64,000 nt of DNA from positions 1 to 64,000 of IMG/VR virus record IMGVR_UViG_3300046004_000518; one strand, given 5' to 3'. Shown piece after piece: positions 1-64,000 of the stretch (the first letter of the stretch is position 1; every line of letters begins with the position of its first letter). Origin of the DNA: a virus. The position numbers were made by a program, and so were the translations under genes. The notes beneath the pieces are model-generated. The model did not search any database. It saw only the letters and a program-made list of their open reading frames with translations, and was not told where the DNA came from.

Positions 1-546
1 GTATTTAGGTGATTGATCTACTGAGGGTAATTTTTCTAGTGCTTGTTCGGCTTCTTCTATAGTTGGGCGATAGTGATACCCAACTTCAAATACTTTTTGT
101 GATTCCCACGGTGTTATCCTTAGGTCTCTACCATCGCTACGTTGACGTATTAATGACTCATATACCCGTTGATCATCTAATAGGATAGCGCCACCACGAC
201 CAATCTCTAGCGGCTTGCTGTAGCCAAAGCTCAAACACTGCATCTGTCCACTACGATACATACCTGTACGTAGTAATCTTGCACTATCCCATATCCGTGT
301 ACCAAGTATAGGATATTCTCCAACCCATTCATTATCGGGCACTAAACCATATGAAATGCCTAATTTATGCATGGTCATTGGCACACTAAGGTAGGTAAAT
401 GCCGTAAAACGACACCGTTTTACCTTGTCGTAACGTAGACACAGTTCTAGTGCATGTGTACATGAATCTGTCATAACAACAAAAGGTGCGCCCGTAAGCT
501 CACCTAATGCTCGTTCAAACTGGTATATTGGATCAAATGCTGACAT
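1..546 (-). CDS. DegT/DnrJ/EryC1-type PLP aminotransferase, 3' end outside window
   Basis: The first 182 codons are visible; the frame is still open at base 1. The N-terminal part reads GAPFVVMTDSCTHALELCLR, the substrate- and cofactor-binding start of sugar aminotransferases. The segment SFGYSKPLEIGRGGAIL around residue 118 carries the lysine (SKPL) expected to bind pyridoxal phosphate. This family transaminates keto-sugars or keto-cyclitols. The ATG at 544-546 overlaps the stop of the upstream glycosyltransferase gene as TAATG, so the two are translationally coupled. The HYRPTIEEAEQAL stretch near the window edge fits the family's later part. Substrate unknown. Confidence 0.8.
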   Translation of the reverse strand, partial: MSAFDPIYQFERALGELTGAPFVVMTDSCTHALELCLRYDKVKRCRFTAFTYLSVPMTMHKLGISYGLVPDNEWVGEYPILGTRIWDSARLLRTGMYRSGQMQCLSFGYSKPLEIGRGGAILLDDQRVYESLIRQRSDGRDLRITPWESQKVFEVGYHYRPTIEEAEQALEKLPSVDQSPKY

Positions 547-1643
547 TACTTAATATTCTTTAATAGTTCAGTTGCCGAAAAGAAATCATGATGTAAACTA
601 CGTGCCTGCTGTGGAACTAACTTAGCATATTCATCATAGTCAGTCATGAACTCTACAATCTTATCACATAATGCTTGCTTATTATGTAAGAAACTACTGT
701 AGGATTCAGTCCATTCACTAGGATAGCGCCATATCTCAGCATACATCTCTGTATAACTTAGTCTATCTGGTACCATTGGAATAGCATCAGTGAGTGCACC
801 TTCGTACATACTAATACCCAATGTTTCTTGTAGGTTGGCACTGAATACTATCTTAGCTTCGCCTAGTAAAGTATGATACCCTGCTTTTGTCAAGTTCTGT
901 TCTTGACATACAATCCATTCATACTGTGGTAGTGCGGCCGCAAGTTCTTTAAATATCTCAACCTGCTTCTCTGGTGCTACGCGATGTGGAAATAAAATCA
1001 AATCACGTTTGGTAGTCTTATAAGGTGTAATAGTTTCTGGCATATATTCCATAGGCCAACCACTGCGTACAATCTTATCTGTTAAGGTACCTGCACGTAG
1101 TTCTGCTAGGTCTTCATCAAACCACGGATTTTCAGTAGGATAATCATTTAATAGATTAGTAAAGAACATCTCGATATGAAAATCAGTGGCAAAGTAGTTA
1201 TAGTCAACTGCATGAAAGAAACTCTTTTCAGCATGTCTAACCCACGGAGCATCACCGATAAGACGTCCTAGGAAGTCTTGCGGATCATAACTGCCAGCAT
1301 GCCAAAGTGCATGTATAGTTACAGGAATACCCAGTAGCTCACTCATATATTTAAGATTGATGATGCCAGGATGCCATGCATCGGTAAAGATGAAATGATC
1401 TCCTTTGACAATCCTACCTTCTGTGAATAATCTTGCTATTTGCTCAACTTGACTAGCTTTGTAGATATTTGTGCCACCAAAGTTCAAGAAAGCACCCGGA
1501 GTAGTAGCCGCTGGGATATCATGAGGTCCTGCAATAACATAAACTTCATGTCCATGTTCCTCGAGCAACTTAGGTACATGAGACTTCCACTGTCCCGTGT
1601 ACCTAGTTTCGACTGCTTCTAGATCAACTAGATAAACAGTCAT
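546..1643 (-). CDS. Glycosyltransferase (GT-B-like, marine-myovirus type)
   Basis: 365-residue protein. I chose the ATG at 1643 (MTVYLVDLEAVETRY) because the preceding gene stops at 1645-1647, one base away; an upstream in-frame ATG would run through that gene. The N-terminal half (LLEEHGHEVYVIAGP) looks like a Rossmann acceptor domain. The C-terminal half (LILFPHRVAPEKQVEIFKEL, then NLQETLGISMYEGAL) looks like the donor-binding domain of GT4-like enzymes, with the Glu of the ETLG segment in the usual place. It probably transfers a sugar to phage DNA, a virion protein or a host glycan; the acceptor is not shown by the sequence. It lies between the DegT gene and small unknown genes in one minus-strand operon. 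Confidence 0.75.
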   Translation of the reverse strand: MTVYLVDLEAVETRYTGQWKSHVPKLLEEHGHEVYVIAGPHDIPAATTPGAFLNFGGTNIYKASQVEQIARLFTEGRIVKGDHFIFTDAWHPGIINLKYMSELLGIPVTIHALWHAGSYDPQDFLGRLIGDAPWVRHAEKSFFHAVDYNYFATDFHIEMFFTNLLNDYPTENPWFDEDLAELRAGTLTDKIVRSGWPMEYMPETITPYKTTKRDLILFPHRVAPEKQVEIFKELAAALPQYEWIVCQEQNLTKAGYHTLLGEAKIVFSANLQETLGISMYEGALTDAIPMVPDRLSYTEMYAEIWRYPSEWTESYSSFLHNKQALCDKIVEFMTDYDEYAKLVPQQARSLHHDFFSATELLKNIK

Positions 1644-1644
1644 G

Positions 1645-1875
1645 CTATCTACGTCCTTGATAGCCTGGAGTTTGTCCTTGTTGCTGACGCCATTGTTCAC
1701 GACGTTTGCGTTTTTCCTGCCATTCTTTGTACGCTGGGCTAACATACAAATCAGCCTCATCATACTTGATCATGTGGAAACGACAGTAGTTGCACCATGC
1801 ATCTAAATCGTTGTAGATTTGTCTTACTTCAGGCTTCATAGTAAGATACTTTTTAAGCCAAACTGGATTTGCCAC
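1645..1875 (-). CDS. Small basic protein, unknown function
   Basis: 76 residues, starting at GTG (1873-1875) with AAGGAG eight bases upstream, which decides the start. The protein is rich in aromatic and charged residues, contains NDLDAWCNYCRF in the middle, and ends in a basic Arg/Gln-rich tail (EKRKRREQWRQQQ). No family recognised. It stops one base before the glycosyltransferase ATG, so it is co-transcribed and probably coupled to it. Confidence 0.6.
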   Translation of the reverse strand: MANPVWLKKYLTMKPEVRQIYNDLDAWCNYCRFHMIKYDEADLYVSPAYKEWQEKRKRREQWRQQQGQTPGYQGRR

Positions 1876-1887
1876 GGAAAATTCTCC

Positions 1888-2316
1888 TTAAATAGTGACA
1901 GACTGCAAGGGACGAGTACAATTGTACTCAACGGAACATCCATTCTCGCCATCTTCGGATACTTCTATCCAAACATCGCGATTGGGATATTTTATAGCGA
2001 TTTGCATATACAAATCATCTGATATCATTTCACAACTCTTATAATCTAACTGTAATGTAGTATTTACATACAGTGCTTCTAACCAACGTTTAAATTGAAT
2101 AAATTCAATATCGCGGTCATTGTGCGTAACTTCAATTGCCACTCTAAAATGGAATATATGACGATGCGGTGATGCTAAAAAAGCAACATCTGCTAGTGTT
2201 GGTTCATTAGCCGCCGCAGGATAACAATGTATACCTTCACGTTGGAAAGTTACCCATATCTTTTTCTTGGCAGCCTGCATAACTCTATCTATTTGTTCAC
2301 GTTCTGCTTGTATCAT
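1888..2316 (-). CDS. Possible T-fold protein resembling QueD/PTPS
   Basis: 142 residues from the ATG at 2316, which overlaps the previous stop as TAATG. The layout resembles 6-carboxytetrahydropterin synthase: a first His in GIHCYPAA, a His cluster SPHRHIFHFRV where QueD has HGHSF, an acidic-aromatic DIEFIQFKRWLEALY where QueD has a D-F helix, then SCEMISDDLYMQI and VWIEVSEDGENGC where QueD has TSE and V-x-E-T. This is my reading of spaced motifs, not a proven homology. If right, it would act on pterin or 7-deazaguanine precursors and fits with the transglycosylase-like gene at 5972-7645. It may instead be a conserved marine-phage protein of unknown function. Confidence 0.45.
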   Translation of the reverse strand: MIQAEREQIDRVMQAAKKKIWVTFQREGIHCYPAAANEPTLADVAFLASPHRHIFHFRVAIEVTHNDRDIEFIQFKRWLEALYVNTTLQLDYKSCEMISDDLYMQIAIKYPNRDVWIEVSEDGENGCSVEYNCTRPLQSVTI

Positions 2317-2834
2317 TATTTGATCTCTGTATCTTGAGTATATTGATCCCAATAGGTAAATTTGTCCTTACCCATTAGACTTTGAAGGTGATGTGTCCAC
2401 ACACCGGGATTGGTAGCTCCCCATGTTATATCATCTAATTTAATTGTTGCATTATAATTAAGTTGATTGATATATGGTAATTTAACACTAATCATTGGCA
2501 CAAATCTAGCATATTCTGAATAACCACTCTCAATAACACCTTCGATGTGTTCGACTCCAAAATCTAATGCTACCCAAAAGCCTGCATCTAAACAGCCTTT
2601 GATAACTTCATCCCAGGCTGAATATTCTTCATTAGTTACTGCTTGAGGATTAAAACTTTGGCTAGTACCAAAATAAATTTGTGTTACCAGCTGTGTTCGT
2701 GCTTGCTCTAAAATTTCTGCCAACGGTGGAGTACCCACTACAAACAAAGTTTTCATACCATAACATATTGTATGCTCTACTTCATATCCTGTAAAATATA
2801 CTACTTCCTGACGTTCTTCTGTGTTTAATCCCAC
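2316..2834 (-). CDS. Conserved marine-myovirus protein, unknown function
   Basis: 172 residues. The GTG at 2832-2834 overlaps the end of the MDR gene by ten bases and has a GAGG about nine bases upstream. An internal ATG at 2756 lacks a ribosome-binding site and would remove the TGYEVEHTICYGMKTLFVVG segment, which looks like a beta-rich core. The rest alternates helix and strand (AWDEVIKGCLDAGFWVALDF, FVPMISVKLPYINQ). There is no radical-SAM CxxxCxxC motif, so it is not a standard QueE. Co-transcribed with the possible T-fold gene, with a TAATG overlap. Confidence 0.55.
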   Translation of the reverse strand: MGLNTEERQEVVYFTGYEVEHTICYGMKTLFVVGTPPLAEILEQARTQLVTQIYFGTSQSFNPQAVTNEEYSAWDEVIKGCLDAGFWVALDFGVEHIEGVIESGYSEYARFVPMISVKLPYINQLNYNATIKLDDITWGATNPGVWTHHLQSLMGKDKFTYWDQYTQDTEIK

Positions 2835-3721
2835 TTAATGTATCCTCTACTGTAGCCTGCTGGTCTATTAACGCCATCTGCAAATGCAGATTGCCACTCT
2901 GTCTTTCTATTATACGACTTTGTCCAGAACTTGTCAACAGTTAATTGACCAGAAGCAACCCAATCACGTGCTAACACCATTGCTTCATAAAAGCGTGGTG
3001 TGCGTGGGCTCGGAAAACTAATAGTAACAGCTTTCCAAATCAATTGTCCAAATGTTTGATTAATATGTTTGTCTGTACCAATAATAATTAATCCATTATT
3101 TGCAACACAGTCGCCTTGTAAGTAATCAGTGCGTTCAGTTAAGTCGATAATAACATCATAAACACCAGTAATTTCTTGAGATAATTTACCCTGCCACAAG
3201 TCTTGATTACTGCGGCCAATTACTGTGATATCAAACTCTAAATGATTAATTAACAAGGTGTTATACGCTACCCATGCAAGGAAGCCACTGCCCAATATTA
3301 ACAAGCGACGACCTTCACCAGCACGTTCAGCAACTTCGCGTAAGTTTTGATTTACTACATTAATACCACAAGCAACTGGTTCTAATATATATTTAGGTTC
3401 TGCTGCGGGCACACTAACATATTCTCGTGCCCTAACATTGTACATATCTGCATAAGCAGGTTCACCACGTGTGGCAACATAATCGCCAACTTTTACATCG
3501 GTAATATTAGCACCTACATTAGTTACTTGCCCAAGTCCTTCGTGTCCGTGCATACTAATAGGCAATGGACCAAACTCGCCCTGCATCATATCAATATCAC
3601 TACGGCATACTCCAGTTAAGACAGCACGTACTTCAATATCATCTGCTGTAATTGCTGGTTTATCCCATGCAATTTCACTGAATGTGCCCTTGCCATCTGT
3701 ACATAATAATTTTACTCTCAC
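2825..3721 (-). CDS. Zinc-type alcohol dehydrogenase-like protein (MDR superfamily)
   Basis: 298 residues, starting at GTG (3719-3721), which overlaps the SulP stop as GTGA. The N-terminal GroES-like domain shows TGVCRSDIDMMQG (catalytic-zinc Cys position) and HGHEGLGQVTNVG (GHE motif). The nucleotide domain contains RRLLILGSGFLAWVAYNTLL. Length is below the usual 340-380, mainly in the C-terminal half, and the structural-zinc four-Cys loop is missing. It probably oxidises or reduces a sugar or polyol using NAD(P). Neighbours (Gfo/Idh/MocA oxidoreductase, DegT aminotransferase, glycosyltransferase) suggest a shared sugar or cyclitol pathway. Confidence 0.75.
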   Translation of the reverse strand: MRVKLLCTDGKGTFSEIAWDKPAITADDIEVRAVLTGVCRSDIDMMQGEFGPLPISMHGHEGLGQVTNVGANITDVKVGDYVATRGEPAYADMYNVRAREYVSVPAAEPKYILEPVACGINVVNQNLREVAERAGEGRRLLILGSGFLAWVAYNTLLINHLEFDITVIGRSNQDLWQGKLSQEITGVYDVIIDLTERTDYLQGDCVANNGLIIIGTDKHINQTFGQLIWKAVTISFPSPRTPRFYEAMVLARDWVASGQLTVDKFWTKSYNRKTEWQSAFADGVNRPAGYSRGYIKWD

Positions 3722-4905
3722 GCAACTTCCTTTTTATTAACATGTTTCCAGTAATGTAACATGCTGGTTAATACAATTCCAATTAAAACTGCATACGCTA
3801 AGTTAAGTATAACAGTTAATATAGTCACTGTCAATATTAATATCATATCTTCTTTCGGTTGTGCTAATGTCAAACTTTTCCAATTGAATGTATGATAACA
3901 AACAACAAACATTACTCCAATTAGTGCCGCCATTGGTATATTCTCAATTACAACACTGGCAAATAAAATATAAGCAAGTATACACAATGATTGTACTATG
4001 CCAGCTAATCTGTTGAAACCGCCCGCCTCTAAGTTAATCACAGTTTGTCCAATCATTGCACACCCACCCATACCGCCAAACAATCCTGTAAGTAAATTAC
4101 CTGCACCTTGTGCCATACTTTCTTTGTTTGGATGAGTACTGCCGATTGGTTTGTGGTGATGTACATAATCATCAACTAATTGCGCTGTTAGTAAGGTTTC
4201 TATTAATCCAATAGCTGCAAGTATAAATGAATATGGAGCAATAATGGCTAGTGTCGCCCATGTAAATGGTACATCGGGTATATGGAAACTAGGAAATGCT
4301 CCGGATATAGTTGCAATATCCTTGACATAATGTGTATCTAGATTGAAAGTTAATGCTACCACAGTGGCTATAACAATGCCAAACAAACTAGCTGGCATAC
4401 GTTTAATAAGTTTTGGAGCCGCAACTACTGCTATGACTGTTAATAATATCAGTCCTGCGGTTGTGTATAATTGTTGTCCTTGTAGCCACACTCCGTCGGT
4501 TTTAAGCTGATGAAACTGCGCAATGAAAATAACAAGCGCAAGCCCGTTAACAAAACCAGTCATAACAGTTGAGCTAACTAATTTAATTAGTTTACCCATC
4601 TGCATGTAACCAAATGCCAATTGTATTATACCCATTAGTACAATACTAGCAAACAGATATTCCACTCCGTGAGTAACTACTAACGCAACAGAAACAACTG
4701 CCAGACTACCTGCGCCACCACTTATAAGTCCCGGCCTTCCGCCAAAAACTGCAGCCACTAATCCTAGTATAAATGCAGCATATAATCCAACCAATGGATT
4801 AACGTGCGCTAATAAAGCAAATGCCACTACCTCTGGCACCATGGCCAAACTAGTAGTGACACCTGCTAATGTATTTCTTAAAACAAAACTGTTTTTAGTT
4901 GACAA
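3718..4905 (-). CDS. SulP-family anion transporter without STAS domain
   Basis: 395 residues, almost entirely hydrophobic, with about ten to twelve membrane helices. The start shows the SulP signature (residues 9-45: LAGVTTSLAMVPEVVAFALL, then NPLVGLYAAF), followed by GGRPGLISGGAGSLAVV, the anion-binding turn. The middle carries LIGLIETLLTAQLVDD-like sequence and GLFGGMGGCAMIGQT. Bacterial SulP proteins usually add a cytoplasmic STAS domain, reaching about 500-600 residues; this one stops after the last helix. The family moves sulfate, bicarbonate or dicarboxylates; the substrate cannot be read here. A metabolic gene, unusual on a phage, embedded in a dehydrogenase operon. Confidence 0.85.
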   Translation of the reverse strand: MSTKNSFVLRNTLAGVTTSLAMVPEVVAFALLAHVNPLVGLYAAFILGLVAAVFGGRPGLISGGAGSLAVVSVALVVTHGVEYLFASIVLMGIIQLAFGYMQMGKLIKLVSSTVMTGFVNGLALVIFIAQFHQLKTDGVWLQGQQLYTTAGLILLTVIAVVAAPKLIKRMPASLFGIVIATVVALTFNLDTHYVKDIATISGAFPSFHIPDVPFTWATLAIIAPYSFILAAIGLIETLLTAQLVDDYVHHHKPIGSTHPNKESMAQGAGNLLTGLFGGMGGCAMIGQTVINLEAGGFNRLAGIVQSLCILAYILFASVVIENIPMAALIGVMFVVCYHTFNWKSLTLAQPKEDMILILTVTILTVILNLAYAVLIGIVLTSMLHYWKHVNKKEVA

Positions 4906-4906
4906 A

Positions 4907-5785
4907 CTATTCTACTTTCTTATGAATCCACAAATCGTAGTCTAATTGTACACTAAACCAAGCATCGTTGTCAATGTTTTCGACAGCATCTTTAATCATT
5001 GCTTGATATGCTTCTGCTGGGCACAATCCTAATTCAAAGCGTTCTACTGTGCCATCTGCCATATGAAAGTTAATACCACGATCATCGTCAGTTAAACTGC
5101 GCCAGTCTGCTATCAATCTCCACTTACGGTTAGGTTCTTCAAATATAAACTCACATAAATCATCTACATCATATATACCATCTGCTTTAACTGTACCATA
5201 TTCAGTATCCGATACTTCTGCTAATGTATAACGTTGTGCTACGTTGTAATGAGTTAGTGATGGCTTAGTATAATCATCGCTAAGTGCTATGTAAAGACTT
5301 AATAAATGTGTCATTAAATCACGACTAACACCACCATATGCTAAGTCTTTAGTTGTAAACCAAGTACCTGGACCAGGAACGCGATTGCGATTAACCCAAT
5401 TAAGTTCTACTTTAATACTACGTTGCGCAAGTGCTTGCAATTCTGCAATATTTTCACGCCATTGATTGTTTTTAACCATCATAAAGCGTGTGTACGGAAA
5501 GTCCTTAACTAACTGTTGCCAAATTTCTGAAGTTTTAACACCTGGCTTTTCAATGAATACAAGTTTAGCGTAAGTAGCAACTTCTCTTGCTATTGTTTCG
5601 TGAGTAAAGTTTGGAGTACAAATATGTACGGTATCAAAATATTCGTGCGCCGCCACTGCATCCTTTACAGATGTAAAATCTGCCTTGCTGGGATCAAGGT
5701 CAACTGTCACAATTTCGTGATCTAAGTTAGTTAGTACTTCTTTGTACAGGTTACCAATACCCATACCTACGATTAAACTTTTCAT
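4907..5785 (-). CDS. Gfo/Idh/MocA-family NAD(P)-dependent oxidoreductase
   Basis: 292 residues. It begins MKSLIVGMGIGNLYKEVL, a Rossmann GxGxG-type nucleotide-binding turn, followed by HEIVTVDLDPSK, an acidic residue at the end of strand two that suggests NAD. VHICTPNFTHETIAREVA and LVFIEKPGVKTSEIW match the family's conserved CTPN-x-H and EKP motifs. The C-terminal half is the substrate beta-sheet domain. Members oxidise inositols, glucose or UDP-sugars. It overlaps the next upstream gene by four bases and lies two bases from the SulP gene. Confidence 0.8.
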   Translation of the reverse strand: MKSLIVGMGIGNLYKEVLTNLDHEIVTVDLDPSKADFTSVKDAVAAHEYFDTVHICTPNFTHETIAREVATYAKLVFIEKPGVKTSEIWQQLVKDFPYTRFMMVKNNQWRENIAELQALAQRSIKVELNWVNRNRVPGPGTWFTTKDLAYGGVSRDLMTHLLSLYIALSDDYTKPSLTHYNVAQRYTLAEVSDTEYGTVKADGIYDVDDLCEFIFEEPNRKWRLIADWRSLTDDDRGINFHMADGTVERFELGLCPAEAYQAMIKDAVENIDNDAWFSVQLDYDLWIHKKVE

Positions 5786-5970
5786 TGTTGTGCCTTAAGT
5801 TTTGTTTTTGCTTCTTCAAGTTGACGTTTAACTATTAATTTTTCTAACTTCATTTTACCTAGATGCACATCATCTAAATAATGTGTAAATCCATCAGTAA
5901 TTTGTTGTTTGAGTAATTGATGTTTTTCTTCTAACTGTGCGATATGATGCGGTAATTTATCTGCGTCCAT
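5782..5970 (-). CDS. Small DUF465/YdcH-like coiled-coil protein
   Basis: 62 residues, highly charged and predicted helical throughout: IAQLEEKHQLLKQQI, then KMKLEKLIVKRQLEEAKTK. The pattern of two helices around a short turn, His-x-x-Leu near the start and a Lys-rich second helix resembles the small YdcH/DUF465 proteins, whose function is poorly known. It overlaps the Gfo/Idh/MocA gene by four bases and follows the transglycosylase-like gene by one base. Confidence 0.5.
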   Translation of the reverse strand: MDADKLPHHIAQLEEKHQLLKQQITDGFTHYLDDVHLGKMKLEKLIVKRQLEEAKTKLKAQQ

Positions 5971-5971
5971 A

Positions 5972-7645
5972 CTAGTCCTCCAATCCTGCTTCTAGGTTAT
6001 TAAGATTTGTTTCGTCAAAGCCGCTATCGTCTATGTGATGTTCTTCTTCAACTTCGGGCACTGCCACTTCTTCAAAGAATTTACCAAAAGTAGTGCTGGT
6101 ATTCATAGTTTTCTTACCAACCGCACCACGCGAACCTGGAATACTCATCCAATATTGATTGTAATGTTCTATCATTGCTTCTGCATCTGCTCTGTTATCA
6201 ATAGCAAATATAGCATCAACAATATCTCTAAAGTAGATTAAATCATATGCCCTGTGTGACTTTTTATCGGCAGTAATTGCTGACATCATAGCAGGACGTA
6301 TACCTTGATCATATTGTCTATTTGCTTCTTGCACACTAGTTAAATGACTCCAAACATTATGACCCATTTGTATGGCATAAGCAAAGCTATCCCAACTAGT
6401 CTTACCAACCTTGTTAATCTTATTAAGTGCAGGCGGCGTGCTATAATGATCTTGATTAGTTACATCAAATGGTTCACCGTTTAATTCTGCAGCAGTTTTA
6501 CGCACACCATCGTGATAAACACAAACATCATTAATTTTAATACGTGCGCTAATAGGACTTTCAGTAAAAGATTTAAATTTACCATCTTGTAACACAGCAT
6601 CACGGAAACTACGTGTATCTAATGCATACTTCTTATTGTCCACACTAGGTACCATACGGTATACCCATTTCTTACCATCTTCAACTTCAGTTTGCGTATA
6701 AATTTGTCCGTTTGCACTAGCAAGGAATGGACTTGCACAGTCAAAGCTGATTGTAAATTTAGGATTATGATACTTACGTACAGCACGTTGAATGTCAGTT
6801 AATAAGCATGCCCACTCTAGTTTACTTGTACCCAAGAAGTGCATCCAATCATGTAGACCTTCTTCTAATAAACCATCGAAACGTAGGGCAACAAGTCTGC
6901 GCAATACCAAGTGTACATCACACATGTTCTGTCCACCCATAGCCCAGCCATTAAAATGACGACCTGGATACTGTTTAGGATCACAGTACTTCTTCATACG
7001 ATCATACCAATCGTCTGCATCTGCATGATTCTCACCTTGCAGTACGTTTAAAAACTTACAGTTACCATTGCGATTGTTAATAAACCAATCGTTATTAATA
7101 TAAGTGCCTTGTACAGCTTCTTCGTATGTATTAATACCAGTTGCTTTGCGACCATTTGGACTACGAGCTACCCAGGCTGGAATATCTAAACACATACCAT
7201 AGTCCATGTATGCATCCATCCAAGTTAATACTAGCTCACGTTTCTTTTGCGCTTTGGGACAGTTTGGATTCTTCCAATCTCCTTCCCAAACACCTTTACC
7301 AATTTGGAAACCACCAGAGTCGCCTAGGATAAAACTACGACTACGATCTCTATTACGAACCATATCTTCTTTTGGGCTAAACTTATTAACATCTAACTCT
7401 GCATGCCCTGCTGAATATAAACTCCAATGATATGGGAAGTATGCAGCATCTGGATTGAGCCAATTAAGTCCTTCGATACCATTTTCAAAGTCTGCTGGCA
7501 TACGAGTAGAATCAACATATAATCCTTTTACAGGATCTGGAAATCGTTGCTTGCCCACATAAGTAGCATAAAAGCCTGATAGTGCAGGTAAAAAGACTGC
7601 ATAGTCTAGTTGTTTTGCGGTTAAATTATCTATTTCATGTGCCAC
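5972..7645 (-). CDS. tRNA-guanine transglycosylase-fold enzyme, DpdA-like candidate
   Basis: 557 residues with the TGT active-site series in order: FILGDSGGFQ (Asp109, proton-transfer Asp of TGT), MCLDIPAW (Asp154, base-recognition position), FLNVLQGENH (Gln203-Gly204), GWAMGGQN (Gly237-238) and ISFDCASPF (Asp302, at the nucleophile position of FDCVLPTR). The zinc motif CxCxxC of bacterial TGT is not visible, and the protein is about 180 residues longer than TGT (about 370-390). TGT swaps guanine for a 7-deazaguanine in tRNA; DpdA does so in DNA and is known on phages. The lost zinc region and extra C-terminal domain favour a non-tRNA substrate, but this is inference. It overlaps the upstream gene by 11 bases. 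Confidence 0.75.
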   Translation of the reverse strand: MAHEIDNLTAKQLDYAVFLPALSGFYATYVGKQRFPDPVKGLYVDSTRMPADFENGIEGLNWLNPDAAYFPYHWSLYSAGHAELDVNKFSPKEDMVRNRDRSRSFILGDSGGFQIGKGVWEGDWKNPNCPKAQKKRELVLTWMDAYMDYGMCLDIPAWVARSPNGRKATGINTYEEAVQGTYINNDWFINNRNGNCKFLNVLQGENHADADDWYDRMKKYCDPKQYPGRHFNGWAMGGQNMCDVHLVLRRLVALRFDGLLEEGLHDWMHFLGTSKLEWACLLTDIQRAVRKYHNPKFTISFDCASPFLASANGQIYTQTEVEDGKKWVYRMVPSVDNKKYALDTRSFRDAVLQDGKFKSFTESPISARIKINDVCVYHDGVRKTAAELNGEPFDVTNQDHYSTPPALNKINKVGKTSWDSFAYAIQMGHNVWSHLTSVQEANRQYDQGIRPAMMSAITADKKSHRAYDLIYFRDIVDAIFAIDNRADAEAMIEHYNQYWMSIPGSRGAVGKKTMNTSTTFGKFFEEVAVPEVEEEHHIDDSGFDETNLNNLEAGLED

Positions 7646-7976
7646 TTTGTTCTTCCTCGTATACTAGTGCTTCTATTATTTTATATTGCTCGTAAGCGTG
7701 TTTAAGTGATGGATACTTCTCTAGTTTAGCCTTAAGCTCGCGTTCTTCTGCCATCTTTTCACCGGCCCAACGTATAGCTTCATCAGCAGTCCAACTTAGC
7801 CCGATACTAGCATTTTGACTAATGTTAATCCACATATTACCGTCATATACTTCCATTTGCTGTGTCATAGTATTGTAGCGCACATTACCAGCACTCTGTC
7901 CATTGTTGCCAATGTACGGAGCACTGTAGGAACTGCCAGTCAAATGTGGACTAGTAATATCTAAATTTTTAATCAT
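7635..7976 (-). CDS. Hypothetical protein, structural-like N-terminus
   Basis: 113 residues. The first half (SGNVRYNTMTQQMEVYDGNMWINI-like pattern, with an aromatic W after NGM) resembles short beta modules at the start of phage structural proteins. The second half is helical and charged (AGEKMAEERELKAKLEKYP). It overlaps both neighbours slightly, by 11 and 8 bases. Function unknown. Confidence 0.5.
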   Translation of the reverse strand: MIKNLDITSPHLTGSSYSAPYIGNNGQSAGNVRYNTMTQQMEVYDGNMWINISQNASIGLSWTADEAIRWAGEKMAEERELKAKLEKYPSLKHAYEQYKIIEALVYEEEQSGT

Positions 7977-8598
7977 AAAATGTTATCTCATTGATTAATT
8001 TATAGTCATCTGCATATACTTCTTTTAGTCTATCAATCAATTTTGTATCTTGATCTAATACAGCCTTGAGAAAATTTACTAATTTTTTGTGTTGCGGGTT
8101 GTCATCTAATTCAATATCTACACTGATATTTAGGTTTATATTATGTTCATGTAAATATTTTTGTAATGATTCGCCGATGCCGTGAACTCCATTAAAGTAT
8201 ACACAAGATTCTTTTGGTATTGTATTAATAAAGTATAGTTGTTTTTCGGTATGGTCGTCAAATATTACTCTATCAAATATTAAAGATTCCATTACTGGAT
8301 TCCAGTTATCGATAATAGTGTCTGCTGTATAACCCTGACTGACTATGGCTGAACAAAGGTATTGCGCCATTCCGCTAATCCATCTACTAACAGGATCACG
8401 CAATACTACAATTATTTTCTTATTAGTTAAATCAGTTTTTAAAAAATTGGCAACTTTCCAATTGTTAGCTAATACCAGTTTACCAATATAACTGCTAGAA
8501 TTCTTAGGAATCGGAATATAAACTACATCTTCGGTGACAAACATGCCACCTGGAACAAATCCTCTAGCGGTGTATTGATTAAACCAGTAGGCAATCAT
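7969..8598 (-). CDS. Sulfotransferase-like P-loop protein
   Basis: 209 residues. VYIPIPKNSSSYIGK near residues 26-40 matches the 5'-phosphosulfate-binding loop of carbohydrate sulfotransferases (PK-x-SSS), and IIVVLRDPVSRWISG near 62-77 matches the 3'-phosphate-binding motif (RDP-x-R-x-S). Together they indicate a PAPS-dependent sulfotransferase fold. The acceptor is unknown; a phage or host glycan is possible. It ends 8 bases into the next gene and begins one base after the sliding-clamp stop. Confidence 0.7.
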   Translation of the reverse strand: MIAYWFNQYTARGFVPGGMFVTEDVVYIPIPKNSSSYIGKLVLANNWKVANFLKTDLTNKKIIVVLRDPVSRWISGMAQYLCSAIVSQGYTADTIIDNWNPVMESLIFDRVIFDDHTEKQLYFINTIPKESCVYFNGVHGIGESLQKYLHEHNINLNISVDIELDDNPQHKKLVNFLKAVLDQDTKLIDRLKEVYADDYKLINEITFYD

Positions 8599-9330
8599 TT
8601 ATTTGCTTTGTGCAGGTAAAATATAGTTGTAAGTTGCCATGCCGCTATCAACAGTAATCTGTGCTGCACCTTCATCACTAATACGGAATGTTTTATCACC
8701 TGGCAGGTTAAGAATACTAATAACTGCCGCAACTGGCCATGACCACCCTTTAGTTAAAGTACCAGCAACATCGCTTTGGAATACAAAGTTACCAGCATGA
8801 CTACTATGATCACCAAAGAACAATTTTAAGTCAGTGCCTTCTGTTTTAGCAGTAAACGTAGTTTCGTCACTGTTAGCACTTGCTTGGAATTTTAAACGTA
8901 AAATGTTAGCAACTGTTGGTTGGAACTCAACGTTCCACTTAACACCTTTAAACTTAACTGTTTTAAGTTTGTCATTGACAATTTCTGAACTCATAAAACG
9001 ATAGTCATTTTTAAAGTCGCCTGCTTTGTTTTCAAAGTGTAGGCCTACCGGAACTGATTCACCATTGCGATCTTGTCTAGTTAATGAAATCTTAGCATCG
9101 TCTTTGTATTCTGGAATGTTAAGGATAGTGTTTAGTTTGCCTAAGTTTGGCATACCAAATGTACCAACAAACTCTGGCACTGGATTGTTTACTTTTGCCT
9201 GTACAATAACTGAACGATCTTCAGCAATTGCTTCGATGCTTGTTTCTGTATCTGTGCCTGTTACCTTAACTAGGTCAATAATACCCAGTCCGTACGTATT
9301 TTTAACGATGTCTAATAAATGATCACGCAT
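8599..9330 (-). CDS. 45: DNA polymerase sliding clamp (T4 gp45-like)
   Basis: 243 residues, close to T4 gp45 (228). It starts with a helix (HLLDIVKNTYGLGIIDLVKV), then shows PEFVGTFGMPNLGKLNTILN and KDDAKISLTRQD, the clamp's central helix-strand pattern (compare L-x-G-x-L-x-L-V-x-D-D-A-E-I). The C-terminal half repeats the beta-alpha-beta layout (PTVANILRLKFQ, PVAAVISILN) and ends in a beta-strand MATYNYILPAQ. It forms a ring that holds gp43 on DNA and, in T4, activates late transcription. It sits just downstream of gp43 with its own promoter at 9360-9388 and SD AGGAGAAC before the ATG. Confidence 0.75.
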   Translation of the reverse strand: MRDHLLDIVKNTYGLGIIDLVKVTGTDTETSIEAIAEDRSVIVQAKVNNPVPEFVGTFGMPNLGKLNTILNIPEYKDDAKISLTRQDRNGESVPVGLHFENKAGDFKNDYRFMSSEIVNDKLKTVKFKGVKWNVEFQPTVANILRLKFQASANSDETTFTAKTEGTDLKLFFGDHSSHAGNFVFQSDVAGTLTKGWSWPVAAVISILNLPGDKTFRISDEGAAQITVDSGMATYNYILPAQSK

Positions 9331-9359
9331 GTAGTTCTCCTAATAAAGTGTTATAATGT

Positions 9360-9388
9360 ATTGTATATGATGTATTTAGAAAATGCAA
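9360..9388 (-). promoter_or_regulatory. sigma70-type promoter of the sliding clamp gene
   Basis: On the minus strand TTGCAT (9383-9388), a 17-base spacer, then TACAAT (9360-9365), 30 bases upstream of the gp45 ATG. The -10 region TCATATACAATA is identical over 12 bases to that upstream of dsbA (13959-13987). Confidence 0.6.
9373..9379 (-). promoter_or_regulatory. T4-like late promoter box CTAAATA
   Basis: CTAAATA on the minus strand inside the spacer of the sigma70-type promoter, upstream of the sliding clamp gene. It would allow late as well as early expression. Confidence 0.4.
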
Positions 9389-9402
9389 GAGATATGGTAA
9401 AA

Positions 9403-10659
9403 TTATTTTTCAATTATGGAGCCTAATACCTGATGCGCTTTTGATGTGGTAAGTATTCCAAATTTTTGAGCAGTTATCAGTATAGATATATTTTCTGCCA
9501 CGGCTAGTTCGTTTGATGATAAAATAGTATAACCCAAGCGATTGAATAGTTTTTCTAAAATCAGGTTGATTGTGTAATTAAAATATTTTTTATCATCTGT
9601 ATTGTGCAAAAACTGCATATTGCATATTAACTTGCCACCAGGCCTTAATAACTTGTTAAACGTAGCAAGTAACTGTTCGATAGTTGATAGATCAAATAAG
9701 TTTAAAAAATTACAACAGGTAATACAACCAAATTGTCCCTGCGGCAATATAGAATAATCGTTATCAACCGTGTATACTCTTAATCGTTGTACATATTCGA
9801 TTGGGTAATTATCAAGTAACGCAGAAAGATTATCGTTGTTGGGGCGGTTTACTACATACAACGGATCTGCGGTAACCATACAATCAATCCATTCTTTTGA
9901 ACTAGGATTAATTTGTAATCCGGGATAGTGCCAGTCGCAGTGTGATCGAATAGTTAACAATGTTAAATTTAATATATGTTTATCGTCGGGCAATATATCG
10001 GGCAATAAACATGTTTTTATAAATTCTTGCTGATACTCTTGAGAATTACACAATTCATTTATTTTAGCTATGGCAATCGATTCTGATAATTGCAGACTAA
10101 CAGTGTTGATATTATTATCTATATTTTTAATTAATGCCCATAGAAAATTAATACTAGCATTAAGAATTTTATTATTTGTTATTAATAAATTATCGGCACT
10201 TGTTCGAATTAATTGATTTTGTTGTTTATCTAATTTTCGACTATCTTTCATCAACTGTCGATTTTCAGTTAATAATGTTCGTCTAGTCTGATCTAATATT
10301 CGACAGTCATTATCTATTCGTCGACTTTCGGCAAGTAATGCTCGACTTTTCTTTAATTTTTGCTGGCGCAGTACTTCTAACCGTTGACTTTCTTTAATTA
10401 ATTGTTGGGCTCGGTTAACCTTTTGCCGACTCTTAGTGGCCATTTGTTGATTAATTTTAATTCGTGCATAATTGGCGGTATCAACAGCTCGACTGCGTTG
10501 ATCTCGATAATATCTTGCAATTTCCTGATATATTACACTGTCGGGCCCCGATGATTCTGCTAATTTATCTATATCTTCTAAACGAAAATGATCGATTATA
10601 CTAGTCAGGGTTTGTTTACGTGCAAGTAATTCATCTAATTGTTTTTGAATATCATTCAT
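9403..10659 (-). CDS. Coiled-coil protein with C-terminal methyltransferase-like domain
   Basis: 418 residues in two parts. Residues 1-190 form a long heptad coiled coil with a striking run of short repeats in which S-R/Q-x-L/I-D/E recurs (ESQRLEVLRQQ, ESRRIDNDCRIL, DSRKLDKQQNQL). Residues 195-418 resemble a class I SAM methyltransferase: YVQRLRVYTVDND as the acidic strand-two end, FGCITCCNFLNLF as the motif IV position, and LNKLLRPGGKLICNMQF as the post-motif strand. The glycine-rich motif I is weak, so activity is uncertain. It overlaps the gp43 stop by one base. Confidence 0.55.
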   Translation of the reverse strand: MNDIQKQLDELLARKQTLTSIIDHFRLEDIDKLAESSGPDSVIYQEIARYYRDQRSRAVDTANYARIKINQQMATKSRQKVNRAQQLIKESQRLEVLRQQKLKKSRALLAESRRIDNDCRILDQTRRTLLTENRQLMKDSRKLDKQQNQLIRTSADNLLITNNKILNASINFLWALIKNIDNNINTVSLQLSESIAIAKINELCNSQEYQQEFIKTCLLPDILPDDKHILNLTLLTIRSHCDWHYPGLQINPSSKEWIDCMVTADPLYVVNRPNNDNLSALLDNYPIEYVQRLRVYTVDNDYSILPQGQFGCITCCNFLNLFDLSTIEQLLATFNKLLRPGGKLICNMQFLHNTDDKKYFNYTINLILEKLFNRLGYTILSSNELAVAENISILITAQKFGILTTSKAHQVLGSIIEK

Positions 10660-13322
10660 TAATCAAAACTAAACAATGCATCAAATGTAGTCTTAATGTC
10701 TGTGCTTTCGGTAATATTCCAGTTTAGCACACCTAGTAAGTTTTCTACTTTTTGATCAACGATTGTTGACTCCATTAAATCATTATCAAATGGCAGGTCT
10801 TTGAACCATTGCGGAATATGAGTTCCATCTGTTGGATAGCCTACACTAGTAAACCCAATTGGATTATCCTTTAACTTGCACACAATAGTTTTCATGCCAT
10901 CGACAATACTAATTGAATAGTTATCACCATGCATACGCTTTAGGTTATTCCAATTCATAGCCGCACGTACATGCCCTGGCATATTAGCACGACCTTCACG
11001 TTCTTCTGCTTTGGTAAACTTGGTTAGATTGTTTACACGTTTAGGCGTGCCTTTCTCCCAAGCTGGCCTATCTTGGAACGCAAGTTTAAACTCACGTACC
11101 ATATCAATAATAGCAGTCTTATCTACACCAGTAAGTGTCGCTAGTAAAATATCACTTAAGAAATCTTGCACAACCTTAGGAGTATCGGAACGTTTTAAGT
11201 CTAAGCCCATGGCTTTAACTTTACCCGGCTTGCCATGTGTATCCATTCGCTTGCCATCTAAGTCTGTAATCAGCACAGCATACCGTTTCTTCTTAATAAA
11301 CAAACCTTTACTTGCAACCAACTCTCGCCCGCCTTTAATTACACTACCCATTTCACGTGGTACATGAAACGCACGTTCCATCATAGCTGGAAAACTTTCA
11401 TTAACTTGGTCTGAAATATCATCGTACAGTTTAATAGCAATACTAGGATTCCAATCCATAGTACCAGCTTCGACTTCATCTTTAATCATAGGCCAAGCAC
11501 TAAAATAACAGGAGTCGGTATCACCATATATAATGGCATCGCCTGTGTGATCATACACACCTGTCAAGCATTCATTAATAAACGCATCCATGTGCTTGGC
11601 AATAGTACGACCGGTGAGTGTAGTTGATTGTCCAATCCGCTTATCAAAGAAACGACAGCCCGGATTAAGTAGCGCACCATACAGACTGTTCAAGTTAATC
11701 TTCTTAACCAACTGTCGTTTATCCCAGAACGCAATCTCTTCTGGGTCAGTACATGAACGCATCTTAGCCTGTAGTTCTTTACGTTCAGCATACCAGCGTT
11801 TTAATAAACCTGGGACAACTGCTTCTTTCTCAAAACTAAAGATAGTACCGTTGGCACTGAGTATCCAAGGTTGATTACTATCGAATATCAACTTCCATAC
11901 TTCGGCCGCACTGTGTACAGTACTTTCACCAGAAGTTTCCCAATCGATTGTAAGCTCGATGCCGGGTTTACTTTCCATAACCGCAGTATACTCCAGGGTA
12001 GCGAACAAGCCCTCCCAAGCATCTGCGAAACTTGACTTATTAGCCATCTTTTCATTGATGTAATGGTCGGTCATGATAGGACGTATCTGTCCAATAATCG
12101 ACTCTGGCCCCATGTTTAACGCACGAATTGCACTTGGGTATAGTGAGTTAATATCAACTGACCCAATCCAATCATGCATGCCTGCTTTAGGAGTTGCTAC
12201 ATACGCACCTGCCGCTTGTGTATCGCCCATGTCGTCTCTGTTTTTACGATTAGGAACAATTAAGCCTTGTTGATGTGCTTGGTTAATAATAGCCTGTTCA
12301 GTAACTGCCACAGCACCCATAGTTGTTTGTAGCAACACTGTGTTGTCATGTGCTAGTTCGTTGGCTAGGTCTAAGAAGCGTAGTTTCTTATCTAGTTTAC
12401 CTAGCAACATAGTATCCTGACGGTTATAGTCAATAAACTTAGGAAAGTCTTTGTTGTACAATTGATCCAATGTACCTTCATAAGCAACCTTGCGCTCATC
12501 TAGTTCATATTCACCGATAGCATCCAAACTATAACTATGTCGTTCTTCATAGGTATATTTACGGTATAGTTGCATGTAGTCTAAATGCACCCTGCCAATC
12601 AAGTCAAAAGTGATGTTTGCGGCGCCAAAACGTTCAAATTCACGCTGTTTTGGGTACTGACCCCATAGACAAAAGCGTCTAGTGTCATCTTTACTTAACA
12701 CACGTGTAACACGCCCAATAGTATATGGAATATCATAGCCTTCACTGTTCCAGCCACTTAACACATCTGCATCATCGATTAGATTAAGGAATGTATCCAA
12801 CATGTCTGCTTCACGTTCAAACATAAAACAGTTTTCATATTGGTCGCATATTTCTTGCGCAGTTTCCCAACTATAGCTCTTGGGCGGAATAACAAGTGTA
12901 ACTAACTTGTCTAGCCAATCTAAGTAAACTGATATGGCTGTGATAGGATTGAATGGATCGCTGGTAGGAGCATACCCACGTGCTGGGTCAAAGTCTGTTT
13001 CAATATCCCAAAACGCAGTTTGTAGTTTAGGTGAATCGACACCAAGATAGTTATCTGATAAACAACGGAATACAGGATTGATATCACTTTCCCATATCCG
13101 CTTGCCTGATTGAATACGTGTCTCTTTATGAAATTCTTTACCTATACGAGTGCTGAATCGACTTACTGGAGTGTCGTATACAGTACGATACTTGCCTTTA
13201 GGATCGTCCATGTACATGACATAATTTGCTGGATACTCGACATACTCACGTATACCTTCTTTTCTTTCTACTACATAGATGCGATCTTTTGCTCTATCGA
13301 ATAATGCATCGACGTATGAAAT
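10659..13322 (-). CDS. 43: DNA polymerase, family B (T4 gp43-like), likely AUU start
   Basis: All family B motifs are present: Exo I WDIETDFDP, Exo II GWNSEGYDIPY, Exo III YNRQDTMLL, Pol A VDINSLYPSAI, Pol B KKINLNSLYGALLN and Pol C YGDTDSCYF, so both proofreading and synthesis should work. The first ATG in frame (13217) cuts into conserved-looking N-terminal sequence; the frame continues upstream (ISYVDALFDRAKDRIYVVER, then EGIREYVEYPANYV) to a TAA at 13335-13337. No ATG, GTG, TTG or CTG lies in that stretch. A full SD, AAAAGGAG, ends six bases before an ATT at 13320-13322, which I take as the start (887 residues). A start at 13217 would give 852. Confidence 0.9.
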   Translation of the reverse strand: MSYVDALFDRAKDRIYVVERKEGIREYVEYPANYVMYMDDPKGKYRTVYDTPVSRFSTRIGKEFHKETRIQSGKRIWESDINPVFRCLSDNYLGVDSPKLQTAFWDIETDFDPARGYAPTSDPFNPITAISVYLDWLDKLVTLVIPPKSYSWETAQEICDQYENCFMFEREADMLDTFLNLIDDADVLSGWNSEGYDIPYTIGRVTRVLSKDDTRRFCLWGQYPKQREFERFGAANITFDLIGRVHLDYMQLYRKYTYEERHSYSLDAIGEYELDERKVAYEGTLDQLYNKDFPKFIDYNRQDTMLLGKLDKKLRFLDLANELAHDNTVLLQTTMGAVAVTEQAIINQAHQQGLIVPNRKNRDDMGDTQAAGAYVATPKAGMHDWIGSVDINSLYPSAIRALNMGPESIIGQIRPIMTDHYINEKMANKSSFADAWEGLFATLEYTAVMESKPGIELTIDWETSGESTVHSAAEVWKLIFDSNQPWILSANGTIFSFEKEAVVPGLLKRWYAERKELQAKMRSCTDPEEIAFWDKRQLVKKINLNSLYGALLNPGCRFFDKRIGQSTTLTGRTIAKHMDAFINECLTGVYDHTGDAIIYGDTDSCYFSAWPMIKDEVEAGTMDWNPSIAIKLYDDISDQVNESFPAMMERAFHVPREMGSVIKGGRELVASKGLFIKKKRYAVLITDLDGKRMDTHGKPGKVKAMGLDLKRSDTPKVVQDFLSDILLATLTGVDKTAIIDMVREFKLAFQDRPAWEKGTPKRVNNLTKFTKAEEREGRANMPGHVRAAMNWNNLKRMHGDNYSISIVDGMKTIVCKLKDNPIGFTSVGYPTDGTHIPQWFKDLPFDNDLMESTIVDQKVENLLGVLNWNITESTDIKTTFDALFSFD

Positions 13323-13328
13323 TTGAAA

Positions 13329-13352
13329 CTCCTTTTACCGCTTATGGCCGGT
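13329..13352 (-). promoter_or_regulatory. gp43 ribosome-binding site with adjoining hairpin
   Basis: AAGGAG at 13329-13334 decides the unusual ATT start of gp43. Directly upstream, ACCG (13349-13352) and CGGT (13337-13340) can pair around an eight-base loop GCCATAAG, with the stem abutting the SD. T4 gp43 represses its own translation through a hairpin with an eight-base loop at this place. The stem here is only four base pairs, so the parallel is suggestive. Confidence 0.45.
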
Positions 13353-13389
13353 TAACCTTGTGCTTGTACGTAAAGTGTACGACTCTTTT

Positions 13390-13398
13390 ATTATAACA
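13390..13398 (-). promoter_or_regulatory. Extended -10 promoter candidate for gp43
   Basis: TGTTATAAT on the minus strand, a perfect TGnTATAAT extended -10 box, about 70 bases upstream of the gp43 start. No TTGACA-like -35 lies 17 bases further up, which resembles T4 middle promoters; no MotA box was identified. Confidence 0.4.
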
Positions 13399-13678
13399 TT
13401 AATAGCTTATAGTAGCCTACTAAATCGATTAAAAATATAGTTACGCTGGTCATTAATAGACCAAAACTGCCTCTACTTGCCGCTGAATAGATACTAATAG
13501 ACAGGGCAGTAAAAAACATTGGATATACTACTAACAACGGAACATTGGGTACAGTTAATGTAAATGTCATTGCAACCGCAAAGTTCAATGCCCAATTGAC
13601 TGTTTCTAATATTAGTCGTATTGGGTGGCTATGCCAATCTCGACGAATAAATTCAACAGTTTTGTGCCAATTGATCAA
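13391..13678 (-). CDS. Small membrane protein
   Basis: 95 residues. After a charged start (HKTVEFIRRDWHSHPIR) come about three membrane segments: ILETVNWALNFAVAMTF, VPLLVVYPMFFTALSISIY and GLLMTSVTIFLIDLVGYY. It overlaps dsbA by four bases (ATGA) and ends just before the gp43 promoter region. Unknown function; small membrane proteins at this place next to replication genes are common in marine T4-like phages, by general knowledge. Confidence 0.6.
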   Translation of the reverse strand: MINWHKTVEFIRRDWHSHPIRLILETVNWALNFAVAMTFTLTVPNVPLLVVYPMFFTALSISIYSAASRGSFGLLMTSVTIFLIDLVGYYKLLML

Positions 13679-13932
13679 AGTGTACGACCAACTGTTTCTA
13701 AAATATCAGTAACAGTTTCGTGATCTTCGTTTGTCTCACCAAATTTAGATTTTTGTGCAATTTTAATTGCTTTTTTAAGTAAGCTCGGTTTAATTTCCAA
13801 TTCTTCCGCTACTGCTTTGATTGTATCGCTAAGGCCTGCACTTAAATCTTCTACTTCTTGTAGTACTTGTACGCCCTCATTGACTATTTGTATAAGTTTT
13901 GCCTTTTGTTCAGCTGAAAACATTAATGCCAT
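13675..13932 (-). CDS. dsbA: DsbA-like double-stranded DNA-binding protein
   Basis: 85 residues, the size of T4 DsbA (89). The C-terminal half (LEIKPSLLKKAIKIAQKSKF, then HETVTDILETVG) follows the T4 DsbA pattern of a helix with L-L-x-x-A/L, a basic segment and an E-T-x-x-V-x-x-L-x-x-T/V ending; the N-terminal half is a single helix. T4 DsbA binds DNA and stimulates late transcription in vitro. It has its own strong promoter at 13959-13987 and SD AAAGGAAT before ATG. Confidence 0.65.
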   Translation of the reverse strand: MALMFSAEQKAKLIQIVNEGVQVLQEVEDLSAGLSDTIKAVAEELEIKPSLLKKAIKIAQKSKFGETNEDHETVTDILETVGRTL

Positions 13933-13958
13933 TGTGTCATTCCTTTAGTTAAAAATAT

Positions 13959-13987
13959 ATTGTATATGAATTACTTATCGGAGTCAA
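13959..13987 (-). promoter_or_regulatory. sigma70-type promoter of dsbA
   Basis: Minus strand TTGACT (13982-13987), a 17-base spacer and TACAAT (13959-13964), about 19 bases before the expected transcription start and 27 before the dsbA ATG. Shares TCATATACAATA with the sliding clamp promoter. Confidence 0.65.
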
Positions 13988-13996
13988 GCGGTATGG

Positions 13997-14416
13997 TTAA
14001 GATATTCTACATTTCCGTAGAACTTGGGTAACTGTTGTAAATTCTAATGCTAAATCATCGTAAATATCTTCTACAGGCCTAACTACAAACGCACGTGTAA
14101 CATAAGCAGATTGACCCATTTCAGCATAGTAAGTGTCACTGGGCCAACGGCGCTTGTTCCATTCCATTGCGTTAATTAGTAAGCATTCATCACCTACATC
14201 TTTAAGCAATACTTTGCGTTGAGCTACTGGTAAGTTGGCACTGGCCATTAGTTTAATACCCACAGGTTCTGTATTGACCTGTGGTTTGTCTAGAAAGTGT
14301 GCGAATAAGTGTACAACGTATGCTTCTACATTGTGGGTTAGTGTAATTGAAAGCGATGTTTCTGCTTCTTTAATAAGCTCATAGGATTCTTTAACGTAAG
14401 TTTCCCAATTGGTCAT
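13997..14416 (-). CDS. Conserved hypothetical protein
   Basis: 139 residues from the ATG at 14416 (MTNWETYVKESYELIKEAE), one base after the metallopeptidase stop at 14418-14420; a longer upstream frame is rejected because it would overlap that gene. The sequence mixes helices (NVEAYVVHLFAHFLD) with QRKVLLKDVGDECLLINAMEW and a basic KRRWPSDTYYAEMG. The central part suggests a globular protein; no family recognised. Confidence 0.55.
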   Translation of the reverse strand: MTNWETYVKESYELIKEAETSLSITLTHNVEAYVVHLFAHFLDKPQVNTEPVGIKLMASANLPVAQRKVLLKDVGDECLLINAMEWNKRRWPSDTYYAEMGQSAYVTRAFVVRPVEDIYDDLALEFTTVTQVLRKCRIS

Positions 14417-14417
14417 A

Positions 14418-15230
14418 TTACCACTTACGACAGCTCCAATATCTGGCAGATGTTCTTGGTCCTGGGTTAGCACAGTTATGACGTGCTCTAAATGACTTGC
14501 GACGTGCTGGATTAGATTTCTTAATACGCATGTTAGGATCACCAAAGTTTACTTTTTTGATGTTGCCTGTGCTAGGATCTTTAACGTAGACTTTAAACTT
14601 CTTAACATCACCTTGCATTGGTTTGCCTAAGGGAACTTTGCGGCCGTGATATTCAGCTTCATCTAGTTGTTCATCTTCGTTGTACCACAGTTCACCGTAG
14701 GCTTCAAAGAATTCATCACCATCATATGATTCTTCAATGGGTACACAGTTGTTTACACGTGTGTCACCTTTCATTTTAGTGCCTTGCTTTTTGTAACCTT
14801 TCCAACATTTAGCATCTAAACGTTGTTTACTTTCTGGCAATACTACAGAATCTGTAGTTAAATAGTTGGGGAATTTTTGGTTAAACAAACGCATAATAAC
14901 ACCAGCTTCTGCATTGGCTTCGTCCTCAATCGGACTGCCTGTTTCGCCGGAAGTGCTATCAAGTTGATCGTCTTGCCCTTGCGCATAGTGTACCATTTCG
15001 TGTGCTAGTGTACGCAATACATCAACAGGATTACGTTGGTCAACAACTACATAAATTACTTGTTCATCATTAACATAACGACCGAACGTTGTATCATCTA
15101 ATGATTTAACTAAACGAATTTTAGGAATGCGATCTAACTTTAAATGTTTAATGGCAATAGGCAAGAAGTCACGCAATGCATCAATTAGCGTAGCTTCCTT
15201 GGGTTCGTCAAACATTTCAAATAAGTTCAT
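14418..15230 (-). CDS. Zinc metallopeptidase-like protein fused to a basic phage domain
   Basis: 270 residues. The first 115 are a small zincin: LAHEMVHYAQ gives His77-Glu78-x-x-His81, and IEDEANAEAG near 101-110 offers the third, acidic ligand. Residues 135-160 (CWKGYKKQGTKMKGD, NCVP) form a Cys-containing module. The C-terminal 70 residues (FKVYVKDPSTGNIKKVNF, then RRKSFRARHNC, RYWSCRKW) are a basic Cys module. The N-terminus MNLFEMFDE and an internal QLDEAEYHG resemble prohead-protease substrates, so the protein may be packaged and cut between its parts. Nine bases before it lies the 89-residue gene's stop. Confidence 0.6.
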   Translation of the reverse strand: MNLFEMFDEPKEATLIDALRDFLPIAIKHLKLDRIPKIRLVKSLDDTTFGRYVNDEQVIYVVVDQRNPVDVLRTLAHEMVHYAQGQDDQLDSTSGETGSPIEDEANAEAGVIMRLFNQKFPNYLTTDSVVLPESKQRLDAKCWKGYKKQGTKMKGDTRVNNCVPIEESYDGDEFFEAYGELWYNEDEQLDEAEYHGRKVPLGKPMQGDVKKFKVYVKDPSTGNIKKVNFGDPNMRIKKSNPARRKSFRARHNCANPGPRTSARYWSCRKW

Positions 15231-15242
15231 ATTGACTGCTGC

Positions 15243-15512
15243 TTATTCAGTTAACAGAGTTGCTACAAACGCTTGACCTGCAAGTATTGCATCTGTGTAT
15301 ACAGTTTTATCGGTACTATCGGCAATAATATAATCTCTAGCTAAAATTATTTCTAAATGCAATATATTAGCATTTATTCTATCGTAAATCTCTTTGCTAC
15401 GCACATCTTCGGATACTAATTGATTAATTAAAGTTACGCTATCTAATGCATTTTTTAAATGCAATACAGTGCGTTCTTCGCTGCTAAGTGGTGTTAAATT
15501 TTGGTAAGACAT
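15243..15512 (-). CDS. Small helical protein, unknown
   Basis: 89 residues, predicted all-helical: ERTVLHLKNALDSVTLINQL, then IYDRINANILHLEIILAR. No recognised motif. The segment DYIIADSTDKTVYTDAIL has a regular acidic pattern. An A/T-rich leader with TAAAGGAAAT supplies a ribosome-binding site. Possibly a structural or chaperone protein for the fibre gene upstream. Confidence 0.5.
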   Translation of the reverse strand: MSYQNLTPLSSEERTVLHLKNALDSVTLINQLVSEDVRSKEIYDRINANILHLEIILARDYIIADSTDKTVYTDAILAGQAFVATLLTE

Positions 15513-15549
15513 TATACATTTCCTTTATTAATTAATGTTTCTAATGCGT

Positions 15550-15633
15550 CTAAACGAGCAAGTAATGTGGCCCAAGAAAGCGTACCTCAAATGCAGAGCA
15601 GCAAGCTCCGCATTTCATACAATCAAATGTCAT
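15550..15633 (-). CDS. 27-residue Cys-rich peptide, possible gene remnant
   Basis: Lies in the gap between the fibre gene and the 89-residue gene. The reading frame MTFDCMKCGACCSAFEV... has CxxCGxCC, like the start of YkgJ-type metal-binding proteins, but stops after 27 codons. In a second frame of the same DNA, TLSWATLLARLDALETL up to 15513 looks like the typical C-terminal tail of a phage structural protein. Likely a scar of rearrangement; translation uncertain. Confidence 0.3.
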   Translation of the reverse strand: MTFDCMKCGACCSAFEVRFLGPHYLLV

Positions 15634-15637
15634 TTAA

Positions 15638-18064
15638 TTATTGATATAATGGTGTAAAGTATGTTTGACCGCCAACTACAATTGGTGCCCATTTAACAAC
15701 GGTTGTTTTATTTATTGGAGCTGGACTACTATTAACTGTATATTCAATAACTACTGAAGATGCATAAGCCTCAGGTGAAACAACACCACCAGAAATCATG
15801 GTAAATTGTGCTTGATAACGCTGTGGACCTAGATATAAATCTTGTGTTAATTCAATAACAAATGTACCATAGTTTGGATCGGTTAAGGTAACTTTTGTAC
15901 CAGTTACAAATTTATTCGTGTCAAACGGTGGAGTAGGATCGGGCGTTGGGAAATCGAATTTCCCGTTAGAATCAATTCTAAACTGGCCCATACCACCAGA
16001 AATAGTTTCAGTCGTTAAAGTTAAGGCTGGCGGTTCAACATAAAGTGACAATGCACCAGTAACTTGTAAGGCATTAAACACTACAGATGATGTGGTGTTT
16101 AGACTTTGATTATATGAACTGGCCGCGTTGGCATTAATCCACTGTGGTACTGATTGATTTGTGGTAAATTTAAAATAGCTTGAATAATTCTCCGCCAGAT
16201 TGCTAGCCATCATATTACTGCCGCCGCCGATCCAAGTTACTCCTACCTCAATAGTAGTTGAATCGGTAGTTGTGACTGAAGTTACTTCGTAAATATCTTC
16301 GGACCAATATGTTAGTTTATATTTAAACTGTTGTCCAACAGTAAATTTAGAATAAAAGGATTCCGGAAATGTACCCGCAAGCAACAAATTATTGCTATCA
16401 CTGACATCATTGGTTATTGAATAATTAACAGCACCTGGAAGTTCTTCTATTGCTGGATATTGTGTAGTATAATTGGTATAGGTATTTTCGACAGGGCCCA
16501 ATGCAGTACCATAGCTTATAACTTGTCCGGCAGATGGGCTAGTGATAGTAACACCTACTCCGGCTATACTACTATTACCATACGATATTTCTTTTGTAGT
16601 TGTATCATAGTATACAGATTGCGATGTAACTGCATTTCTGACTGGATTTACATAAAATGCCGATGCCGCATTACCTGTCATAACCATATCAGTTCCGCTG
16701 GCATTAAGCACTATCGAATAATTTGGTTGATCTGTTTTACCTGCACCTTTACCTATAGCTATAGAACTAATTCCTTGATAGGTTTTTCCAGCAACATTAC
16801 CTATAGCTACCGCATCATTGCCTTGGCTGGTGTACGCAGCATTTGTACCAATAGCCACTGCACTTTCACCTTGAGCGGTCCTTCCGGCAGTTGTGCCAAT
16901 AGCCACCGCATAGATATTTTGACTACCACCGCCAGCAAGAACACCAATAGCAATCGTACTATCGTACTGGTTAGTTTGCCCGGCATTTGATCCTAGAGCA
17001 ATCCGAGAGTCTACTAAGCCAAAGATACCGCCGACTTGAGTTTTAGTGGCAGTGGCTATACCGATAGTGCCACTGGTATTTGTAAGGCCACTGGCATCCA
17101 CTGCGGGTACAATTACTCCGCCCTTAACAGTGGTGCTAGCCGTAGGCAAAGTATAACTACTGGTTATGCCAGTTAGTTGACTACCGTTACCGATGAAGTA
17201 TCCTGAAGTTACTACGTTGGCTGTGGTCTTTACATTACCAATATTACCTGTATAAGAAGTTAGATAACTTGCTACATCAGTATTACCATAACTGCTGACT
17301 ATACCAGTTAGTTGACTACCATTACCTATAAAATAACTAGAAGTTACTACATTGGCTGTGGTCTTTACATTACCAATATTACCTGTATAAGAAGTTAGAT
17401 AACTTGCTACATCAGTATTACCGTAAGATGATCCACCAAAACTTACAGCAGCTCCGTTGGCGTAAAAATAGTTGTCTGTTTTAATACTTGTGGTTGTAAA
17501 GCTACCCCCAAAAGTCAACGAAGTAGCATTTAACCATCCACCGGAAGCGTTTGGCGCTGTACCTTGCCATGACACATTTGATAATCTGAATGATGGATTG
17601 TCGCCACCGATAAACGTCCAAAGTTCTGTACTTACACCATTATATGTAGTTCCAGATATAACTACACTAAATGCAGTTCCCACTGGCCATTGAGAAATAG
17701 TCCCAGTCACTATAGTTGGGATAGTCCACTCTCCAGAGTCAACTTGTAAAGTAGTTGCCGGATTGTCGCCAGACTGCCCTACAAAAAATCCAGTGAAATC
17801 ACCGTCACTAGTATATGTACTGGCACTAACACTAACCAAATTGAATGCCGCTACGCCGCCACCTGTTGCGCTAATAGTACCAGCAGTAATATCAATACCA
17901 GATCCGGCTGTTAGTTCACCTTGTAACGGGAAGCCACCAGCAGTGCTGCCATCCATGACCACTACTGTGTCTTTGGTGGTATCAATAAAAATCTCACCTA
18001 ATGCACCAGTTATTGATGCTAGATTACCTGTGGTATCTCTTCTAAATTGTAACGTTTTTGCCAT
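15638..18064 (-). CDS. Tail fibre/adhesin-like protein with YadA-type head repeats
   Basis: 808 residues. It begins TLQFRRDTTGNLASITGALG, an N-terminal module common at the start of phage fibre proteins. Residues 215-305 hold two near-identical 45-residue repeats (SSYGNTDVASYLTSYTGNIG...). Residues 350-455 hold short repeats with AIG at regular spacing (STIAIGVLAGG, YAVAIGTTAGRT, SAVAIGTNAAYT, DAVAIGNVAGKT, SSIAIGKGAGKT), the YadA-like left-handed beta-roll of trimeric autotransporter adhesins. Probably a trimeric host-recognition fibre. An upstream late promoter box is at 18091-18098. Confidence 0.7.
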   Translation of the reverse strand: MAKTLQFRRDTTGNLASITGALGEIFIDTTKDTVVVMDGSTAGGFPLQGELTAGSGIDITAGTISATGGGVAAFNLVSVSASTYTSDGDFTGFFVGQSGDNPATTLQVDSGEWTIPTIVTGTISQWPVGTAFSVVISGTTYNGVSTELWTFIGGDNPSFRLSNVSWQGTAPNASGGWLNATSLTFGGSFTTTSIKTDNYFYANGAAVSFGGSSYGNTDVASYLTSYTGNIGNVKTTANVVTSSYFIGNGSQLTGIVSSYGNTDVASYLTSYTGNIGNVKTTANVVTSGYFIGNGSQLTGITSSYTLPTASTTVKGGVIVPAVDASGLTNTSGTIGIATATKTQVGGIFGLVDSRIALGSNAGQTNQYDSTIAIGVLAGGGSQNIYAVAIGTTAGRTAQGESAVAIGTNAAYTSQGNDAVAIGNVAGKTYQGISSIAIGKGAGKTDQPNYSIVLNASGTDMVMTGNAASAFYVNPVRNAVTSQSVYYDTTTKEISYGNSSIAGVGVTITSPSAGQVISYGTALGPVENTYTNYTTQYPAIEELPGAVNYSITNDVSDSNNLLLAGTFPESFYSKFTVGQQFKYKLTYWSEDIYEVTSVTTTDSTTIEVGVTWIGGGSNMMASNLAENYSSYFKFTTNQSVPQWINANAASSYNQSLNTTSSVVFNALQVTGALSLYVEPPALTLTTETISGGMGQFRIDSNGKFDFPTPDPTPPFDTNKFVTGTKVTLTDPNYGTFVIELTQDLYLGPQRYQAQFTMISGGVVSPEAYASSVVIEYTVNSSPAPINKTTVVKWAPIVVGGQTYFTPLYQ
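17171..17440 (-). repeat. Two tandem 135-bp repeats inside the fibre gene
   Basis: The two copies are offset by exactly 135 bases (for example AGTTAGTTGACTACC at 17171 and 17306), matching the 45-residue protein repeat. Copies differ at scattered positions, many silent, consistent with duplication followed by drift. Boundaries approximate. Confidence 0.7.
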
Positions 18065-18090
18065 TTTATTTAAATCCTAGTTTTATTATA

Positions 18091-18098
18091 TATTTATG
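18091..18098 (-). promoter_or_regulatory. T4-like late promoter box CATAAATA
   Basis: CATAAATA on the minus strand, 27 bases upstream of the fibre gene ATG, leaving a short leader that holds an AGGAT ribosome-binding site. Confidence 0.55.
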
Positions 18099-18111
18099 TT
18101 GGAATTAATAA

Positions 18112-18381
18112 TTACACCATTAAATCTACTGTTCCTGTTGCAGTCAAGAAATCTTCAACACCACTTTGACTTAACAAATCACCTGCTAACTCAAGATTGA
18201 GATCCTCGGTTCCGCTGCCTATCATTAAGTCGATGGCACTACCAACTAGCAGTGCTAGATCACCTTCAAAGTTAAAATTATCCGGTGTTGGGGGTGTAAT
18301 AGGTTCACTGCGCATAGGATCGCCGCTGGAAATTGCCATGCCAGCTCCAATTCTCATACCTGCGCCGATAATAATTGCCAT
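18112..18381 (-). CDS. Small Gly/Ala-rich protein, unknown
   Basis: 89 residues. It starts with a hydrophobic Gly-rich repeat (IIIGAGMRIGAGMAI), then a Pro-rich linker, then an acidic hydrophobic C-terminus with Leu-Asp repeats (LALLVGSAIDLMIGSG, LNLELAGDLLSQSG). The start has SD CCGGAGAG. No family recognised. Its late box at 18415-18421 and position before the fibre gene suggest a virion role. Confidence 0.5.
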   Translation of the reverse strand: MAIIIGAGMRIGAGMAISSGDPMRSEPITPPTPDNFNFEGDLALLVGSAIDLMIGSGTEDLNLELAGDLLSQSGVEDFLTATGTVDLMV

Positions 18382-18414
18382 TAGAACTCTCCGGATTTTT
18401 CTACTACTTTAATG

Positions 18415-18421
18415 TATTTAG
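18415..18421 (-). promoter_or_regulatory. T4-like late promoter box CTAAATA
   Basis: CTAAATA on the minus strand, 34 bases before the 89-residue gene; it overlaps the stop codon of the P-loop gene upstream. Confidence 0.5.
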
Positions 18422-19185
18422 CTATTTAACAGATAAGATTGTTGTTCAGGTGTATGTAATTGCACATACATATCTACAAACTTATCAGTCTGTGCATTGC
18501 CTTGTAGACCCAATTGATCGAATAATATATGGCCTTTGGTTTTGATTAGGTCTTGTAATTTTACTTTAATATCGGCTTGATCTATATCTATTACATTTTT
18601 TAAATCAGCTAGAACATAGTCGCCTTTATATAAAATTTGCTGTGATTCTCGAAATAATTTTATAAATTTAGTTGAATCAACAAAATCATCAAAGTTCCAT
18701 TTGGTCAAACATTCTTCTTTGATGTGATCTGGTAAATTATTAAAATCAACCAACGAAGAACAAGCTGGCCAGTCCGGAGTCTTGATATTTGCATAGCGTA
18801 TTGCTAGCCATTTATCTAGAGGACTGTTTTTATAAAACCAAAAGGCATTTTTTGTTTTTGCTAGATATATTTGTGTTTCAATATCTGTATAAATTACCAC
18901 AGTTTTTCCTGTGTATAAAAATAATGAACGTGCTGTTGCTGGGTTGCATTTTAGATATAGTTTATTTGATAAATTGGAATGTAATGTTCGATCATTCTCA
19001 ATCATAGTTTCGGACGTTTTCCAATTACTAACTTGGTTAATGTTCCATTGGTTTTGAAATATAACGTTGAAATCCTGAATGTCGCTGTTGAATATACAAT
19101 TATAATTTCCGGTTAACAGTAATAGATGCGCACAAAAATTACCACCACTGCCACCATAGTAAAATAAAGCTACATCTTGGGACAC
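18418..19185 (-). CDS. P-loop protein, possible sulfotransferase relative
   Basis: 255 residues. LFYYGGSGGNFCAHLLLL at residues 7-24 resembles a P-loop-like phosphate-binding turn of sulfotransferase-type phage proteins. TVVIYTDIETQIYLAKTKNA at about 95-115 resembles the following strand-helix unit. The rest is mixed and rich in Lys and Asn. Clear PAPS motifs are absent, so the enzymatic role is not assured. The ATG overlaps the amidoligase stop by one base. Confidence 0.45.
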   Translation of the reverse strand: MSQDVALFYYGGSGGNFCAHLLLLTGNYNCIFNSDIQDFNVIFQNQWNINQVSNWKTSETMIENDRTLHSNLSNKLYLKCNPATARSLFLYTGKTVVIYTDIETQIYLAKTKNAFWFYKNSPLDKWLAIRYANIKTPDWPACSSLVDFNNLPDHIKEECLTKWNFDDFVDSTKFIKLFRESQQILYKGDYVLADLKNVIDIDQADIKVKLQDLIKTKGHILFDQLGLQGNAQTDKFVDMYVQLHTPEQQSYLLNS

Positions 19186-22019
19186 TACTTTAACCCTGCC
19201 AATCGGCGTAATTGTTTGATTGATTCGTTTGTTGTTGGTAATGCTCTAACTGTTAATGCACCGCTTTCTAAGCCTAGGTCTTGTTCTAATTCACGTGCTT
19301 TACGATGAGCATAAACCATATCAGCACCTTGTATTCTTGACACTACACTACCATCAGCTTTAACTACTTCAAAATCTGTAGCAGTGGTCTGTGCTACAGT
19401 TGGTTCTAATGGTAATTCTTGTTGTACTGGAGTTGCACCTTGTTCGCTAGCATCACGCTCACCGCTGATACCACGACGACGTAGTTCACGTTTAATAATA
19501 ACTCTAAAGTAAGCAGTCTGTTGATCATTTAATACTGCGGTTGTGCTGACATTACGTAATACGTTGATTAGATCCATGTCACTCTTATCTGCTACATTGT
19601 CTAACCATTCACGATGTGCTTGAGGTAAACTATCACGCACTGCGTTTTCAGCACCACCTGCGTTTGCTCTATCTGCTGCCGCCTGCGCATCTGCAAAACT
19701 AGTGTACGTGCCTGCACTTGGCGTTGTTTCGGCTGGTGTTGCTCTATAGTATCTAGTATCAACATTATTAACACTACCGTATACATGTAGTGCTTCGTCA
19801 CTGGTTCTTGCGTTAACAGTACCAGCAGGTTCACCTAGTCCGTTTATAATATTCCAAGTTACTTCCGGACGGCCAGCATCTTGTGTGGTAGCAATGGCTT
19901 CTAAATCGTGTAGGCCCACTGATATCCGTTGCTCTCGCATGAATATATCTGCGGCTTTAAGTTTAGCCTGACGAGGACTATCAGCATCGACGAATACCGG
20001 GTCTTGATCTACATGTCTACCACGAGCAAAATAAACCTTCCAGCGTGTTTCATTGCCGTCGACTACTCCTTGATCCATTCTACTGCGTAGTTCGGCATCA
20101 ATCTGTTTAACTATCCAGCCACTGGCATCGGCATCTAAATTATCACCACCATTTATTACTCGTTGTCTCACAGAGTTTGCTGTATCTACTGTAACAGTAG
20201 GTAATGTTTCTTCAACCCAATCCTTCCAACTCTGTGACAATGATGCTGGTGCAGCATCACCTATTTCTTCACTCTTAAACAATTCAGCTTTTAGTTGGCT
20301 GATACTTTGTTCGCGATTCATACCCATTTGCTTACCGCCTAGGATGATAGCGGCTGTTTCACTAGCGGCAAACACCATTTGCTTGCCACCAGTGCCATCT
20401 TTGTTCATGACCCAGTACTGTACTTCTTCGCCTTTCTTCTCTTTACGAGCTGTTTGTGCTTGACGAACATTACTTACTAATTCTGATTTGTTGATCTGTC
20501 CTAGAGCATAGCGACTGAACAATGCTACGCTATTATTAGGATCAGTCCATTCGCCTTCTGGGCTGATTAGTTTGTATAATTTCTTAGCGTATTCTTGTTT
20601 GTATGCTGACTCGTCTGTGGCAATACGTAGGCTTTGTGCTAGACGTAGAGCAGTATTAACAAGTTTAGGTATGTCTTCGTTTAGATAATCACCACCTGGA
20701 CCACGGAATTCTACGTAGTTGCCTTTGGTATTGATACTTGTATACTTTTGTGTAACGCCACTGTGTACTAGTTTACTAGCTGCCGCTCCAAGATGTTCTT
20801 TCATCTTGGCCAACAATTCTGTGGCGTTTTCTGGATTGGCCTGAATCTTTTCTTTAACAATCTTCATGGCACTTTTAGCATAGGTATTGTACTGACGACC
20901 AAACTCTTGAAGTACGTATTCGTCACCTAGGAATAATGCTAGTTTAACATAGTCTAGATTATCAGTGGTCATGTTAGGCACACTGATGTTCATGTGTAGG
21001 CCCGTTGATTTGTTAGTATAACAACCTGCCAACTTAGCCCATTGTTTAACTTTTTTCAACATAGTCAAGCCATCTTTAAGCGGCATTGCTGGACTGATAA
21101 ACTCTAGGCCGGCGTCACCTTGGTTAGCATCAATTGACGCATCGGGTTCAATGATAAAATAACCTTGTTCTTGTTGTTGACTACGACTACCACTGTGGTA
21201 ATTACTAAACCCGCGTGCTTCATATCCAGTAGCACCATAAAAGTCATCTGCTACTTGATCTATGTCTGCATCACCACCATCATTGCCTTCGTTAGCGTCA
21301 TACATGTGAGGCCAATCAAAGCCCCAATGACGTTCAGCGTCCTGCATATCACCAATGCCAATGTCGCTTAACCAAGCACCTTCATCGCCATCACCACCGT
21401 TACGGAAGTCATCTTCCATTTCTTGACGTGCTTGGTCGTAGGCATATTGATACTCTCTACCGCTGGTATCTGCCATTAATTCATCTACTCGATCTTCGAT
21501 CATTTCTAATGTTATGACACGAATTTCTGCATCGGCATCATCACTGTCAGGATCTTCGTCAGGGTTTGCTTCTATCCAGCGAGTGCGTGCCGCATCTTCG
21601 ACATCATCACGATCAATTTCACCTTCTAGTCGATCTCGGATAAGGCTATCTAATTCATCAGTGTTGTCGTCTATGTAACGATTGGCAGCTTCATTGGTCC
21701 AATCTAAGTATTCATCATACAGTTCACTGCGATAACGCTCAGCACCACTACGACTCATGTTACTGAAATCACCGTTGCGGAAGAAGTTAAGAATGTCATC
21801 GATATTGTAGGCGCTTTCGTTGTATTCGTAATCGTATTCCCACTCAGGCTCGTTATCACCTGTGCTGGCATTTGGCACGCACATTTCAAATTCGATACCC
21901 ATAAGCATACCATCAGCTTCTGGACTGTTGGCAAATGCTTCTAGGCTGGATGGACTCATCGATACTTCATCAATGATCTCTGCTTCTTTTAAGGCTTGTT
22001 TAATTTGACTATAACGCAT
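19185..22019 (-). CDS. Amidoligase-like protein (COOH-NH2 ligase fold)
   Basis: 944 residues. Residues 38-46 (LMGIEFEMC), LEFISPAMPL at about 312, TGLHMNISVP at about 344 and GNYVEFRGPGG at about 437 are the spaced E-F-E, E-F, G-x-H-x-N and E-x-R motifs of the phage and bacterial amidoligase family, which is related to glutamine synthetase and joins carboxyl to amino groups. The first 300 residues carry a large acidic insertion (DPDSDDADAE). A long C-terminal region follows, ending NESIKQLRRLAGLK. The N-terminus MRYSQIKQALKEAE is a helical peptide like the capsid-targeting starts of its neighbours. The late box at 22026-22033 lies almost on the ATG. Confidence 0.65.
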   Translation of the reverse strand: MRYSQIKQALKEAEIIDEVSMSPSSLEAFANSPEADGMLMGIEFEMCVPNASTGDNEPEWEYDYEYNESAYNIDDILNFFRNGDFSNMSRSGAERYRSELYDEYLDWTNEAANRYIDDNTDELDSLIRDRLEGEIDRDDVEDAARTRWIEANPDEDPDSDDADAEIRVITLEMIEDRVDELMADTSGREYQYAYDQARQEMEDDFRNGGDGDEGAWLSDIGIGDMQDAERHWGFDWPHMYDANEGNDGGDADIDQVADDFYGATGYEARGFSNYHSGSRSQQQEQGYFIIEPDASIDANQGDAGLEFISPAMPLKDGLTMLKKVKQWAKLAGCYTNKSTGLHMNISVPNMTTDNLDYVKLALFLGDEYVLQEFGRQYNTYAKSAMKIVKEKIQANPENATELLAKMKEHLGAAASKLVHSGVTQKYTSINTKGNYVEFRGPGGDYLNEDIPKLVNTALRLAQSLRIATDESAYKQEYAKKLYKLISPEGEWTDPNNSVALFSRYALGQINKSELVSNVRQAQTARKEKKGEEVQYWVMNKDGTGGKQMVFAASETAAIILGGKQMGMNREQSISQLKAELFKSEEIGDAAPASLSQSWKDWVEETLPTVTVDTANSVRQRVINGGDNLDADASGWIVKQIDAELRSRMDQGVVDGNETRWKVYFARGRHVDQDPVFVDADSPRQAKLKAADIFMREQRISVGLHDLEAIATTQDAGRPEVTWNIINGLGEPAGTVNARTSDEALHVYGSVNNVDTRYYRATPAETTPSAGTYTSFADAQAAADRANAGGAENAVRDSLPQAHREWLDNVADKSDMDLINVLRNVSTTAVLNDQQTAYFRVIIKRELRRRGISGERDASEQGATPVQQELPLEPTVAQTTATDFEVVKADGSVVSRIQGADMVYAHRKARELEQDLGLESGALTVRALPTTNESIKQLRRLAGLK

Positions 22020-22025
22020 ATTAAG

Positions 22026-22033
22026 TATTTATC
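22026..22033 (-). promoter_or_regulatory. T4-like late promoter box GATAAATA
   Basis: GATAAATA on the minus strand, followed by CTTAATATG. With T4 spacing the start site would fall one base before the amidoligase ATG, giving an almost leaderless message. Confidence 0.55.
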
Positions 22034-22039
22034 GTTGTG

Positions 22040-22552
22040 TTAATCATTGACCCACAGTTCGAGTGAGTAGTTGCCGCGCTGGCTGGACCATGGCTGGCCT
22101 AGTTGCTTAAAGCCCTGTGCTACTAAATTATTCTTTGATGCTGTGTTATCTGATCTGGTTGTGGCAAATATGTTCGAGCCAGCAGATGCTAATAATTTTT
22201 GACTTACAGCGGTGTTTAATCCCTGTCGACGATAGTTAGGATCTGTATATGAATAGCCCTTTTCATAACGATAACGATTGGCTAACTCACTAACGCCGGC
22301 AGCAGTGAATACTTTAGTCTTGTATGTATCCAATGGTGTTTTTAATGCTGTAATAGCAATAATATCACCTTGTTCATTTGTGGCATAGCTCAACATCTGT
22401 GCTCGTTGTACACCCGCACGGGCATTGGCGGCTGATACCTCACTGCCCTGAGCAATAAAGTCGCTGAGTTTACCTAGTTGCTCTGCTGACAGTTGACCTG
22501 GTCGCACAGCAACTACACTATTATCTTCAGTTAAAAATTCATTTGCTCTCAT
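22040..22552 (-). CDS. GNAT acetyltransferase with capsid-targeting-like N-terminus
   Basis: 170 residues from the ATG at 22552; two more codons upstream would start at TTG. The N-terminus MRANEFLTE is nearly identical to the neighbouring genes' and to the T4 capsid-targeting pattern. The body is GNAT-like: a substrate part, then YTDPNYRRQGLNTAVSQKLL (acetyl-CoA R-x-x-G-x-G/N loop) at about 107-126, and RSDNTASKNNLVAQGFKQLG, the typical N-x-A-x-x-x-Y/L-x-x-x-G-F ending. Target unknown. If the N-terminus is cut after Glu, a free acetyltransferase would remain in the head. Confidence 0.65.
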   Translation of the reverse strand: MRANEFLTEDNSVVAVRPGQLSAEQLGKLSDFIAQGSEVSAANARAGVQRAQMLSYATNEQGDIIAITALKTPLDTYKTKVFTAAGVSELANRYRYEKGYSYTDPNYRRQGLNTAVSQKLLASAGSNIFATTRSDNTASKNNLVAQGFKQLGQPWSSQRGNYSLELWVND

Positions 22553-22558
22553 AGTCAA

Positions 22559-22651
22559 TCCACGTATTCTTGCTCACTTTTGGCATCCCTCCAGGCCAGC
22601 AGCCGGCCACACCAAACACCATAACGAGTATGGGCCTAAGGTAGGTGTTCT
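22559..22651 (-). other. GC-rich intergenic spacer with inverted repeats
   Basis: 93 bases between two MRANEF genes. On the minus strand it holds GGCCGGCTGCTGGCC, an imperfect palindrome, and AACACC/GGTGTT arms. It is far richer in G and C than its neighbours. It has no convincing gene; possibly a terminator or recombination scar. Confidence 0.35.
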
Positions 22652-22960
22652 TTAATCTATTCGTTCGCCTTCTTCTCTTGCTATACGGGCAATATTGTTT
22701 GACGCACGAGCAGGTTGTATATCAAAATTTTCGTATCTTCTTGCTATAGATTGTAATATCCTAGTAACATTGATATACTCATCACCTACTATGTTATCAG
22801 GAACAATAACTAAGATATCCCAGTCACTTTCATCGTGTTCAGTTCCAATTACCCTGCTACCGTGAAACCATATTTCTTCTGCTGGCACTTGAGCTTTGAT
22901 TTGATCTACTATAGTATCAAAAAACTCGTACGACTCGGTTAAGAATTCATTGGCTCTCAT
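22652..22960 (-). CDS. Minimal nucleotidyltransferase with capsid-targeting-like N-terminus
   Basis: 102 residues starting MRANEFLTE. EIWFHGSRVIGTEHDESDWDILV at about 30-52 is the MNT-type motif G-S-x(10)-D-x-D with both metal-binding Asp (SDWDIL). Proteins of this size transfer a nucleotide to a target or act as an antitoxin partner of HEPN proteins. No HEPN partner is adjacent. One base separates its ATG from the stop of the ParB-like gene. Confidence 0.65.
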   Translation of the reverse strand: MRANEFLTESYEFFDTIVDQIKAQVPAEEIWFHGSRVIGTEHDESDWDILVIVPDNIVGDEYINVTRILQSIARRYENFDIQPARASNNIARIAREEGERID

Positions 22961-22961
22961 A

Positions 22962-23957
22962 TTAGCTCTTATAATAGAAGTAGTGTATATCTTCTTCTGG
23001 ATTATACTTTACTACTAAATCGTCTAACACAAACTCATCGCCGTATTCGTCAACCAACTGCGCAAACGTGGTGGCATCACCGAAAATATATTCAATAACA
23101 TCATCATCGGTACAATTACCTTGATAGCTTAATCCTTCGTCTTCGCTTATAAATTCATTTGCTCTCATATCAGTCTGATTCAACACATACCTATCATACA
23201 AATCACTTAATTGAAAATCACTACGAATTAGTTGCTCTTCAGCACTGCCTGTAGGCCACGGTTTCTTTTTATTATATGCTATTTGATATGCTTTTTCTGG
23301 AGTTAACGGCACATTTTTTCTAACTGCGTCCTTAAACACGCTGTATAGAATAGGGTAGTCTTCATCACCTACCATACCTGACGCAACAGGCTGTTGGCCA
23401 CCTTCACGGCGAATAAAATCAGCAAATACTTCTTGAAACACTTTTTTTGGATTACGACAGTAATCTCTGCTGGATTGACAGTCATCAGTAAAGCCTTCAA
23501 AGTGTACACGGTAATCACCTACTTCATCTACACCAACATCTTCCGGTGTTAGGTCATTTAAAAATTCTTCAACTTCTGGATCTAAGGATTCAGTTAATTC
23601 TTTAACAGGCACATACGCTGATATGTGCGTTATTCCTAATTCTCTTGCCTGCCACGCACGATGATTACCATCTAAGATATGCCCTTGGGCGTCTATGACA
23701 ATAGGCTTACGCTTAATATCGTCAGGTGAGATTTCATCAGCATAGTCTACATCAACGTGTACTACACGACCATATGGATCATCGTCTGCGTCAATTTGTA
23801 ATTGATCTACTGCTACAGTTTTTAGTACATATTCTGTATTGGCTAATATTATTCGATCTAAGTTACTGTCTTTTTGTGATACTGGATGTATGCTGTTGAC
23901 ATAGTCTAAGACCTTGCCAGCACTAACTGTTTCTAAGATAAATTCTTTAGCTCTCAT
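22962..23957 (-). CDS. ParB/Srx-like protein fused to a second capsid-targeting-tagged domain
   Basis: 331 residues. It starts MRAKEFILE. Residues 88-115 (PIVIDAQGHILDGNHRAWQA) match the ParB/sulfiredoxin-like G-x-x-x-D-G-x-H-R motif, seen in nucleotide-using nucleases and kinases. The middle (VFQEVFADFIRREGG, PLTPEKAYQIAYNKK) is helical. At residue 264 comes a second tag, MRANEFISEDEGL, in the same frame, followed by a 60-residue acidic domain. Two tagged genes seem to have merged, or the second start is used separately. The first ATG overlaps the upstream stop by one base. Confidence 0.6.
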   Translation of the reverse strand: MRAKEFILETVSAGKVLDYVNSIHPVSQKDSNLDRIILANTEYVLKTVAVDQLQIDADDDPYGRVVHVDVDYADEISPDDIKRKPIVIDAQGHILDGNHRAWQARELGITHISAYVPVKELTESLDPEVEEFLNDLTPEDVGVDEVGDYRVHFEGFTDDCQSSRDYCRNPKKVFQEVFADFIRREGGQQPVASGMVGDEDYPILYSVFKDAVRKNVPLTPEKAYQIAYNKKKPWPTGSAEEQLIRSDFQLSDLYDRYVLNQTDMRANEFISEDEGLSYQGNCTDDDVIEYIFGDATTFAQLVDEYGDEFVLDDLVVKYNPEEDIHYFYYKS

Positions 23958-24658
23958 TATTTTAAACTCAAATCATCGTCTTGTTGTTGACGGTATGCTT
24001 TACTTAATTTGTCCATGTACTTCATATTACGTAGGATTTTAAATGCTAGATTTTCTGTGCTGAATTCACCGTTGGCATCTAACCCTGCACGGCGCATTTT
24101 ACGAATCTTTTCTGATATGCGTTTAATATCTTCTGGATCATCAGCGGCTATTATAGCATGATCAATTTGGCTACGTAGATCTAATACTTTGGCATTAACA
24201 CTAGCACGATCAATTGATGGTACTTTAAAGTCAGGAGTTTTAAGCCACTTATTGTTTAACAAACTATACACACCTTCGCTAACTGGAGGTTGCGCAACAT
24301 CTTCTACATACAATTCTACATCATAACCGTAGATAGTAATGTCGTGTCCATCATTCCAAATTTGTTTCTTGGCACGATAGAACGCTTCGGCAATATCATC
24401 ACATTGTAGATCACTGTAGTTGGTAACAACATGTACATCAAAGTCACTGAACTTAGTCCAGTTATAGTTGGCCATGCTACCTGTGAGTACAACATCTTCT
24501 ACTTTAAAATTAGGAATCTCTAAGTAGCTGACAAAACGTTCAGCTATTTCTAACAAGCGATTGCGAACTTCTTCGATGAGTGTGTTATCGTCCCATGCCG
24601 CTGGATTCAGCTGACTGTTATAAGCAACGTTGTTCTTGGTAAAGTCTCTAGCTCTCAT
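23957..24658 (-). CDS. Nucleotidyltransferase with variant capsid-targeting-like N-terminus
   Basis: 233 residues. N-terminus MRARDFTKN is a variant of the MRAKEF tag, without a clear hydrophobic-x-Glu site. VVLTGSMANYNWTKFSDFDV at about 57-76 is a Pol beta-type nucleotidyltransferase motif (G-S, then D-F-D), and ITIYGYDVELYVED at about 101 supplies a third acidic residue. The C-terminal half is helical (ISEKIRKMRRAGLD). The group includes tRNA- and protein-modifying enzymes; target unknown. It follows the GNAT gene by eight bases. Confidence 0.65.
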   Translation of the reverse strand: MRARDFTKNNVAYNSQLNPAAWDDNTLIEEVRNRLLEIAERFVSYLEIPNFKVEDVVLTGSMANYNWTKFSDFDVHVVTNYSDLQCDDIAEAFYRAKKQIWNDGHDITIYGYDVELYVEDVAQPPVSEGVYSLLNNKWLKTPDFKVPSIDRASVNAKVLDLRSQIDHAIIAADDPEDIKRISEKIRKMRRAGLDANGEFSTENLAFKILRNMKYMDKLSKAYRQQQDDDLSLK

Positions 24659-24666
24659 TGTTTATC

Positions 24667-25044
24667 CTAACCGTTTGTAAAATCAAATAACGCATCTTCG
24701 CCTTTGTCTGTTAAGGCAGAATTATGTACTAGACCATTGGCTGCTAATGATTGTTGTAGTGCGTCAAAGTCTTTAGTTTGCCCTAGACTATCATAGCCAT
24801 ACCCTAGCTCGTTGTCGTGTGCAGTTTGAATTGCTTTTAGCACTAACATAGTGCCGTACCCTTTTCTTTGAAATTCTGGGGAAATACTCACGTCGTGAAA
24901 TGCATCACCTTCTTCGTCAACACTATATTTGTATGCGCCAACCTTAACGTTGCTGACAAATAATTCCACAGTGAATCCACGAGCAAAGTTACTTTGGCTA
25001 CTTACTCGAAATTTATTAGTGTTAGTAACTTCGTTTATCAGCAT
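24667..25044 (-). CDS. GNAT acetyltransferase
   Basis: 125 residues. VSISPEFQRKGYGTMLVLKA at about 52-71 is the GNAT acetyl-CoA motif (Q/R-x-x-G-x-G/A), and DFDALQQSLAANGLV is its usual closing helix. The N-terminus MLINEVTNTN is short and only loosely tag-like (L-I-N-E). It is one of two acetyltransferases in the tagged-gene block. One base separates it from the next upstream gene. Confidence 0.65.
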   Translation of the reverse strand: MLINEVTNTNKFRVSSQSNFARGFTVELFVSNVKVGAYKYSVDEEGDAFHDVSISPEFQRKGYGTMLVLKAIQTAHDNELGYGYDSLGQTKDFDALQQSLAANGLVHNSALTDKGEDALFDFTNG

Positions 25045-25045
25045 A

Positions 25046-26407
25046 TTAGTGTATTGCGTATTCTACACGCTTGCCTTCTTTATCTGTGTACAGCAAACTA
25101 ACGTCCCATGCTCCATTACCACCTGCACGTTTAACGTAGATGTGATCTTTAATCCATTCTGCTACACCACCGTCACTATCTCTGCCGCTGATATTTTGTT
25201 CTAGGCTGTAGATAAAGATTTGATCGAGATCTGATATTTCTTGTGTATCGGCACCCCACTCACGACCTGTTTCTTCGGCTAGCGCACGCACATCCCATGG
25301 CTGTAAATCCACAGCATTGTTGATAGAGACAATAAAATCATTTGCTTCGTAATTCCAACTGGTGTAACTTTCGTCAGCATCTGCTGCAGCATCAAAGTCA
25401 ATTTCGCCTTCTTCCTCGTGGCCTTCTGGATATACATATCCTTTTTCACGTAGGTAATCCCACCAGTAGTCGTCCCCAACTTCCCAATCATTGACTATTT
25501 CACTAACATGATCGTTTACGGCTGTTTTAATTTTTTCTATTAACGGTTTTAGTACTTCGTCGGAAGCAAAGACTATCCAATCATTCAAATAGCCTTCTGG
25601 CATTTCTTCCTGGAAAAACGGTACTAAATTGCCAAAGCGCACTGTTAGTAAATCTACAATACTGTCTACACTGTTGTCGCCTTCGTCCATAAACTGACCA
25701 CTAGGGAAGTGTAGTTGATATTTTTCACCTTCGTAGTCAGGCCGTTTAGGCAGTAGGATATACATTTGTCCATCGCGGGCATACTGCTCGAATCTATTGT
25801 TTTCACGTGCGGCTGTACACCATCTAGTGCCTTGACCATAGTAACAGGCTGCATCTTCGTCATGCGGCACAATAATGCGCACAGCTTCATTTTCGAACGC
25901 AGTGTAGGCATCGCCCTTGCTCATAGTTTTAGCAGCATCCTGTTCTTCTTTGGCCGCTAAGGCGTTACGCAGATCGAGATTTTGTGCAATATCTTCTAGT
26001 CCAGCAAAGTCAATGCGACCAATGTCACGATACTCTGCAGGTAAGATTTTTTTAACTTTAAATTCGTGATACATTTTAAGCGCACTGTTACCACGGCTTA
26101 TTATATCTTCTAATTTGATGCCTTGGTTAGCATATACTTTAGTCAACCATTGTACATACTCTTTATTAGGAGTAGGGTCGGAATTTTCAATTACAACCAT
26201 GATATGGTCAATGATTATTTGACGTTGTTCTGCTGTAATCGCATCATTAATCTTGATCTTTTGATCAATGAACGCACGGTCTGTGCCTAATTGTGTACCA
26301 GAAAGAGTATGGCTCTTGTCCTTACCCAAGGCCGCAACAAGTTTATTGCCAAAGACATTAACTGTCTTTTCTCTACTGTATTCTCTTAAAAATTCTTTAA
26401 ATCGCAT
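25046..26407 (-). CDS. Tagged protein with WCT-type domain, unknown function
   Basis: 453 residues from the ATG at 26407 (an upstream TTG would add one residue). Starts MRFKEFLRE, matching the tag with Glu at position 9. The centre (residues 190-250) reads CYYGQGTRWCTAAREN, YARDGQMYILLPKR and YQLHFPSGQFMDE, a domain I have seen in other phage proteins but cannot name. The last third is strongly acidic with Trp (DDYWWDYLREKG, DESYTSWNY). Overlaps the next tagged gene by 11 bases. Confidence 0.55.
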   Translation of the reverse strand: MRFKEFLREYSREKTVNVFGNKLVAALGKDKSHTLSGTQLGTDRAFIDQKIKINDAITAEQRQIIIDHIMVVIENSDPTPNKEYVQWLTKVYANQGIKLEDIISRGNSALKMYHEFKVKKILPAEYRDIGRIDFAGLEDIAQNLDLRNALAAKEEQDAAKTMSKGDAYTAFENEAVRIIVPHDEDAACYYGQGTRWCTAARENNRFEQYARDGQMYILLPKRPDYEGEKYQLHFPSGQFMDEGDNSVDSIVDLLTVRFGNLVPFFQEEMPEGYLNDWIVFASDEVLKPLIEKIKTAVNDHVSEIVNDWEVGDDYWWDYLREKGYVYPEGHEEEGEIDFDAAADADESYTSWNYEANDFIVSINNAVDLQPWDVRALAEETGREWGADTQEISDLDQIFIYSLEQNISGRDSDGGVAEWIKDHIYVKRAGGNGAWDVSLLYTDKEGKRVEYAIH

Positions 26408-27338
26408 CAAACTGTCCTAATATACGCTGTGCTTCTCTAGTCAATAATGCTTTAGTATCCTCGGCTTTTTTCTTAGCCTCTGGAGTTTCTGCCTTATCAA
26501 ACTTACTGCTATTAACTGCCTTGCTTATTTTACTTATGTAAATTGCTTTGACTTGTTCTATTAGCTCAGGACGACCTAGACTTTCGGCAATGCCAACAAT
26601 ACTGTTAATAGTATTTGAAGTTTTTATTTCGTCACCCATGCCCGGATACTTGGCTAGACGTGCGCTGATAGTTGGTGCACCGAGAAACTTAGCAATATCT
26701 ACGGCCCATGTATCAGGATTGTTAGTTATAGTTCTAAGCTCTGTATCTTTAGTTTGTCTAAAACTAACCGGTACACCATTCTGCAATTTAACCTGTACAC
26801 CGCGCCCGCCAAAGCTAAGATTTAATGCTTCTGCCAAGGATGAATATAAACTTGCACTTAGTACACCCTTAACATTGTACTCTGGGCCCAATGCACGACT
26901 CCACTGTTCATTCTCATAGTAAGCTGTAACAAAGTCAACTTGTACATATTGATCGCCTACTTTAATTATAACATTTGTACCGTTGCTAGTCGAGTAGTTT
27001 GGGTTACTGTCGCAAAACTCTTTGATAGCTGAACTGTATGTTTGTTCGTTAGCATTGTCTGACATGTCGGGTAGTCGTGGCACAAAGAAATTAACATCAA
27101 TGTCACCATACTCGCGTTGAGGATTTTGCGCAAGGTCACGTTTGTAGTAGGTTGTACTGCCAACCGGTGTGCCTATCTTAACTGGTGCTAGGTCTTTGGT
27201 TTTTAAGAAAGCATTTAATGCTTGTTCAAATGCAGGTAATGATTGTACAACAACATCAACTAGTGCAGGTGTGATATGTGTACCTTGTGTTAAAGTACTT
27301 GCCCAACCGCCTTCTAGAATAAATTCCTTTGCTCTCAC
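26397..27338 (-). CDS. Nucleotidyltransferase with capsid-targeting-like N-terminus, GTG start
   Basis: 313 residues. GTG at 27336-27338 overlaps the upstream stop as GTGA. Begins MRAKEFILEGG, the tag. VKIGTPVGSTTYYKRDLAQN at about 53-72, with EYGDIDVNFFVP at about 76-87, gives G-S-T and D-I-D, the nucleotidyltransferase metal site, and YVQVDFVTAYY at about 130 the third Asp. RTITNNPDTWAVDIAKFLGA may form the nucleotide pocket. The C-terminal region (TPEAKKKAEDTKALLTREAQ) is helical. Target unknown. Confidence 0.65.
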   Translation of the reverse strand: MRAKEFILEGGWASTLTQGTHITPALVDVVVQSLPAFEQALNAFLKTKDLAPVKIGTPVGSTTYYKRDLAQNPQREYGDIDVNFFVPRLPDMSDNANEQTYSSAIKEFCDSNPNYSTSNGTNVIIKVGDQYVQVDFVTAYYENEQWSRALGPEYNVKGVLSASLYSSLAEALNLSFGGRGVQVKLQNGVPVSFRQTKDTELRTITNNPDTWAVDIAKFLGAPTISARLAKYPGMGDEIKTSNTINSIVGIAESLGRPELIEQVKAIYISKISKAVNSSKFDKAETPEAKKKAEDTKALLTREAQRILGQFDAI

Positions 27339-28072
27339 AGCACTGCCTTCCAGTTCTTAAACCATGCCGCTGAACCTTCACCTACTATCTCTTGACGTGT
27401 TTCTGGCAATTGTACATTTTCTTTGCCTAAGGTTTCACGTGCATCTGCTACTAAGGCATTGTAGTTAGGCAAATTTTTAATCTTAGCTAGTATAGTTTCA
27501 ACTGATGCTAGATCAGCTGCACTACCATTGAATAGTTTGTGTGCAATTTCACTTGGGTCTTTAGAAACGACTTCATTAGTCTCACGATCCATTAGGCCGT
27601 TTTTGTATGACCATTTCATGCCCTGTGCTTTGGCAATTGATGCTAGTAACACATGGCGATGCATGCCTTTGAATGGGCTACCTTCTGGACTACCTGTCAT
27701 ACTAAAACGTTGGAAACTAGGATCACCAAACATAAAATCAGTTTGTACATAGCCATTCTTTGCTTCGCCATTGATGGGTGTTTTAAAATGTACGCTGTCG
27801 CCTGTCTTTTTAATGTCAGTAGGTTCAATGCCTTTCTTTAATAGTTGTTGTACCAGTACATCTTTGCTGATTTTACTCACATCAACTGCTAGGTCTAGGT
27901 CGCCACTTGTTTCTTTGTAGCCAGTTGACCCTAGCATATTGTCTACTAGATTAAGTCCTGTTAATTGCTCTAACCATTTAACTGTAGGAATGACATCTGC
28001 ACGATTGATACGTCCGGTTGCTTCGCTACCATCAGCTAGTTTAAATACATTCCCACCTTCAGTTATTTTCAT
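27335..28072 (-). CDS. Nucleotidyltransferase-like protein
   Basis: 245 residues. NMLGSTGYKETSGDLDLAVD at about 45-64 is G-S-T with D-L-D at the metal site; NGYVQTDFMFGDPSF at about 106 supplies the third Asp. This set matches the neighbouring 313-residue protein, so the pair may be distant paralogs. N-terminus MKITEGGNVF may be a short tag. A late box lies 26 bases upstream at 28098-28105, and TATAAAAGG precedes the start. Confidence 0.6.
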   Translation of the reverse strand: MKITEGGNVFKLADGSEATGRINRADVIPTVKWLEQLTGLNLVDNMLGSTGYKETSGDLDLAVDVSKISKDVLVQQLLKKGIEPTDIKKTGDSVHFKTPINGEAKNGYVQTDFMFGDPSFQRFSMTGSPEGSPFKGMHRHVLLASIAKAQGMKWSYKNGLMDRETNEVVSKDPSEIAHKLFNGSAADLASVETILAKIKNLPNYNALVADARETLGKENVQLPETRQEIVGEGSAAWFKNWKAVL

Positions 28073-28097
28073 ACCGGACCTTTTATACTCTATTAAG

Positions 28098-28105
28098 TAT
28101 TTATT
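28098..28105 (-). promoter_or_regulatory. T4-like late promoter box AATAAATA
   Basis: AATAAATACTTAATA on the minus strand upstream of the tagged nucleotidyltransferase operon. The AAATACTTAATA part is the same as that at 22026, hinting at a shared cassette start. Confidence 0.55.
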
Positions 28106-28112
28106 TAAAATA

Positions 28113-29174
28113 CTATATGACTGGCCGGGACTGGCCTTTACGTTTAATATCCAGTGTTAGACAGTGTATACCGGCTTCCCAGAATACCCCGTGTCTAATA
28201 GGACAAACGTGACTATTGACACCTAGACTATCTAATAATTTAAATAGTTTAGTATTGTGTGTTGTGAATATAACATTGTGTGGATCAACTACTAATGGAT
28301 TAAAATCAAAACAGACTTCTTGGGCATATCCCTTCCATTCATTTAACCAACAGTCTAGCCACTTGTCAGTTATTTTAATTTCTCCAGATAGATAACCATT
28401 GGTTAGGGGTGCGGTATTTCTACGTTCCCCTAATAGAACTCCTACAGGCAGTAGTCGTTTGTGCTGTAATGCATCGGGTACCCATGTTTTATTTTCGCAT
28501 AAAATTATTTCATCATTGACACTAAAGAATCCGTGATCAATGTGCCCAAATTTATCTTGAACTATAATACGTCCTTGGGGAGTATTTCTGCGCATCCATT
28601 CTAACCCCAATGCCGTGCCTGGACTACGGTTAGATATTAAGGCATCTCCGTATTTAAACATACAAGCAGTATGCCATAATAGTTTATCTACGTATTTTTC
28701 TTTATAGAATTGTTCTCCACTTTCAGTCCAATTGTCTGTATCGGTTGTGATAGTGGTCAATTCTGGTGGAGGTTGACTTATCCAGTTGTGCCCTTGTTTA
28801 AATAAGTCAGCAAATATTTCATAGTAACTTAGACTGTCTATATATCTGTCAGGTAATGATGTATATGTTTGATAGACTGTTTCACCGTAGACCATATACT
28901 GATCTCGTGGAACCATAGGCGCTGTGGCTAGTTTAATATCAAAATCGGCAATTCTTATATCTTGATTATTAAGTTTGGGTCGGGGGCGATGTACTTTAAC
29001 TCCTAGTTTAGAGAGATAATCTGCTAGATTATTTAAATCCTCTTTACTCTCTTCTAAGATTCGACTAAAATTGTCAGCTGTTTTTTTAGGTAGTTGCCAA
29101 TTTAATTCATTGTATAAAAAACAATCGCCAACTATAACTTCTTCGAGTGGATCCCACTCTGTCCAACAGGCCAT
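28113..29174 (-). CDS. Amidinotransferase (glycine/scyllo-inosamine-phosphate type)
   Basis: 353 residues. TEWDPLEEVIVGD at residues 5-17 is the amidinotransferase start (N/S-E-W-D-P-L-x-E-V-I-V-G). Further signs are LEWMRRNTPQGRI, KFGHIDHGFFSVND (catalytic Asp-His turn) and WEAGIHCLTLDIKR near the end, whose Cys is the nucleophile (compare G-G-x-H-C-x-T-x-D). These enzymes transfer the amidino group of arginine to glycine or an aminocyclitol phosphate. Possible link to the DegT and inositol-dehydrogenase-like genes at 1-5785, 22 kb away. Confidence 0.8.
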   Translation of the reverse strand: MACWTEWDPLEEVIVGDCFLYNELNWQLPKKTADNFSRILEESKEDLNNLADYLSKLGVKVHRPRPKLNNQDIRIADFDIKLATAPMVPRDQYMVYGETVYQTYTSLPDRYIDSLSYYEIFADLFKQGHNWISQPPPELTTITTDTDNWTESGEQFYKEKYVDKLLWHTACMFKYGDALISNRSPGTALGLEWMRRNTPQGRIIVQDKFGHIDHGFFSVNDEIILCENKTWVPDALQHKRLLPVGVLLGERRNTAPLTNGYLSGEIKITDKWLDCWLNEWKGYAQEVCFDFNPLVVDPHNVIFTTHNTKLFKLLDSLGVNSHVCPIRHGVFWEAGIHCLTLDIKRKGQSRPVI

Positions 29175-29185
29175 GTATATCCTTG

Positions 29186-29989
29186 TTATTTACATTTGAT
29201 TTGTTTTGCTTTGGTTAATGCACCAAAGTCTACTGGAAAATCTTTAGTTGTTTTGTTTAAAATTGCACCTGCGGGTAATGGAAATTTAAGACCAGTTTGT
29301 TGTTCTACTGTTGCCAAACTAGTTTGTACTACACTAATATCATTACCTTGACTACCTTTGTGCTCAAATATAAATGATAACACCTCTTTGGTGGTATTGT
29401 CAATGACAATTTTATAAAAGGCATGCGGTACAACTACCTTGTTGGTGCCAATTGTTGGGTCTGCCGCACTATAGATAGGACCTGCATATACGGTAATATT
29501 AGTATTACGTTGTACTGCCCATCCACGTGTATATGTTTCTACTAGTTTCCAAATGCCACGATTTAATCCACCTGATTGTGGCATCATGTTAGTCATTAAG
29601 AAACTTTCGTATTCTACCTGTTGATCAAAGCTCAAGTCACCGTCTGGAGCAACGTGTCCTTTATCGTAACCTGTACCCGCATAGTCATCTGGTTCTGCAC
29701 GTGAGCCTTTGGGTAAACTAGCATCAGCTACGAACGCATTAGTACGTGCAATACAACCAATTGCCTCGGTTGGTGTGATTGTCCAAACTGTCCACACTGG
29801 TAATTTAGCCACTGTATCGTTTAATGTAGCATAGGCTAATCTACATTGCTGTACACCTTGCTTACCTGTAGGAAAGCCGTATGGTGCTTCTTGTTTGCAA
29901 AACGACAATGCTCGAGGAGGTGTTTGATTCCACGCATAACTGTTTAAACTTATTAAAAAAATTGATAATGCCAGAATAATTTTGTTCAT
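29186..29989 (-). CDS. Secreted DNA/RNA non-specific endonuclease (NucA/EndA-like)
   Basis: 267 residues. An N-terminal signal peptide (MNKIILALSIFLISLNSYA, cut expected after Ala19) predicts export to the periplasm or beyond. The catalytic motif is GYDKGHVAPDGD at about 107-118, with Asp109-x-Gly-His112 matching the family D-R-G-H. The metal-binding Asn lies in GGLNRGIWKLVE (Asn143, Glu151). Length and layout fit the beta-beta-alpha nuclease family. It may degrade host or competing DNA during lysis or after infection. A perfect TATAAATA late box lies at 30009-30016 upstream. Confidence 0.8.
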   Translation of the reverse strand: MNKIILALSIFLISLNSYAWNQTPPRALSFCKQEAPYGFPTGKQGVQQCRLAYATLNDTVAKLPVWTVWTITPTEAIGCIARTNAFVADASLPKGSRAEPDDYAGTGYDKGHVAPDGDLSFDQQVEYESFLMTNMMPQSGGLNRGIWKLVETYTRGWAVQRNTNITVYAGPIYSAADPTIGTNKVVVPHAFYKIVIDNTTKEVLSFIFEHKGSQGNDISVVQTSLATVEQQTGLKFPLPAGAILNKTTKDFPVDFGALTKAKQIKCK

Positions 29990-30007
29990 TGAAAGATCCT
30001 TGTTGTT

Positions 30008-30544
30008 TTATTTATAGATGTAATTTAAGTTGATGACGCATCTGGTTCGTTGATCTGTACAGGTTGTTCCTGTATGCTCATTATCAGCAGAAAATGCCAC
30101 TAATCTATTCTCGACGGAGTTGACTTTTGTGCCATCGGCAAATATAGTGAATCCGTTGTTGGTGTTTACATAGAATACAGCAGTTTTTTTCTCAACATTA
30201 TCGAAATCGCTGGAGTATTCGATGTCAGTATGATAATCATATTGAATTATATCATGTGTGGCTGGTAATAGATTGGCTTTGATTCTCACAAGTTCAATTG
30301 TTTTACCTGGCACTACAACTAAGTTGATTAATGGAGCTATCATATTAAACCAATCACTGCGCACAGTATAATTATTGTAGAATATATGGGTAAATTGATA
30401 ATTGTACTTGTCTTCTACTAATGATTTTTCATCATACAATACTTTTGTTGGGCACAGATACCATGGAAAATCCGACCCTAGCATAGCAGTTTTAATTACA
30501 GAAAAATCTTCATTACTTAAACAATTATCTATTATATTATACAT
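30008..30544 (-). CDS. 2OG-Fe(II) oxygenase-like protein
   Basis: 178 residues. DYHTDIEY gives His105-x-Asp107 and NEHTGTTCTDQRTRCVINLN gives the distal His157 with the 2-oxoglutarate-binding Arg near 166-168, spaced as in the double-stranded beta-helix dioxygenases of T4-like marine phages. The segment TAVFYVNTNNGFTIFADGT is the middle of the barrel. Probably a hydroxylase of protein or nucleic acid; substrate unknown. Confidence 0.75.
   Translation of the reverse strand: MYNIIDNCLSNEDFSVIKTAMLGSDFPWYLCPTKVLYDEKSLVEDKYNYQFTHIFYNNYTVRSDWFNMIAPLINLVVVPGKTIELVRIKANLLPATHDIIQYDYHTDIEYSSDFDNVEKKTAVFYVNTNNGFTIFADGTKVNSVENRLVAFSADNEHTGTTCTDQRTRCVINLNYIYK
30009..30016 (-). promoter_or_regulatory. 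T4-consensus late promoter TATAAATA
   Basis: Exact TATAAATA on the minus strand, 20 bases before the endonuclease ATG, overlapping the stop of the oxygenase gene. The clearest late box in the window. Confidence 0.65.
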
Positions 30545-30575
30545 ATTACTATTATATAGTATGTGTAATCGATAA

Positions 30576-33179
30576 TCAACCTGGTGCTATGCCAGACCAT
30601 GTAATTATACCAAAACCAGATTGACCTGCTGATCCAGGGATATTTTTGTATCCTGCTGCTGACCCAGCACCGCCACGTGCACCGCCATTAGTAGAGCCTC
30701 GGCCTGGACTGAAGTAACTTTGAGCTCTGGCTGCTCCACTTGCACCGCCGCTCTGTAATAAGATAGTGCTTGCACCCAGAGCAATAGTAGACGACCCTCC
30801 TGCGGCACCTGCACCTTGGCCACCGCCACCCGCACCACCTGTACCGATATCATATGAATATGTTTGCCCTGCTGATACAGTTCGAGTTACTGATACTAAA
30901 TCCGATGCACCACCACCAAGACCAAACAACCAGTGATTTTTATCGCCGCCATCTGATCCGCCACCACCGCCGCCGCCACCGCATATAGTAAATGTAGCTG
31001 AGGTTACATAAGCTGGAACAGTCCAACTACCGCTACCTGATATTGTCAATGATCCAGTAAATGGTACAGGAGTTCTTGACGTATCTGCAATTGCACAACT
31101 AGCACTTGCACCTTTACCGTCTAGTGTAATAGTTATATTTTCTACACCTTCTGTAGTCAAGTCGTTACTAAGAGTAAACGCAGCAGATTCAGCTGAGCCA
31201 ACTATAAATTGTCCAGTCATGGCTCCTGATGATAAATCGGCAGCATTAACGCCACTTAGTGACCATCGAACTACTTCTCCGGTGGTTGCTCCAACAGATG
31301 ACATGGTAAAGGTTACTGTCTCGCCTTCATCTATAGATGCGGTATCTCCGAATATACTGTACACAGGACTAAGTGATATATTATTTACTATACACGATGC
31401 ACTAACTCCTTTATTGTCAAGAAATACTTTTAATGTTCTTGCTCCGTATGTTGTATGATTTAATTTTGGAGTAAAGCTAATTGTGTCAGTTGTACCTACT
31501 ACAAAATTACCACTCAACGCACCAGCCGTTAATGCAGTTGCGTCTATACCAGTTGCGGTATAATGAACTACTGTACCATTTGTTAGGCCAGTACCACCCA
31601 AAGTGAATGTAACTGTATCGCCTTCATCTACTGAACTAAAATCAGGAGTCAGCGTGTAGATTACTGTAGGGTCATTTAGATTTTCCGCACCTTGGATTGA
31701 TCTGGATGTAATTAACGGTTGCCATGCACCACTAACTTTAGTCCAACCATTTAATAATTCTTTCCACATGCCATCAACTTTAACCCATGCACGATCAATA
31801 CTTCTCCAATTATTAGATTTTTTTAAATTAATATTAAAAGATTTTGTAAAGACTAAAAGCGCAGCTCCATTTTTGTCTGGATATCCGGGATTAGTACTTG
31901 GATACTCAGGTATTGAGGCGCCGCCTGGGCCAGAACCAGAACCTGCTTGTATAATAGTTCCGTAGCTTATACCGCCTTCGCCACCGTCGGATCCATTGGT
32001 ACTACTAGCACCAGCCAGGCCGCCAAAATATCCACCACCGCCACCACCACCAGTAGATGGACCTTCTGCTGAATCAGCACCTTGGCTTGTTCCGCCACTG
32101 CCTCCGACTATCTGAGCATTGCCGCCAACTTTACCTTGAGTCCCAATTATACCACCACCTCCGCCACCGCCACCACCTGCAGCAACAGCAACTACCACAC
32201 CGTTAACTGTGATAACAGTGGCTCCACCGCCACCACCACCGCGTCCTTCCCTAGATGCAGCACCGGCAGTGCCGCCGCTGAAATTAGTTGGACTAGTTAA
32301 TCCTTTACCACCAGCATATCTTACTCCGGCGCCACCGACTGACACTACAACAATATCGCCCTGCGTTACTCTTATTTTTCTATTTGCATATCCGCCTGTT
32401 CCGCCTGTTCCGCCTTGGCCGCCACCATACGAAGTGTATACCGGTTCGTACACTGGAGCATATACTGGTTCATATACTGCTTGTACTCCCTCGGGTACTG
32501 CGGCCCACGACACAATAACTGTACCAGAACTACCTGCTGCACCCGATGATCCATATCCGCGCGGTGATCCTGACCCACCGGAACCAGCACCGATAGCAGA
32601 AGATGCGCCTGGAGATACAGCTTTAACTGCTCTGTTTGCACCTCCGCCGCCACCTGCAGCCTTTACGATAGTTGCTCCGTTTACTGCAACAACAGTTGCT
32701 GATCCTGCTCGTCCTGCCCTATCTGTGCCGCCGCCTTTTCCACCAGCACCTACAGTGGCAGTAATTATTTGGCCCGGTGTCACGGCTACAGTTGTTGTAG
32801 CCAATTCCCCAGCTTGTCCGCCTAGTCCATATATATTATGATTCTTATCGCCACCATCAGAGCCGCCGCCTCCACCACCGCCACCAACGGCAGTTATGTT
32901 AACGGATGTAACTCCTTTTGGAACAACTAACTCTTTACTTACAATTGCTTGCCCGGCAGCAACGCCCGCTCTTACTACAACCGTTCCAACTACTTGAGTT
33001 CCAGTTTGTACACTACCGACTTGGCGTGTCCCAGTCTGACGAGCAACCGTTTCACCAGCGGTGCCGCTTCCACCGCCACCGCCCCATAAGAAAAACTCAA
33101 GTGCGCTGACTCCTTGCGGAATAACGTAGATGTATGTACCAGGTATAGTATATTCTGTAGTTTGACTTATAAGACTCAT
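30576..33179 (-). CDS. Glycine-rich tail fibre or receptor-binding protein
   Basis: 867 residues. Residues 1-440 have long Gly runs and hydrophobic beta-strands; the segment GGGGGSDGGDKNH occurs twice, at about 97 and again near 750, giving two related Gly-rich modules, as in phage adhesins with polyglycine-II tips. Between them lies a WRSIDRAWVKVDGMW / GWTKVSGAWQPL repeat of Trp motifs, then two Calx-beta-like domains (SVDEGDTVTFTLGGTG, SIDEGETVTFTMSS). Probably a distal fibre or receptor-recognition tip. Late in expression, by its company. Confidence 0.65.
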   Translation of the reverse strand: MSLISQTTEYTIPGTYIYVIPQGVSALEFFLWGGGGGSGTAGETVARQTGTRQVGSVQTGTQVVGTVVVRAGVAAGQAIVSKELVVPKGVTSVNITAVGGGGGGGGSDGGDKNHNIYGLGGQAGELATTTVAVTPGQIITATVGAGGKGGGTDRAGRAGSATVVAVNGATIVKAAGGGGGANRAVKAVSPGASSAIGAGSGGSGSPRGYGSSGAAGSSGTVIVSWAAVPEGVQAVYEPVYAPVYEPVYTSYGGGQGGTGGTGGYANRKIRVTQGDIVVVSVGGAGVRYAGGKGLTSPTNFSGGTAGAASREGRGGGGGGATVITVNGVVVAVAAGGGGGGGGGIIGTQGKVGGNAQIVGGSGGTSQGADSAEGPSTGGGGGGGYFGGLAGASSTNGSDGGEGGISYGTIIQAGSGSGPGGASIPEYPSTNPGYPDKNGAALLVFTKSFNINLKKSNNWRSIDRAWVKVDGMWKELLNGWTKVSGAWQPLITSRSIQGAENLNDPTVIYTLTPDFSSVDEGDTVTFTLGGTGLTNGTVVHYTATGIDATALTAGALSGNFVVGTTDTISFTPKLNHTTYGARTLKVFLDNKGVSASCIVNNISLSPVYSIFGDTASIDEGETVTFTMSSVGATTGEVVRWSLSGVNAADLSSGAMTGQFIVGSAESAAFTLSNDLTTEGVENITITLDGKGASASCAIADTSRTPVPFTGSLTISGSGSWTVPAYVTSATFTICGGGGGGGGSDGGDKNHWLFGLGGGASDLVSVTRTVSAGQTYSYDIGTGGAGGGGQGAGAAGGSSTIALGASTILLQSGGASGAARAQSYFSPGRGSTNGGARGGAGSAAGYKNIPGSAGQSGFGIITWSGIAPG

Positions 33180-33868
33180 TAATCAGTTTCCTTGGTGTTG
33201 CAAATTGTGTCGTAATCTTGCATTGTTAGTGTATTACCTTCATGACTTAGAGCAATTAAACGTTCTGCTAAATCGTGTAAATCCGCATCTGTTTCGGCAT
33301 CTTCGCGAGCAAATTCAAATAAGCGTATTAATAGTGGAATATCGACACTAATAACATCTTGTGGATTAAATTCTTCCTTAACTGGTATCTCGCCGGTTAA
33401 CGGACCTGCCGCTGGAGTTGCTGCACCGCCACTTGCACCATCATCTGCGCTGTGCCATTGATCTGTGCCGTCATTCCATTGATCATTACCGTTGTGCCAT
33501 GCTGGATTATCACCGGCCCACGCATCTTCTTTAACGTGTTTAAAATAGTTAACCTGACGTTCACGTTTTTCAGCACCAGCTCGAGTTGGATATTTACCTA
33601 AGTTCTTACCAGTATGTGATTTAAGTTCATACTGGCTGCCCACTTTTACAATTGTTTCGTCTACAGGTTTAGCCAGTGCTGTTGCTTTTTGGTGAATACG
33701 TGTGCTGTATTCTTTACCATATTTGTTACGCAAATGCGTCATGTAATCAAAATATTCCTGACGTGCCTTAGTATCAGATAGTGCTCTATTCACTAGACCG
33801 TGTGCAGTAACAACATCTGCTACTTCATTATCTTCGTTAACTGCTGGATTAAAATCTTGTATACGCAT
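33179..33868 (-). CDS. Head-associated protein candidate with tag-like N-terminus
   Basis: 229 residues. Starts MRIQDFNPAVNEDNE, comparable to the capsid-targeting tags, with VNE as a possible cleavage site. Residues 85-115 (YELKSHTGKNLGKYPTRAGA) resemble the small repeat modules in the 961-residue protein. A linker rich in Trp, Asn and Asp (NGNDQWNDGTDQWHSAD) precedes an acidic helix-rich C-terminal domain (RLFEFAREDAETDADLHDL). Late box upstream at 33897-33904. Function unknown. Confidence 0.5.
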   Translation of the reverse strand: MRIQDFNPAVNEDNEVADVVTAHGLVNRALSDTKARQEYFDYMTHLRNKYGKEYSTRIHQKATALAKPVDETIVKVGSQYELKSHTGKNLGKYPTRAGAEKRERQVNYFKHVKEDAWAGDNPAWHNGNDQWNDGTDQWHSADDGASGGAATPAAGPLTGEIPVKEEFNPQDVISVDIPLLIRLFEFAREDAETDADLHDLAERLIALSHEGNTLTMQDYDTICNTKETD

Positions 33869-33896
33869 AATTGCTCTCAGATTGACTCATATAAGA

Positions 33897-33904
33897 TATT
33901 TATG
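33897..33904 (-). promoter_or_regulatory. T4-like late promoter box CATAAATA
   Basis: CATAAATATCTTATATGAG on the minus strand, 29 bases before the 229-residue gene. Back to back with the plus-strand promoter at 33939. Confidence 0.5.
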
Positions 33905-33938
33905 CTAATTTAATTCTAAGTAAAACTTATAAAAAGAC

Positions 33939-33967
33939 TTGACTTTAACGGTAAAAGATAGTATAAT
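33939..33967 (+). promoter_or_regulatory. Strong sigma70 promoter TTGACT-N17-TATAAT
   Basis: TTGACT (33939-33944), 17-base spacer, perfect TATAAT (33962-33967), preceded by an A-rich stretch that could act as an UP element. Drives the lone plus-strand gene at 34002. Expected to be used by unmodified host polymerase early in infection. Confidence 0.8.
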
Positions 33968-34001
33968 AGCTATGTCTTTAATCAACCTATGAGTAAACTC
34001 A

Positions 34002-34448
34002 ATGACACAAATAGCAGAATTATTAAATGAAATTATCGGTGACCCAATTAACGGACCATATGAAGGTGAGGATTATTGGATTGACACTGATGGCACAATA
34101 CAAGTAGCTGAGAACAATGTTAAGTTGGCGGCCATAATTATGCGTCGAGCAAATAGTAGTGGATACTTTGATACTAAGTTAGTTAAAGTAGGCAACAAGG
34201 GTGATAGTATATTACTTGGCTTTGATACTATGGCTGACATTGAGCCGGTGTACACATCAAAAATTGGATTCAAACGTGATACCTTAGCCGAAGTAAAGCG
34301 AGATTTGGCTGGCAAGTTCTGTGTGTATCTTAATAAGAAACGTGCTAGTCGTATGTTTAGTAAACTATCAGCGGTTAAAGCGTATCTAAAGAAATTAGAC
34401 TTGGATTTACAAACAGACGGGCAAGAGCCAGAAGCACTAGACGATTAA
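34002..34448 (+). CDS. Lone plus-strand early gene, unknown function
   Basis: 148 residues. ATG at 34002; upstream ATGs at 33972 and 33990 open short frames only. No recognised motif. The body mixes strands and helices (NNVKLAAIIMRRANSSG, KFCVYLNKKRASRMF) and ends with a helix (LSAVKAYLKKLDLDL) and acidic tail. Its strong host-type promoter and hairpin terminator, within a late minus-strand region, suggest an early host-takeover or regulatory protein. Ribosome-binding site is weak (GAG). Confidence 0.6.
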   Translation: MTQIAELLNEIIGDPINGPYEGEDYWIDTDGTIQVAENNVKLAAIIMRRANSSGYFDTKLVKVGNKGDSILLGFDTMADIEPVYTSKIGFKRDTLAEVKRDLAGKFCVYLNKKRASRMFSKLSAVKAYLKKLDLDLQTDGQEPEALDD

Positions 34449-34466
34449 AGGGTTGCCCCTTTAATC
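34443..34466. terminator. Bidirectional hairpin between convergent genes
   Basis: Perfect ten-base stem (GATTAAAGGG and CCCTTTAATC) with loop TTGC, lying between the stop codons of the plus-strand gene and the 961-residue gene. U-tracts are weak on both sides, so termination may be partial. Confidence 0.6.
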
Positions 34467-37352
34467 TTATGGTGTTAGTTTAGCTTGATTTGCTATAGTT
34501 TTAAACTGTGATGCAAGTTTAGGATCTGCAGCGGCTTTGTTAAGCACACCCATTATTGGAGCAAGTGCTTTTACATCAGTTGATGTTGCTGTGCCTAACG
34601 TAGCTGAATCAAGTGCTTTATCCAATGTGGCCGGAGCAACCGTAGTGCCTGTTGCGGTTTTTAGTGTATTAGTTGCCGCAGCCGCTTTTGCTACAGCCGC
34701 TGGATCAGCTGGTTTAGCACCCGGTGTTGCGGTAGCTACTGTGGCTGCACCAGGAACTGCAAACTCTTTAACGGGCTTTTTTACAGCGGCTTTTTCCTTA
34801 CGTAAGCGTATTTGTTCTTGGCGTTCTGCTGGTGTAGGAACCTGAACATTCTGCATACGATCCATATTACCTAACTTAGTAGCAATAACTTTATGTCCAC
34901 GTGATTCTTTAAATTCACGCAACTTGCTTTGTAAGTCTGAATACTGTTGATTTAAACTGCCTAATCTACGTGCTAATTCATCTTTAAGTTGTGGATCTTG
35001 TGATGTAGTCGGATCCATTTGAATTTGTTGTAATGCACTACGTTTAGCCTGATAATCTTCTCGATCAAGTAATGGGGTTTCACTGCCTTCACCTAGACGA
35101 TTGCGACTAGCCGCACGTGCTGCCATACTGCTTACACCTGCTTGTGCTTGCTTTTTATCCTTCATAGGATCTTCATTCTTAACAGTTAAAATTTCATTAG
35201 AGAATTTAACTTTAGTAGGATTAATACTGTCAACATAGTGTTGAATAGCTGGACTATTGTTGTTAGCATCTACTAGATCTTTAAGTAAGAATGGTTGACT
35301 TGTAGCGGCTACTACCATATTAGTAATAACTTCTGGTGCAACTTCTGTATGTCCCTGTTGAATAAGTTCTTGTACTGCGGCCAACACAGCGCCTTCAACT
35401 GGATCGTTAGATTCAATACCTTCATTAATAGCACGGTAAGCTAAGTTCTTACCATAGTTAGATTGGATGTAGGCCATAGCGTGCCCTTTAGTTGGGAACA
35501 CTTTATCGGTGACTGGCTGACGTGTATCAAGGCTAACTACGTGATACCCTTTAGCTTCTGGTTCTTTTTGAGCATAAGGCGCATCTAATTTCTCTTGACG
35601 ATGTGCATCATATTCAGCATCTGGATCACGTTCAACTCTGGTACGCTCTTCAGGACCACTTTCCCAACCTTCTTCTACGTCTTTACTAACAGTATCATGA
35701 TAGTATTCGGCGCTTGCTACTTTTAAACCATTGGCTTCTGCGTACTGTTTAGCACCTTTATGTGTGCGGAATTTTTTCTTAACTGTTTTAGTTTTTGGAT
35801 CGTATACATAGAAATCGTTGTTCCAAGTAGTACGTGCTTCCACCACACCTTGATTTTGCTTTTTAATCCATGCATTGGCTTCTTCAGCTGATTTAAATGG
35901 ACCAGCAACACTTCCGCCTTGACCATCTTTAAATACACGCCAAACACCGTCTTTAGTTTCACGACCAGTGTAGTTTTCTGCTAGGTCTTTTACTAAACGT
36001 ACATCTTGTTTAAGCACTACTGCTTGCCCACCATCTTCTAAGTCTAGGTCAAGATATACACGATTTCTTAACTTGTCAGTTTTGATCTGACGAACATATC
36101 CAGTTTTACCAGCATCACGACCTTTAACGATAGTAACTTTTTTGTGTAGACCTTTGCTAGGACCACGACCTTCTGCCATGTTACCATGATCTACGTAAAA
36201 GCGTTCGTTGCTACTACCATTAGCCGCTGCATTGTCTTTAGCATTGTTTAAATTTTGTACCAATGATTCAATACTCTTTGGGTTAAGATTGATTTTTCTG
36301 TTACCACGTTCATGTTCGTATGATTTACCAGTTTCTAATGTGTAGCCATAGTATTCAATAAGTTCAGCTAACGTACCTGACTTACTACGCTCTCTACCAT
36401 TTCTTTCTGATGTTATTGAGTAAACATCAGCCGCACCTTCACCAACTTGTGTATAAGGATGTGGATCGTTTTCTTCTTCATCACGATTGCGATTACGCTC
36501 TTGTTCGGCATCAGTTGGAACTTCTTTAGGCCAAGGAATTGATTTTCTTTTTGCTGCACGTTGTTTAGCTTGAGATTTGGCAAATTCTTCCATACCTTCT
36601 CCTAATAAATCTTCGTCGTCATCATGATCCCAGCTATCGTCATCTTCTTCGTCATCATAGTCATCATCTTCTTCCGCAGGACCGTAGTCCATAACGTCTA
36701 AACTGTCCCAACCTTGGTTAGGGTGATAGTTACCATTGGCTTTAAGAGCAAACTCTGTAGCTTTGTGTGCTAGATCGTCGTAGCTGGTAACCGGACCAAT
36801 ATACTGTTCTAGTTGTCTATAACTTGCTTGGTTAAATTCATCACCATCATTGAAGTGACGATAGACAATTTTACTAGCCGCACGCAACACTTCACCTTCA
36901 ATAGTTTCTGCCGCACCCTGTGCCGGTACTAATTTTTCATATAGTGCTTCGTATTCTTTTTGTAATGCTCCGGTACCATTCCAGTAGGTACGTGGCTCAT
37001 CAGGTAAACTAACACGATCACTACCTGTGTTCCAACCTTCTTCAACAGTGGTATAACGTTTACTTGGCTTACCATGTTTAGTATATTCACGACCTGGTCT
37101 GCTACCTTTACGACTTGGACGTTTTTCTTCTACACCAATGTCATCTTCCATAAAATTAGCGTATGCTTCTGCTAATTCTTCTTCTTTAGTTTTAGGAGTA
37201 GGACCTTTAGCTAGATCTTTGATGATGCTATCTCCTACTAATTTTTTACCCGGGGTACCTTTGTCTGTACCCTTCCATTGCTCACCTGGTTTTTGTTCAG
37301 GCTCACCGGCAAATTTAGACATAGCTTCTAATAGTTTTCGCATCATACTCAT
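34467..37352 (-). CDS. Large head-type protein, candidate prohead-protease-processed polyprotein
   Basis: 961 residues. At least eight sites of the form hydrophobic-x-Glu followed by Gly (or Ala) punctuate it: VEEG 103, LGEG 250, VGEG 303, MAEG 392, VVEA 503, VEEG 559, INEG 642, LGEG 753. T4 gp21 cuts after L/I-x-E. Between the sites lie small domains: a KOW-like fold (KKVTIVKGRDAGKTGYVR at about 404-421) and three short beta-hairpin modules (WRVFKDGQGGSVAGPFKSAE, FYVYDPKTKTVKKKFRT, YHVVSLDTRQPVTDKVF). A very acidic Asp/Glu run sits near 228-250. The last 200 residues are Ala/Thr-rich helices. Upstream stop and start overlap (ATGA) with a 55-residue gene. Probably an internal head or scaffold protein. 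Confidence 0.55.
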   Translation of the reverse strand: MSMMRKLLEAMSKFAGEPEQKPGEQWKGTDKGTPGKKLVGDSIIKDLAKGPTPKTKEEELAEAYANFMEDDIGVEEKRPSRKGSRPGREYTKHGKPSKRYTTVEEGWNTGSDRVSLPDEPRTYWNGTGALQKEYEALYEKLVPAQGAAETIEGEVLRAASKIVYRHFNDGDEFNQASYRQLEQYIGPVTSYDDLAHKATEFALKANGNYHPNQGWDSLDVMDYGPAEEDDDYDDEEDDDSWDHDDDEDLLGEGMEEFAKSQAKQRAAKRKSIPWPKEVPTDAEQERNRNRDEEENDPHPYTQVGEGAADVYSITSERNGRERSKSGTLAELIEYYGYTLETGKSYEHERGNRKINLNPKSIESLVQNLNNAKDNAAANGSSNERFYVDHGNMAEGRGPSKGLHKKVTIVKGRDAGKTGYVRQIKTDKLRNRVYLDLDLEDGGQAVVLKQDVRLVKDLAENYTGRETKDGVWRVFKDGQGGSVAGPFKSAEEANAWIKKQNQGVVEARTTWNNDFYVYDPKTKTVKKKFRTHKGAKQYAEANGLKVASAEYYHDTVSKDVEEGWESGPEERTRVERDPDAEYDAHRQEKLDAPYAQKEPEAKGYHVVSLDTRQPVTDKVFPTKGHAMAYIQSNYGKNLAYRAINEGIESNDPVEGAVLAAVQELIQQGHTEVAPEVITNMVVAATSQPFLLKDLVDANNNSPAIQHYVDSINPTKVKFSNEILTVKNEDPMKDKKQAQAGVSSMAARAASRNRLGEGSETPLLDREDYQAKRSALQQIQMDPTTSQDPQLKDELARRLGSLNQQYSDLQSKLREFKESRGHKVIATKLGNMDRMQNVQVPTPAERQEQIRLRKEKAAVKKPVKEFAVPGAATVATATPGAKPADPAAVAKAAAATNTLKTATGTTVAPATLDKALDSATLGTATSTDVKALAPIMGVLNKAAADPKLASQFKTIANQAKLTP

Positions 37353-37516
37353 TTTGTTTTTCTCTTTTTAGGTTGTTTATACGTGCCACCAAACAATGTG
37401 CCCACTTTAGGACCTGTGCCTACACCTGGTACAGTAGCAATAGCGCCAGAGCTAGTTGCTCCGCTGGTTGCATCTTCGGTTAAGTCTGGTCGTTTGATAA
37501 TATCGGTTATTTTCAT
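37349..37516 (-). CDS. Small head-type peptide with tag-like N-terminus
   Basis: 55 residues. MKITDIIKRPDLTED at the start resembles the capsid-targeting tags with LTE as a possible cut; the middle is Gly/Ala/Thr-rich and the C-terminus basic (GTYKQPKKRKTK). Its stop overlaps the start of the 961-residue gene (ATGA). The late box at 37522-37529 places the predicted +1 on its ATG. Confidence 0.55.
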   Translation of the reverse strand: MKITDIIKRPDLTEDATSGATSSGAIATVPGVGTGPKVGTLFGGTYKQPKKRKTK

Positions 37517-37521
37517 ATATG

Positions 37522-37529
37522 TATTTATT
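37522..37529 (-). promoter_or_regulatory. T4-like late promoter box AATAAATA
   Basis: AATAAATA on the minus strand, six bases before ATG 37516. The predicted start site falls exactly on that ATG, so the transcript would be leaderless. Confidence 0.5.
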
Positions 37530-37827
37530 GTAATGTAAAACTTATGGTATGTTCATTGATCTGTTCAACATTAAATGTTTGATTGACAATTTGTAAATTA
37601 CGCAGGGAGAATTGTGCTATGGAGTTGCTCTGAGAGATTATTTCAATTCTAGCAATATTGTTATTATTGTTAGGCATCACTATCCAGATATTTTCGTTAA
37701 TTAACGTTTTAGAATCCCAAATCCAAGTGCGTTCTGTTAATAAATCATCATTTATATACAATCGATAATTATTTTGTTCAACAGGATCTATACAATGTAC
37801 TTCTACTGTAAGATTTATTGCGTTCAT
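37525..37827 (-). CDS. Beta-rich protein, unknown
   Basis: 100 residues of alternating strands: YRLYINDDLLTERTWIW, ENIWIVMPNN, IARIEIISQ. The pattern resembles the 149-residue protein at 38594-39043 (an inhibitor-like or sugar-binding beta-sandwich, unproven). Ends on the late promoter box of the next gene. Confidence 0.45.
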   Translation of the reverse strand: MNAINLTVEVHCIDPVEQNNYRLYINDDLLTERTWIWDSKTLINENIWIVMPNNNNNIARIEIISQSNSIAQFSLRNLQIVNQTFNVEQINEHTISFTLQ

Positions 37828-37828
37828 A

Positions 37829-38563
37829 TTAGATTAAGCGTAATGCTTTGAGATTTTTATTAATAGCACCGGGTTTGATATCTACAGTAAGCGCACTGGC
37901 CCATCGTGGATCATTGGCTTCTTTCTTATTCTTTGGAATATAACCACTACATTCTGCTAATTCTGGATCTGCTAACATCATACCTTTACGCACTGCTTGG
38001 TATAAAGGTTCAGCTAGTTTACCTGCACCTGTTGCCTGCGCAAATGCTTGTAAGTCATTATTAGCCGCTGCCTCACGTGCTGAACTAGCACTAACACCTG
38101 CTATACCATCTGCATCAGGATCACGTTCACCACTAGAAACAAATTTAATATCATCAAACTTGTAGTAAGCACCATTAACACCTTCTACGCCATTGTACTT
38201 AGGTATCAATTCTTGGAAACTATCAATACGATCACTACCTGCAACCATTGTTATATTTCTATAACCCTTGGCATATAACCAATGAATAACGTCCATGATA
38301 GTTTTTATGTTAGTATCGTATACAACATGGCCTGCTTGATCTGGAAATAATGCTCGAACAAACTTAACTTTGGTAGCGTAATCTAACGGATTCTTTTTCT
38401 TATCTTGTGATTGGCTAACAAACACAAAGTAATCACCACCTTGACTAGCTTTGGCTACAGTGTTGATTAATTGTCCGTGCCCTACAGTAGGAGGATTCAT
38501 GCGGCCAAAACAAAATGCTGCATGTTTAGTAGTTGTTGATTCAAAAATTTCAGTGAGAAACAT
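37829..38563 (-). CDS. Adenylyltransferase-like protein (HIGH-superfamily)
   Basis: 244 residues. AFCFGRMNPPTVGHGQLI at about 16-33 is the T/H-x-G-H motif of cytidylyl/adenylyltransferases (NMNAT, RibF), and GVSASSAREAA at about 174-184 is the I/V-S-x-T/S-x-x-R motif near the C-terminus. MVAGSDRIDSF at about 105-115 completes the Rossmann active site. Thus a NMN- or phosphopantetheine-type adenylyltransferase is expected. The N-terminus MFLTEIFE may be a capsid tag (LTEIFE cut). Late box at 38586-38592. Confidence 0.7.
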   Translation of the reverse strand: MFLTEIFESTTTKHAAFCFGRMNPPTVGHGQLINTVAKASQGGDYFVFVSQSQDKKKNPLDYATKVKFVRALFPDQAGHVVYDTNIKTIMDVIHWLYAKGYRNITMVAGSDRIDSFQELIPKYNGVEGVNGAYYKFDDIKFVSSGERDPDADGIAGVSASSAREAAANNDLQAFAQATGAGKLAEPLYQAVRKGMMLADPELAECSGYIPKNKKEANDPRWASALTVDIKPGAINKNLKALRLI

Positions 38564-38585
38564 AGTAATCCTGTAGCTATTACTA

Positions 38586-38592
38586 TATTTAG
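38586..38592 (-). promoter_or_regulatory. T4-like late promoter box CTAAATA
   Basis: CTAAATATAGTAATAG on the minus strand, 23 bases upstream of the adenylyltransferase-like gene. Confidence 0.5.
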
Positions 38593-38593
38593 T

Positions 38594-39043
38594 TTATAAT
38601 TTTTCTAATAGCCAAATATAAAATGGACTAGAAAATTTAAGGGTATATGAACCATTCCAACCAAGGTTAACACATTCAGCTAACTCGGTTATTTCTTTGC
38701 CCTGATATTGTTGTGGTGTATCTAGTATAAATTTTGATTCGGACCATAATAATTCGCCGATTGATATATCATCAATAGTAATATCATTGATATTAAGCAA
38801 CATATCTTTAGTTACTTCGTTATTGGTAACTAAAGTGTCGCTATCAGTTTTATTTTCTAGTTTAATTCTGAGAGTATGTTCGCCCTCGTCAATCGTATGG
38901 GTAAATTTGTGAGTTTGCGGAGATTCACTAGAAATTTCAGTTTGTATAATAACCTTGTTATCAAGCCAGATAGAGAACTGTGGTTTTTTATTCCAATATG
39001 TTCCGCTAACTGTAACTGCAACTTCTAGTGATTCTTGTTCCAT
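38594..39043 (-). CDS. Beta-sandwich protein, unknown
   Basis: 149 residues, all-beta pattern: VAVTVSGTYWNKKPQFSIWL, HTIDEGEHTLRIKLEN, LLNINDITIDDISIGEL. Similar in outline to the 100-residue protein at 37525-37827. It lies next to an adenylyltransferase and a glycosyltransferase; perhaps sugar-binding or virion-related. No firm family. Confidence 0.45.
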   Translation of the reverse strand: MEQESLEVAVTVSGTYWNKKPQFSIWLDNKVIIQTEISSESPQTHKFTHTIDEGEHTLRIKLENKTDSDTLVTNNEVTKDMLLNINDITIDDISIGELLWSESKFILDTPQQYQGKEITELAECVNLGWNGSYTLKFSSPFYIWLLEKL

Positions 39044-39045
39044 TT

Positions 39046-39873
39046 TTATACTGGGTGATGTTGTGCAGTTTGTGCGGCTTTAGCTGCAATTTGATCCGGT
39101 GTAATATCTGGCATAGTTGGTTTACCACCAGTTAATACACTTAAATCACCTGCAAACTCATAATGACCACAGTGGTTCAATAATACTTTAGCATGAGCAT
39201 AAATCTCACCTCCTAGAGCAGACCAACGACGACAGAATGTCCAGTCTTCACTTAGATAGTGACCTTTCTCATCAATTTCTGTGTCAAACAATGAGTACAT
39301 AAATGGCTCGTATTGTTTACCAAGACCAACATCATCTACATATTTTGTATCAGTACCGTATGCTTCGATCATTTTTTCAACAACTGTTTTCTTAAACATC
39401 ATAAAACCAGTGCCCATAGTATCAACTGGGAAAATATCGTTAACAATCTGTGTACCTGGCTTAACGTTAATTACATAAGAAATTGGCAATGCTTTCTTAG
39501 GATATAGTCCACCAATGATGTCTTTTTCACATAACAACATTTGGAAAATACTTTCTGGTTGGAATCTAATATCAGCATCAATAAACATAAAATGTGTGGC
39601 TTTTTCGTTAGTCATCATTTTAGCAACTAAGTTGTTACGAGCACGGGTTACCAATGACTCGTTAACCATAGTATCTAATGACCATTGTAAACCAACACGT
39701 TGCGCCATAAGAATGAAACGTAGGAAACTTGTAAATGTTGGTTCGTTAATCATACCACCGTAACATGGGATAGCAAAGTGAATATGATATTTGCTAAAAT
39801 CTGGTTGTGCTTGTTGTGCTTGTGGTAGCGTGGCATTCATCGCCGGCTGATTAGGTTTAATACGTTTTGCCAT
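39046..39873 (-). CDS. Glycosyltransferase family 2-like (GT-A)
   Basis: 275 residues. HIHFAIPCYGGMINEPTF at about 31-48 opens the nucleotide-sugar domain; HFMFIDADIRFQPESI at about 88-103 carries the DxD metal motif. DTMGTGFMMFKKTV at about 150-163 and YLSEDWTFCRRW at about 206-217 (Glu-Asp catalytic region) complete the GT-A pattern seen in many marine phages. It probably glycosylates a virion or host component. Acceptor unknown. Confidence 0.75.
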   Translation of the reverse strand: MAKRIKPNQPAMNATLPQAQQAQPDFSKYHIHFAIPCYGGMINEPTFTSFLRFILMAQRVGLQWSLDTMVNESLVTRARNNLVAKMMTNEKATHFMFIDADIRFQPESIFQMLLCEKDIIGGLYPKKALPISYVINVKPGTQIVNDIFPVDTMGTGFMMFKKTVVEKMIEAYGTDTKYVDDVGLGKQYEPFMYSLFDTEIDEKGHYLSEDWTFCRRWSALGGEIYAHAKVLLNHCGHYEFAGDLSVLTGGKPTMPDITPDQIAAKAAQTAQHHPV

Positions 39874-39899
39874 TGAAAATCTCTCTTTATTGAATTAAA

Positions 39900-40064
39900 T
39901 TATGCTCTTTCGATTTCTACTAATGTGCCTGCGCCCGCAAGCTCTTCTACTACTGCTTCGAGACTATGCAATATATCATTGCTGATAATCTCTGTTGAGT
40001 TTTCGCTGTCTTTCAACAGTTTACTTACTTTGATTACTAATACTTCTTCTTGTAATTTTGCCAT
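39900..40064 (-). CDS. 54-residue acidic helical protein
   Basis: Start ATG at 40062-40064, stop 39900-39902. MAKLQEEVLVIKVSKLLKDS, then helices ending EELAGAGTLVEIERA. Good SD (AAGGATATATC) and a late box upstream at 40094-40101. Fills the gap between the glycosyltransferase and ClpA genes. Function unknown. Confidence 0.55.
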   Translation of the reverse strand: MAKLQEEVLVIKVSKLLKDSENSTEIISNDILHSLEAVVEELAGAGTLVEIERA

Positions 40065-40093
40065 GATATATCCTTATAATAGCTGTATATAAT

Positions 40094-40101
40094 TATTTAT
40101 C
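40094..40101 (-). promoter_or_regulatory. T4-like late promoter box GATAAATA
   Basis: GATAAATA on the minus strand, 29 bases upstream of the 54-residue gene. It would also transcribe the glycosyltransferase downstream. Confidence 0.5.
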
Positions 40102-40121
40102 ATGGCAAATACTAATACAAA

Positions 40122-42431
40122 TTATTCTACTATAATAAAACCTTCATCGTCAACTGTTTTGTTTTCTAATAAAATCAGTTCATCTGTTGGTTCAACTACA
40201 ATAAACTCTATTGCATCATTGACATAGTCTGCTGTAACTGCACTACCAATGGCAATATTTTCAAACAGTATTTTCTTACTTAATGGCACTTTAATTAGCT
40301 CACTAATCTTACGTGCTAGTGGACGTGCGCCCATTGCACGATCAAATCCAACTTCAACTAAGTGATCAACTAATGCTTCTGTTGAACGTAGTTTAATTTG
40401 TTTCTCTGCTAGTAATTCGTTAAGCTCGTTTAAGAATTTAACAACAATCTTCTTCATGCTAATCTTATCAAGTCCATTGAACTTAACTACAGCATCTAAA
40501 CGATTGCGGAACTCTGGTTTAAAGAACTTTTTAACAGCACTATCATCTTCGCCTGTTTTTTGTAAGTCGCGCCCAAAGCCAATGTTGTTTTGCTCATTGT
40601 CTGCTGAACCTAAGTTACTGGTTAATACTAACATAGCATTACGACAATCCGCTTTCTTACCATTGGATCCAGTAATAGTACCTTCATCCATGATCTGTAA
40701 CAATAAGTTACTAATGTCGGGGTGAGCCTTTTCAATTTCATCTAACAAGATAATTGAATGTGGATTACGCTCTACTTCACTGATTAACAAGCCGCCACCT
40801 AAGTTACCATCTTCGTAACCAACATAGCCCGGAGGAGCACCAATAAGTTTAGCCATAGCATGTTTCTCTTGATATTCACTCATATCAAAACGTATTAACT
40901 TCATGCCTAAGTTTTCACTAAGCAATTTAGCTAACTCTGTTTTACCTGTACCAGTTGGGCCTAAGAATAAGAAATTACCAATTGGTTTGTTATGTGCTTT
41001 TAATCCAGCTTTAGCAACATAAATCTTCTCAAGTACTGCATCAACTGCGGTATCTTGTCCGTATAGTTTATCTTTAATGTTACTTTCTAAACTTGGTAAT
41101 GAAGTTGATGCATGTTTGCTATCAAAGTTTTCTTTTGGAATCTTAGTTGCTTTGGCCAAAGTATCGACAATCGCATCACCATTAACTACCCAAGTTGGAT
41201 TATTAATTTTAAGACGTGCGCAACTCATATCAATTAGGTCAATGGCCTTATCTGGTAAGCGTTTGTCTGTTTGATAGCGTACACTTAAATCAACTGCTAG
41301 TTCAATTGCTTCATCTAAAATCACACCATTGTGGAAACGTTCAAAGTGACCTTTAAGTCCGAGTAAGATGTCTTTGGCTACTTCTGGACTTGGTTCATCA
41401 ATGTTTAGTTTGTAGAATCTGCGCATTAACGCACGATCTTTTTCAAATGATTGTGTATATTCTTCATAGGTAGTCGAAGCAATAACTTTAATGCCGCCTT
41501 TGGCCAATGCTGGTTTGAGCATATTAGCAAAGTCTACACTACTTGAGCTACCTGCACCTGCGCCCTGCATTTGATGTGCTTCATCAATGAACAATATAGA
41601 ATTACCTTTGGTGTTCAGTGATTCAAGTACGTCTTTAAGTTTTTCTTCAAACTCGCCACGGTATTTGCTACCGGCTAATAAGCTACCGATCTCTAAATTA
41701 TAAACAGTATAGGGTTTTAAGTATTCTGGTACATCACCGTTGACAATTTTGTATGCCAAGCCCTCTGCAATAGCAGTTTTACCCACACCCGGATCACCAA
41801 TCATTAACACGTTGGATTTATGACGACGAGCCAGCACTTGTGCAATCTCTTCCAACTCATATTCACGACCAATAACTGGATCTATCTTACCATCAGTGGC
41901 AACTGCATTTAGATTTGTGCAATACTCTTCTAATATTGCATCAGAAAAATCTTGTTTAGCTTTTGAATCTTTGGTCTTAACTGCTTTACCATCGACAAAT
42001 TTATCGGCATAATATTTTACTAGATCTTTGCGGTTAATACCCCATTTAAGCATAAAGTAAGCGGCATGACTGTTGGTCTCTTGACTGATACTTAAGAATA
42101 AATCAACTGGTTCCATTTGCTCACGTGCTGTAAACAACACCTGCGTAAACGCACGATTGAACACACGCTCTAAACTATGGGTACGCTGCGGTACAATTTC
42201 TTTATCCGATAGGTCAACCAGATGATCTTGTTGAGCAGTATATTCGTACAAGTCTGCCAATAATGGATTAGTATCAACACCATATTCGGTTAGTAACTTT
42301 TTAAATGCTCTAAATTCGATAAGTGCAATTAACAAATGTTCAAGTGTTACGTATTCATGCCTATAATCACGTGCAAGTTCAGTTGCCGCTGCAATGATTT
42401 CTTCAATTTCGGGATTAGAATTTATTGCCAT
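40122..42431 (-). CDS. clpA: ClpA-like AAA+ unfoldase
   Basis: 769 residues, E. coli ClpA length (758). N domain with two repeats (YVTLEHLLIALIEFRAFK, EPVDLFLSISQETNSHA). First AAA+ module: Walker A IGDPGVGKTA at 211-220, Walker B ILFIDEAHQM. Second: Walker A LGPTGTGKTE at about 497-506, Walker B IILLDEIEKAHPD. The tripeptide in NNIGFGRDLQ near 620 matches the IGF/IGL loop by which ClpA and ClpX dock on ClpP. The protein lacks the long middle coiled coil of ClpB, so it is ClpA-type, probably redirecting host ClpP. It precedes the DnaJ-like gene by 12 bases. Confidence 0.85.
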   Translation of the reverse strand: MAINSNPEIEEIIAAATELARDYRHEYVTLEHLLIALIEFRAFKKLLTEYGVDTNPLLADLYEYTAQQDHLVDLSDKEIVPQRTHSLERVFNRAFTQVLFTAREQMEPVDLFLSISQETNSHAAYFMLKWGINRKDLVKYYADKFVDGKAVKTKDSKAKQDFSDAILEEYCTNLNAVATDGKIDPVIGREYELEEIAQVLARRHKSNVLMIGDPGVGKTAIAEGLAYKIVNGDVPEYLKPYTVYNLEIGSLLAGSKYRGEFEEKLKDVLESLNTKGNSILFIDEAHQMQGAGAGSSSSVDFANMLKPALAKGGIKVIASTTYEEYTQSFEKDRALMRRFYKLNIDEPSPEVAKDILLGLKGHFERFHNGVILDEAIELAVDLSVRYQTDKRLPDKAIDLIDMSCARLKINNPTWVVNGDAIVDTLAKATKIPKENFDSKHASTSLPSLESNIKDKLYGQDTAVDAVLEKIYVAKAGLKAHNKPIGNFLFLGPTGTGKTELAKLLSENLGMKLIRFDMSEYQEKHAMAKLIGAPPGYVGYEDGNLGGGLLISEVERNPHSIILLDEIEKAHPDISNLLLQIMDEGTITGSNGKKADCRNAMLVLTSNLGSADNEQNNIGFGRDLQKTGEDDSAVKKFFKPEFRNRLDAVVKFNGLDKISMKKIVVKFLNELNELLAEKQIKLRSTEALVDHLVEVGFDRAMGARPLARKISELIKVPLSKKILFENIAIGSAVTADYVNDAIEFIVVEPTDELILLENKTVDDEGFIIVE

Positions 42432-42443
42432 TTTTAGTCCTTG

Positions 42444-43277
42444 CTAATTAATTGTTTTAAGTATTTGTATCTGTGCCGCGGTTAATGTTGGTGTTTTAAT
42501 TATTGTATTAACAATTAAATCACCTCTATATTGAGTATTCATTTGATATAAGCCTTTACCTTGTAGACCAAACTTAGTACCAAATTGACATCCTACTGGA
42601 ATCTTAATTAAGTACGTACTACCATCAATTCCTTCTACTTCTTTTTCTGTGCCTGTCATTGCTTCAATTGAGGAAATTTCTAAATTACTAACTAAATTAA
42701 CACCGTGTATCTCAAAACGTGGATCATCGATTACATTAATAATAACATACAGATCACCCCTTGTCAATGATTCAAAGAAGTTGTCACCCATTTGTGTATA
42801 TTTAATCGTTGTACCATTACTTACACCGCGCGGCATTTTTACATCTACATTAAATTTATCATTCTTGGTAGTCTGTACACTTACTGTTTTTTGCTGTTCG
42901 ATTAATGTACTGGCAAGGGTAACAGTTATATTAATACGTAGGTCTTTATTACGTCTTGGTTGTTGCTGTTGGAAAGGGCTACCACCACGTTGACTAAAGA
43001 ACTGACTGAATATATCCTGTGGGCCACCACCACCAAAATGAAATTCAAATCCACCAGGCCCACTGCCGCCTGCACCGAATGGATTGGGATTATCATGTTC
43101 TTGTCTTTTTTGTGGATCAGTTAAGGTGTCGTAAGCACCCTGTATCTCTTGAAACTTAGCAGTATCGCCGCCTTCTTTATCAGGATGATGTTTAGCAGCG
43201 AGCTTACGATAAGCCCGTTTAATTTCTTCGTCTGTGGCGCCGCGATGTACGCCTAGTGTTGAGTATGCATCTGTCAT
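42444..43277 (-). CDS. dnaJ: DnaJ-like co-chaperone (type II, no zinc finger)
   Basis: 277 residues from the ATG at 43275-43277 ([20 protein letters not shown]); an upstream in-frame start at 43337 would add an untypical hydrophobic stretch. J domain with [10 protein letters not shown] (HPD motif) at about 31-40, then a Gly/Phe-rich linker ([16 protein letters not shown]), then two beta-rich C-terminal domains. The four CxxCxGxG repeats are absent, so it is CbpA/DjlA-like type II. It should stimulate host DnaK; the pair with ClpA suggests an assembly or proteolysis role. Confidence 0.8.
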
Positions 43278-43349
43278 AATAGTTATTATATGTGAAAAAA
43301 GGAGAATTGTCAAGCTCTCCTTTTTATTTACTATCAAAATTACATATGG

Positions 43350-43586
43350 TTAAGTTTTCTTTCTACGTAACGGTCTATTTGGATCTACAGCCACTGGTTC
43401 AGGTGCAACTTCAGTTTCCTCAGCAATTTCAACCATTTCCTGTCCCACTGCTATTTCTGCAATCTCAAAAGTTTCAACAACCGATTCGACTGTCTCGGCT
43501 ATTGGCTGCGCATCTGTCGGACTACTTTGGCTTAACCAGACTGGTTCTGAAGGACTTGTTACAGGGGTGTCCTCAAACCCTGTTAC
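43350..43586 (-). CDS. Minus-one frame extension of the holin (programmed frameshift product)
   Basis: 78 codons in the -1 frame directly after the slippery site. The upstream limit in this frame is a TGA at 43595-43597, and no ATG, GTG, TTG or CTG start occurs before the middle of the frame. The peptide is Pro/Glu/Val-rich (TPVTSPSEPVWLSQSS, ETVESVVETFEIAEIA) and ends basic (NRPLRRKKT). Such regular composition points to translation. A frameshift from the holin gives a 174-residue product with an acidic cytoplasmic or periplasmic tail. It ends 73 bases before the DnaJ-like ATG. Confidence 0.6.
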   Translation of the reverse strand, partial: VTGFEDTPVTSPSEPVWLSQSSPTDAQPIAETVESVVETFEIAEIAVGQEMVEIAEETEVAPEPVAVDPNRPLRRKKT

Positions 43587-43592
43587 TTTCCC
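43561..43592 (-). promoter_or_regulatory. Programmed -1 frameshift site: GGGAAAG slippery heptamer plus hairpin
   Basis: GGGAAAG (43586-43592) read as G-GGA-AAG, immediately before the holin stop TAA. Two bases later, ACAGGG (43578-43583) can pair with CCCTGT (43561-43566) around an 11-base loop. The same heptamer drives the lambda G/GT frameshift (known). The spacer of two bases is shorter than usual. Confidence 0.6.
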
Positions 43593-43873
43593 GCATCACC
43601 GTTTTCAATTGATGCTACTTTTTCTTTACCACGTGTCCAAGCTGCAATACCTAAGATAGCACCCATGGAGATATGGTACAAACCACCACCTTGAAGTGTT
43701 AGCGGTACCCACATACCTACTGCCTGTCCAGGATTCCAATATTGAAGTAAGTTGAATAAGATTGGACCTAAGATAAAGTCAAACCAAATTGTAGCCATGT
43801 ATGTAATAGCCATTAATGGGCGCCATTTGCTGGTCATCCAATCTTCTGATTTTTTTTCTGCTGCTGTTACCAT
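43583..43873 (-). CDS. Holin-like membrane protein (3TM type)
   Basis: 96 residues. SKWRPLMAITYMATIWFDFI (WRPL motif) resembles the three-membrane-segment holin family of gene-transfer-agent type. Hydrophobic segments lie at about 17-45 (GPILFNLLQYW follows) and 62-80 (LYHISMGAILGIAAW). The stop lies on the slippery site, so part of the ribosomes may extend it. Strong SD (TTAGGAGC) before ATG and a late box at 43903-43910. Likely controls endolysin access to the cell wall. Confidence 0.65.
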   Translation of the reverse strand: MVTAAEKKSEDWMTSKWRPLMAITYMATIWFDFILGPILFNLLQYWNPGQAVGMWVPLTLQGGGLYHISMGAILGIAAWTRGKEKVASIENGDAGK

Positions 43874-43902
43874 TTTTTGCTCCTAATTATTATTGTTATT
43901 AT

Positions 43903-43910
43903 TATTTATT
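43903..43910 (-). promoter_or_regulatory. T4-like late promoter box AATAAATA
   Basis: AATAAATAATAATAAC on the minus strand, 29 bases upstream of the holin gene. Confidence 0.55.
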
Positions 43911-43919
43911 AGTTTGTGA

Positions 43920-44129
43920 TTAACTTACTGCGCTGGCTAGATCAATTAAATCATTAATTATTTCGTTTAATTGACTTAATTTTGCTAGATCACCGGCCGC
44001 TGCTTCAATAACTTTAGTGCTTTGTAAATCTTTAAGTAATTCTTTATATTCACTCGGCGATAGCTTACCAGCTGTAAATTCTGCTTCTAATGCATGTACT
44101 TCTATTAATACATTGTCTACACTGCTCAT
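43920..44129 (-). CDS. Small helical protein in lysis cassette
   Basis: 69 residues, all helical: VLIEVHALEAEFTAGKLSPSEYKELLKDLQSTKVIEAAAG. The central segment resembles SHOCT-like short helical-hairpin modules (K-L-S-x-x-E-Y-x-x-L-L). Overlaps the lipoprotein gene by four bases. Function unknown. Confidence 0.5.
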   Translation of the reverse strand: MSSVDNVLIEVHALEAEFTAGKLSPSEYKELLKDLQSTKVIEAAAGDLAKLSQLNEIINDLIDLASAVS

Positions 44130-44539
44130 CTTGGTTTGGCTCCTATTACTGTTTTCATTGTACCTGAACTATTTTCTATATTATTAAATTTAAGTTCGCA
44201 GTATTTTTGACTCACAACTTCGCCGCTATCGTAACGCTCTTTGAGACCTTTGGTAATAGCTGCAAGTTCTGTAGTCATTGTTATTGTATCTTTATTTTGT
44301 GGAATACTTGCTGAATAGTTACGTAGTTCAATACTCTTAACATAAACGGTGTCTACATACACTAGCACTTCTTTAGTACCACATTTAGTTACACCTACTT
44401 GTGCTTGTGTATGGATTTGATTAACTAAACTATATTCGTTGCTGTCAAACCTAGCCATACGATACGCATCAATTATTGTACTAATACTAGCACACCCCGA
44501 CAATAGAACTACTAGACTAACTAAGGCTAGTTTTTTCAT
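44126..44539 (-). CDS. Lipoprotein of the lysis cassette
   Basis: 137 residues. Signal peptide with lipobox LALVSLVVLLSGCAS (Cys16 lipidated). The body holds VGVTKCGTKEVLVYVDTVYV and a second Cys near the C-terminus (KYCELKFN), possibly a disulfide pair. Overlaps both neighbours by four bases. It may be a second outer-membrane component besides the o-spanin, or an adhesion/superinfection-exclusion lipoprotein. Confidence 0.6.
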   Translation of the reverse strand: MKKLALVSLVVLLSGCASISTIIDAYRMARFDSNEYSLVNQIHTQAQVGVTKCGTKEVLVYVDTVYVKSIELRNYSASIPQNKDTITMTTELAAITKGLKERYDSGEVVSQKYCELKFNNIENSSGTMKTVIGAKPR

Positions 44540-44796
44540 TTAATTTCCTCGTAGATACGACGTTGTTCTTTATACCAAATACCCCAGGCTTCGTGTTTGG
44601 CCTGGCACTCATAGTAGGTGCTGTAATTTTCTGTAACATTACCTACAACATCACTTAATTTGTTAGTGTCTGTTGGTAGTTGTTTAAGAATCGGACAATC
44701 TATAGCAAGTTCACTAGGAACATCCGGAAATGGTGCTTTAACTGGCACTAGAGTTGAGCAACCTGAGAGTAATAATACTGCTAATAGATATCTCAT
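44536..44796 (-). CDS. Outer-membrane spanin subunit (Rz1-like lipoprotein)
   Basis: 86 residues. Short signal and lipobox MRYLLAVLLLSGCST (Cys13). Mature part is Pro-rich near the start (VKAPFPDVPSELAIDCP) and helical at the end (YECQAKHEAWGIWYKEQRRI). Size, lipobox and position directly after the inner spanin fit Rz1-type o-spanins, which bridge to the inner-membrane protein at lysis. Start overlaps the previous stop (ATGA). Confidence 0.65.
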   Translation of the reverse strand: MRYLLAVLLLSGCSTLVPVKAPFPDVPSELAIDCPILKQLPTDTNKLSDVVGNVTENYSTYYECQAKHEAWGIWYKEQRRIYEEIK

Positions 44797-45242
44797 TTAG
44801 TTTCTCCCACTGGTTTCTCTGCGGCCTTGTTTAGTAGTTCGATAGCTTCTTTAGGCACCACACATTCACCGTTGATAATCTTTTCTTTCTCTACAATTTC
44901 TTTCTGTAGTTGGACCTGTACTTCTTTAATTTTTTTGATCTTAGTAACTACTTTAGTTTTGATCACTGTGTTTGTTTCTTGGCTTTTAACCACAGCCGCA
45001 TCTATTTTTGCCTGTAATTCTGCGGCACGTTCTCTCCATTGTGTTTCAACTTCGTAGCCGCCTTTAAAATACACACCTGCTACCAACAGCATGATACCTA
45101 CAACCTGTACTATTAGTCGATAGGGTCTAAGATAACTAAAATTGAATACAAAACCTAATAATGAAGTAATGATACCAGCATAGAATACTAAATTAACAAA
45201 CGCATGCAAGATGCTATCTGGAATAAATGTCAACATCCACAT
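44793..45242 (-). CDS. Inner-membrane spanin subunit (Rz-like)
   Basis: 149 residues. Two or three hydrophobic segments (LHAFVNLVFYAGIITSLLGF, LIVQVVGIMLLVAGVYF) precede a long coiled-coil periplasmic domain (ETQWRERAAELQAKIDAAVV, KIKKIKEVQVQLQKEIVEKE). This is the i-spanin layout, though usual i-spanins have one membrane segment, so topology needs care. ATG one base after the endolysin stop region; overlaps the o-spanin by four bases. Confidence 0.65.
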   Translation of the reverse strand: MWMLTFIPDSILHAFVNLVFYAGIITSLLGFVFNFSYLRPYRLIVQVVGIMLLVAGVYFKGGYEVETQWRERAAELQAKIDAAVVKSQETNTVIKTKVVTKIKKIKEVQVQLQKEIVEKEKIINGECVVPKEAIELLNKAAEKPVGETK

Positions 45243-45243
45243 A

Positions 45244-46089
45244 TTATTCTCCTAACATTTTTTTGATAGTTGCTGGACCAACAATACCATCTGCTGTCAA
45301 ACCATGTGCTGTTTGCCACGCTTTAACTGCTTTCTCTGTACCTGGACCAAACTTACCATCTGCTGTTTGTCCTAATGCTTTTTGTACCGCTTTGACTGTG
45401 TCGTTATTGCTGCCTACACGCACTGTTACGTACTCTGTAGCAGACGCAGGCGCCGCATGTGACTCTGCTACATGCCCACCACCTAACAAGTGTTTAGCTT
45501 CTTTGTAGTGCTTTGTACGATCTTCTAGGCCAATTGTACCACCGTTAATACGTTTGGTCATTTTAACTATATCATCTGCATCACATATAGCATTTAAGCC
45601 ATTTGTTTTCCAGAACCAACAAGCTGATTCAATGGCACCATCTAAGGTTTCTAAGTCAGCCACTGCTTCTTCTACTGTCATGCCTACTGATTTAGCAAAC
45701 TTAGTATAGTTATCACGACCAGTTAGTTGGATAGCACCGCGACCACAGAACTTAAATCCATCACCACTGGACTCTGGGCCATTGCCCATACGTCCACCGT
45801 AGACTTTGTTAGCAATCTTTTCTGGTTGACGATTGTATGGTTGCGCACTTGCTAGTGTAGGGAAGTATTTTTTAAAGATCTTACTTAAACCCTCTGCTGA
45901 GTAGTTTAAGTTTTCTTTAAGAATTGTAAAGCCTGCTGACTCATGCCCGCATTGTGCTAGGAAACCTGCAGCACGATTAACTGTGTTAATCTCGTACTTT
46001 TCAAATTGCTCTGTAAGTACTTCTGCCAGGTCTTCTGGATGCTTGTACTTGGGAAATAGTGCTTTGATTAAACCTGCTGTAATTTGCAT
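45244..46089 (-). CDS. Endolysin: GH19 lysozyme-like domain plus peptidoglycan-binding domain
   Basis: 281 residues. Residues 1-205: GH19 (chitinase-like) muramidase, with FLAQCGHESAGF (catalytic Glu50), ENLNYSAEGL (second Glu near 59) and FCGRGAIQLTGRDNY at about 112-126. Residues 218-280: PG_binding_1 domain (NDTVKAVQKALGQTADGKFG, KAWQTAHGLTADGIVG). No signal peptide, so it needs the holin at 43583. A Gram-negative phage endolysin with C-terminal wall-binding domain, transcribed at the head of the lysis cassette. Confidence 0.85.
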   Translation of the reverse strand: MQITAGLIKALFPKYKHPEDLAEVLTEQFEKYEINTVNRAAGFLAQCGHESAGFTILKENLNYSAEGLSKIFKKYFPTLASAQPYNRQPEKIANKVYGGRMGNGPESSGDGFKFCGRGAIQLTGRDNYTKFAKSVGMTVEEAVADLETLDGAIESACWFWKTNGLNAICDADDIVKMTKRINGGTIGLEDRTKHYKEAKHLLGGGHVAESHAAPASATEYVTVRVGSNNDTVKAVQKALGQTADGKFGPGTEKAVKAWQTAHGLTADGIVGPATIKKMLGE

Positions 46090-46108
46090 AATTGAAAAAT
46101 CCTTGTTG

Positions 46109-46675
46109 TTATTTTATTCCTGCCGCCCGTCTTAAACTTTCTGTAAATTCATTTATTGGTGCAGTTGTAGTTACATCAACTCCTGCGGCTGTTTTAAGTT
46201 GATCTAATTCTCTATCTAATTCTTCATCTTTTTCATACTTAGCGCGATATTTTTCTGGAGTTAATGCCATAATTTGACCTAATACCTCAACTGTTAGTTC
46301 GTGCTCACTGTTAGATTTAAAATAACGTACACGCCAATCGGTAATATCTTGTTCTGTTAAGTTTACAATGTCTGAGATCAATTTATAAACTTGTTCTGGT
46401 ACTTCTGGTGTACGATCGAGTTCAACAAACACTAGATAATCGCCACCTTCTTTTTCACCTGAGCTAACATCAGCATCAAGAACCCAATCGTAGCCTTTTT
46501 CAATGAAACTAACTAGATCAATTGCTGGCTCTTTGCCGGCAACTTTAAAGCTAATCACGCAAATATCGGCATCGTCGCCCATTTTACTTTTATATTCGTC
46601 GATGTGTAGTTCATTGTGAACTAAACGTTTTAAGTCGCCACTTTCTAAGTTTTCGTTAAGCTGGTTGTTGTGCAT
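46109..46675 (-). CDS. Hypothetical acidic protein with C-terminal LRRxAG motif
   Basis: 188 residues from the ATG at 46675, which begins two bases after the upstream stop (46677). The body is a mixed-fold acidic protein (IDLVSFIEKGYDWVLDADVS, EGGDYLVFVELDR). Ends FTESLRRAAGIK, very like the amidoligase ending ESIKQLRRLAGLK. Such C-terminal motifs may mark virion proteins, but this is only an observed similarity. Function unknown. Confidence 0.5.
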   Translation of the reverse strand: MHNNQLNENLESGDLKRLVHNELHIDEYKSKMGDDADICVISFKVAGKEPAIDLVSFIEKGYDWVLDADVSSGEKEGGDYLVFVELDRTPEVPEQVYKLISDIVNLTEQDITDWRVRYFKSNSEHELTVEVLGQIMALTPEKYRAKYEKDEELDRELDQLKTAAGVDVTTTAPINEFTESLRRAAGIK

Positions 46676-46676
46676 T

Positions 46677-47213
46677 TTATGCGATACCTTGTTCATTGCC
46701 TTGTTGATCTTCACTTGATATGTTTTCTGCTGCGTCATCACCTTCTTCGTATGCTTGATTTATATCTTCAAGATCTAGGGTTTCGCTTTCTAACTCTAAA
46801 CTACCTTGCTGTATTTCTTGCATTAGCTTTTTAGGCATAACAATTTTAACCAGCCACACTGGAACTTTTTTCATTTTTGGCATTTTACCGCCCGGTTCAA
46901 AGTCATCTGGTTCTTTAACTTTAACTGGATATTCAAGCATGTCTTTACTATAATAAACTTCACAGTCGTAACTTAGTAAACGCTCGCCACCACGTGGGTC
47001 TGGCATACGCTTGTGCGGCCACATGAATGTACAGGTTACAAAATATTTTTCGTATGCTGGCCCTTGTACTAACTCACCTTCTTTCCAGTGTTTAAACACA
47101 TAAAGATCAAGTTCGTCTAATACTCGTTCAAAGTCCAATAGAGTATTCAGACTGCTGTCAGTCATAAATATTTCTTTTGTATTTTGTATAACGTCTGTAA
47201 TTGCTTGTGTCAT
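46677..47213 (-). CDS. Conserved structural-type protein, unknown
   Basis: 178 residues with MTQAITDVIQ start at 47213; an alternative ATG at 47165 (MTDSSLNTLLDFERVL) would also do. Pattern: beta-rich core (YEKYFVTCTFMWPHKRM, PDPRGGERLLSYDCEVYY), a basic Lys-rich strand (KMPKMKKVPVWLVKIVM) and an acidic tail with Glu/Asp runs. The tail contains GSLELESETLDLED, with L-x-E sites. Possibly a virion-assembly protein. Late box 47233-47240 upstream. Confidence 0.5.
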   Translation of the reverse strand: MTQAITDVIQNTKEIFMTDSSLNTLLDFERVLDELDLYVFKHWKEGELVQGPAYEKYFVTCTFMWPHKRMPDPRGGERLLSYDCEVYYSKDMLEYPVKVKEPDDFEPGGKMPKMKKVPVWLVKIVMPKKLMQEIQQGSLELESETLDLEDINQAYEEGDDAAENISSEDQQGNEQGIA

Positions 47214-47232
47214 AGTTTTAGGTTCTTTATGT

Positions 47233-47240
47233 TATTTATT
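47233..47240 (-). promoter_or_regulatory. T4-like late promoter box AATAAATA
   Basis: AATAAATAACATAAAG on the minus strand, 20 bases upstream of the ATG at 47213; overlaps the end of the P-loop gene. Confidence 0.5.
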
Positions 47241-47886
47241 CAATTCCGCGAGCTTGCTTGGATTGTACACCGTGCCATACTTCCTGATCTAACCAGTATT
47301 CATCTACGTGTTTAACATACTTGGCATTAGGATCACTGGATATAAATTTAAATATATCCGGATTAGCGTAGTCTATAGGAAAACTTAATAGTTTACTAAT
47401 ATATTTAAGGTAATGCTCGCGATGTAAAAATAATGCTTCGTTTGATAGGAAATGTATAGGAAAATCGCTGGTTAACAGCTGATTATAGTAGTATTCTTGC
47501 GCAATTGGTGTGGTTATTTCCTTACGCACTCGTAACTGTTGTTCTGCATTAATATTCATATCACGAGTGATAATAGCAATCTTAACATCTATCCCAAACC
47601 CACGTGCTTGTTGTGCTACTTCAAGTATTTTAGGAATATAACGTTGCCCATCGTAAAAGAAAGGACAGCTAACATTAGCTAGCCAATAATCCTTACCTTC
47701 AAATTGACCGGCAGTGAGACGCTCGGGGCGAACCCAATATTCAGCGAACGGTTCTAGGTCACTAGGTACCCAATATTTGTCTAGTAGACTCTTCCAACCA
47801 CCTACATTTGGATGTGTACTAAGAATACGGCTGAATAAATGATTGCCACTGCCTTGTGGCCCGGTGATGATTATTAATCGTTTCAT
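47236..47886 (-). CDS. P-loop protein A of a tandem pair (sulfotransferase/kinase-like)
   Basis: 216 residues. LIIITGPQGSGNHLFSRIL at 4-22 is a Walker-A-like loop. Sequence and order (GWKSLLDKYW, then IAIITRDMNINAEQQLRVRK, SNEALFLHREHYLKYI, DPNAKYVKHVDEYW) match the next upstream gene, so the two are tandem duplicates. IITRDMN may serve as the second phosphate-binding segment as in sulfotransferases. Substrate unknown. Overlaps its paralog by four bases. Confidence 0.55.
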   Translation of the reverse strand: MKRLIIITGPQGSGNHLFSRILSTHPNVGGWKSLLDKYWVPSDLEPFAEYWVRPERLTAGQFEGKDYWLANVSCPFFYDGQRYIPKILEVAQQARGFGIDVKIAIITRDMNINAEQQLRVRKEITTPIAQEYYYNQLLTSDFPIHFLSNEALFLHREHYLKYISKLLSFPIDYANPDIFKFISSDPNAKYVKHVDEYWLDQEVWHGVQSKQARGIE

Positions 47887-48521
47887 GGTTTAGTTTTAAA
47901 TGTTGTTCCAAATTTATTGCCGTTGTCTAATTCATTATAGTCGATGCTGTGTATGTATTTTGCATTAGCATCATCTGTTAATATTTCATCTATTCTAGGA
48001 TTATCATGTGCCACTGGTATATTAAGTTTTAAACTTTTTAAATAATCCTGTTTATATAGATACAATAGTTCATAACTTAAAAATGTTGGATTTGATAATT
48101 TAGGCAACTGCTCCAAGAACAATGGCAAGGTACTTTGTGTTCTAATGCGAGTTTGTTGAGTTGCGAGTATAGTTTGATCACGGCCAACTATAGCTAGCTC
48201 AACTTCAACTCCTTGTGCTAATACTGCGTCTTTGAAGCCTTGTACATCAGCAGTCCATATAGGATTAATGTCACTACCGATGATACCCAACGGTAAACTA
48301 ATACTAGTAAAATAATAGTCACTTTGATTCCAATCAAATTCAGCCAATAAACTATGATCCTTCCAATGCTTGGCGAATGGCTCTGCGAAACGATGTGCCT
48401 CCCAGTAGTTGTCTAATAGCGTTTTCCACCCATATACTTCTGGATGCAGGCTAAAGATCTTACTCCACAAATGGTTGCCAGCACCTTGCGGACCAGTCAA
48501 TATTAACATCTTCTTAGCCAT
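47883..48521 (-). CDS. P-loop protein B of a tandem pair (sulfotransferase/kinase-like)
   Basis: 212 residues. LILTGPQGAGNHLWSKIF at 6-23, GWKTLLDNYW, LAIVGRDQTILATQQTRI and YELLYLYKQDYLKSL parallel the neighbouring gene in order. Divergence is high (roughly a third of aligned positions identical by eye), so the duplication is old or the pair was acquired together. Overlaps the amidotransferase gene by eight bases. Confidence 0.55.
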   Translation of the reverse strand: MAKKMLILTGPQGAGNHLWSKIFSLHPEVYGWKTLLDNYWEAHRFAEPFAKHWKDHSLLAEFDWNQSDYYFTSISLPLGIIGSDINPIWTADVQGFKDAVLAQGVEVELAIVGRDQTILATQQTRIRTQSTLPLFLEQLPKLSNPTFLSYELLYLYKQDYLKSLKLNIPVAHDNPRIDEILTDDANAKYIHSIDYNELDNGNKFGTTFKTKP

Positions 48522-49053
48522 ATAATACCTTTGCTAGATCGTCTAACAATATTCCCTCGGTCCTCTCTGGATGCCACACCAAGCCCCATATAGGTAAGTG
48601 ACTATGTTTAAATGCTTCAACAGTGCCATCATGGGGGCAAGTTGCTATGGATACTAAGTCAATCCCCAATCTGCCAATACTATTAGTATGATGACTATTT
48701 ACATAGTTTATATTACCATCGATTTCAATTTCGTGCGCAGTATTGTTGTGTCCATCGACAGGCAGGTTGACGCCACTGTGAAATTCATTAATGAAAAACG
48801 CACCGTGGCATACTCCTAATATAGGTATTCCTTTTAATAAGGCAATATTGTAGTACATTGTTTCTGTGTGGGTACGGTTTGGTGTTGCATCACCACCTGA
48901 CAGAATTAACATATCGAAATCAAGAGGAATATTCGATACATTGGGTATAGGCTCTATATCGCAGTGATTTAATAACCCATACCAACCATGTTCTAAACAG
49001 TCATATGTAATGTTATTGTGTACTATTTCACGTTGTGAGATTGCTATTTTCAT
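48514..49053 (-). CDS. Class I glutamine amidotransferase
   Basis: 179 residues. ILGVCHGAFF holds the nucleophile Cys82 in the elbow G-x-C-H-G, and LVWHPERTEG supplies His161 and Glu163, completing the triad. LILSGGDATPN at about 49-59 is the oxyanion loop. No synthetase domain is fused, so it is a stand-alone member (like gamma-glutamyl hydrolases such as PuuD) or needs a partner. Overlaps both neighbours. Confidence 0.8.
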   Translation of the reverse strand: MKIAISQREIVHNNITYDCLEHGWYGLLNHCDIEPIPNVSNIPLDFDMLILSGGDATPNRTHTETMYYNIALLKGIPILGVCHGAFFINEFHSGVNLPVDGHNNTAHEIEIDGNINYVNSHHTNSIGRLGIDLVSIATCPHDGTVEAFKHSHLPIWGLVWHPERTEGILLDDLAKVLYG

Positions 49054-49280
49054 TTGTAGTATGCAAAGTAGATTAACCCAGCAATAATCATAAAGATCTG
49101 TGGTAAGAAGTTAGTGATTAAACTTTTCTCATTCCACTTAAATCCCACATACACCCATCCACTGGCACCGATAATTTGCAAGATGCTATTCCATGGAGTA
49201 ATGCCTAAAATATGCAAAGGCATAGCACATAGAATCATTGTTGCCGAGAACCACTTGACTATTTGTGTATAATCTTTCAT
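49050..49280 (-). CDS. Small membrane protein
   Basis: 76 residues with three hydrophobic segments: WFSATMILCAMPLHILGI, ILQIIGASGWVYVGF and LPQIFMIIAGLIYFAYY. Overlaps the amidotransferase start by four bases (ATGA). Similar small proteins occur in marine phages and bacteria; function unknown. It is the first gene downstream of the ferritin-like gene and its terminator. Confidence 0.55.
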   Translation of the reverse strand: MKDYTQIVKWFSATMILCAMPLHILGITPWNSILQIIGASGWVYVGFKWNEKSLITNFLPQIFMIIAGLIYFAYYK

Positions 49281-49298
49281 TGAAATCCTAGAGGTAAA

Positions 49299-49320
49299 AA
49301 AAGGGACCTAAGTCCCTTTT
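49299..49320 (-). terminator. Rho-independent terminator of the ferritin-like gene
   Basis: Minus strand: stem AAAAGGGAC / GTCCCTTTT (9 bp) with loop TTAG, followed by T residues (seven T in all with the stem). Lies between the ferritin-like gene and the small membrane gene. Confidence 0.8.
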
Positions 49321-49341
49321 ATTTGAAACTTATACTATTAA

Positions 49342-50037
49342 TTATGCGCCGTAAGCGTCAGCAATTAATTTTGCAGCTTCGGGCAATGCTGTTGTGTTCA
49401 TGCATGATACAGCAAACAAGTCCATGCGCATTGTACGTGCAATTTCTTCAACACGTGCTTGTGCATCAGCATCTGTTGCTAACAATTCTAATGAACGTGC
49501 ACCAATGTTACTGTGGAAGCCTTCATCTTTAGCAATTTTAGCATAGGTTGTTGAGATGAATTCGTCTTGAATACAGTCAGCCATTTTGTTCCATACACGT
49601 TCTGCACGACCTTCAGCAATGAACTGATATGCAGCAAGTGCTAGTGGATCTTGTTGTGCTTCGTACTTAGCTAACAATGCAGCACCTTTAGCAGTTGGGT
49701 TAGCTTCTTCGTTAGCAATTGCAGCCGCAACGTCTAATTTCTCACCAGTCATGTGTTCGATAACATCACGCACCATACGGAAGTGATTGGCTTCATCTAA
49801 TGCTTGTTTGCTAATTAACGCACAATATTCTGCTGTTGCATCTGCAGGCATATTAGCAACTTTATTAGCAATCTCTACCATGTTCATACGTTCGTTAACC
49901 ATACGACCAACAAAGTGTGTTACTAATTGCTCTTGTGTTGGGTTACTGTTGAAATATGCTTCAACTTGCATTTCACTTGCTTGAAATAGTGCTTCGTTGT
50001 CTTGTGCCATTTTAGCAACAAATTGTTTTGAGTTCAT
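49342..50037 (-). CDS. Ferritin-like di-iron protein
   Basis: 231 residues, all helical, with the two iron-binding pairs expected of the ferritin-like superfamily: Glu49 (VNERMNMVEI), EANHFRMV (Glu82-x-x-His85), Glu142 (FIAEGRAERVW) and DEGFHSNIG (Glu172-x-x-His175). The pattern fits a four-helix bundle oxidase/oxygenase. It is a single gene with its own strong terminator and AAAAGGATAA ribosome-binding site, so expression may be high. Role unknown: iron storage, oxidation of a lipid or tRNA, or stress defence. Confidence 0.7.
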   Translation of the reverse strand: MNSKQFVAKMAQDNEALFQASEMQVEAYFNSNPTQEQLVTHFVGRMVNERMNMVEIANKVANMPADATAEYCALISKQALDEANHFRMVRDVIEHMTGEKLDVAAAIANEEANPTAKGAALLAKYEAQQDPLALAAYQFIAEGRAERVWNKMADCIQDEFISTTYAKIAKDEGFHSNIGARSLELLATDADAQARVEEIARTMRMDLFAVSCMNTTALPEAAKLIADAYGA

Positions 50038-50058
50038 TTTATTATCCTTTTAATAACG

Positions 50059-50643
50059 TTATTTTTTAATTAATGTAACTAATATATCTGGCCAGACGTT
50101 AGTTACATTAATGTCTGCGTCGAAATTATCTTTAATCCACCCGGATGTAAAGTACTCCCACTTACAGTTATTTATCATTCCGAATTCCAAAATAGCTTTG
50201 TTTTGTGCTGAAATTTCTGCCAACATGCCTACACTATCCTTGTAAGCATTGTAGCACGGGTATTTAATTTGAAATCCACCAGCTTCGTGCCACCATGCAT
50301 AGCTTGTCATATCTGGACGGTACACTAACATAATCCACGCATCTGAGAATGTATCTTTAATTTCGTGTAACTTGTATGCCCAATCGTGACTCTTAACTAA
50401 CTTAGTACCGCCATCTGCGGTCCATGCACTGTTTATGTGCGCTGCATCTAACGTAGTTTCAAACTCCATACTGCGACCAAAGTATGCACCAACATGTCCT
50501 GTGTAACTGTGATGACTGTATGTACGTGCAGGAGTACGGTCACTGGTATTCATGTTAGGCATTGACTCTAACACCTGTGCTATGCCACTCCATCGTGATC
50601 CGGGTACGCCTGTAAAAAATATGTGATTAGGTAATTTGCTCAT
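50059..50643 (-). CDS. Sulfotransferase-like protein (P-loop)
   Basis: 194 residues from the ATG at 50643 (MSKLPNHIFFTGVPGSRWSG); a longer start would overlap the divergent methyltransferase gene. IFFTGVPGSRWSGIAQVLES at 8-27 is a P-loop-like element, and LVYRPDMTSYAWWHEAGGF resembles the R-x-P second motif. Similar proteins are common in marine myoviruses. Acceptor unknown. Divergent from the plus-strand gene with 12 bases between start codons. Confidence 0.6.
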   Translation of the reverse strand: MSKLPNHIFFTGVPGSRWSGIAQVLESMPNMNTSDRTPARTYSHHSYTGHVGAYFGRSMEFETTLDAAHINSAWTADGGTKLVKSHDWAYKLHEIKDTFSDAWIMLVYRPDMTSYAWWHEAGGFQIKYPCYNAYKDSVGMLAEISAQNKAILEFGMINNCKWEYFTSGWIKDNFDADINVTNVWPDILVTLIKK

Positions 50644-50655
50644 ATAAGTAATTAT

Positions 50656-51171
50656 ATGAATCAAACAGCACTTAATAATTATTTTGGTACCACGTGGCAA
50701 TCAAATTTAAAACAATACACATACTCCGGGTGGGCATTAGTTGATAAAATTAACCCCAACGAATTAGTATTAGATGTGGGCTGTGGATTCAATGAGTTTA
50801 AATCTCGTATACCCAATCTTGTAGGTATCGATCCTGCAAACGACAAAGCCGATTTTAAACTACCTATAGAATATTTTAGAAATGATATAAAGTTTGATGT
50901 AGCATTTTGTCTAGGTAGCATTAACTTTGGTAAAGAAATTAATATAGTCAATCAGATTAGACATGTAGTTGCATGTCTCAAGCCTAAAAGTAGAATCTAC
51001 TGGCGTTGCAATCCTGGCCTAGCTGATCATAACAATGAAGAATGTAAAGAGATAGACTTTTATCCATGGACTATAGAAAAACATGTAGAGTTTGCTGAAT
51101 TATTTGGTTATAAGCTAACAGTTGCTAGATGGGACACTGGTAATAGAATTTATGCAGAGTGGATCTCTTAG
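50656..51171 (+). CDS. SAM-dependent methyltransferase (class I)
   Basis: 171 residues on the plus strand. ELVLDVGCGFNEFKSRI at about 36-52 is the SAM motif I, LVGIDPANDKADF the acidic strand-two end, and FDVAFCLGSINFGKEI motif IV. RIYWRCNPGLADHNNEEC follows as motif VI. Small molecule or protein substrate unknown. Its start lies 12 bases from the divergent sulfotransferase gene, so promoters sit inside coding sequence. Confidence 0.7.
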   Translation: MNQTALNNYFGTTWQSNLKQYTYSGWALVDKINPNELVLDVGCGFNEFKSRIPNLVGIDPANDKADFKLPIEYFRNDIKFDVAFCLGSINFGKEINIVNQIRHVVACLKPKSRIYWRCNPGLADHNNEECKEIDFYPWTIEKHVEFAELFGYKLTVARWDTGNRIYAEWIS

Positions 51172-51478
51172 CTCAGTATTTAGTAATTAAATCTCAAACA
51201 TAACTGTGTACTTTCAACCATTTTCTTATAGTTAAATAAATTTAACATAGGAGGACAAGCGATACATAAATCAGCATAAGTTTAATAAATTGTATACTCA
51301 GACGACAATGGTTTTAATACACTGACACTACAAGAAGGCATATTCAGACAGTCTCAATTAAACTCTGCACTACTGTATTCACAACTACAATAATAAATTC
51401 GACCAACCTTTAATTAACAGTGGCGCAACATTTACCACACCGCATGATTAATAACTAATTAACTAACAATGGTGGACT
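51172..51478 (+). other. Long intergenic region before phoH
   Basis: 307 bases with no clear gene. It holds TTAAATA (51232-51238, late-box-like), followed by a good but orphan SD, TAGGAGGACAAGCG, with no start codon at the right distance. Downstream a 33-codon open segment (VYSDDNGFNTLTLQEGIFR) without ATG looks like gene relics. No terminator or tRNA seen. Confidence 0.4.
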
Positions 51479-52258
51479 ATGACAAAACGCAGAAGCAATA
51501 CAACTACAAAAGCACGTGAATTCGTAAGATTTATAGATAGTAACCCGATACCAATACCAACAGCATATAACCAAAAGAAATTTTCAAGTTTTGATTTAGT
51601 AAATGTAAGCCCAAAAACAACAAACCAACAAAAAGTTTTTGATATGTGGAATGAAGATTATTCCATGATATTAGCTGGGTCCGCCGGATCAGGTAAGAGT
51701 TTTATTGCATTATATCTTTCATTGTCTGATGTACTTGATAAGGTTAATGGATATGAAAAAATAATTATTGTACGTAGTGCAGTTCAGGCTCGAGAGCAGG
51801 GGTATGTACCTGGTACACAAGAAGAAAAGAATGCAATTTACGAATTGCCCTATACACAACTGTTTAATGATTTATTTAGAAAAACAAACCAGTATAGATT
51901 CTTAAAAGAAGCAGGCATTGTAGAATTTCACACTACTGGTAACATTCGTGGTGTAACATGGGATAATAGTATTGTTATCTTTGATGAATTTCAAAATGCT
52001 AACTACGAAGAACTTTCAACAGTGGCAACCCGTGTTGGTCAACACTCTAAACTTATTTACTGTGGCGATATTGCACAAAACGACCTACATCGTAAAAAGA
52101 ATGACATCAGTGGCTTTGCTAAATTTGTGAAGATTGCCGAAATGATACCATCATTTCGTAGTGTCTACTTCAATCATGACGATATTGTACGTAGTGGATT
52201 TGTTCGTGAATTTATCATTGCTGAGGAAATGTGGAACGAAGCTAATCCGAATGGGTAA
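51479..52258 (+). CDS. phoH: PhoH-like ATPase
   Basis: 259 residues. MILAGSAGSGKSFIALYLS gives Walker A GSAGSGKS at 67-74; SIVIFDEFQNANYEEL at about 164-180 is the Walker B DE pair, and KLIYCGDIAQND at about 193-204 the third motif. PhoH genes are found in most marine myoviruses; the protein is an NTPase linked to RNA metabolism, role in infection unclear. It is on the plus strand and its 3' end overlaps the convergent HAD gene by 17 bases. Confidence 0.85.
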   Translation: MTKRRSNTTTKAREFVRFIDSNPIPIPTAYNQKKFSSFDLVNVSPKTTNQQKVFDMWNEDYSMILAGSAGSGKSFIALYLSLSDVLDKVNGYEKIIIVRSAVQAREQGYVPGTQEEKNAIYELPYTQLFNDLFRKTNQYRFLKEAGIVEFHTTGNIRGVTWDNSIVIFDEFQNANYEELSTVATRVGQHSKLIYCGDIAQNDLHRKKNDISGFAKFVKIAEMIPSFRSVYFNHDDIVRSGFVREFIIAEEMWNEANPNG

Positions 52259-52841
52259 TTAACTCAAAGATTTCTTTCCAGTTTTTAACTACAGGATATG
52301 GGCACTCATGATGCATGTTGTGCCCATGTTCGAACAATATTGATTTTAACCCAATTGCATGCCCTAAGTCTGCATTTTCGGGCTTGTCTTCAACCCACCA
52401 GAGACCACTATCTCTGTACTTCTCAAGTGCTTCGTGTTTATCTGCACCAGTATCTAAGCACACAATCTCATCAAATGTATTAGCACCAAATAACTTATTA
52501 AGATTCATTGCACGTAACTTTTGCGCATTAACATCTTTGCTTATGCTAGTGATACAGTTAAACACATAGCCATATTCTTCATGTAAGCGTTTAACATAGT
52601 ACACAGCGTCACGCAATGCGGGTACAAAGCCCATAGCCGCACTTTCATTAAACAAGCGTACTAACTTCTTACTTTCATCATGCTCGAGATCATTGTACAT
52701 TAAGTGAATGTAGTATGTTAGCTTTGCATCTTCTTTAAGCACATATCCACGTTCTTGCATCCACACACGAAACGCCCATTCCCAATCGAGCAAACAACCG
52801 TCGACATCAGTTAATATTATTTTTTTACCTTTATAATCCAT
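52242..52841 (-). CDS. HAD-family phosphatase-like protein
   Basis: 199 residues from the ATG at 52841 (MDYKGKKIILTDVDGCLLDW). Motif I LTDVDGCLLDW has the nucleophile Asp-x-Asp. CITSISKD is the motif II region (usually a Thr/Ser), and WWVEDKPENADLG at about 145-157 is motif IV with E-D. A cap domain lies between. It may dephosphorylate nucleotides or a sugar phosphate. Found beside phoH in many marine phages, by general knowledge. Convergent with phoH. Confidence 0.7.
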   Translation of the reverse strand: MDYKGKKIILTDVDGCLLDWEWAFRVWMQERGYVLKEDAKLTYYIHLMYNDLEHDESKKLVRLFNESAAMGFVPALRDAVYYVKRLHEEYGYVFNCITSISKDVNAQKLRAMNLNKLFGANTFDEIVCLDTGADKHEALEKYRDSGLWWVEDKPENADLGHAIGLKSILFEHGHNMHHECPYPVVKNWKEIFELITHSD

Positions 52842-52865
52842 AATTACCCAATCTAGTAGTACATT

Positions 52866-52873
52866 GATAAATA
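52866..52873 (+). promoter_or_regulatory. T4-like late promoter box GATAAATA (plus strand)
   Basis: GATAAATA followed by AGTATATG, so the expected +1 is on the ATG at 52879 of the homing endonuclease gene. The message would be leaderless. Confidence 0.5.
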
Positions 52874-52878
52874 AGTAT

Positions 52879-53550
52879 ATGTTCATACAAAACAAATACA
52901 CTAAAACTTATTATAACATAATTAATCGAGCTAAGTCAAGAGCAATTGACGGTTATACTGAAACACACCATATCATTCCCAGATCACTTGGTGGCGACAA
53001 TAATATCGACAACTTAGTAAAATTAACTGCACGTGAACATTTTATTTGTCATCTATTATTACCTAAGATGACAACTGGTGCAAACTATCAAAAAATGTTG
53101 TATGCGTACACTATAATGTCCGGGCGCACTCTATACAATGCTAAGAAGTATGAATTCTATAGAAAAGAATATACTGTAATTAATAGCATACTTAGAACAG
53201 GATCAGGTAATGGTATGTTTGGCGCTGATAGAAGTGGTATGAAAAATACATTTTTTGGCAAGACTCATAGTGAAGAAACTAAACGAAAAATATCAATTGC
53301 AAAAACAGGTGTCAGTACGATCATGCCACCATTCTCGCTCGAACATAAAAGAAATTTAAGTCGTGCAATGCAGGGACGTAATGCTGTAACATATAATTTT
53401 GTGCATGACGAGCACGGTAACTTTACAGGTACTATTCAGGCATTGATAAAACATTATCCCGACACATTTACTAAAAAATATCACAATGCAGAGATATGGA
53501 AACTTACGGCTGGACTTTACAAATCATGTAAGGGCTGGAAGTTGCTATAA
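52879..53550 (+). CDS. HNH homing endonuclease with NUMOD3 motifs
   Basis: 223 residues from the ATG at 52879; an earlier TTG at 52864 lies inside the promoter box. Residues 23-60 hold TETHHIIPRSLGGDNNIDNL, the HNH metal-binding unit, and FICHLLL. Residues 124-165 hold FFGKTHSEETKRKISIAKTG, a NUMOD3 DNA-binding repeat, repeated more weakly (LEHKRNLSRAMQGR). Such free-standing endonucleases insert beside conserved genes and convert them between phages. Here it lies next to the HAD gene and the clamp-loader operon. Overlaps the cupin gene by six bases. Confidence 0.8.
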   Translation: MFIQNKYTKTYYNIINRAKSRAIDGYTETHHIIPRSLGGDNNIDNLVKLTAREHFICHLLLPKMTTGANYQKMLYAYTIMSGRTLYNAKKYEFYRKEYTVINSILRTGSGNGMFGADRSGMKNTFFGKTHSEETKRKISIAKTGVSTIMPPFSLEHKRNLSRAMQGRNAVTYNFVHDEHGNFTGTIQALIKHYPDTFTKKYHNAEIWKLTAGLYKSCKGWKLL

Positions 53551-53865
53551 AAGATACTTGTCGCTAGGAATACTAGGAGTTTTGACGCTTATTATAGTGG
53601 TTTCTTCGAGATATTCAGATTGACTAATATCATTAGGGTATAATATATAACCCTCACCTGGACCAAATAATTTTCCATTGGTTAATACTTTACCAGATAC
53701 TATTAAAGTAATTTCTGTTATCTCGGTGTGATAATGGCTAGCACATTGACCACGAGGATTAGTCTGTACGCCAACTTCAAACTCTTTGGTACGGAATACA
53801 GCTTCAGCAAAATCTCCAATAAACCAGCCACGGGCGCCGGATTCAGATAATTTAAATTCCTTCAT
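53545..53865 (-). CDS. Cupin-fold protein
   Basis: 106 residues. SHYHTEITEITLIVSGKV at about 43-60 has the cupin motif 1 (H-x-H, Glu), and FGPGEGYILYPND (GPG...P-x-D) is motif 2. Ligand residues His43, His45 and Glu49 are present; the C-terminal His of motif 2 is not. Probably metal-binding or sugar-binding. Convergent with the homing endonuclease; overlaps the upstream 101-residue gene by 14 bases. Confidence 0.65.
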   Translation of the reverse strand: MKEFKLSESGARGWFIGDFAEAVFRTKEFEVGVQTNPRGQCASHYHTEITEITLIVSGKVLTNGKLFGPGEGYILYPNDISQSEYLEETTIISVKTPSIPSDKYLL

Positions 53866-54157
53866 TTAAATTATTCACTGCATCATCAATATATTCAGCG
53901 TAGCCATCATAATAGTGTGTGAATAGCTCTTCGAAATTATTGGCATTTTTGAAGGTGTTTTTAATGATTTTAGCTTCGGTTAGGTTCAAAATCACTTGGT
54001 TTACAAGCTGTTTGTTATGTAATCCGCGGGTGATGTACACTTGCTCTTCATATTCAATATTAGCAGGATCTTTCATATAACCTGCTTTATGAGTCTGTTT
54101 AGGATCTTTAGGTTGCCCTGTGTACTTGGCAATTAGGTAAATGCTTAGGTCTGCCAT
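53852..54157 (-). CDS. Possible clamp-loader small subunit or unknown
   Basis: 101 residues: IYLIAKYTGQPKDPKQTH, VYITRGLHNKQLVNQVILNL, FEELFTHYYDGYAEYIDDAV. It follows gp44 directly (TAATG overlap), the place of gp62 in T4, but I cannot recognise gp62 sequence and it is much shorter than T4 gp62 (187). Calling it gp62 rests on position only. Confidence 0.35.
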   Translation of the reverse strand: MADLSIYLIAKYTGQPKDPKQTHKAGYMKDPANIEYEEQVYITRGLHNKQLVNQVILNLTEAKIIKNTFKNANNFEELFTHYYDGYAEYIDDAVNNLNEGI

Positions 54158-55080
54158 TATTGTGATACCTGACTTAGTTCAATCATCATTGCCGATAGGT
54201 TAATTTCGTGATCTGCAACAAGTGGTGCGTTAACTGCGGCCTTACGAATAATTAGTATTGCTTCGTCTTGCCCTTCGTCTGTCTTAGACCATAAACTTAA
54301 ATTGTTATATGCCCAAGAAATAATTTCTTCCATTTCTTCTGGACGAGCTTGTTCACATAACAGTTTACGTGCTTCACGAATTTTACCATGTTTAAACAAA
54401 TCAATCATAGCAAGTTTGTAATCACTTGTACCCGTGCCTGTTTCGTTTGGTGCTTTGAGTACATTATCTGTACTGTTCATTTGTAACAAGTTTAGGCACT
54501 TACGTAAATCTGGATAGGTTGCTTTAACATAGCTGTCCAATGTATCTAAGTCAAACTCTACACCTTCTGTTACTAACACAGTGGCCGCACGTGCTGTAAA
54601 CTCTGTGTGATCAACTTTCTCGATATGAAAACCTTGACAACGACTGTGTAGCGCAGGAATAATCTTGTGCGGATAGTTACAGGTCATAATAAAACGTGCT
54701 GTATCACTATATGTTTCCATTAGCCCACGCAACACTGCCTGCGCACCTGGTGATAAGTAATCAGCTTCATCTAACAGGACAATTTTAAACTTGCCAAACG
54801 GCATTGTACTAACAAAGCCTTCGATGCGTGTTCTAATAAAGTCTACACCATTATCACGTGACGCATTGATTTGTAAAATATCATACTCGTCAATGTTTAA
54901 CGCTGTAATAAGAATCTTTGCTAGTGTTGTTTTACCGATACCAGCCGAACCACTGAATAGTAAGTGAGGTATTGCACCTTCCTTAATCCATTGTTTAACT
55001 TGTTCACGTTGTGCTTCGTCGCGAAACACATAACCGTCTACGTCTTTAGGACGGTATGCTTCTACCCATAATTGTTTCAT
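54157..55080 (-). CDS. 44: Clamp loader large subunit (T4 gp44-like)
   Basis: 307 residues. Walker A FSGSAGIGKTTLAKIL at 42-57, Walker B IVLLDEADYLSPGAQ at about 99-114, sensor 1 RFIMTCNYPHKI and the arginine-finger SRC motif in LHSRCQGF (about 145). Closely follows T4 gp44 (319). It loads the gp45 clamp onto primed DNA with gp62. The ATG overlaps the upstream small gene as ATGA. Confidence 0.85.
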   Translation of the reverse strand: MKQLWVEAYRPKDVDGYVFRDEAQREQVKQWIKEGAIPHLLFSGSAGIGKTTLAKILITALNIDEYDILQINASRDNGVDFIRTRIEGFVSTMPFGKFKIVLLDEADYLSPGAQAVLRGLMETYSDTARFIMTCNYPHKIIPALHSRCQGFHIEKVDHTEFTARAATVLVTEGVEFDLDTLDSYVKATYPDLRKCLNLLQMNSTDNVLKAPNETGTGTSDYKLAMIDLFKHGKIREARKLLCEQARPEEMEEIISWAYNNLSLWSKTDEGQDEAILIIRKAAVNAPLVADHEINLSAMMIELSQVSQ

Positions 55081-55241
55081 TGATCGCCTTTGGCTGTTGA
55101 TGGTTTAAATGGACTGTTGAGAGTGGACAATTCGTCGGCTATTCTGCGCATATCTATGCTTAATTTGCATTGCCCAAATGCTTCTTCAACTTTTCTTGCT
55201 AGATTATGTTGGTCAATTATTACTTGATCTAAATCGTTCAC
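55077..55241 (-). CDS. Small helical protein (54 residues), GTG start
   Basis: Start GTG at 55239-55241 overlaps the previous stop as GTGA; ends with TGA overlapping the gp44 ATG (ATGA). VIIDQHNLARKVEEAFGQCKL then DMRRIADELSTL form two helices. The tight overlaps on both sides support it. Function unknown. Confidence 0.55.
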   Translation of the reverse strand: MNDLDQVIIDQHNLARKVEEAFGQCKLSIDMRRIADELSTLNSPFKPSTAKGDQ

Positions 55242-55396
55242 ACTAATTCCTCTACGATTCCTAATATTTCTGCCAGGATAAACAAAACCCCAGCACTTAC
55301 TAACATATTAGCACATAAAAAGCCGCCTGCCAATATGCGCAGGCCACTTTTGGCAAAACTAACTACTTGATGTTTCCACGGATCTGGATGTTGCAT
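55238..55396 (-). CDS. Small membrane protein (52 residues)
   Basis: Start ATG at 55394-55396, overlapping the GroES-like stop (TAATG). After a polar start (MQHPDPWKHQVVSF) a hydrophobic stretch ILAGGFLCANMLVSAGVLFIL spans the membrane once or twice. Function unknown. Confidence 0.55.
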   Translation of the reverse strand: MQHPDPWKHQVVSFAKSGLRILAGGFLCANMLVSAGVLFILAEILGIVEELV

Positions 55397-55752
55397 TATG
55401 TTAACCCTCTTCCAATAATTTCGTCTACAGTTGGTGTATCTCTAACTAATAAAATATCATTATGATCGATTCTGCGTAAGGTATGTTCACCGTCTGCATC
55501 TTCGATTTCGATTCCACGTGTCCAACGTCCATGTTTAACTAAAACATATTGTCCGACTTGTACATCTTTTTGGCGATTACCGATAGCATATACTCGACCC
55601 CATCGTGCATGTATACCTTCTAACTTGCCGTCTGTGTTTTGTATAATAATACCACTAGTAGTAACACGTTGATCAAAATTCATATCAGTTACCAGCACGT
55701 GATCTTGCAGTGCTCTAATCTTGTTTATTTTGTGTGCTTCAAATGCGGCCAT
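55396..55752 (-). CDS. GroES/T4 gp31-like co-chaperonin
   Basis: 118 residues. IRALQDHVLVTDMNFDQRVT, then SGIIIQNTDGKLEGIHARWG, GRVYAIG and VGQYVLVKHGRWTRGIEI follow the Cpn10 order (L-x-D-R-V-L-V, mobile loop with G-I-I-I, G-x-V-x-A-V-G, V-x-x-G-D-x-V-L), and RRIDHNDILLVRD is the closing strand. The mobile loop (GIII) that touches GroEL is kept. T4 gp31 replaces GroES for gp23 folding. C-terminal extension of about 15 residues. Confidence 0.7.
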   Translation of the reverse strand: MAAFEAHKINKIRALQDHVLVTDMNFDQRVTTSGIIIQNTDGKLEGIHARWGRVYAIGNRQKDVQVGQYVLVKHGRWTRGIEIEDADGEHTLRRIDHNDILLVRDTPTVDEIIGRGLT

Positions 55753-55761
55753 AATATTCCT

Positions 55762-56184
55762 TTAAATTCTTCTAATACCCGGAGTAGGATCCGATAATGG
55801 AGTTAATAATTCTTGTTTAACTTCGGTGTCGCTAGCAATTGCGCCAGCAAAACTACCACGTGGTTTACTAGTCGATGCAGCGACAGGTGCACTGCTTGTA
55901 ATTGGCACGTCTTTTGCTGTTGGCTGTACAAGTTTAGTGGGTGCCGGAGCTGTATTTGACGAGCTATCGGATATAATATCATTATCCTGTGATGCTACTG
56001 GTGTATTTAATTTATGATATTCCTGCATTATTTGACTGCGAGTTTTTACAATTTGACCTCCTGCACCTAACTCATCGCCACGTGCATTAGTTTTCATATT
56101 GCCTACTGCAATTACATTTTCATTTGCCACACGAAGAGAGTCGATGTCGATCGCTTTCCCCATTGCTGTTTTATATGTTGCCAT
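55762..56184 (-). CDS. Low-complexity structural-type protein
   Basis: 140 residues. N-terminal part TYKTAMGKAIDIDSLRVANE, AVGNMKTNARGDELGAGGQI resembles marine-phage virion-associated proteins. The second half is Pro/Ala/Ser/Thr-rich, ending with GIRRI. Function unknown. Has a GTAAATA box at 56210-56216 upstream and SD AGGAGAAAG. Confidence 0.5.
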   Translation of the reverse strand: MATYKTAMGKAIDIDSLRVANENVIAVGNMKTNARGDELGAGGQIVKTRSQIMQEYHKLNTPVASQDNDIISDSSSNTAPAPTKLVQPTAKDVPITSSAPVAASTSKPRGSFAGAIASDTEVKQELLTPLSDPTPGIRRI

Positions 56185-56209
56185 ATCTTTCTCCTATTAT
56201 ACGTGTACT

Positions 56210-56216
56210 TATTTAC
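56210..56216 (-). promoter_or_regulatory. Possible late promoter box GTAAATA
   Basis: GTAAATAAGTACACGTATAATAGGAG on the minus strand upstream of the 140-residue gene; a weaker match to the late box. TATAAT also lies within it. Confidence 0.35.
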
Positions 56217-56725
56217 TTTAAGAATTCTGTGATGTCAAGTTGATAGTGCAAGGAGTCAATTTTATGCACGCCTAACAAGAACAATACATAACTTGCCACA
56301 CTCGATCCACGTCCAACACCCCAAACTAATTTATTCTTACGTAATGTATCCACAAGATATTTTAAATAACGTAATAGGTTAAACAAATCACGTTCTTGAT
56401 ATAATAATAACTCTTGTGCTACACGCTGTAATTCGTAGTCTTCTCGACATAAACTTAGAATGTATTCTGCGATATCTAATTCTTTATAATCATCGGGCAT
56501 GTGCCACTGTGACTGCATAGCATCATCATACTTGTCTACGGGCATACGTTTACTAGTATACAATCCTAGTTTGTTTATTTCGGCATGCAGTGCATCAACA
56601 CTACTATTGAACTCATCAGGATCTTCAACTTGAAATAAATTAATATTTAAATCAGGTTTGGTATATAATAGGTCACACAATTCTTTTGTGTCTGTGTAAC
56701 CTTGACCGTATTCATCGTACTTCAT
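56213..56725 (-). CDS. DNA polymerase III alpha (DnaE/PolC)-like fragment
   Basis: 170 residues. WGVGRGSSVASYVLFLLGVH at about 135-154, then SLHYQLDITEFLK, match the DnaE palm segment G-P-G-R-G-S-x-A-x-S-L-V-A-Y-x-L-G-I with following L-x-F-E-R-F-L-N. The preceding region (YELQRVAQELLLYQERDLFN) is its usual helical lead-in. It stops where DnaE would continue to the catalytic P-D-F-D-I-D, so no polymerase activity is expected. It lies inside the replication operon; role unknown, perhaps a scaffold or relic. Confidence 0.65.
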   Translation of the reverse strand: MKYDEYGQGYTDTKELCDLLYTKPDLNINLFQVEDPDEFNSSVDALHAEINKLGLYTSKRMPVDKYDDAMQSQWHMPDDYKELDIAEYILSLCREDYELQRVAQELLLYQERDLFNLLRYLKYLVDTLRKNKLVWGVGRGSSVASYVLFLLGVHKIDSLHYQLDITEFLK

Positions 56726-56961
56726 TATTTGATATCAATTTTGTCTTTGAATGTTTTGCTATTCTTTTCTAAATCATCTAGCATTTTTTGATTACGACGT
56801 TGAACTTCCATATCATAATCGCCCATGACTAACTGTATCTGACCAATCATATCGCCATGCCCCATACGATATGCAAACATCATACGATTACTTAACTCAG
56901 CACGCTTTTTATGTAATTCATCATCTGATAAACCTGATAGGTCTGGTGTAAGTGGATGCAT
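56725..56961 (-). CDS. Small helical protein, unknown
   Basis: 78 residues: GLSDDELHKKRAELSNRMMF then QIQLVMGDYDMEVQRRNQKM, two amphipathic helices. One-base overlaps on both sides (ATG and stop shared at 56725 and 56961) place it firmly in the operon. Function unknown. Confidence 0.55.
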   Translation of the reverse strand: MHPLTPDLSGLSDDELHKKRAELSNRMMFAYRMGHGDMIGQIQLVMGDYDMEVQRRNQKMLDDLEKNSKTFKDKIDIK

Positions 56962-57395
56962 TATAAATCTCCGTCTTGTCTATTCTCACTATAGTAGGCA
57001 TCAAAACTTCCGCCTGGATAGCGTGATTGTAGTTTATTTACATTTTCTTGTATTACATCATTTGGATCTAAGTTTAAGGCACGACATGCATTAACCCAAT
57101 ACCACATGATATCACCAAGTTCACGCTTCATGTGGAATACATTCTCATCGTTAAGTGGTTTACCTTGGAATAACATTTTCTTTGGAATTTCACAAAACTC
57201 GCCAGACTCTGCCGCTAGCCCTAAGCATGCTGTAATTAGTAGCGGAACATTAACATCTGGACCATGCAAATTGGTTGCAGAATCATAATTACCATCCAAA
57301 TCATCTAAACGATTCATAAAAGTAGTTAAGTCGTTGCTGGGTTGGCTAGTTACTTCTTTTACAAAGTCTGAATATTTGTTTAAATCGATATGCAT
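56961..57395 (-). CDS. mazG: MazG-like nucleotide pyrophosphohydrolase
   Basis: 144 residues. LGLAAESGEFCEIPKKMLF at about 72-90 carries the E-x-x-E metal pair, and KRELGDIMWYWVNACRAL at about 109-126 the E-x-x-D pair; together they form the all-alpha NTP-PPase site. MazG-type enzymes hydrolyse nucleoside triphosphates or ppGpp-like molecules; phage versions may tune host nucleotide pools. It is the first gene of the clamp-loader operon; its SD lies in a long hairpin (57404-57448). Confidence 0.8.
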   Translation of the reverse strand: MHIDLNKYSDFVKEVTSQPSNDLTTFMNRLDDLDGNYDSATNLHGPDVNVPLLITACLGLAAESGEFCEIPKKMLFQGKPLNDENVFHMKRELGDIMWYWVNACRALNLDPNDVIQENVNKLQSRYPGGSFDAYYSENRQDGDL

Positions 57396-57403
57396 AAATG
57401 AGA

Positions 57404-57451
57404 ACTCCTTAGTAATACTACTAGTTTATAGTAATATCGCTAAGGAGTCAA
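57404..57451 (-). promoter_or_regulatory. Promoter and SD-sequestering hairpin before mazG
   Basis: ACTCCTTAG (57440-57448 on the minus strand) pairs perfectly with CTAAGGAGT (57404-57412), placing the mazG SD AAGGAG inside a stem. TTGACT (57446-57451) and TATAAA (57425-57430) form a possible promoter with a 15-base spacer. An RNA started at this promoter would lack the left arm, while readthrough RNA would fold. Confidence 0.45.
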
Positions 57452-57466
57452 TGGGTTTGGTAAAAA

Positions 57467-58408
57467 TTAACCTATTTTATACCATTTAGTTTCTGATGCA
57501 TGGTAGAAATATGATACACTTGTGCCAGCAGACAACGTTACGTTGGCACTTGGTACTAATGTTGTACCCACGCTTGGATTAACTTTAAATGCTGTGATAG
57601 TTTGTGTTGAACTAACTGTAACAACTTTAGCTTCAACGTTGCCTGCAGGAAGTGTTAATGTACCTTTGGCTAATGTACTAGCTGGGTTATAAATCACACG
57701 TGAAACACTAGCACCAACAGTTTGATCAAAGTCTGACGTAGCAGCACTATACTGATAACCAGTAGCAATGGTAGCACCACCTAGTGTTAAATTGCCTGTG
57801 ATTGTAAAATCACCAGTGATATTATCACAATTACGTGTTAAATCTTCAATGGTAATTGTAGTACCTGCATTATATGTTGTAAATTCAAATACATATGATC
57901 CAGCGGCTGGGAATTTAATATATGATCCGTTCCAACCTTGAATATTTGTAAGTCCTACTGATACCGCCGCTGGCAATGTTATTGTATCTGTCGATGCTTG
58001 ACTAATAACAATTTCAAGTCTTAATTTAGCATACAATCCGCTAGTTGGCCAATTAGTAAATGCACTAATAGTTAATGCAGTGCCTGCTGTTGTGGTTACC
58101 TTTTGATAGTGGCCATCTGCAAAACTAATTATAGTCGATGATGTTTGTGGTCCGATATCTTTAATTGTTTCAACAGTTCTAATTAATTGCGCACCTTTTA
58201 TCTGTGCGTAGTTCAGTTCATTAGAAAAGCTACCGTCAGATAATGGTTCTGTTAATATTGATTTGAGTTGCAAATCTGCAATCTCATTTTTAGCAAACGT
58301 TAAATTGTTTTTAATGTTGGTAAAGTTATCACGAAAGCCTTGACTATCATTGTCCTGGCCTGCAATTGGATAACTTCCGTTTATATTATTTGGGTTAATT
58401 GATGACAT
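57467..58408 (-). CDS. Tail fibre or baseplate-associated protein
   Basis: 313 residues. Begins SSINPNNINGSYPIAGQDND, SQGFRDNFTNIKNNLTFAKN, a typical start of fibre-type proteins in marine myoviruses. The rest is beta-rich with Thr/Ser (TIISFADGHYQKV, TITLPAAVSVGL) and a final SVSYFYHASETKWYK. Probably part of a fibre or wedge attached to the baseplate. One base from the next giant gene. Confidence 0.6.
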   Translation of the reverse strand: MSSINPNNINGSYPIAGQDNDSQGFRDNFTNIKNNLTFAKNEIADLQLKSILTEPLSDGSFSNELNYAQIKGAQLIRTVETIKDIGPQTSSTIISFADGHYQKVTTTAGTALTISAFTNWPTSGLYAKLRLEIVISQASTDTITLPAAVSVGLTNIQGWNGSYIKFPAAGSYVFEFTTYNAGTTITIEDLTRNCDNITGDFTITGNLTLGGATIATGYQYSAATSDFDQTVGASVSRVIYNPASTLAKGTLTLPAGNVEAKVVTVSSTQTITAFKVNPSVGTTLVPSANVTLSAGTSVSYFYHASETKWYKIG

Positions 58409-61400
58409 TTAATTAAATACTCCGAGTTTAGCAAATTTAATGTATTTATCTCCGGCTTCAGGTATAGTATAACTATCTCGATAACTATAGAAACGTGTAC
58501 CATTTCCGTCGAACTGGGTGGATATTATTTGTATTTCTTCTGGTATAGCAGTGTAATTTGGTATTAAATTACCAGATTTAACAACTGGATCATAATAGAT
58601 GTTAGATGTACCGTAGGTAAATCCATTTCTTACGTACAATTTATTATAGAATGTTACTTCTTGTATATATGTTAGGGTGACTATATTATCGGCGTTGATA
58701 TTAATACGCCATATACCAATACGTTCATTGGCTATCAACGGATCAAAGTTATGTTCGTTGTAGCCCGGCACTGCACCAGCGGCATCCCAACCTAGATCAT
58801 CTAAGGTAACTGATCCTACATTACCTGGAGTTCCTGCGTCATAATCCCAGGAATCTCCGCCCCATACTGTGGTAACATCGCGCCATCCTTGATTATAATC
58901 GCCAATGTCGTTTTGTCCTTGTTTGAATTCTTGTTGAGCAAACACCAGAGTTTCACCATCTTTGAAGTGAGTCATACCGTCTAATCCACCGATACTAATA
59001 ATTGCTGATTTAGCACGATTATTAATATCCTCATAAGGTGTAGTTATAGCATAATCAACAGTGCCGGCATCAGCGAATACACTAGATAATCCAGGATAAC
59101 GGTCAAAGGTTGTTTCACTACTAGTAATAAATGCACCAGCAGTAATATCATAATTGGCAGAATATATATTATCAACTTGATAACGATCAACAGTAAAGTC
59201 AATTTCATTCATATTATAATTTTGTTGCGCAAATCTATAGGCAATTAAACTGCTAGCACCCGGCACTGTATATGCAAGTACCACAGCACGAGTGAATCCA
59301 AGTACGAAGCCATTTTCTTGTCTACTGGTCATCCAATCAGGCAATGCACCTTTGTTGGCATAGCCAAGCGCAGCAACAGTAACATCCTTCATATTACTAA
59401 AAGCATTTGGATATGCAGTGGTATAGGCATTTCCATCGTAATCGTAATACGGAGTAGCAATAGCTGGATATACAATATCCGCAGGACCCTGTCCACTTGC
59501 ATTGGTGTTATCATCAGTTACTTCTAAATATACAACTTCATATTTAATATTAAAATTACTATCACGTGCCACTGCTGTTTTTACACCACCAAGTGCAATT
59601 CGTTTTTCGTAATGATTAGTTGATACCACTGCAGCATATTCTGATAATAAACTTGGATTTAATCCTGGTAAAAATAATGTTTTAATATCATTAGCCAAAC
59701 CAAAGAATGGATCTTCGTTACGATATATTAGTTCTGGCGGAAATATAGATGTGTTGTGCATAATTGATGTAAATTGCGCACGCTGTTCTTTTGATGGTAG
59801 AGCTTTGCAATATAAATCTTCATATGGTGTATTATTTCTATTCAGCACTCGAATAGTAAATGTACGATCTGATGTAACACTAAGGGCAGAATCTTGAGCA
59901 GTAACAGTAAATGTATATGTACTATCAAATGTTGTTGTTGCTTCGCCTAATATATTACCATCTAAGAATGTAGTACCTTGATCCAAACTAAACAACTCGA
60001 AACTAACTCTGCCAGATAGTAATCCCCCAAGGGTAAGTATTAACCCCTGTGGTAATCGATGCGCACTATTAGCGGACAAATTATAATACAAAAGTTTACC
60101 TTTTGTTGATATAGCACTAATAGATAAATCACTGATTCGGCCGTTTTCAATTGTACCTAAGTCACTTGGGGTGATCCAATTAATTTTATTATTTAAATCA
60201 CCCAATACAGTTAATGTAAACAGGCCAGTGGCTTGATACGCTGGGTAATCTCTTTTATACACCACAACTTCAAATGGATATTGAATTTCATTAGCCGATA
60301 TAGTGGGTAATCTTCCAGTAAGCCAGCCTGAATTTATATCTATGGTTATCTCATCGGAAATATATAAAGGACTTTGATCAAATTTTGATTCATCAAACCC
60401 AATTGTACCTTCAGTAGATAATAGTCCCAATGTAACTCCAACACTGATTACAGAAGTGGGAGTAGCTCCAGTACTAACGGCATTTATATATGTTATTGCA
60501 CTAGTAGCAGATGAGTTAAGTGTAAAGGACTCTGCACTATTGTACACCATTCCGATATCGGCCTGGGCTATAACATCGATTGGATATACAGGTATATCAG
60601 TTGTATTAATAGTTAAGTTGCCGGATCCTGTAGTAAATGTACCAGAAGTAAATGCAACAGGAACATTGGTGGTAGATACAACATTCGCTGTTACTGTTGC
60701 AGTTGCACCCGAAGATGTCTGAGTAATCACATCACCGATATTAGCGGTTATTCCTACTGGAGTTTCGGCTCCGGCAAATGTGTATGGATATGCATCTATA
60801 TTGGTGCTGTTAATTGCTATATTACCCGATTCGAGTATAAATGCATTACCTGAATAGGTTACGGATAATTCATCTGAAATGACTACATTGGCAGTCACTG
60901 TGGCAATTGCTCCACTACTGGATTGTGTAATAATATCACCGATGTTGGCTGAAACTAATACATCATTGAATACTGTAGATATAGGATAAGCATTGATATA
61001 AGTGCCATTAATTTGTACATTACTATGTACACTTATATTACCAGCAATAAATGAACCAGCAGTTAGTTCAATTGCCACTGTGGGAGAATTTACCACGTTT
61101 GCTCGAACTGTTGCATTTGCTGTGCCGCTGGGTTGTGTAATAAAATCACCAACATTAGCAGTAATCAATTGGTCAGATACTGCTAAAACACCAATATTTG
61201 TATTTCCTCGGATAGTCAATGTGCCAACAATAACTTCACCTAAAACTTCTATACTACCCACAGTAGAACTTATAGTAGCGATAGTGGCATTGGCAGAACT
61301 TATTGTTTGGGTAATAAAATCACCCGGAGCTCCAGCAATTATAGTATCGCCTGTTAATCTTAATTTAATATAATTATTTACAGTAGCGTCATACCAATTT

Positions 61401-62530
61401 AATTCATCGAGAGTAGTTAAACTTAATATTTTAATATCATCACCGGATAACAGTGCCGGTTTGGTAATATTTTCTACTGAATTAACTCCTACGAATAAAT
61501 TGCCTCCGATTAATGTAGATGCAATATATGGACTACCATTACCTATAATAATCTGTTCGTCGAATGTAACTGAGGTTGTACTAGGTAAAGCATATTGTAA
61601 TACATCGCCATCTAAATCTAGCCCAACAATCTGAAACGAAAAATAACTACCTTGTCGTTGATCTTCTAATTCAACCTGTGTAGTTACTATAATCGGTTCG
61701 TGTCGTGCACCGACATCAATAGTAAGTTCGCCAGCACCTGTTACTGTTCTATCTGTGGTAATTAATGTAGAATCCGCTTCAAGTGTTTCTTGCGGAGTTA
61801 CTACTATGTTATACGGAGTTGCATCATAATTTACGCCATCGAATACTTCTACAGTAAAATTAAATGTTTTAGAAATCGCAATAGGCGAAAAATCCCAGCC
61901 AAGTTGACCCCAGGGTGTTACAATTGAATCGTATACTTGCCAGCTTGGATTTGTTACCGGATGAGCTGAATCAACATATCCAGGATCTCCGTTGTCTAAA
62001 TGGCCGCCCCACCCTGACTCGCTGCTCGGACCGGGTCCGATGATTGGTTGAATGTATCCGTAGAGTAGTCCACCGGCTGATAATGATATTCCTGGTGGGA
62101 GCTCACCGTCCTTTAGACGCCAACTTAATGTGGCACCGGGCGTAGCTTCAATTGCTTCTAATTGTATATTAAGTATAGTACCATCAAATCGTAGGCCAAG
62201 ATCAACATCGCGCGGTATGATGATTGGAGGAGCAACATTGGACACTGTGATATTAAATGTTCTATCAGCAAGTCCGTTTGTTACAGAATTTTTTACTCTA
62301 ATAGTAAATGTATATGTAACGTTTTGATCACCACCCAATTCACTTACTGGGATACCTTGCAATTTACCTGTAGGTATTAATTGTATACCTAAAGGTAATT
62401 TTCCTGAGATATGACTATAAACTAATGTACCGCCGGATGCATCATATGCATCTAAATCATAGTCGTAATACTCGAGCTCGGGTATTATACCTAGTTGTCC
62501 TGCAGAAGTAATCCACTTTGGTAATGCCAT
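58409..62530 (-). CDS. Giant virion protein with Ig-like and internal repeats
   Basis: 1373 residues. Several He_PIG/Ig-like domains (for instance WRLKDGELPPGISLSAGGL and GLILTLGGLLSGRVSFELF). The middle has about four imperfect repeats of roughly 60 residues containing ANIGDVITQTSSGATATVTA and variants, each ending in a strand pair. The C-terminal 350 residues contain AYTVPGASSLIAYRFAQQNY and YEKRIALGGVKTAVARD. The start is PKWITSAGQLGIIPELEYY. Likely a long baseplate or fibre protein, expressed late. Gene lies 8 bases after the next structural gene. Confidence 0.6.
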   Translation of the reverse strand: MALPKWITSAGQLGIIPELEYYDYDLDAYDASGGTLVYSHISGKLPLGIQLIPTGKLQGIPVSELGGDQNVTYTFTIRVKNSVTNGLADRTFNITVSNVAPPIIIPRDVDLGLRFDGTILNIQLEAIEATPGATLSWRLKDGELPPGISLSAGGLLYGYIQPIIGPGPSSESGWGGHLDNGDPGYVDSAHPVTNPSWQVYDSIVTPWGQLGWDFSPIAISKTFNFTVEVFDGVNYDATPYNIVVTPQETLEADSTLITTDRTVTGAGELTIDVGARHEPIIVTTQVELEDQRQGSYFSFQIVGLDLDGDVLQYALPSTTSVTFDEQIIIGNGSPYIASTLIGGNLFVGVNSVENITKPALLSGDDIKILSLTTLDELNWYDATVNNYIKLRLTGDTIIAGAPGDFITQTISSANATIATISSTVGSIEVLGEVIVGTLTIRGNTNIGVLAVSDQLITANVGDFITQPSGTANATVRANVVNSPTVAIELTAGSFIAGNISVHSNVQINGTYINAYPISTVFNDVLVSANIGDIITQSSSGAIATVTANVVISDELSVTYSGNAFILESGNIAINSTNIDAYPYTFAGAETPVGITANIGDVITQTSSGATATVTANVVSTTNVPVAFTSGTFTTGSGNLTINTTDIPVYPIDVIAQADIGMVYNSAESFTLNSSATSAITYINAVSTGATPTSVISVGVTLGLLSTEGTIGFDESKFDQSPLYISDEITIDINSGWLTGRLPTISANEIQYPFEVVVYKRDYPAYQATGLFTLTVLGDLNNKINWITPSDLGTIENGRISDLSISAISTKGKLLYYNLSANSAHRLPQGLILTLGGLLSGRVSFELFSLDQGTTFLDGNILGEATTTFDSTYTFTVTAQDSALSVTSDRTFTIRVLNRNNTPYEDLYCKALPSKEQRAQFTSIMHNTSIFPPELIYRNEDPFFGLANDIKTLFLPGLNPSLLSEYAAVVSTNHYEKRIALGGVKTAVARDSNFNIKYEVVYLEVTDDNTNASGQGPADIVYPAIATPYYDYDGNAYTTAYPNAFSNMKDVTVAALGYANKGALPDWMTSRQENGFVLGFTRAVVLAYTVPGASSLIAYRFAQQNYNMNEIDFTVDRYQVDNIYSANYDITAGAFITSSETTFDRYPGLSSVFADAGTVDYAITTPYEDINNRAKSAIISIGGLDGMTHFKDGETLVFAQQEFKQGQNDIGDYNQGWRDVTTVWGGDSWDYDAGTPGNVGSVTLDDLGWDAAGAVPGYNEHNFDPLIANERIGIWRININADNIVTLTYIQEVTFYNKLYVRNGFTYGTSNIYYDPVVKSGNLIPNYTAIPEEIQIISTQFDGNGTRFYSYRDSYTIPEAGDKYIKFAKLGVFN

Positions 62531-62538
62531 AATGTACC

Positions 62539-64000
62539 TTAAATAATCACTGCTTCAATAATACCGACATCTCTAGTGGTCTTATTTTCTAATGCTTTGC
62601 CAAATACTGCCGCGCCATAGTTTGTACTACGACTAACACTTATTGCTACTCCAGGAGTGTTACCTGTTACTAATAGATCACCTTTTTTAACAAATCCTTC
62701 TACTTTAACTGGAACACGACCACGTAATGCCACAGGTTGTCCGTCTAATTCGTTATTCATTAGGTACGCAGGATTGGTTGATATAACCCCTGCAACTGCT
62801 GTATCAGCAAATAATTGTGTAGTAGTAATTTCTTTATCACCACCAAATACTACCACAGTACCAGCTTCGTAGTTGGCATCACTTAGATAGTTTTCTGCCA
62901 AGTCGGCATATTTTGCTGTAGTTGATACACCACTGAATGTAGTAGCATATACTGTGGCAAATGTTGCGCCGACTGCACCGATATTAATTGTATTGTGTGT
63001 TGCTGCAGTAATCGTACTACCTACTGTTAGTCCGTTAGTAGCAATTAAATTACTGCTTGTTATGATATTACCAGTTACAGCCAATGAGCCAAGTGTACCC
63101 ACAGATTGTAAGTTTGAATTTACGATTGCTGTTGGTAATGTAGTGCCCGTAATTGCGCTTGCAGCAACTGATCCAGCAGTTCCATCGATGCTAACACCAC
63201 TTAATGATTGTATAGCACCGGTACGATTTAATGCAATAGCAGTTGTACCGATATACACAGTTGAATTACCCATTACTGTACTTGATATAGTGCCTATTAA
63301 ATTACCTGCTGTTAATACAGTTAAATTTGCACCACTAACATTACCAAATGTACCACTCCATGTACCAGCGGTGATTGTACCAACTGTGGCCAATGCACTT
63401 GCTGACGTAATATTATTCTGTGCCGCGGTTTGCAATGTTCCTGTTAAGTTTGTGAAATAACCGTAGTTAAATGTTGCACCACTAGCACCAATATTACCAG
63501 TAGCAGTTGTACCGCCATTTGAAATTGCAGTTGGAGTTGGAGCATTTAATACAATATTACCTAATACCAATGTGTCATATTTGGCATTGGTCAATGGCAT
63601 CTGTGTTGTAATTGTATCTGGAGTTACATTACTAAATAGATTCCATCTACCGTCGGAGTCATCACGTACAAAACCAGTAAGTTGCTCTACGTTGCCCACC
63701 GCGCCAGTAAATCTTCCATAAAAGCCAATATCAAAATTGTATGGATAGGAAGGAATAGTATCAAAATATACAAGTGGACTAGTTGATACTAATGTTGTTG
63801 TACTGGTTGCGACCGCATTGGCAACATATAAATTACCTTGAATATATACATCCTTAGCAATACCGACACCACCGTCGACTATCAATGCACCACTGTTGAA
63901 TTGTAATGCATTTGTAGCATCTGTTATATGTGTAACACCATTAACTGTTGCACCGGTAAGTATGCCAAGTGATGTAATTTGTGACTGAGTCGGTGTACGA
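62539..64000 (-). CDS. Tail fibre-type protein, 5' end outside window
   Basis: 486 visible codons; the frame is open to the window edge (TPTQSQITSLGILTGATVNG at the start), so a TTG at 63885 is not the real start. Repeated strands of the form VGTLGSLAVTGNIITSSNL and VGTITAGTWSGTFG form a beta-rich shaft. The C-terminal 120 residues (KYADLAENYLSDANYEAGTV, VVVFGGDKEITTTQL) are a module common at the end of marine-phage fibres, possibly an intramolecular chaperone or trimerisation domain. Confidence 0.65.
   Translation of the reverse strand, partial: RTPTQSQITSLGILTGATVNGVTHITDATNALQFNSGALIVDGGVGIAKDVYIQGNLYVANAVATSTTTLVSTSPLVYFDTIPSYPYNFDIGFYGRFTGAVGNVEQLTGFVRDDSDGRWNLFSNVTPDTITTQMPLTNAKYDTLVLGNIVLNAPTPTAISNGGTTATGNIGASGATFNYGYFTNLTGTLQTAAQNNITSASALATVGTITAGTWSGTFGNVSGANLTVLTAGNLIGTISSTVMGNSTVYIGTTAIALNRTGAIQSLSGVSIDGTAGSVAASAITGTTLPTAIVNSNLQSVGTLGSLAVTGNIITSSNLIATNGLTVGSTITAATHNTINIGAVGATFATVYATTFSGVSTTAKYADLAENYLSDANYEAGTVVVFGGDKEITTTQLFADTAVAGVISTNPAYLMNNELDGQPVALRGRVPVKVEGFVKKGDLLVTGNTPGVAISVSRSTNYGAAVFGKALENKTTRDVGIIEAVII

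Follow-up and report, generated by a model that had tools for sequence, protein, structure and literature searches.

Insertion by DpdA and DpdA2 and resistance to restriction have been described in other phages (Hutinet et al., 2019; PMC6884629), and dPreQ0 is present in the DNA of nt-1, a DpdA2 phage (PMC6884629). The same study raised the possibility that Mycobacterium phage Bipper, which has no QueC, carries the substrate of that enzyme. The DpdA1 of Enterobacteria phage 9g is a protein of 317 aa whose gene lies beside a sliding clamp, together with folE, queD, and queE; this phage has Gat-QueC and makes G+. DpdA2 (Vibrio phage nt-1 YP_008125322, KVP40, ACP17, X1, and BUCT-ZZ01) is a phage enzyme of 416–464 aa with the tRNA-guanine transglycosylase (TGT) fold. 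Two more groups, DpdA3 and DpdA4, are reportedly DNA transglycosylases of phages or viruses as well.

Here we have analyzed a stretch of 64,000 nucleotides (the window), the left portion of an IMG/VR virus fragment of 110,477 bases (IMGVR_UViG_3300046004_000518), which encodes at 5972..7645 on the minus strand a protein of 557 aa with a GTG start codon. Taken as a whole, the evidence is best explained, with a probability of roughly 0.85, by a DNA guanine transglycosylase of a new DpdA subfamily that inserts a base derived from 7-carboxy-7-deazaguanine (CDG). As a working name we use new DpdA-type subfamily; by sequence it is set apart from DpdA1 and DpdA2, the two DpdA groups with which it was compared.

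Catalytic residues, fold, and phylogeny

As the initial annotation had stated, the TGT catalytic positions are all present: DSGGFQ (residues 109–114), DIPAW (154–158), LQG (202–204), MGG (236–238), and FDC (301–303). This is borne out by the TGT profile and by an alignment of 27 diverse family members from the phage and bacterial branches, in all of which D109, S110, G111, G112, F113, and Q114 are invariant, and likewise D154, P156, G233, G238, H269, L271, and D302, with Q203 and G204 kept in 26/27. The letters of the MGG motif are not fixed (AFAG in PA5oct, SLAG in Phosso), G238 being its sole constant position. DSGGFQ, D154, QG, G238, and the nucleophile D302 align in register with the TGT of E. 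coli. Fold and catalytic residues are what the family has in common with the bacterial and human tRNA-guanine transglycosylases, but it differs from them in zinc motif, length, and clan. Neither CxCxxC nor CxxC occurs anywhere in the 557-aa protein, which therefore does not contain the tRNA-TGT zinc site (CxCxxC...H), and it exceeds the 375 aa of E. coli TGT by 182 residues, in agreement with the missing cysteine motif and the excess of about 180 residues noted earlier.

Single-sequence searches (phmmer against the PDB; Pfam, PHROGs, and NCBIfam models) matched nothing, nor did a profile search of the PDB. The AlphaFold model (pLDDT 81, pTM 0.82, with residues 505–557 of low confidence) matched TGTs at ranks 1–27 when compared by Foldseek with the PDB (best 1p0d, E 8.2e-6, probability 1.00, TMt ~0.5), and the DpdA2 of Vibrio phage nt-1 was among its matches to viral models (E 1.6e-9). 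Since single-sequence hhalign was equally weak for DpdA2 (E 0.003) and for E. coli TGT (E 0.001), we collected diverse TGTs and compared profile with profile. By this approach the broad family profile was linked to DpdA2 with E 4e-11 and to a 15-member TGT profile with E 8e-7, and D109, D154, Q203-G204, and D302 stand opposite the TGT catalytic positions. The likeness to DpdA2 is not a chance one, as the best of 60 decoy profile comparisons gave E 0.026 vs 5e-8 for DpdA2. The sequence link to DpdA and TGT appears only with diverse profiles, the narrow family profile (A2) giving E 0.02. BLAST shows no link between DpdA2 and the window family, and the DpdA2 HMM reaches only the members of Vibrio phage 2.275.O (E 4e-4) and of one bacterial locus (L224, E 8e-4). 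The DpdA1 of phage 9g had no detectable sequence link to the family (hhalign E 0.2), and family profiles A1 and A3 matched nothing in the record of Campylobacter phage CP220, which we take to be a DpdA3 phage.

In a maximum-likelihood tree that took in 15 tRNA TGTs, the family, DpdA2, and the TGTs each formed one clan (99/98, 100/99, and 100/99, respectively). The family falls outside the DpdA2 and TGT clans and nearest to DpdA2, on whose side it lies with midpoint rooting. It is a separate clan, neither DpdA1 nor DpdA2, although the branches are long and the sister relation to DpdA2 is for this reason provisional. With DpdA2 it shares, in register, the motifs DSGG(F/L)Q, M.(L/F)D..P, QG, H.LG, and ISFD/ISYD. 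The predicted structure and the profile comparisons, along with the tree and the operon context (see below), thus support the TGT fold and the DpdA-like role put forward in the initial annotation, which had proposed a phylogeny with the DpdA groups as a check; the refinement is that the enzyme belongs to a clan of its own.

Pathway genes and the shared operon

The window contains no folE, queE, or queC, as had been noted, and close relatives indicate where the pathway lies. IMG/VR contig G008 (locus L003), with a transglycosylase 98% identical to that of the window, is syntenic with window positions 1–20,641 (85–95% DNA identity over aligned blocks). The counterpart of the first window base is G008 base 44,153, and the G008 folE is located at 43,335–44,036, followed by genes for a SnoaL-like protein, a phosphoribosyltransferase, a radical-SAM/B12 protein, QueE, and QueD. 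The window lacks folE, queE, and queD because the record ends ~117 bp before folE; in the syntenic relatives all three are present beyond the window edge and queC is not there. Of the earlier idea that preQ0 would come from the host or from genes outside the window, the outside genes have been found, whereas phage-made preQ0 has become less likely with queC absent in nearly all carriers. For this reason the gene content makes a CDG-derived inserted base more likely than a phage-made preQ0.

FolE, QueD, and QueE models matched in 13 each of 20 family-bearing records, and QueC exceeded the cut-off in a single one, Vibrio phage 2.275.O; the carriers with no folE, queD, or queE match are fragments. 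The family is therefore genomically associated with 7-deazaguanine biosynthesis genes, one of the marks of a DpdA in the functional sense. The annotation of PA5oct gives the mark ESI-MS/MS to both folE and queD, which lie at 168–170 kb; its queE, at 227 kb, is 3 kb away from the transglycosylase. In Vibrio phage 2.275.O, folE, queC, queF, and a YhhQ-type transporter gene adjoin the family copy, and a glutamine-amidotransferase-like gene accompanies QueC and QueF. Some pathway proteins have peculiarities of their own. In a cluster of 12 phage QueE proteins (including L170:9205-10065) an insertion of ~35 residues, between the second and third radical-SAM cysteines, splits GCNF.C from GCDSYASW, and PA5oct encodes a second PTPS-family protein besides QueD (L184:7502-7972).

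Two genes of the window accompany the transglycosylase in QueC-less genomes. The first (1888..2352, minus strand) encodes a protein of 154 aa (alignment A4) with a QueD-like (PTPS-like) T-fold, whose AlphaFold model (pLDDT 89.6) matched only QueD/PTPS structures among its top 21 PDB matches in Foldseek (best E. coli QueD 4ntk, E 1.6e-4, TMt 0.72). Its kinship to QueD is predicted from this fold search, the hhalign comparison not being significant (E 0.028). The paralog shares with E. coli QueD the T-fold and three conserved histidines (H42, H63, and H65), likely zinc ligands by analogy with QueD. However, the CxxxHGH cysteine motif of QueD is missing and the protein is carried in addition to a true QueD; lacking this motif, it is unlikely to be another carboxy-tetrahydropterin synthase. 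The second gene (546..1763, minus strand; alignment A5) encodes a glycosyltransferase-like protein of GT4/GT-B type, an identity suggested by the Pfam model Glycos_transf_1, which 16 of 24 members match weakly (best E 1.1e-4); a PDB profile search found no glycosyltransferase match. Among 19 QueC-less transglycosylase records the paralog is present in 18 and the glycosyltransferase-like gene in 16, and neither is found in the four QueC-positive phages compared (2.275.O, nt-1, 9g, and CP220). Three records lack the glycosyltransferase-like gene; in two of them the paralog sits at the contig end, so that the missing gene may lie beyond it.

Canonical DpdA2, too, is flanked by the paralog and the glycosyltransferase-like gene in three phages with the folE/queD/queE operon. 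The profile-confirmed orders are QueD-FolE-hyp-DpdA2-glycosyltransferase-paralog-QueE in Acidovorax ACP17 (small ORFs omitted), glycosyltransferase-DpdA2-paralog-QueE in Xanthomonas X1, and QueE-phosphoribosyltransferase-hyp-QueD-FolE-hyp-DpdA2-paralog-glycosyltransferase in Synechococcus BUCT-ZZ01. PA5oct has transglycosylase-glycosyltransferase-paralog-hyp-hyp-phosphoribosyltransferase-QueE, its first three proteins being QCG76197, QCG76198, and QCG76199, respectively, and in Phosso the paralog and the glycosyltransferase-like gene adjoin folE and queE, with the transglycosylase 170 kb off. Eight further phages have the paralog close to folE, six of them with QueC unmatched; the remaining two are Vibrio D479, with a partial QueC match over the cut-off, and X1, with one below it. 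Given these arrangements around DpdA2, the window family fills the DpdA position of the same operon, and this replacement is the strongest functional argument. A QueC-less operon with the paralog and the glycosyltransferase-like gene, common to two transglycosylase families, is new here and points to a distinct final base. The operon phosphoribosyltransferase was located at L170:12105-12653, L082:13952-14386, and L206:2456-2917, and in BUCT-ZZ01 it is annotated as of xanthine-guanine type.

Other neighbors are conserved as well. An ORF at 2316..2834 (minus strand), with no Pfam match, is linked to the transglycosylase on the same strand in 33 of 47 scanned loci. Upstream are a sliding-clamp homolog (8599..9330, minus strand; phrog_12062; 46/47 loci), whose family matches the Phosso protein annotated as "DNA polymerase III sliding clamp beta" (E 1.3e-45), and a family B DNA polymerase (10659..13217, minus strand; phrog_262, E 1e-184; 45/47 loci). 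The polymerase is closest to those of the jumbo phages Phosso (51% identity) and Atu_ph07 (46%), so that the 110-kb record is probably a piece of a much larger genome. At the other end is a partial DegT/DnrJ-type aminotransferase (1..546, minus strand) truncated by the record end. Besides this DegT-type gene, a Gfo/Idh/MocA oxidoreductase, an ADH_N protein, and a weakly sulfotransferase-like ORF are scattered among the modification genes (window 1–5785 and 7969–8598) and may represent a sugar or surface-glycan cassette inserted in the operon. A SulP family permease, unusual in a phage, is encoded at 3718–4905 on the minus strand (Sulfate_transp E 6e-46; BicA bicarbonate transporter model E 5e-46).

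Proposed mechanism and competing readings

In the mechanism that we propose, Asp302 would attack C1' of guanosine in the phage DNA and guanine would leave, to be replaced by a free 7-deazaguanine base, which Asp109, Asp154, Gln203, and Gly238 would hold. The base would be made as CDG by the phage FolE, QueD, and QueE, and since most carriers lack QueC the phage itself would not convert it to preQ0. CDG might be inserted unaltered, or after tailoring by the QueD-fold paralog and possibly by the glycosyltransferase-like protein. The paralog is a candidate CDG decarboxylase or could tailor CDG in some other way, a role recalling that of an enzyme reportedly named DpdL; the glycosyltransferase could put a sugar on the base or serve something unrelated, and the phosphoribosyltransferase may recycle the released guanine to GMP. 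As the gene set appears to make a replacement base without the usual last step, the carriers probably hold an unusual guanine substitute, which may shield the phage DNA from bacterial defenses, the modified DNA being expected to resist guanine-dependent restriction.

It is possible, if rather unlikely, that the enzyme inserts preQ0 (or preQ1/G+) and that phage FolE, QueD, and QueE only boost CDG for a host QueC to finish. Known DpdA1 and DpdA2 insert preQ0 (PMC6884629), hosts may have a QueC that could act on phage CDG, and 2.275.O pairs its family member with QueC, QueF, and the amidotransferase-like gene. However, three separate lineages (the freshwater phages, PA5oct, and Phosso) have retained folE, queD, and queE with queC absent from all of them, and all three carry the paralog and the glycosyltransferase-like gene that the QueC-positive phages lack. 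A more elaborate form of the CDG reading, in which CDG from FolE, QueD, and QueE would be processed by the paralog, inserted, and then glycosylated by the linked glycosyltransferase to leave a sugar-bearing 7-deazaguanine in DNA, a guanine hypermodification so far unreported, seems to us doubtful.

That the protein is a phage tRNA-guanine transglycosylase rewriting wobble positions of host or phage tRNA is very improbable, in spite of its TGT fold and complete set of TGT catalytic residues. The zinc motif is missing, the clan is separate from the 15 tRNA TGTs, the gene adjoins those of the clamp and the polymerase and stands in for DpdA2 within the same operon, and a canonical TGT is already present in 14/14 bacterial genomes searched that have a member of the cellular branch. 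We have rejected a tRNA modification role on the grounds of clan, zinc motif, and gene context. Hardly credible is a TGT-fold protein that binds bases but no longer exchanges them, as a structural or regulatory factor, for which one could cite the ~180 extra residues, partly modeled with low confidence (505–557), but against which stand the invariance of the catalytic Asp residues even in members only 25–37% identical and the biosynthesis genes that travel with the transglycosylase.

Spread in phages and bacteria

Returning to the DNA guanine transglycosylase reading, we propose that the family is a widespread, so far unnamed branch of the enzymes by which guanine in viral DNA is exchanged for 7-deazaguanine. 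Relatives turned up in at least 598 IMG/VR stretches. Among isolates, tblastn found only 11 PA5oct-like records, Sinorhizobium phage Phosso, and Vibrio phage 2.275.O, all with the member annotated as "hypothetical protein"; for the proteins of 2.275.O and PA5oct, the IMG/VR scans brought up no close relative. The carriers include the P. aeruginosa phages PA5oct, Callisto, and Paride, the last of which is known to kill dormant cells (PMC10761892). A function can in this way be proposed for a large family that no tested profile library detects, the gene of these three phages included, and a modified guanine is predicted in all three, cultured as they are; the papers on them contain no mention of 7-deazaguanine and no nucleoside data.

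The search has also brought to light a bacterial branch, often associated with integrases. Its members (415–483 aa) are located in contigs of Sphingobium, Sphingomonas, Sphingopyxis, Limnohabitans, Polynucleobacter, and others, and at the loci of this branch proper the phage-built models matched no folE, queD, queE, or queC within ~8 kb. The branch is possibly a mobile DNA modification or defense element. At many of the loci (L216, L219, L221, L222, L225, L226, L231, L232, and others) integrases are often nearby, and there is either a co-directional protein of ~555–604 aa directly upstream or a divergent one of ~518 aa, neither with a credible Pfam match. At L232 (7965-9351), in a Pseudomonadales contig, the family member is broken into two ORFs.
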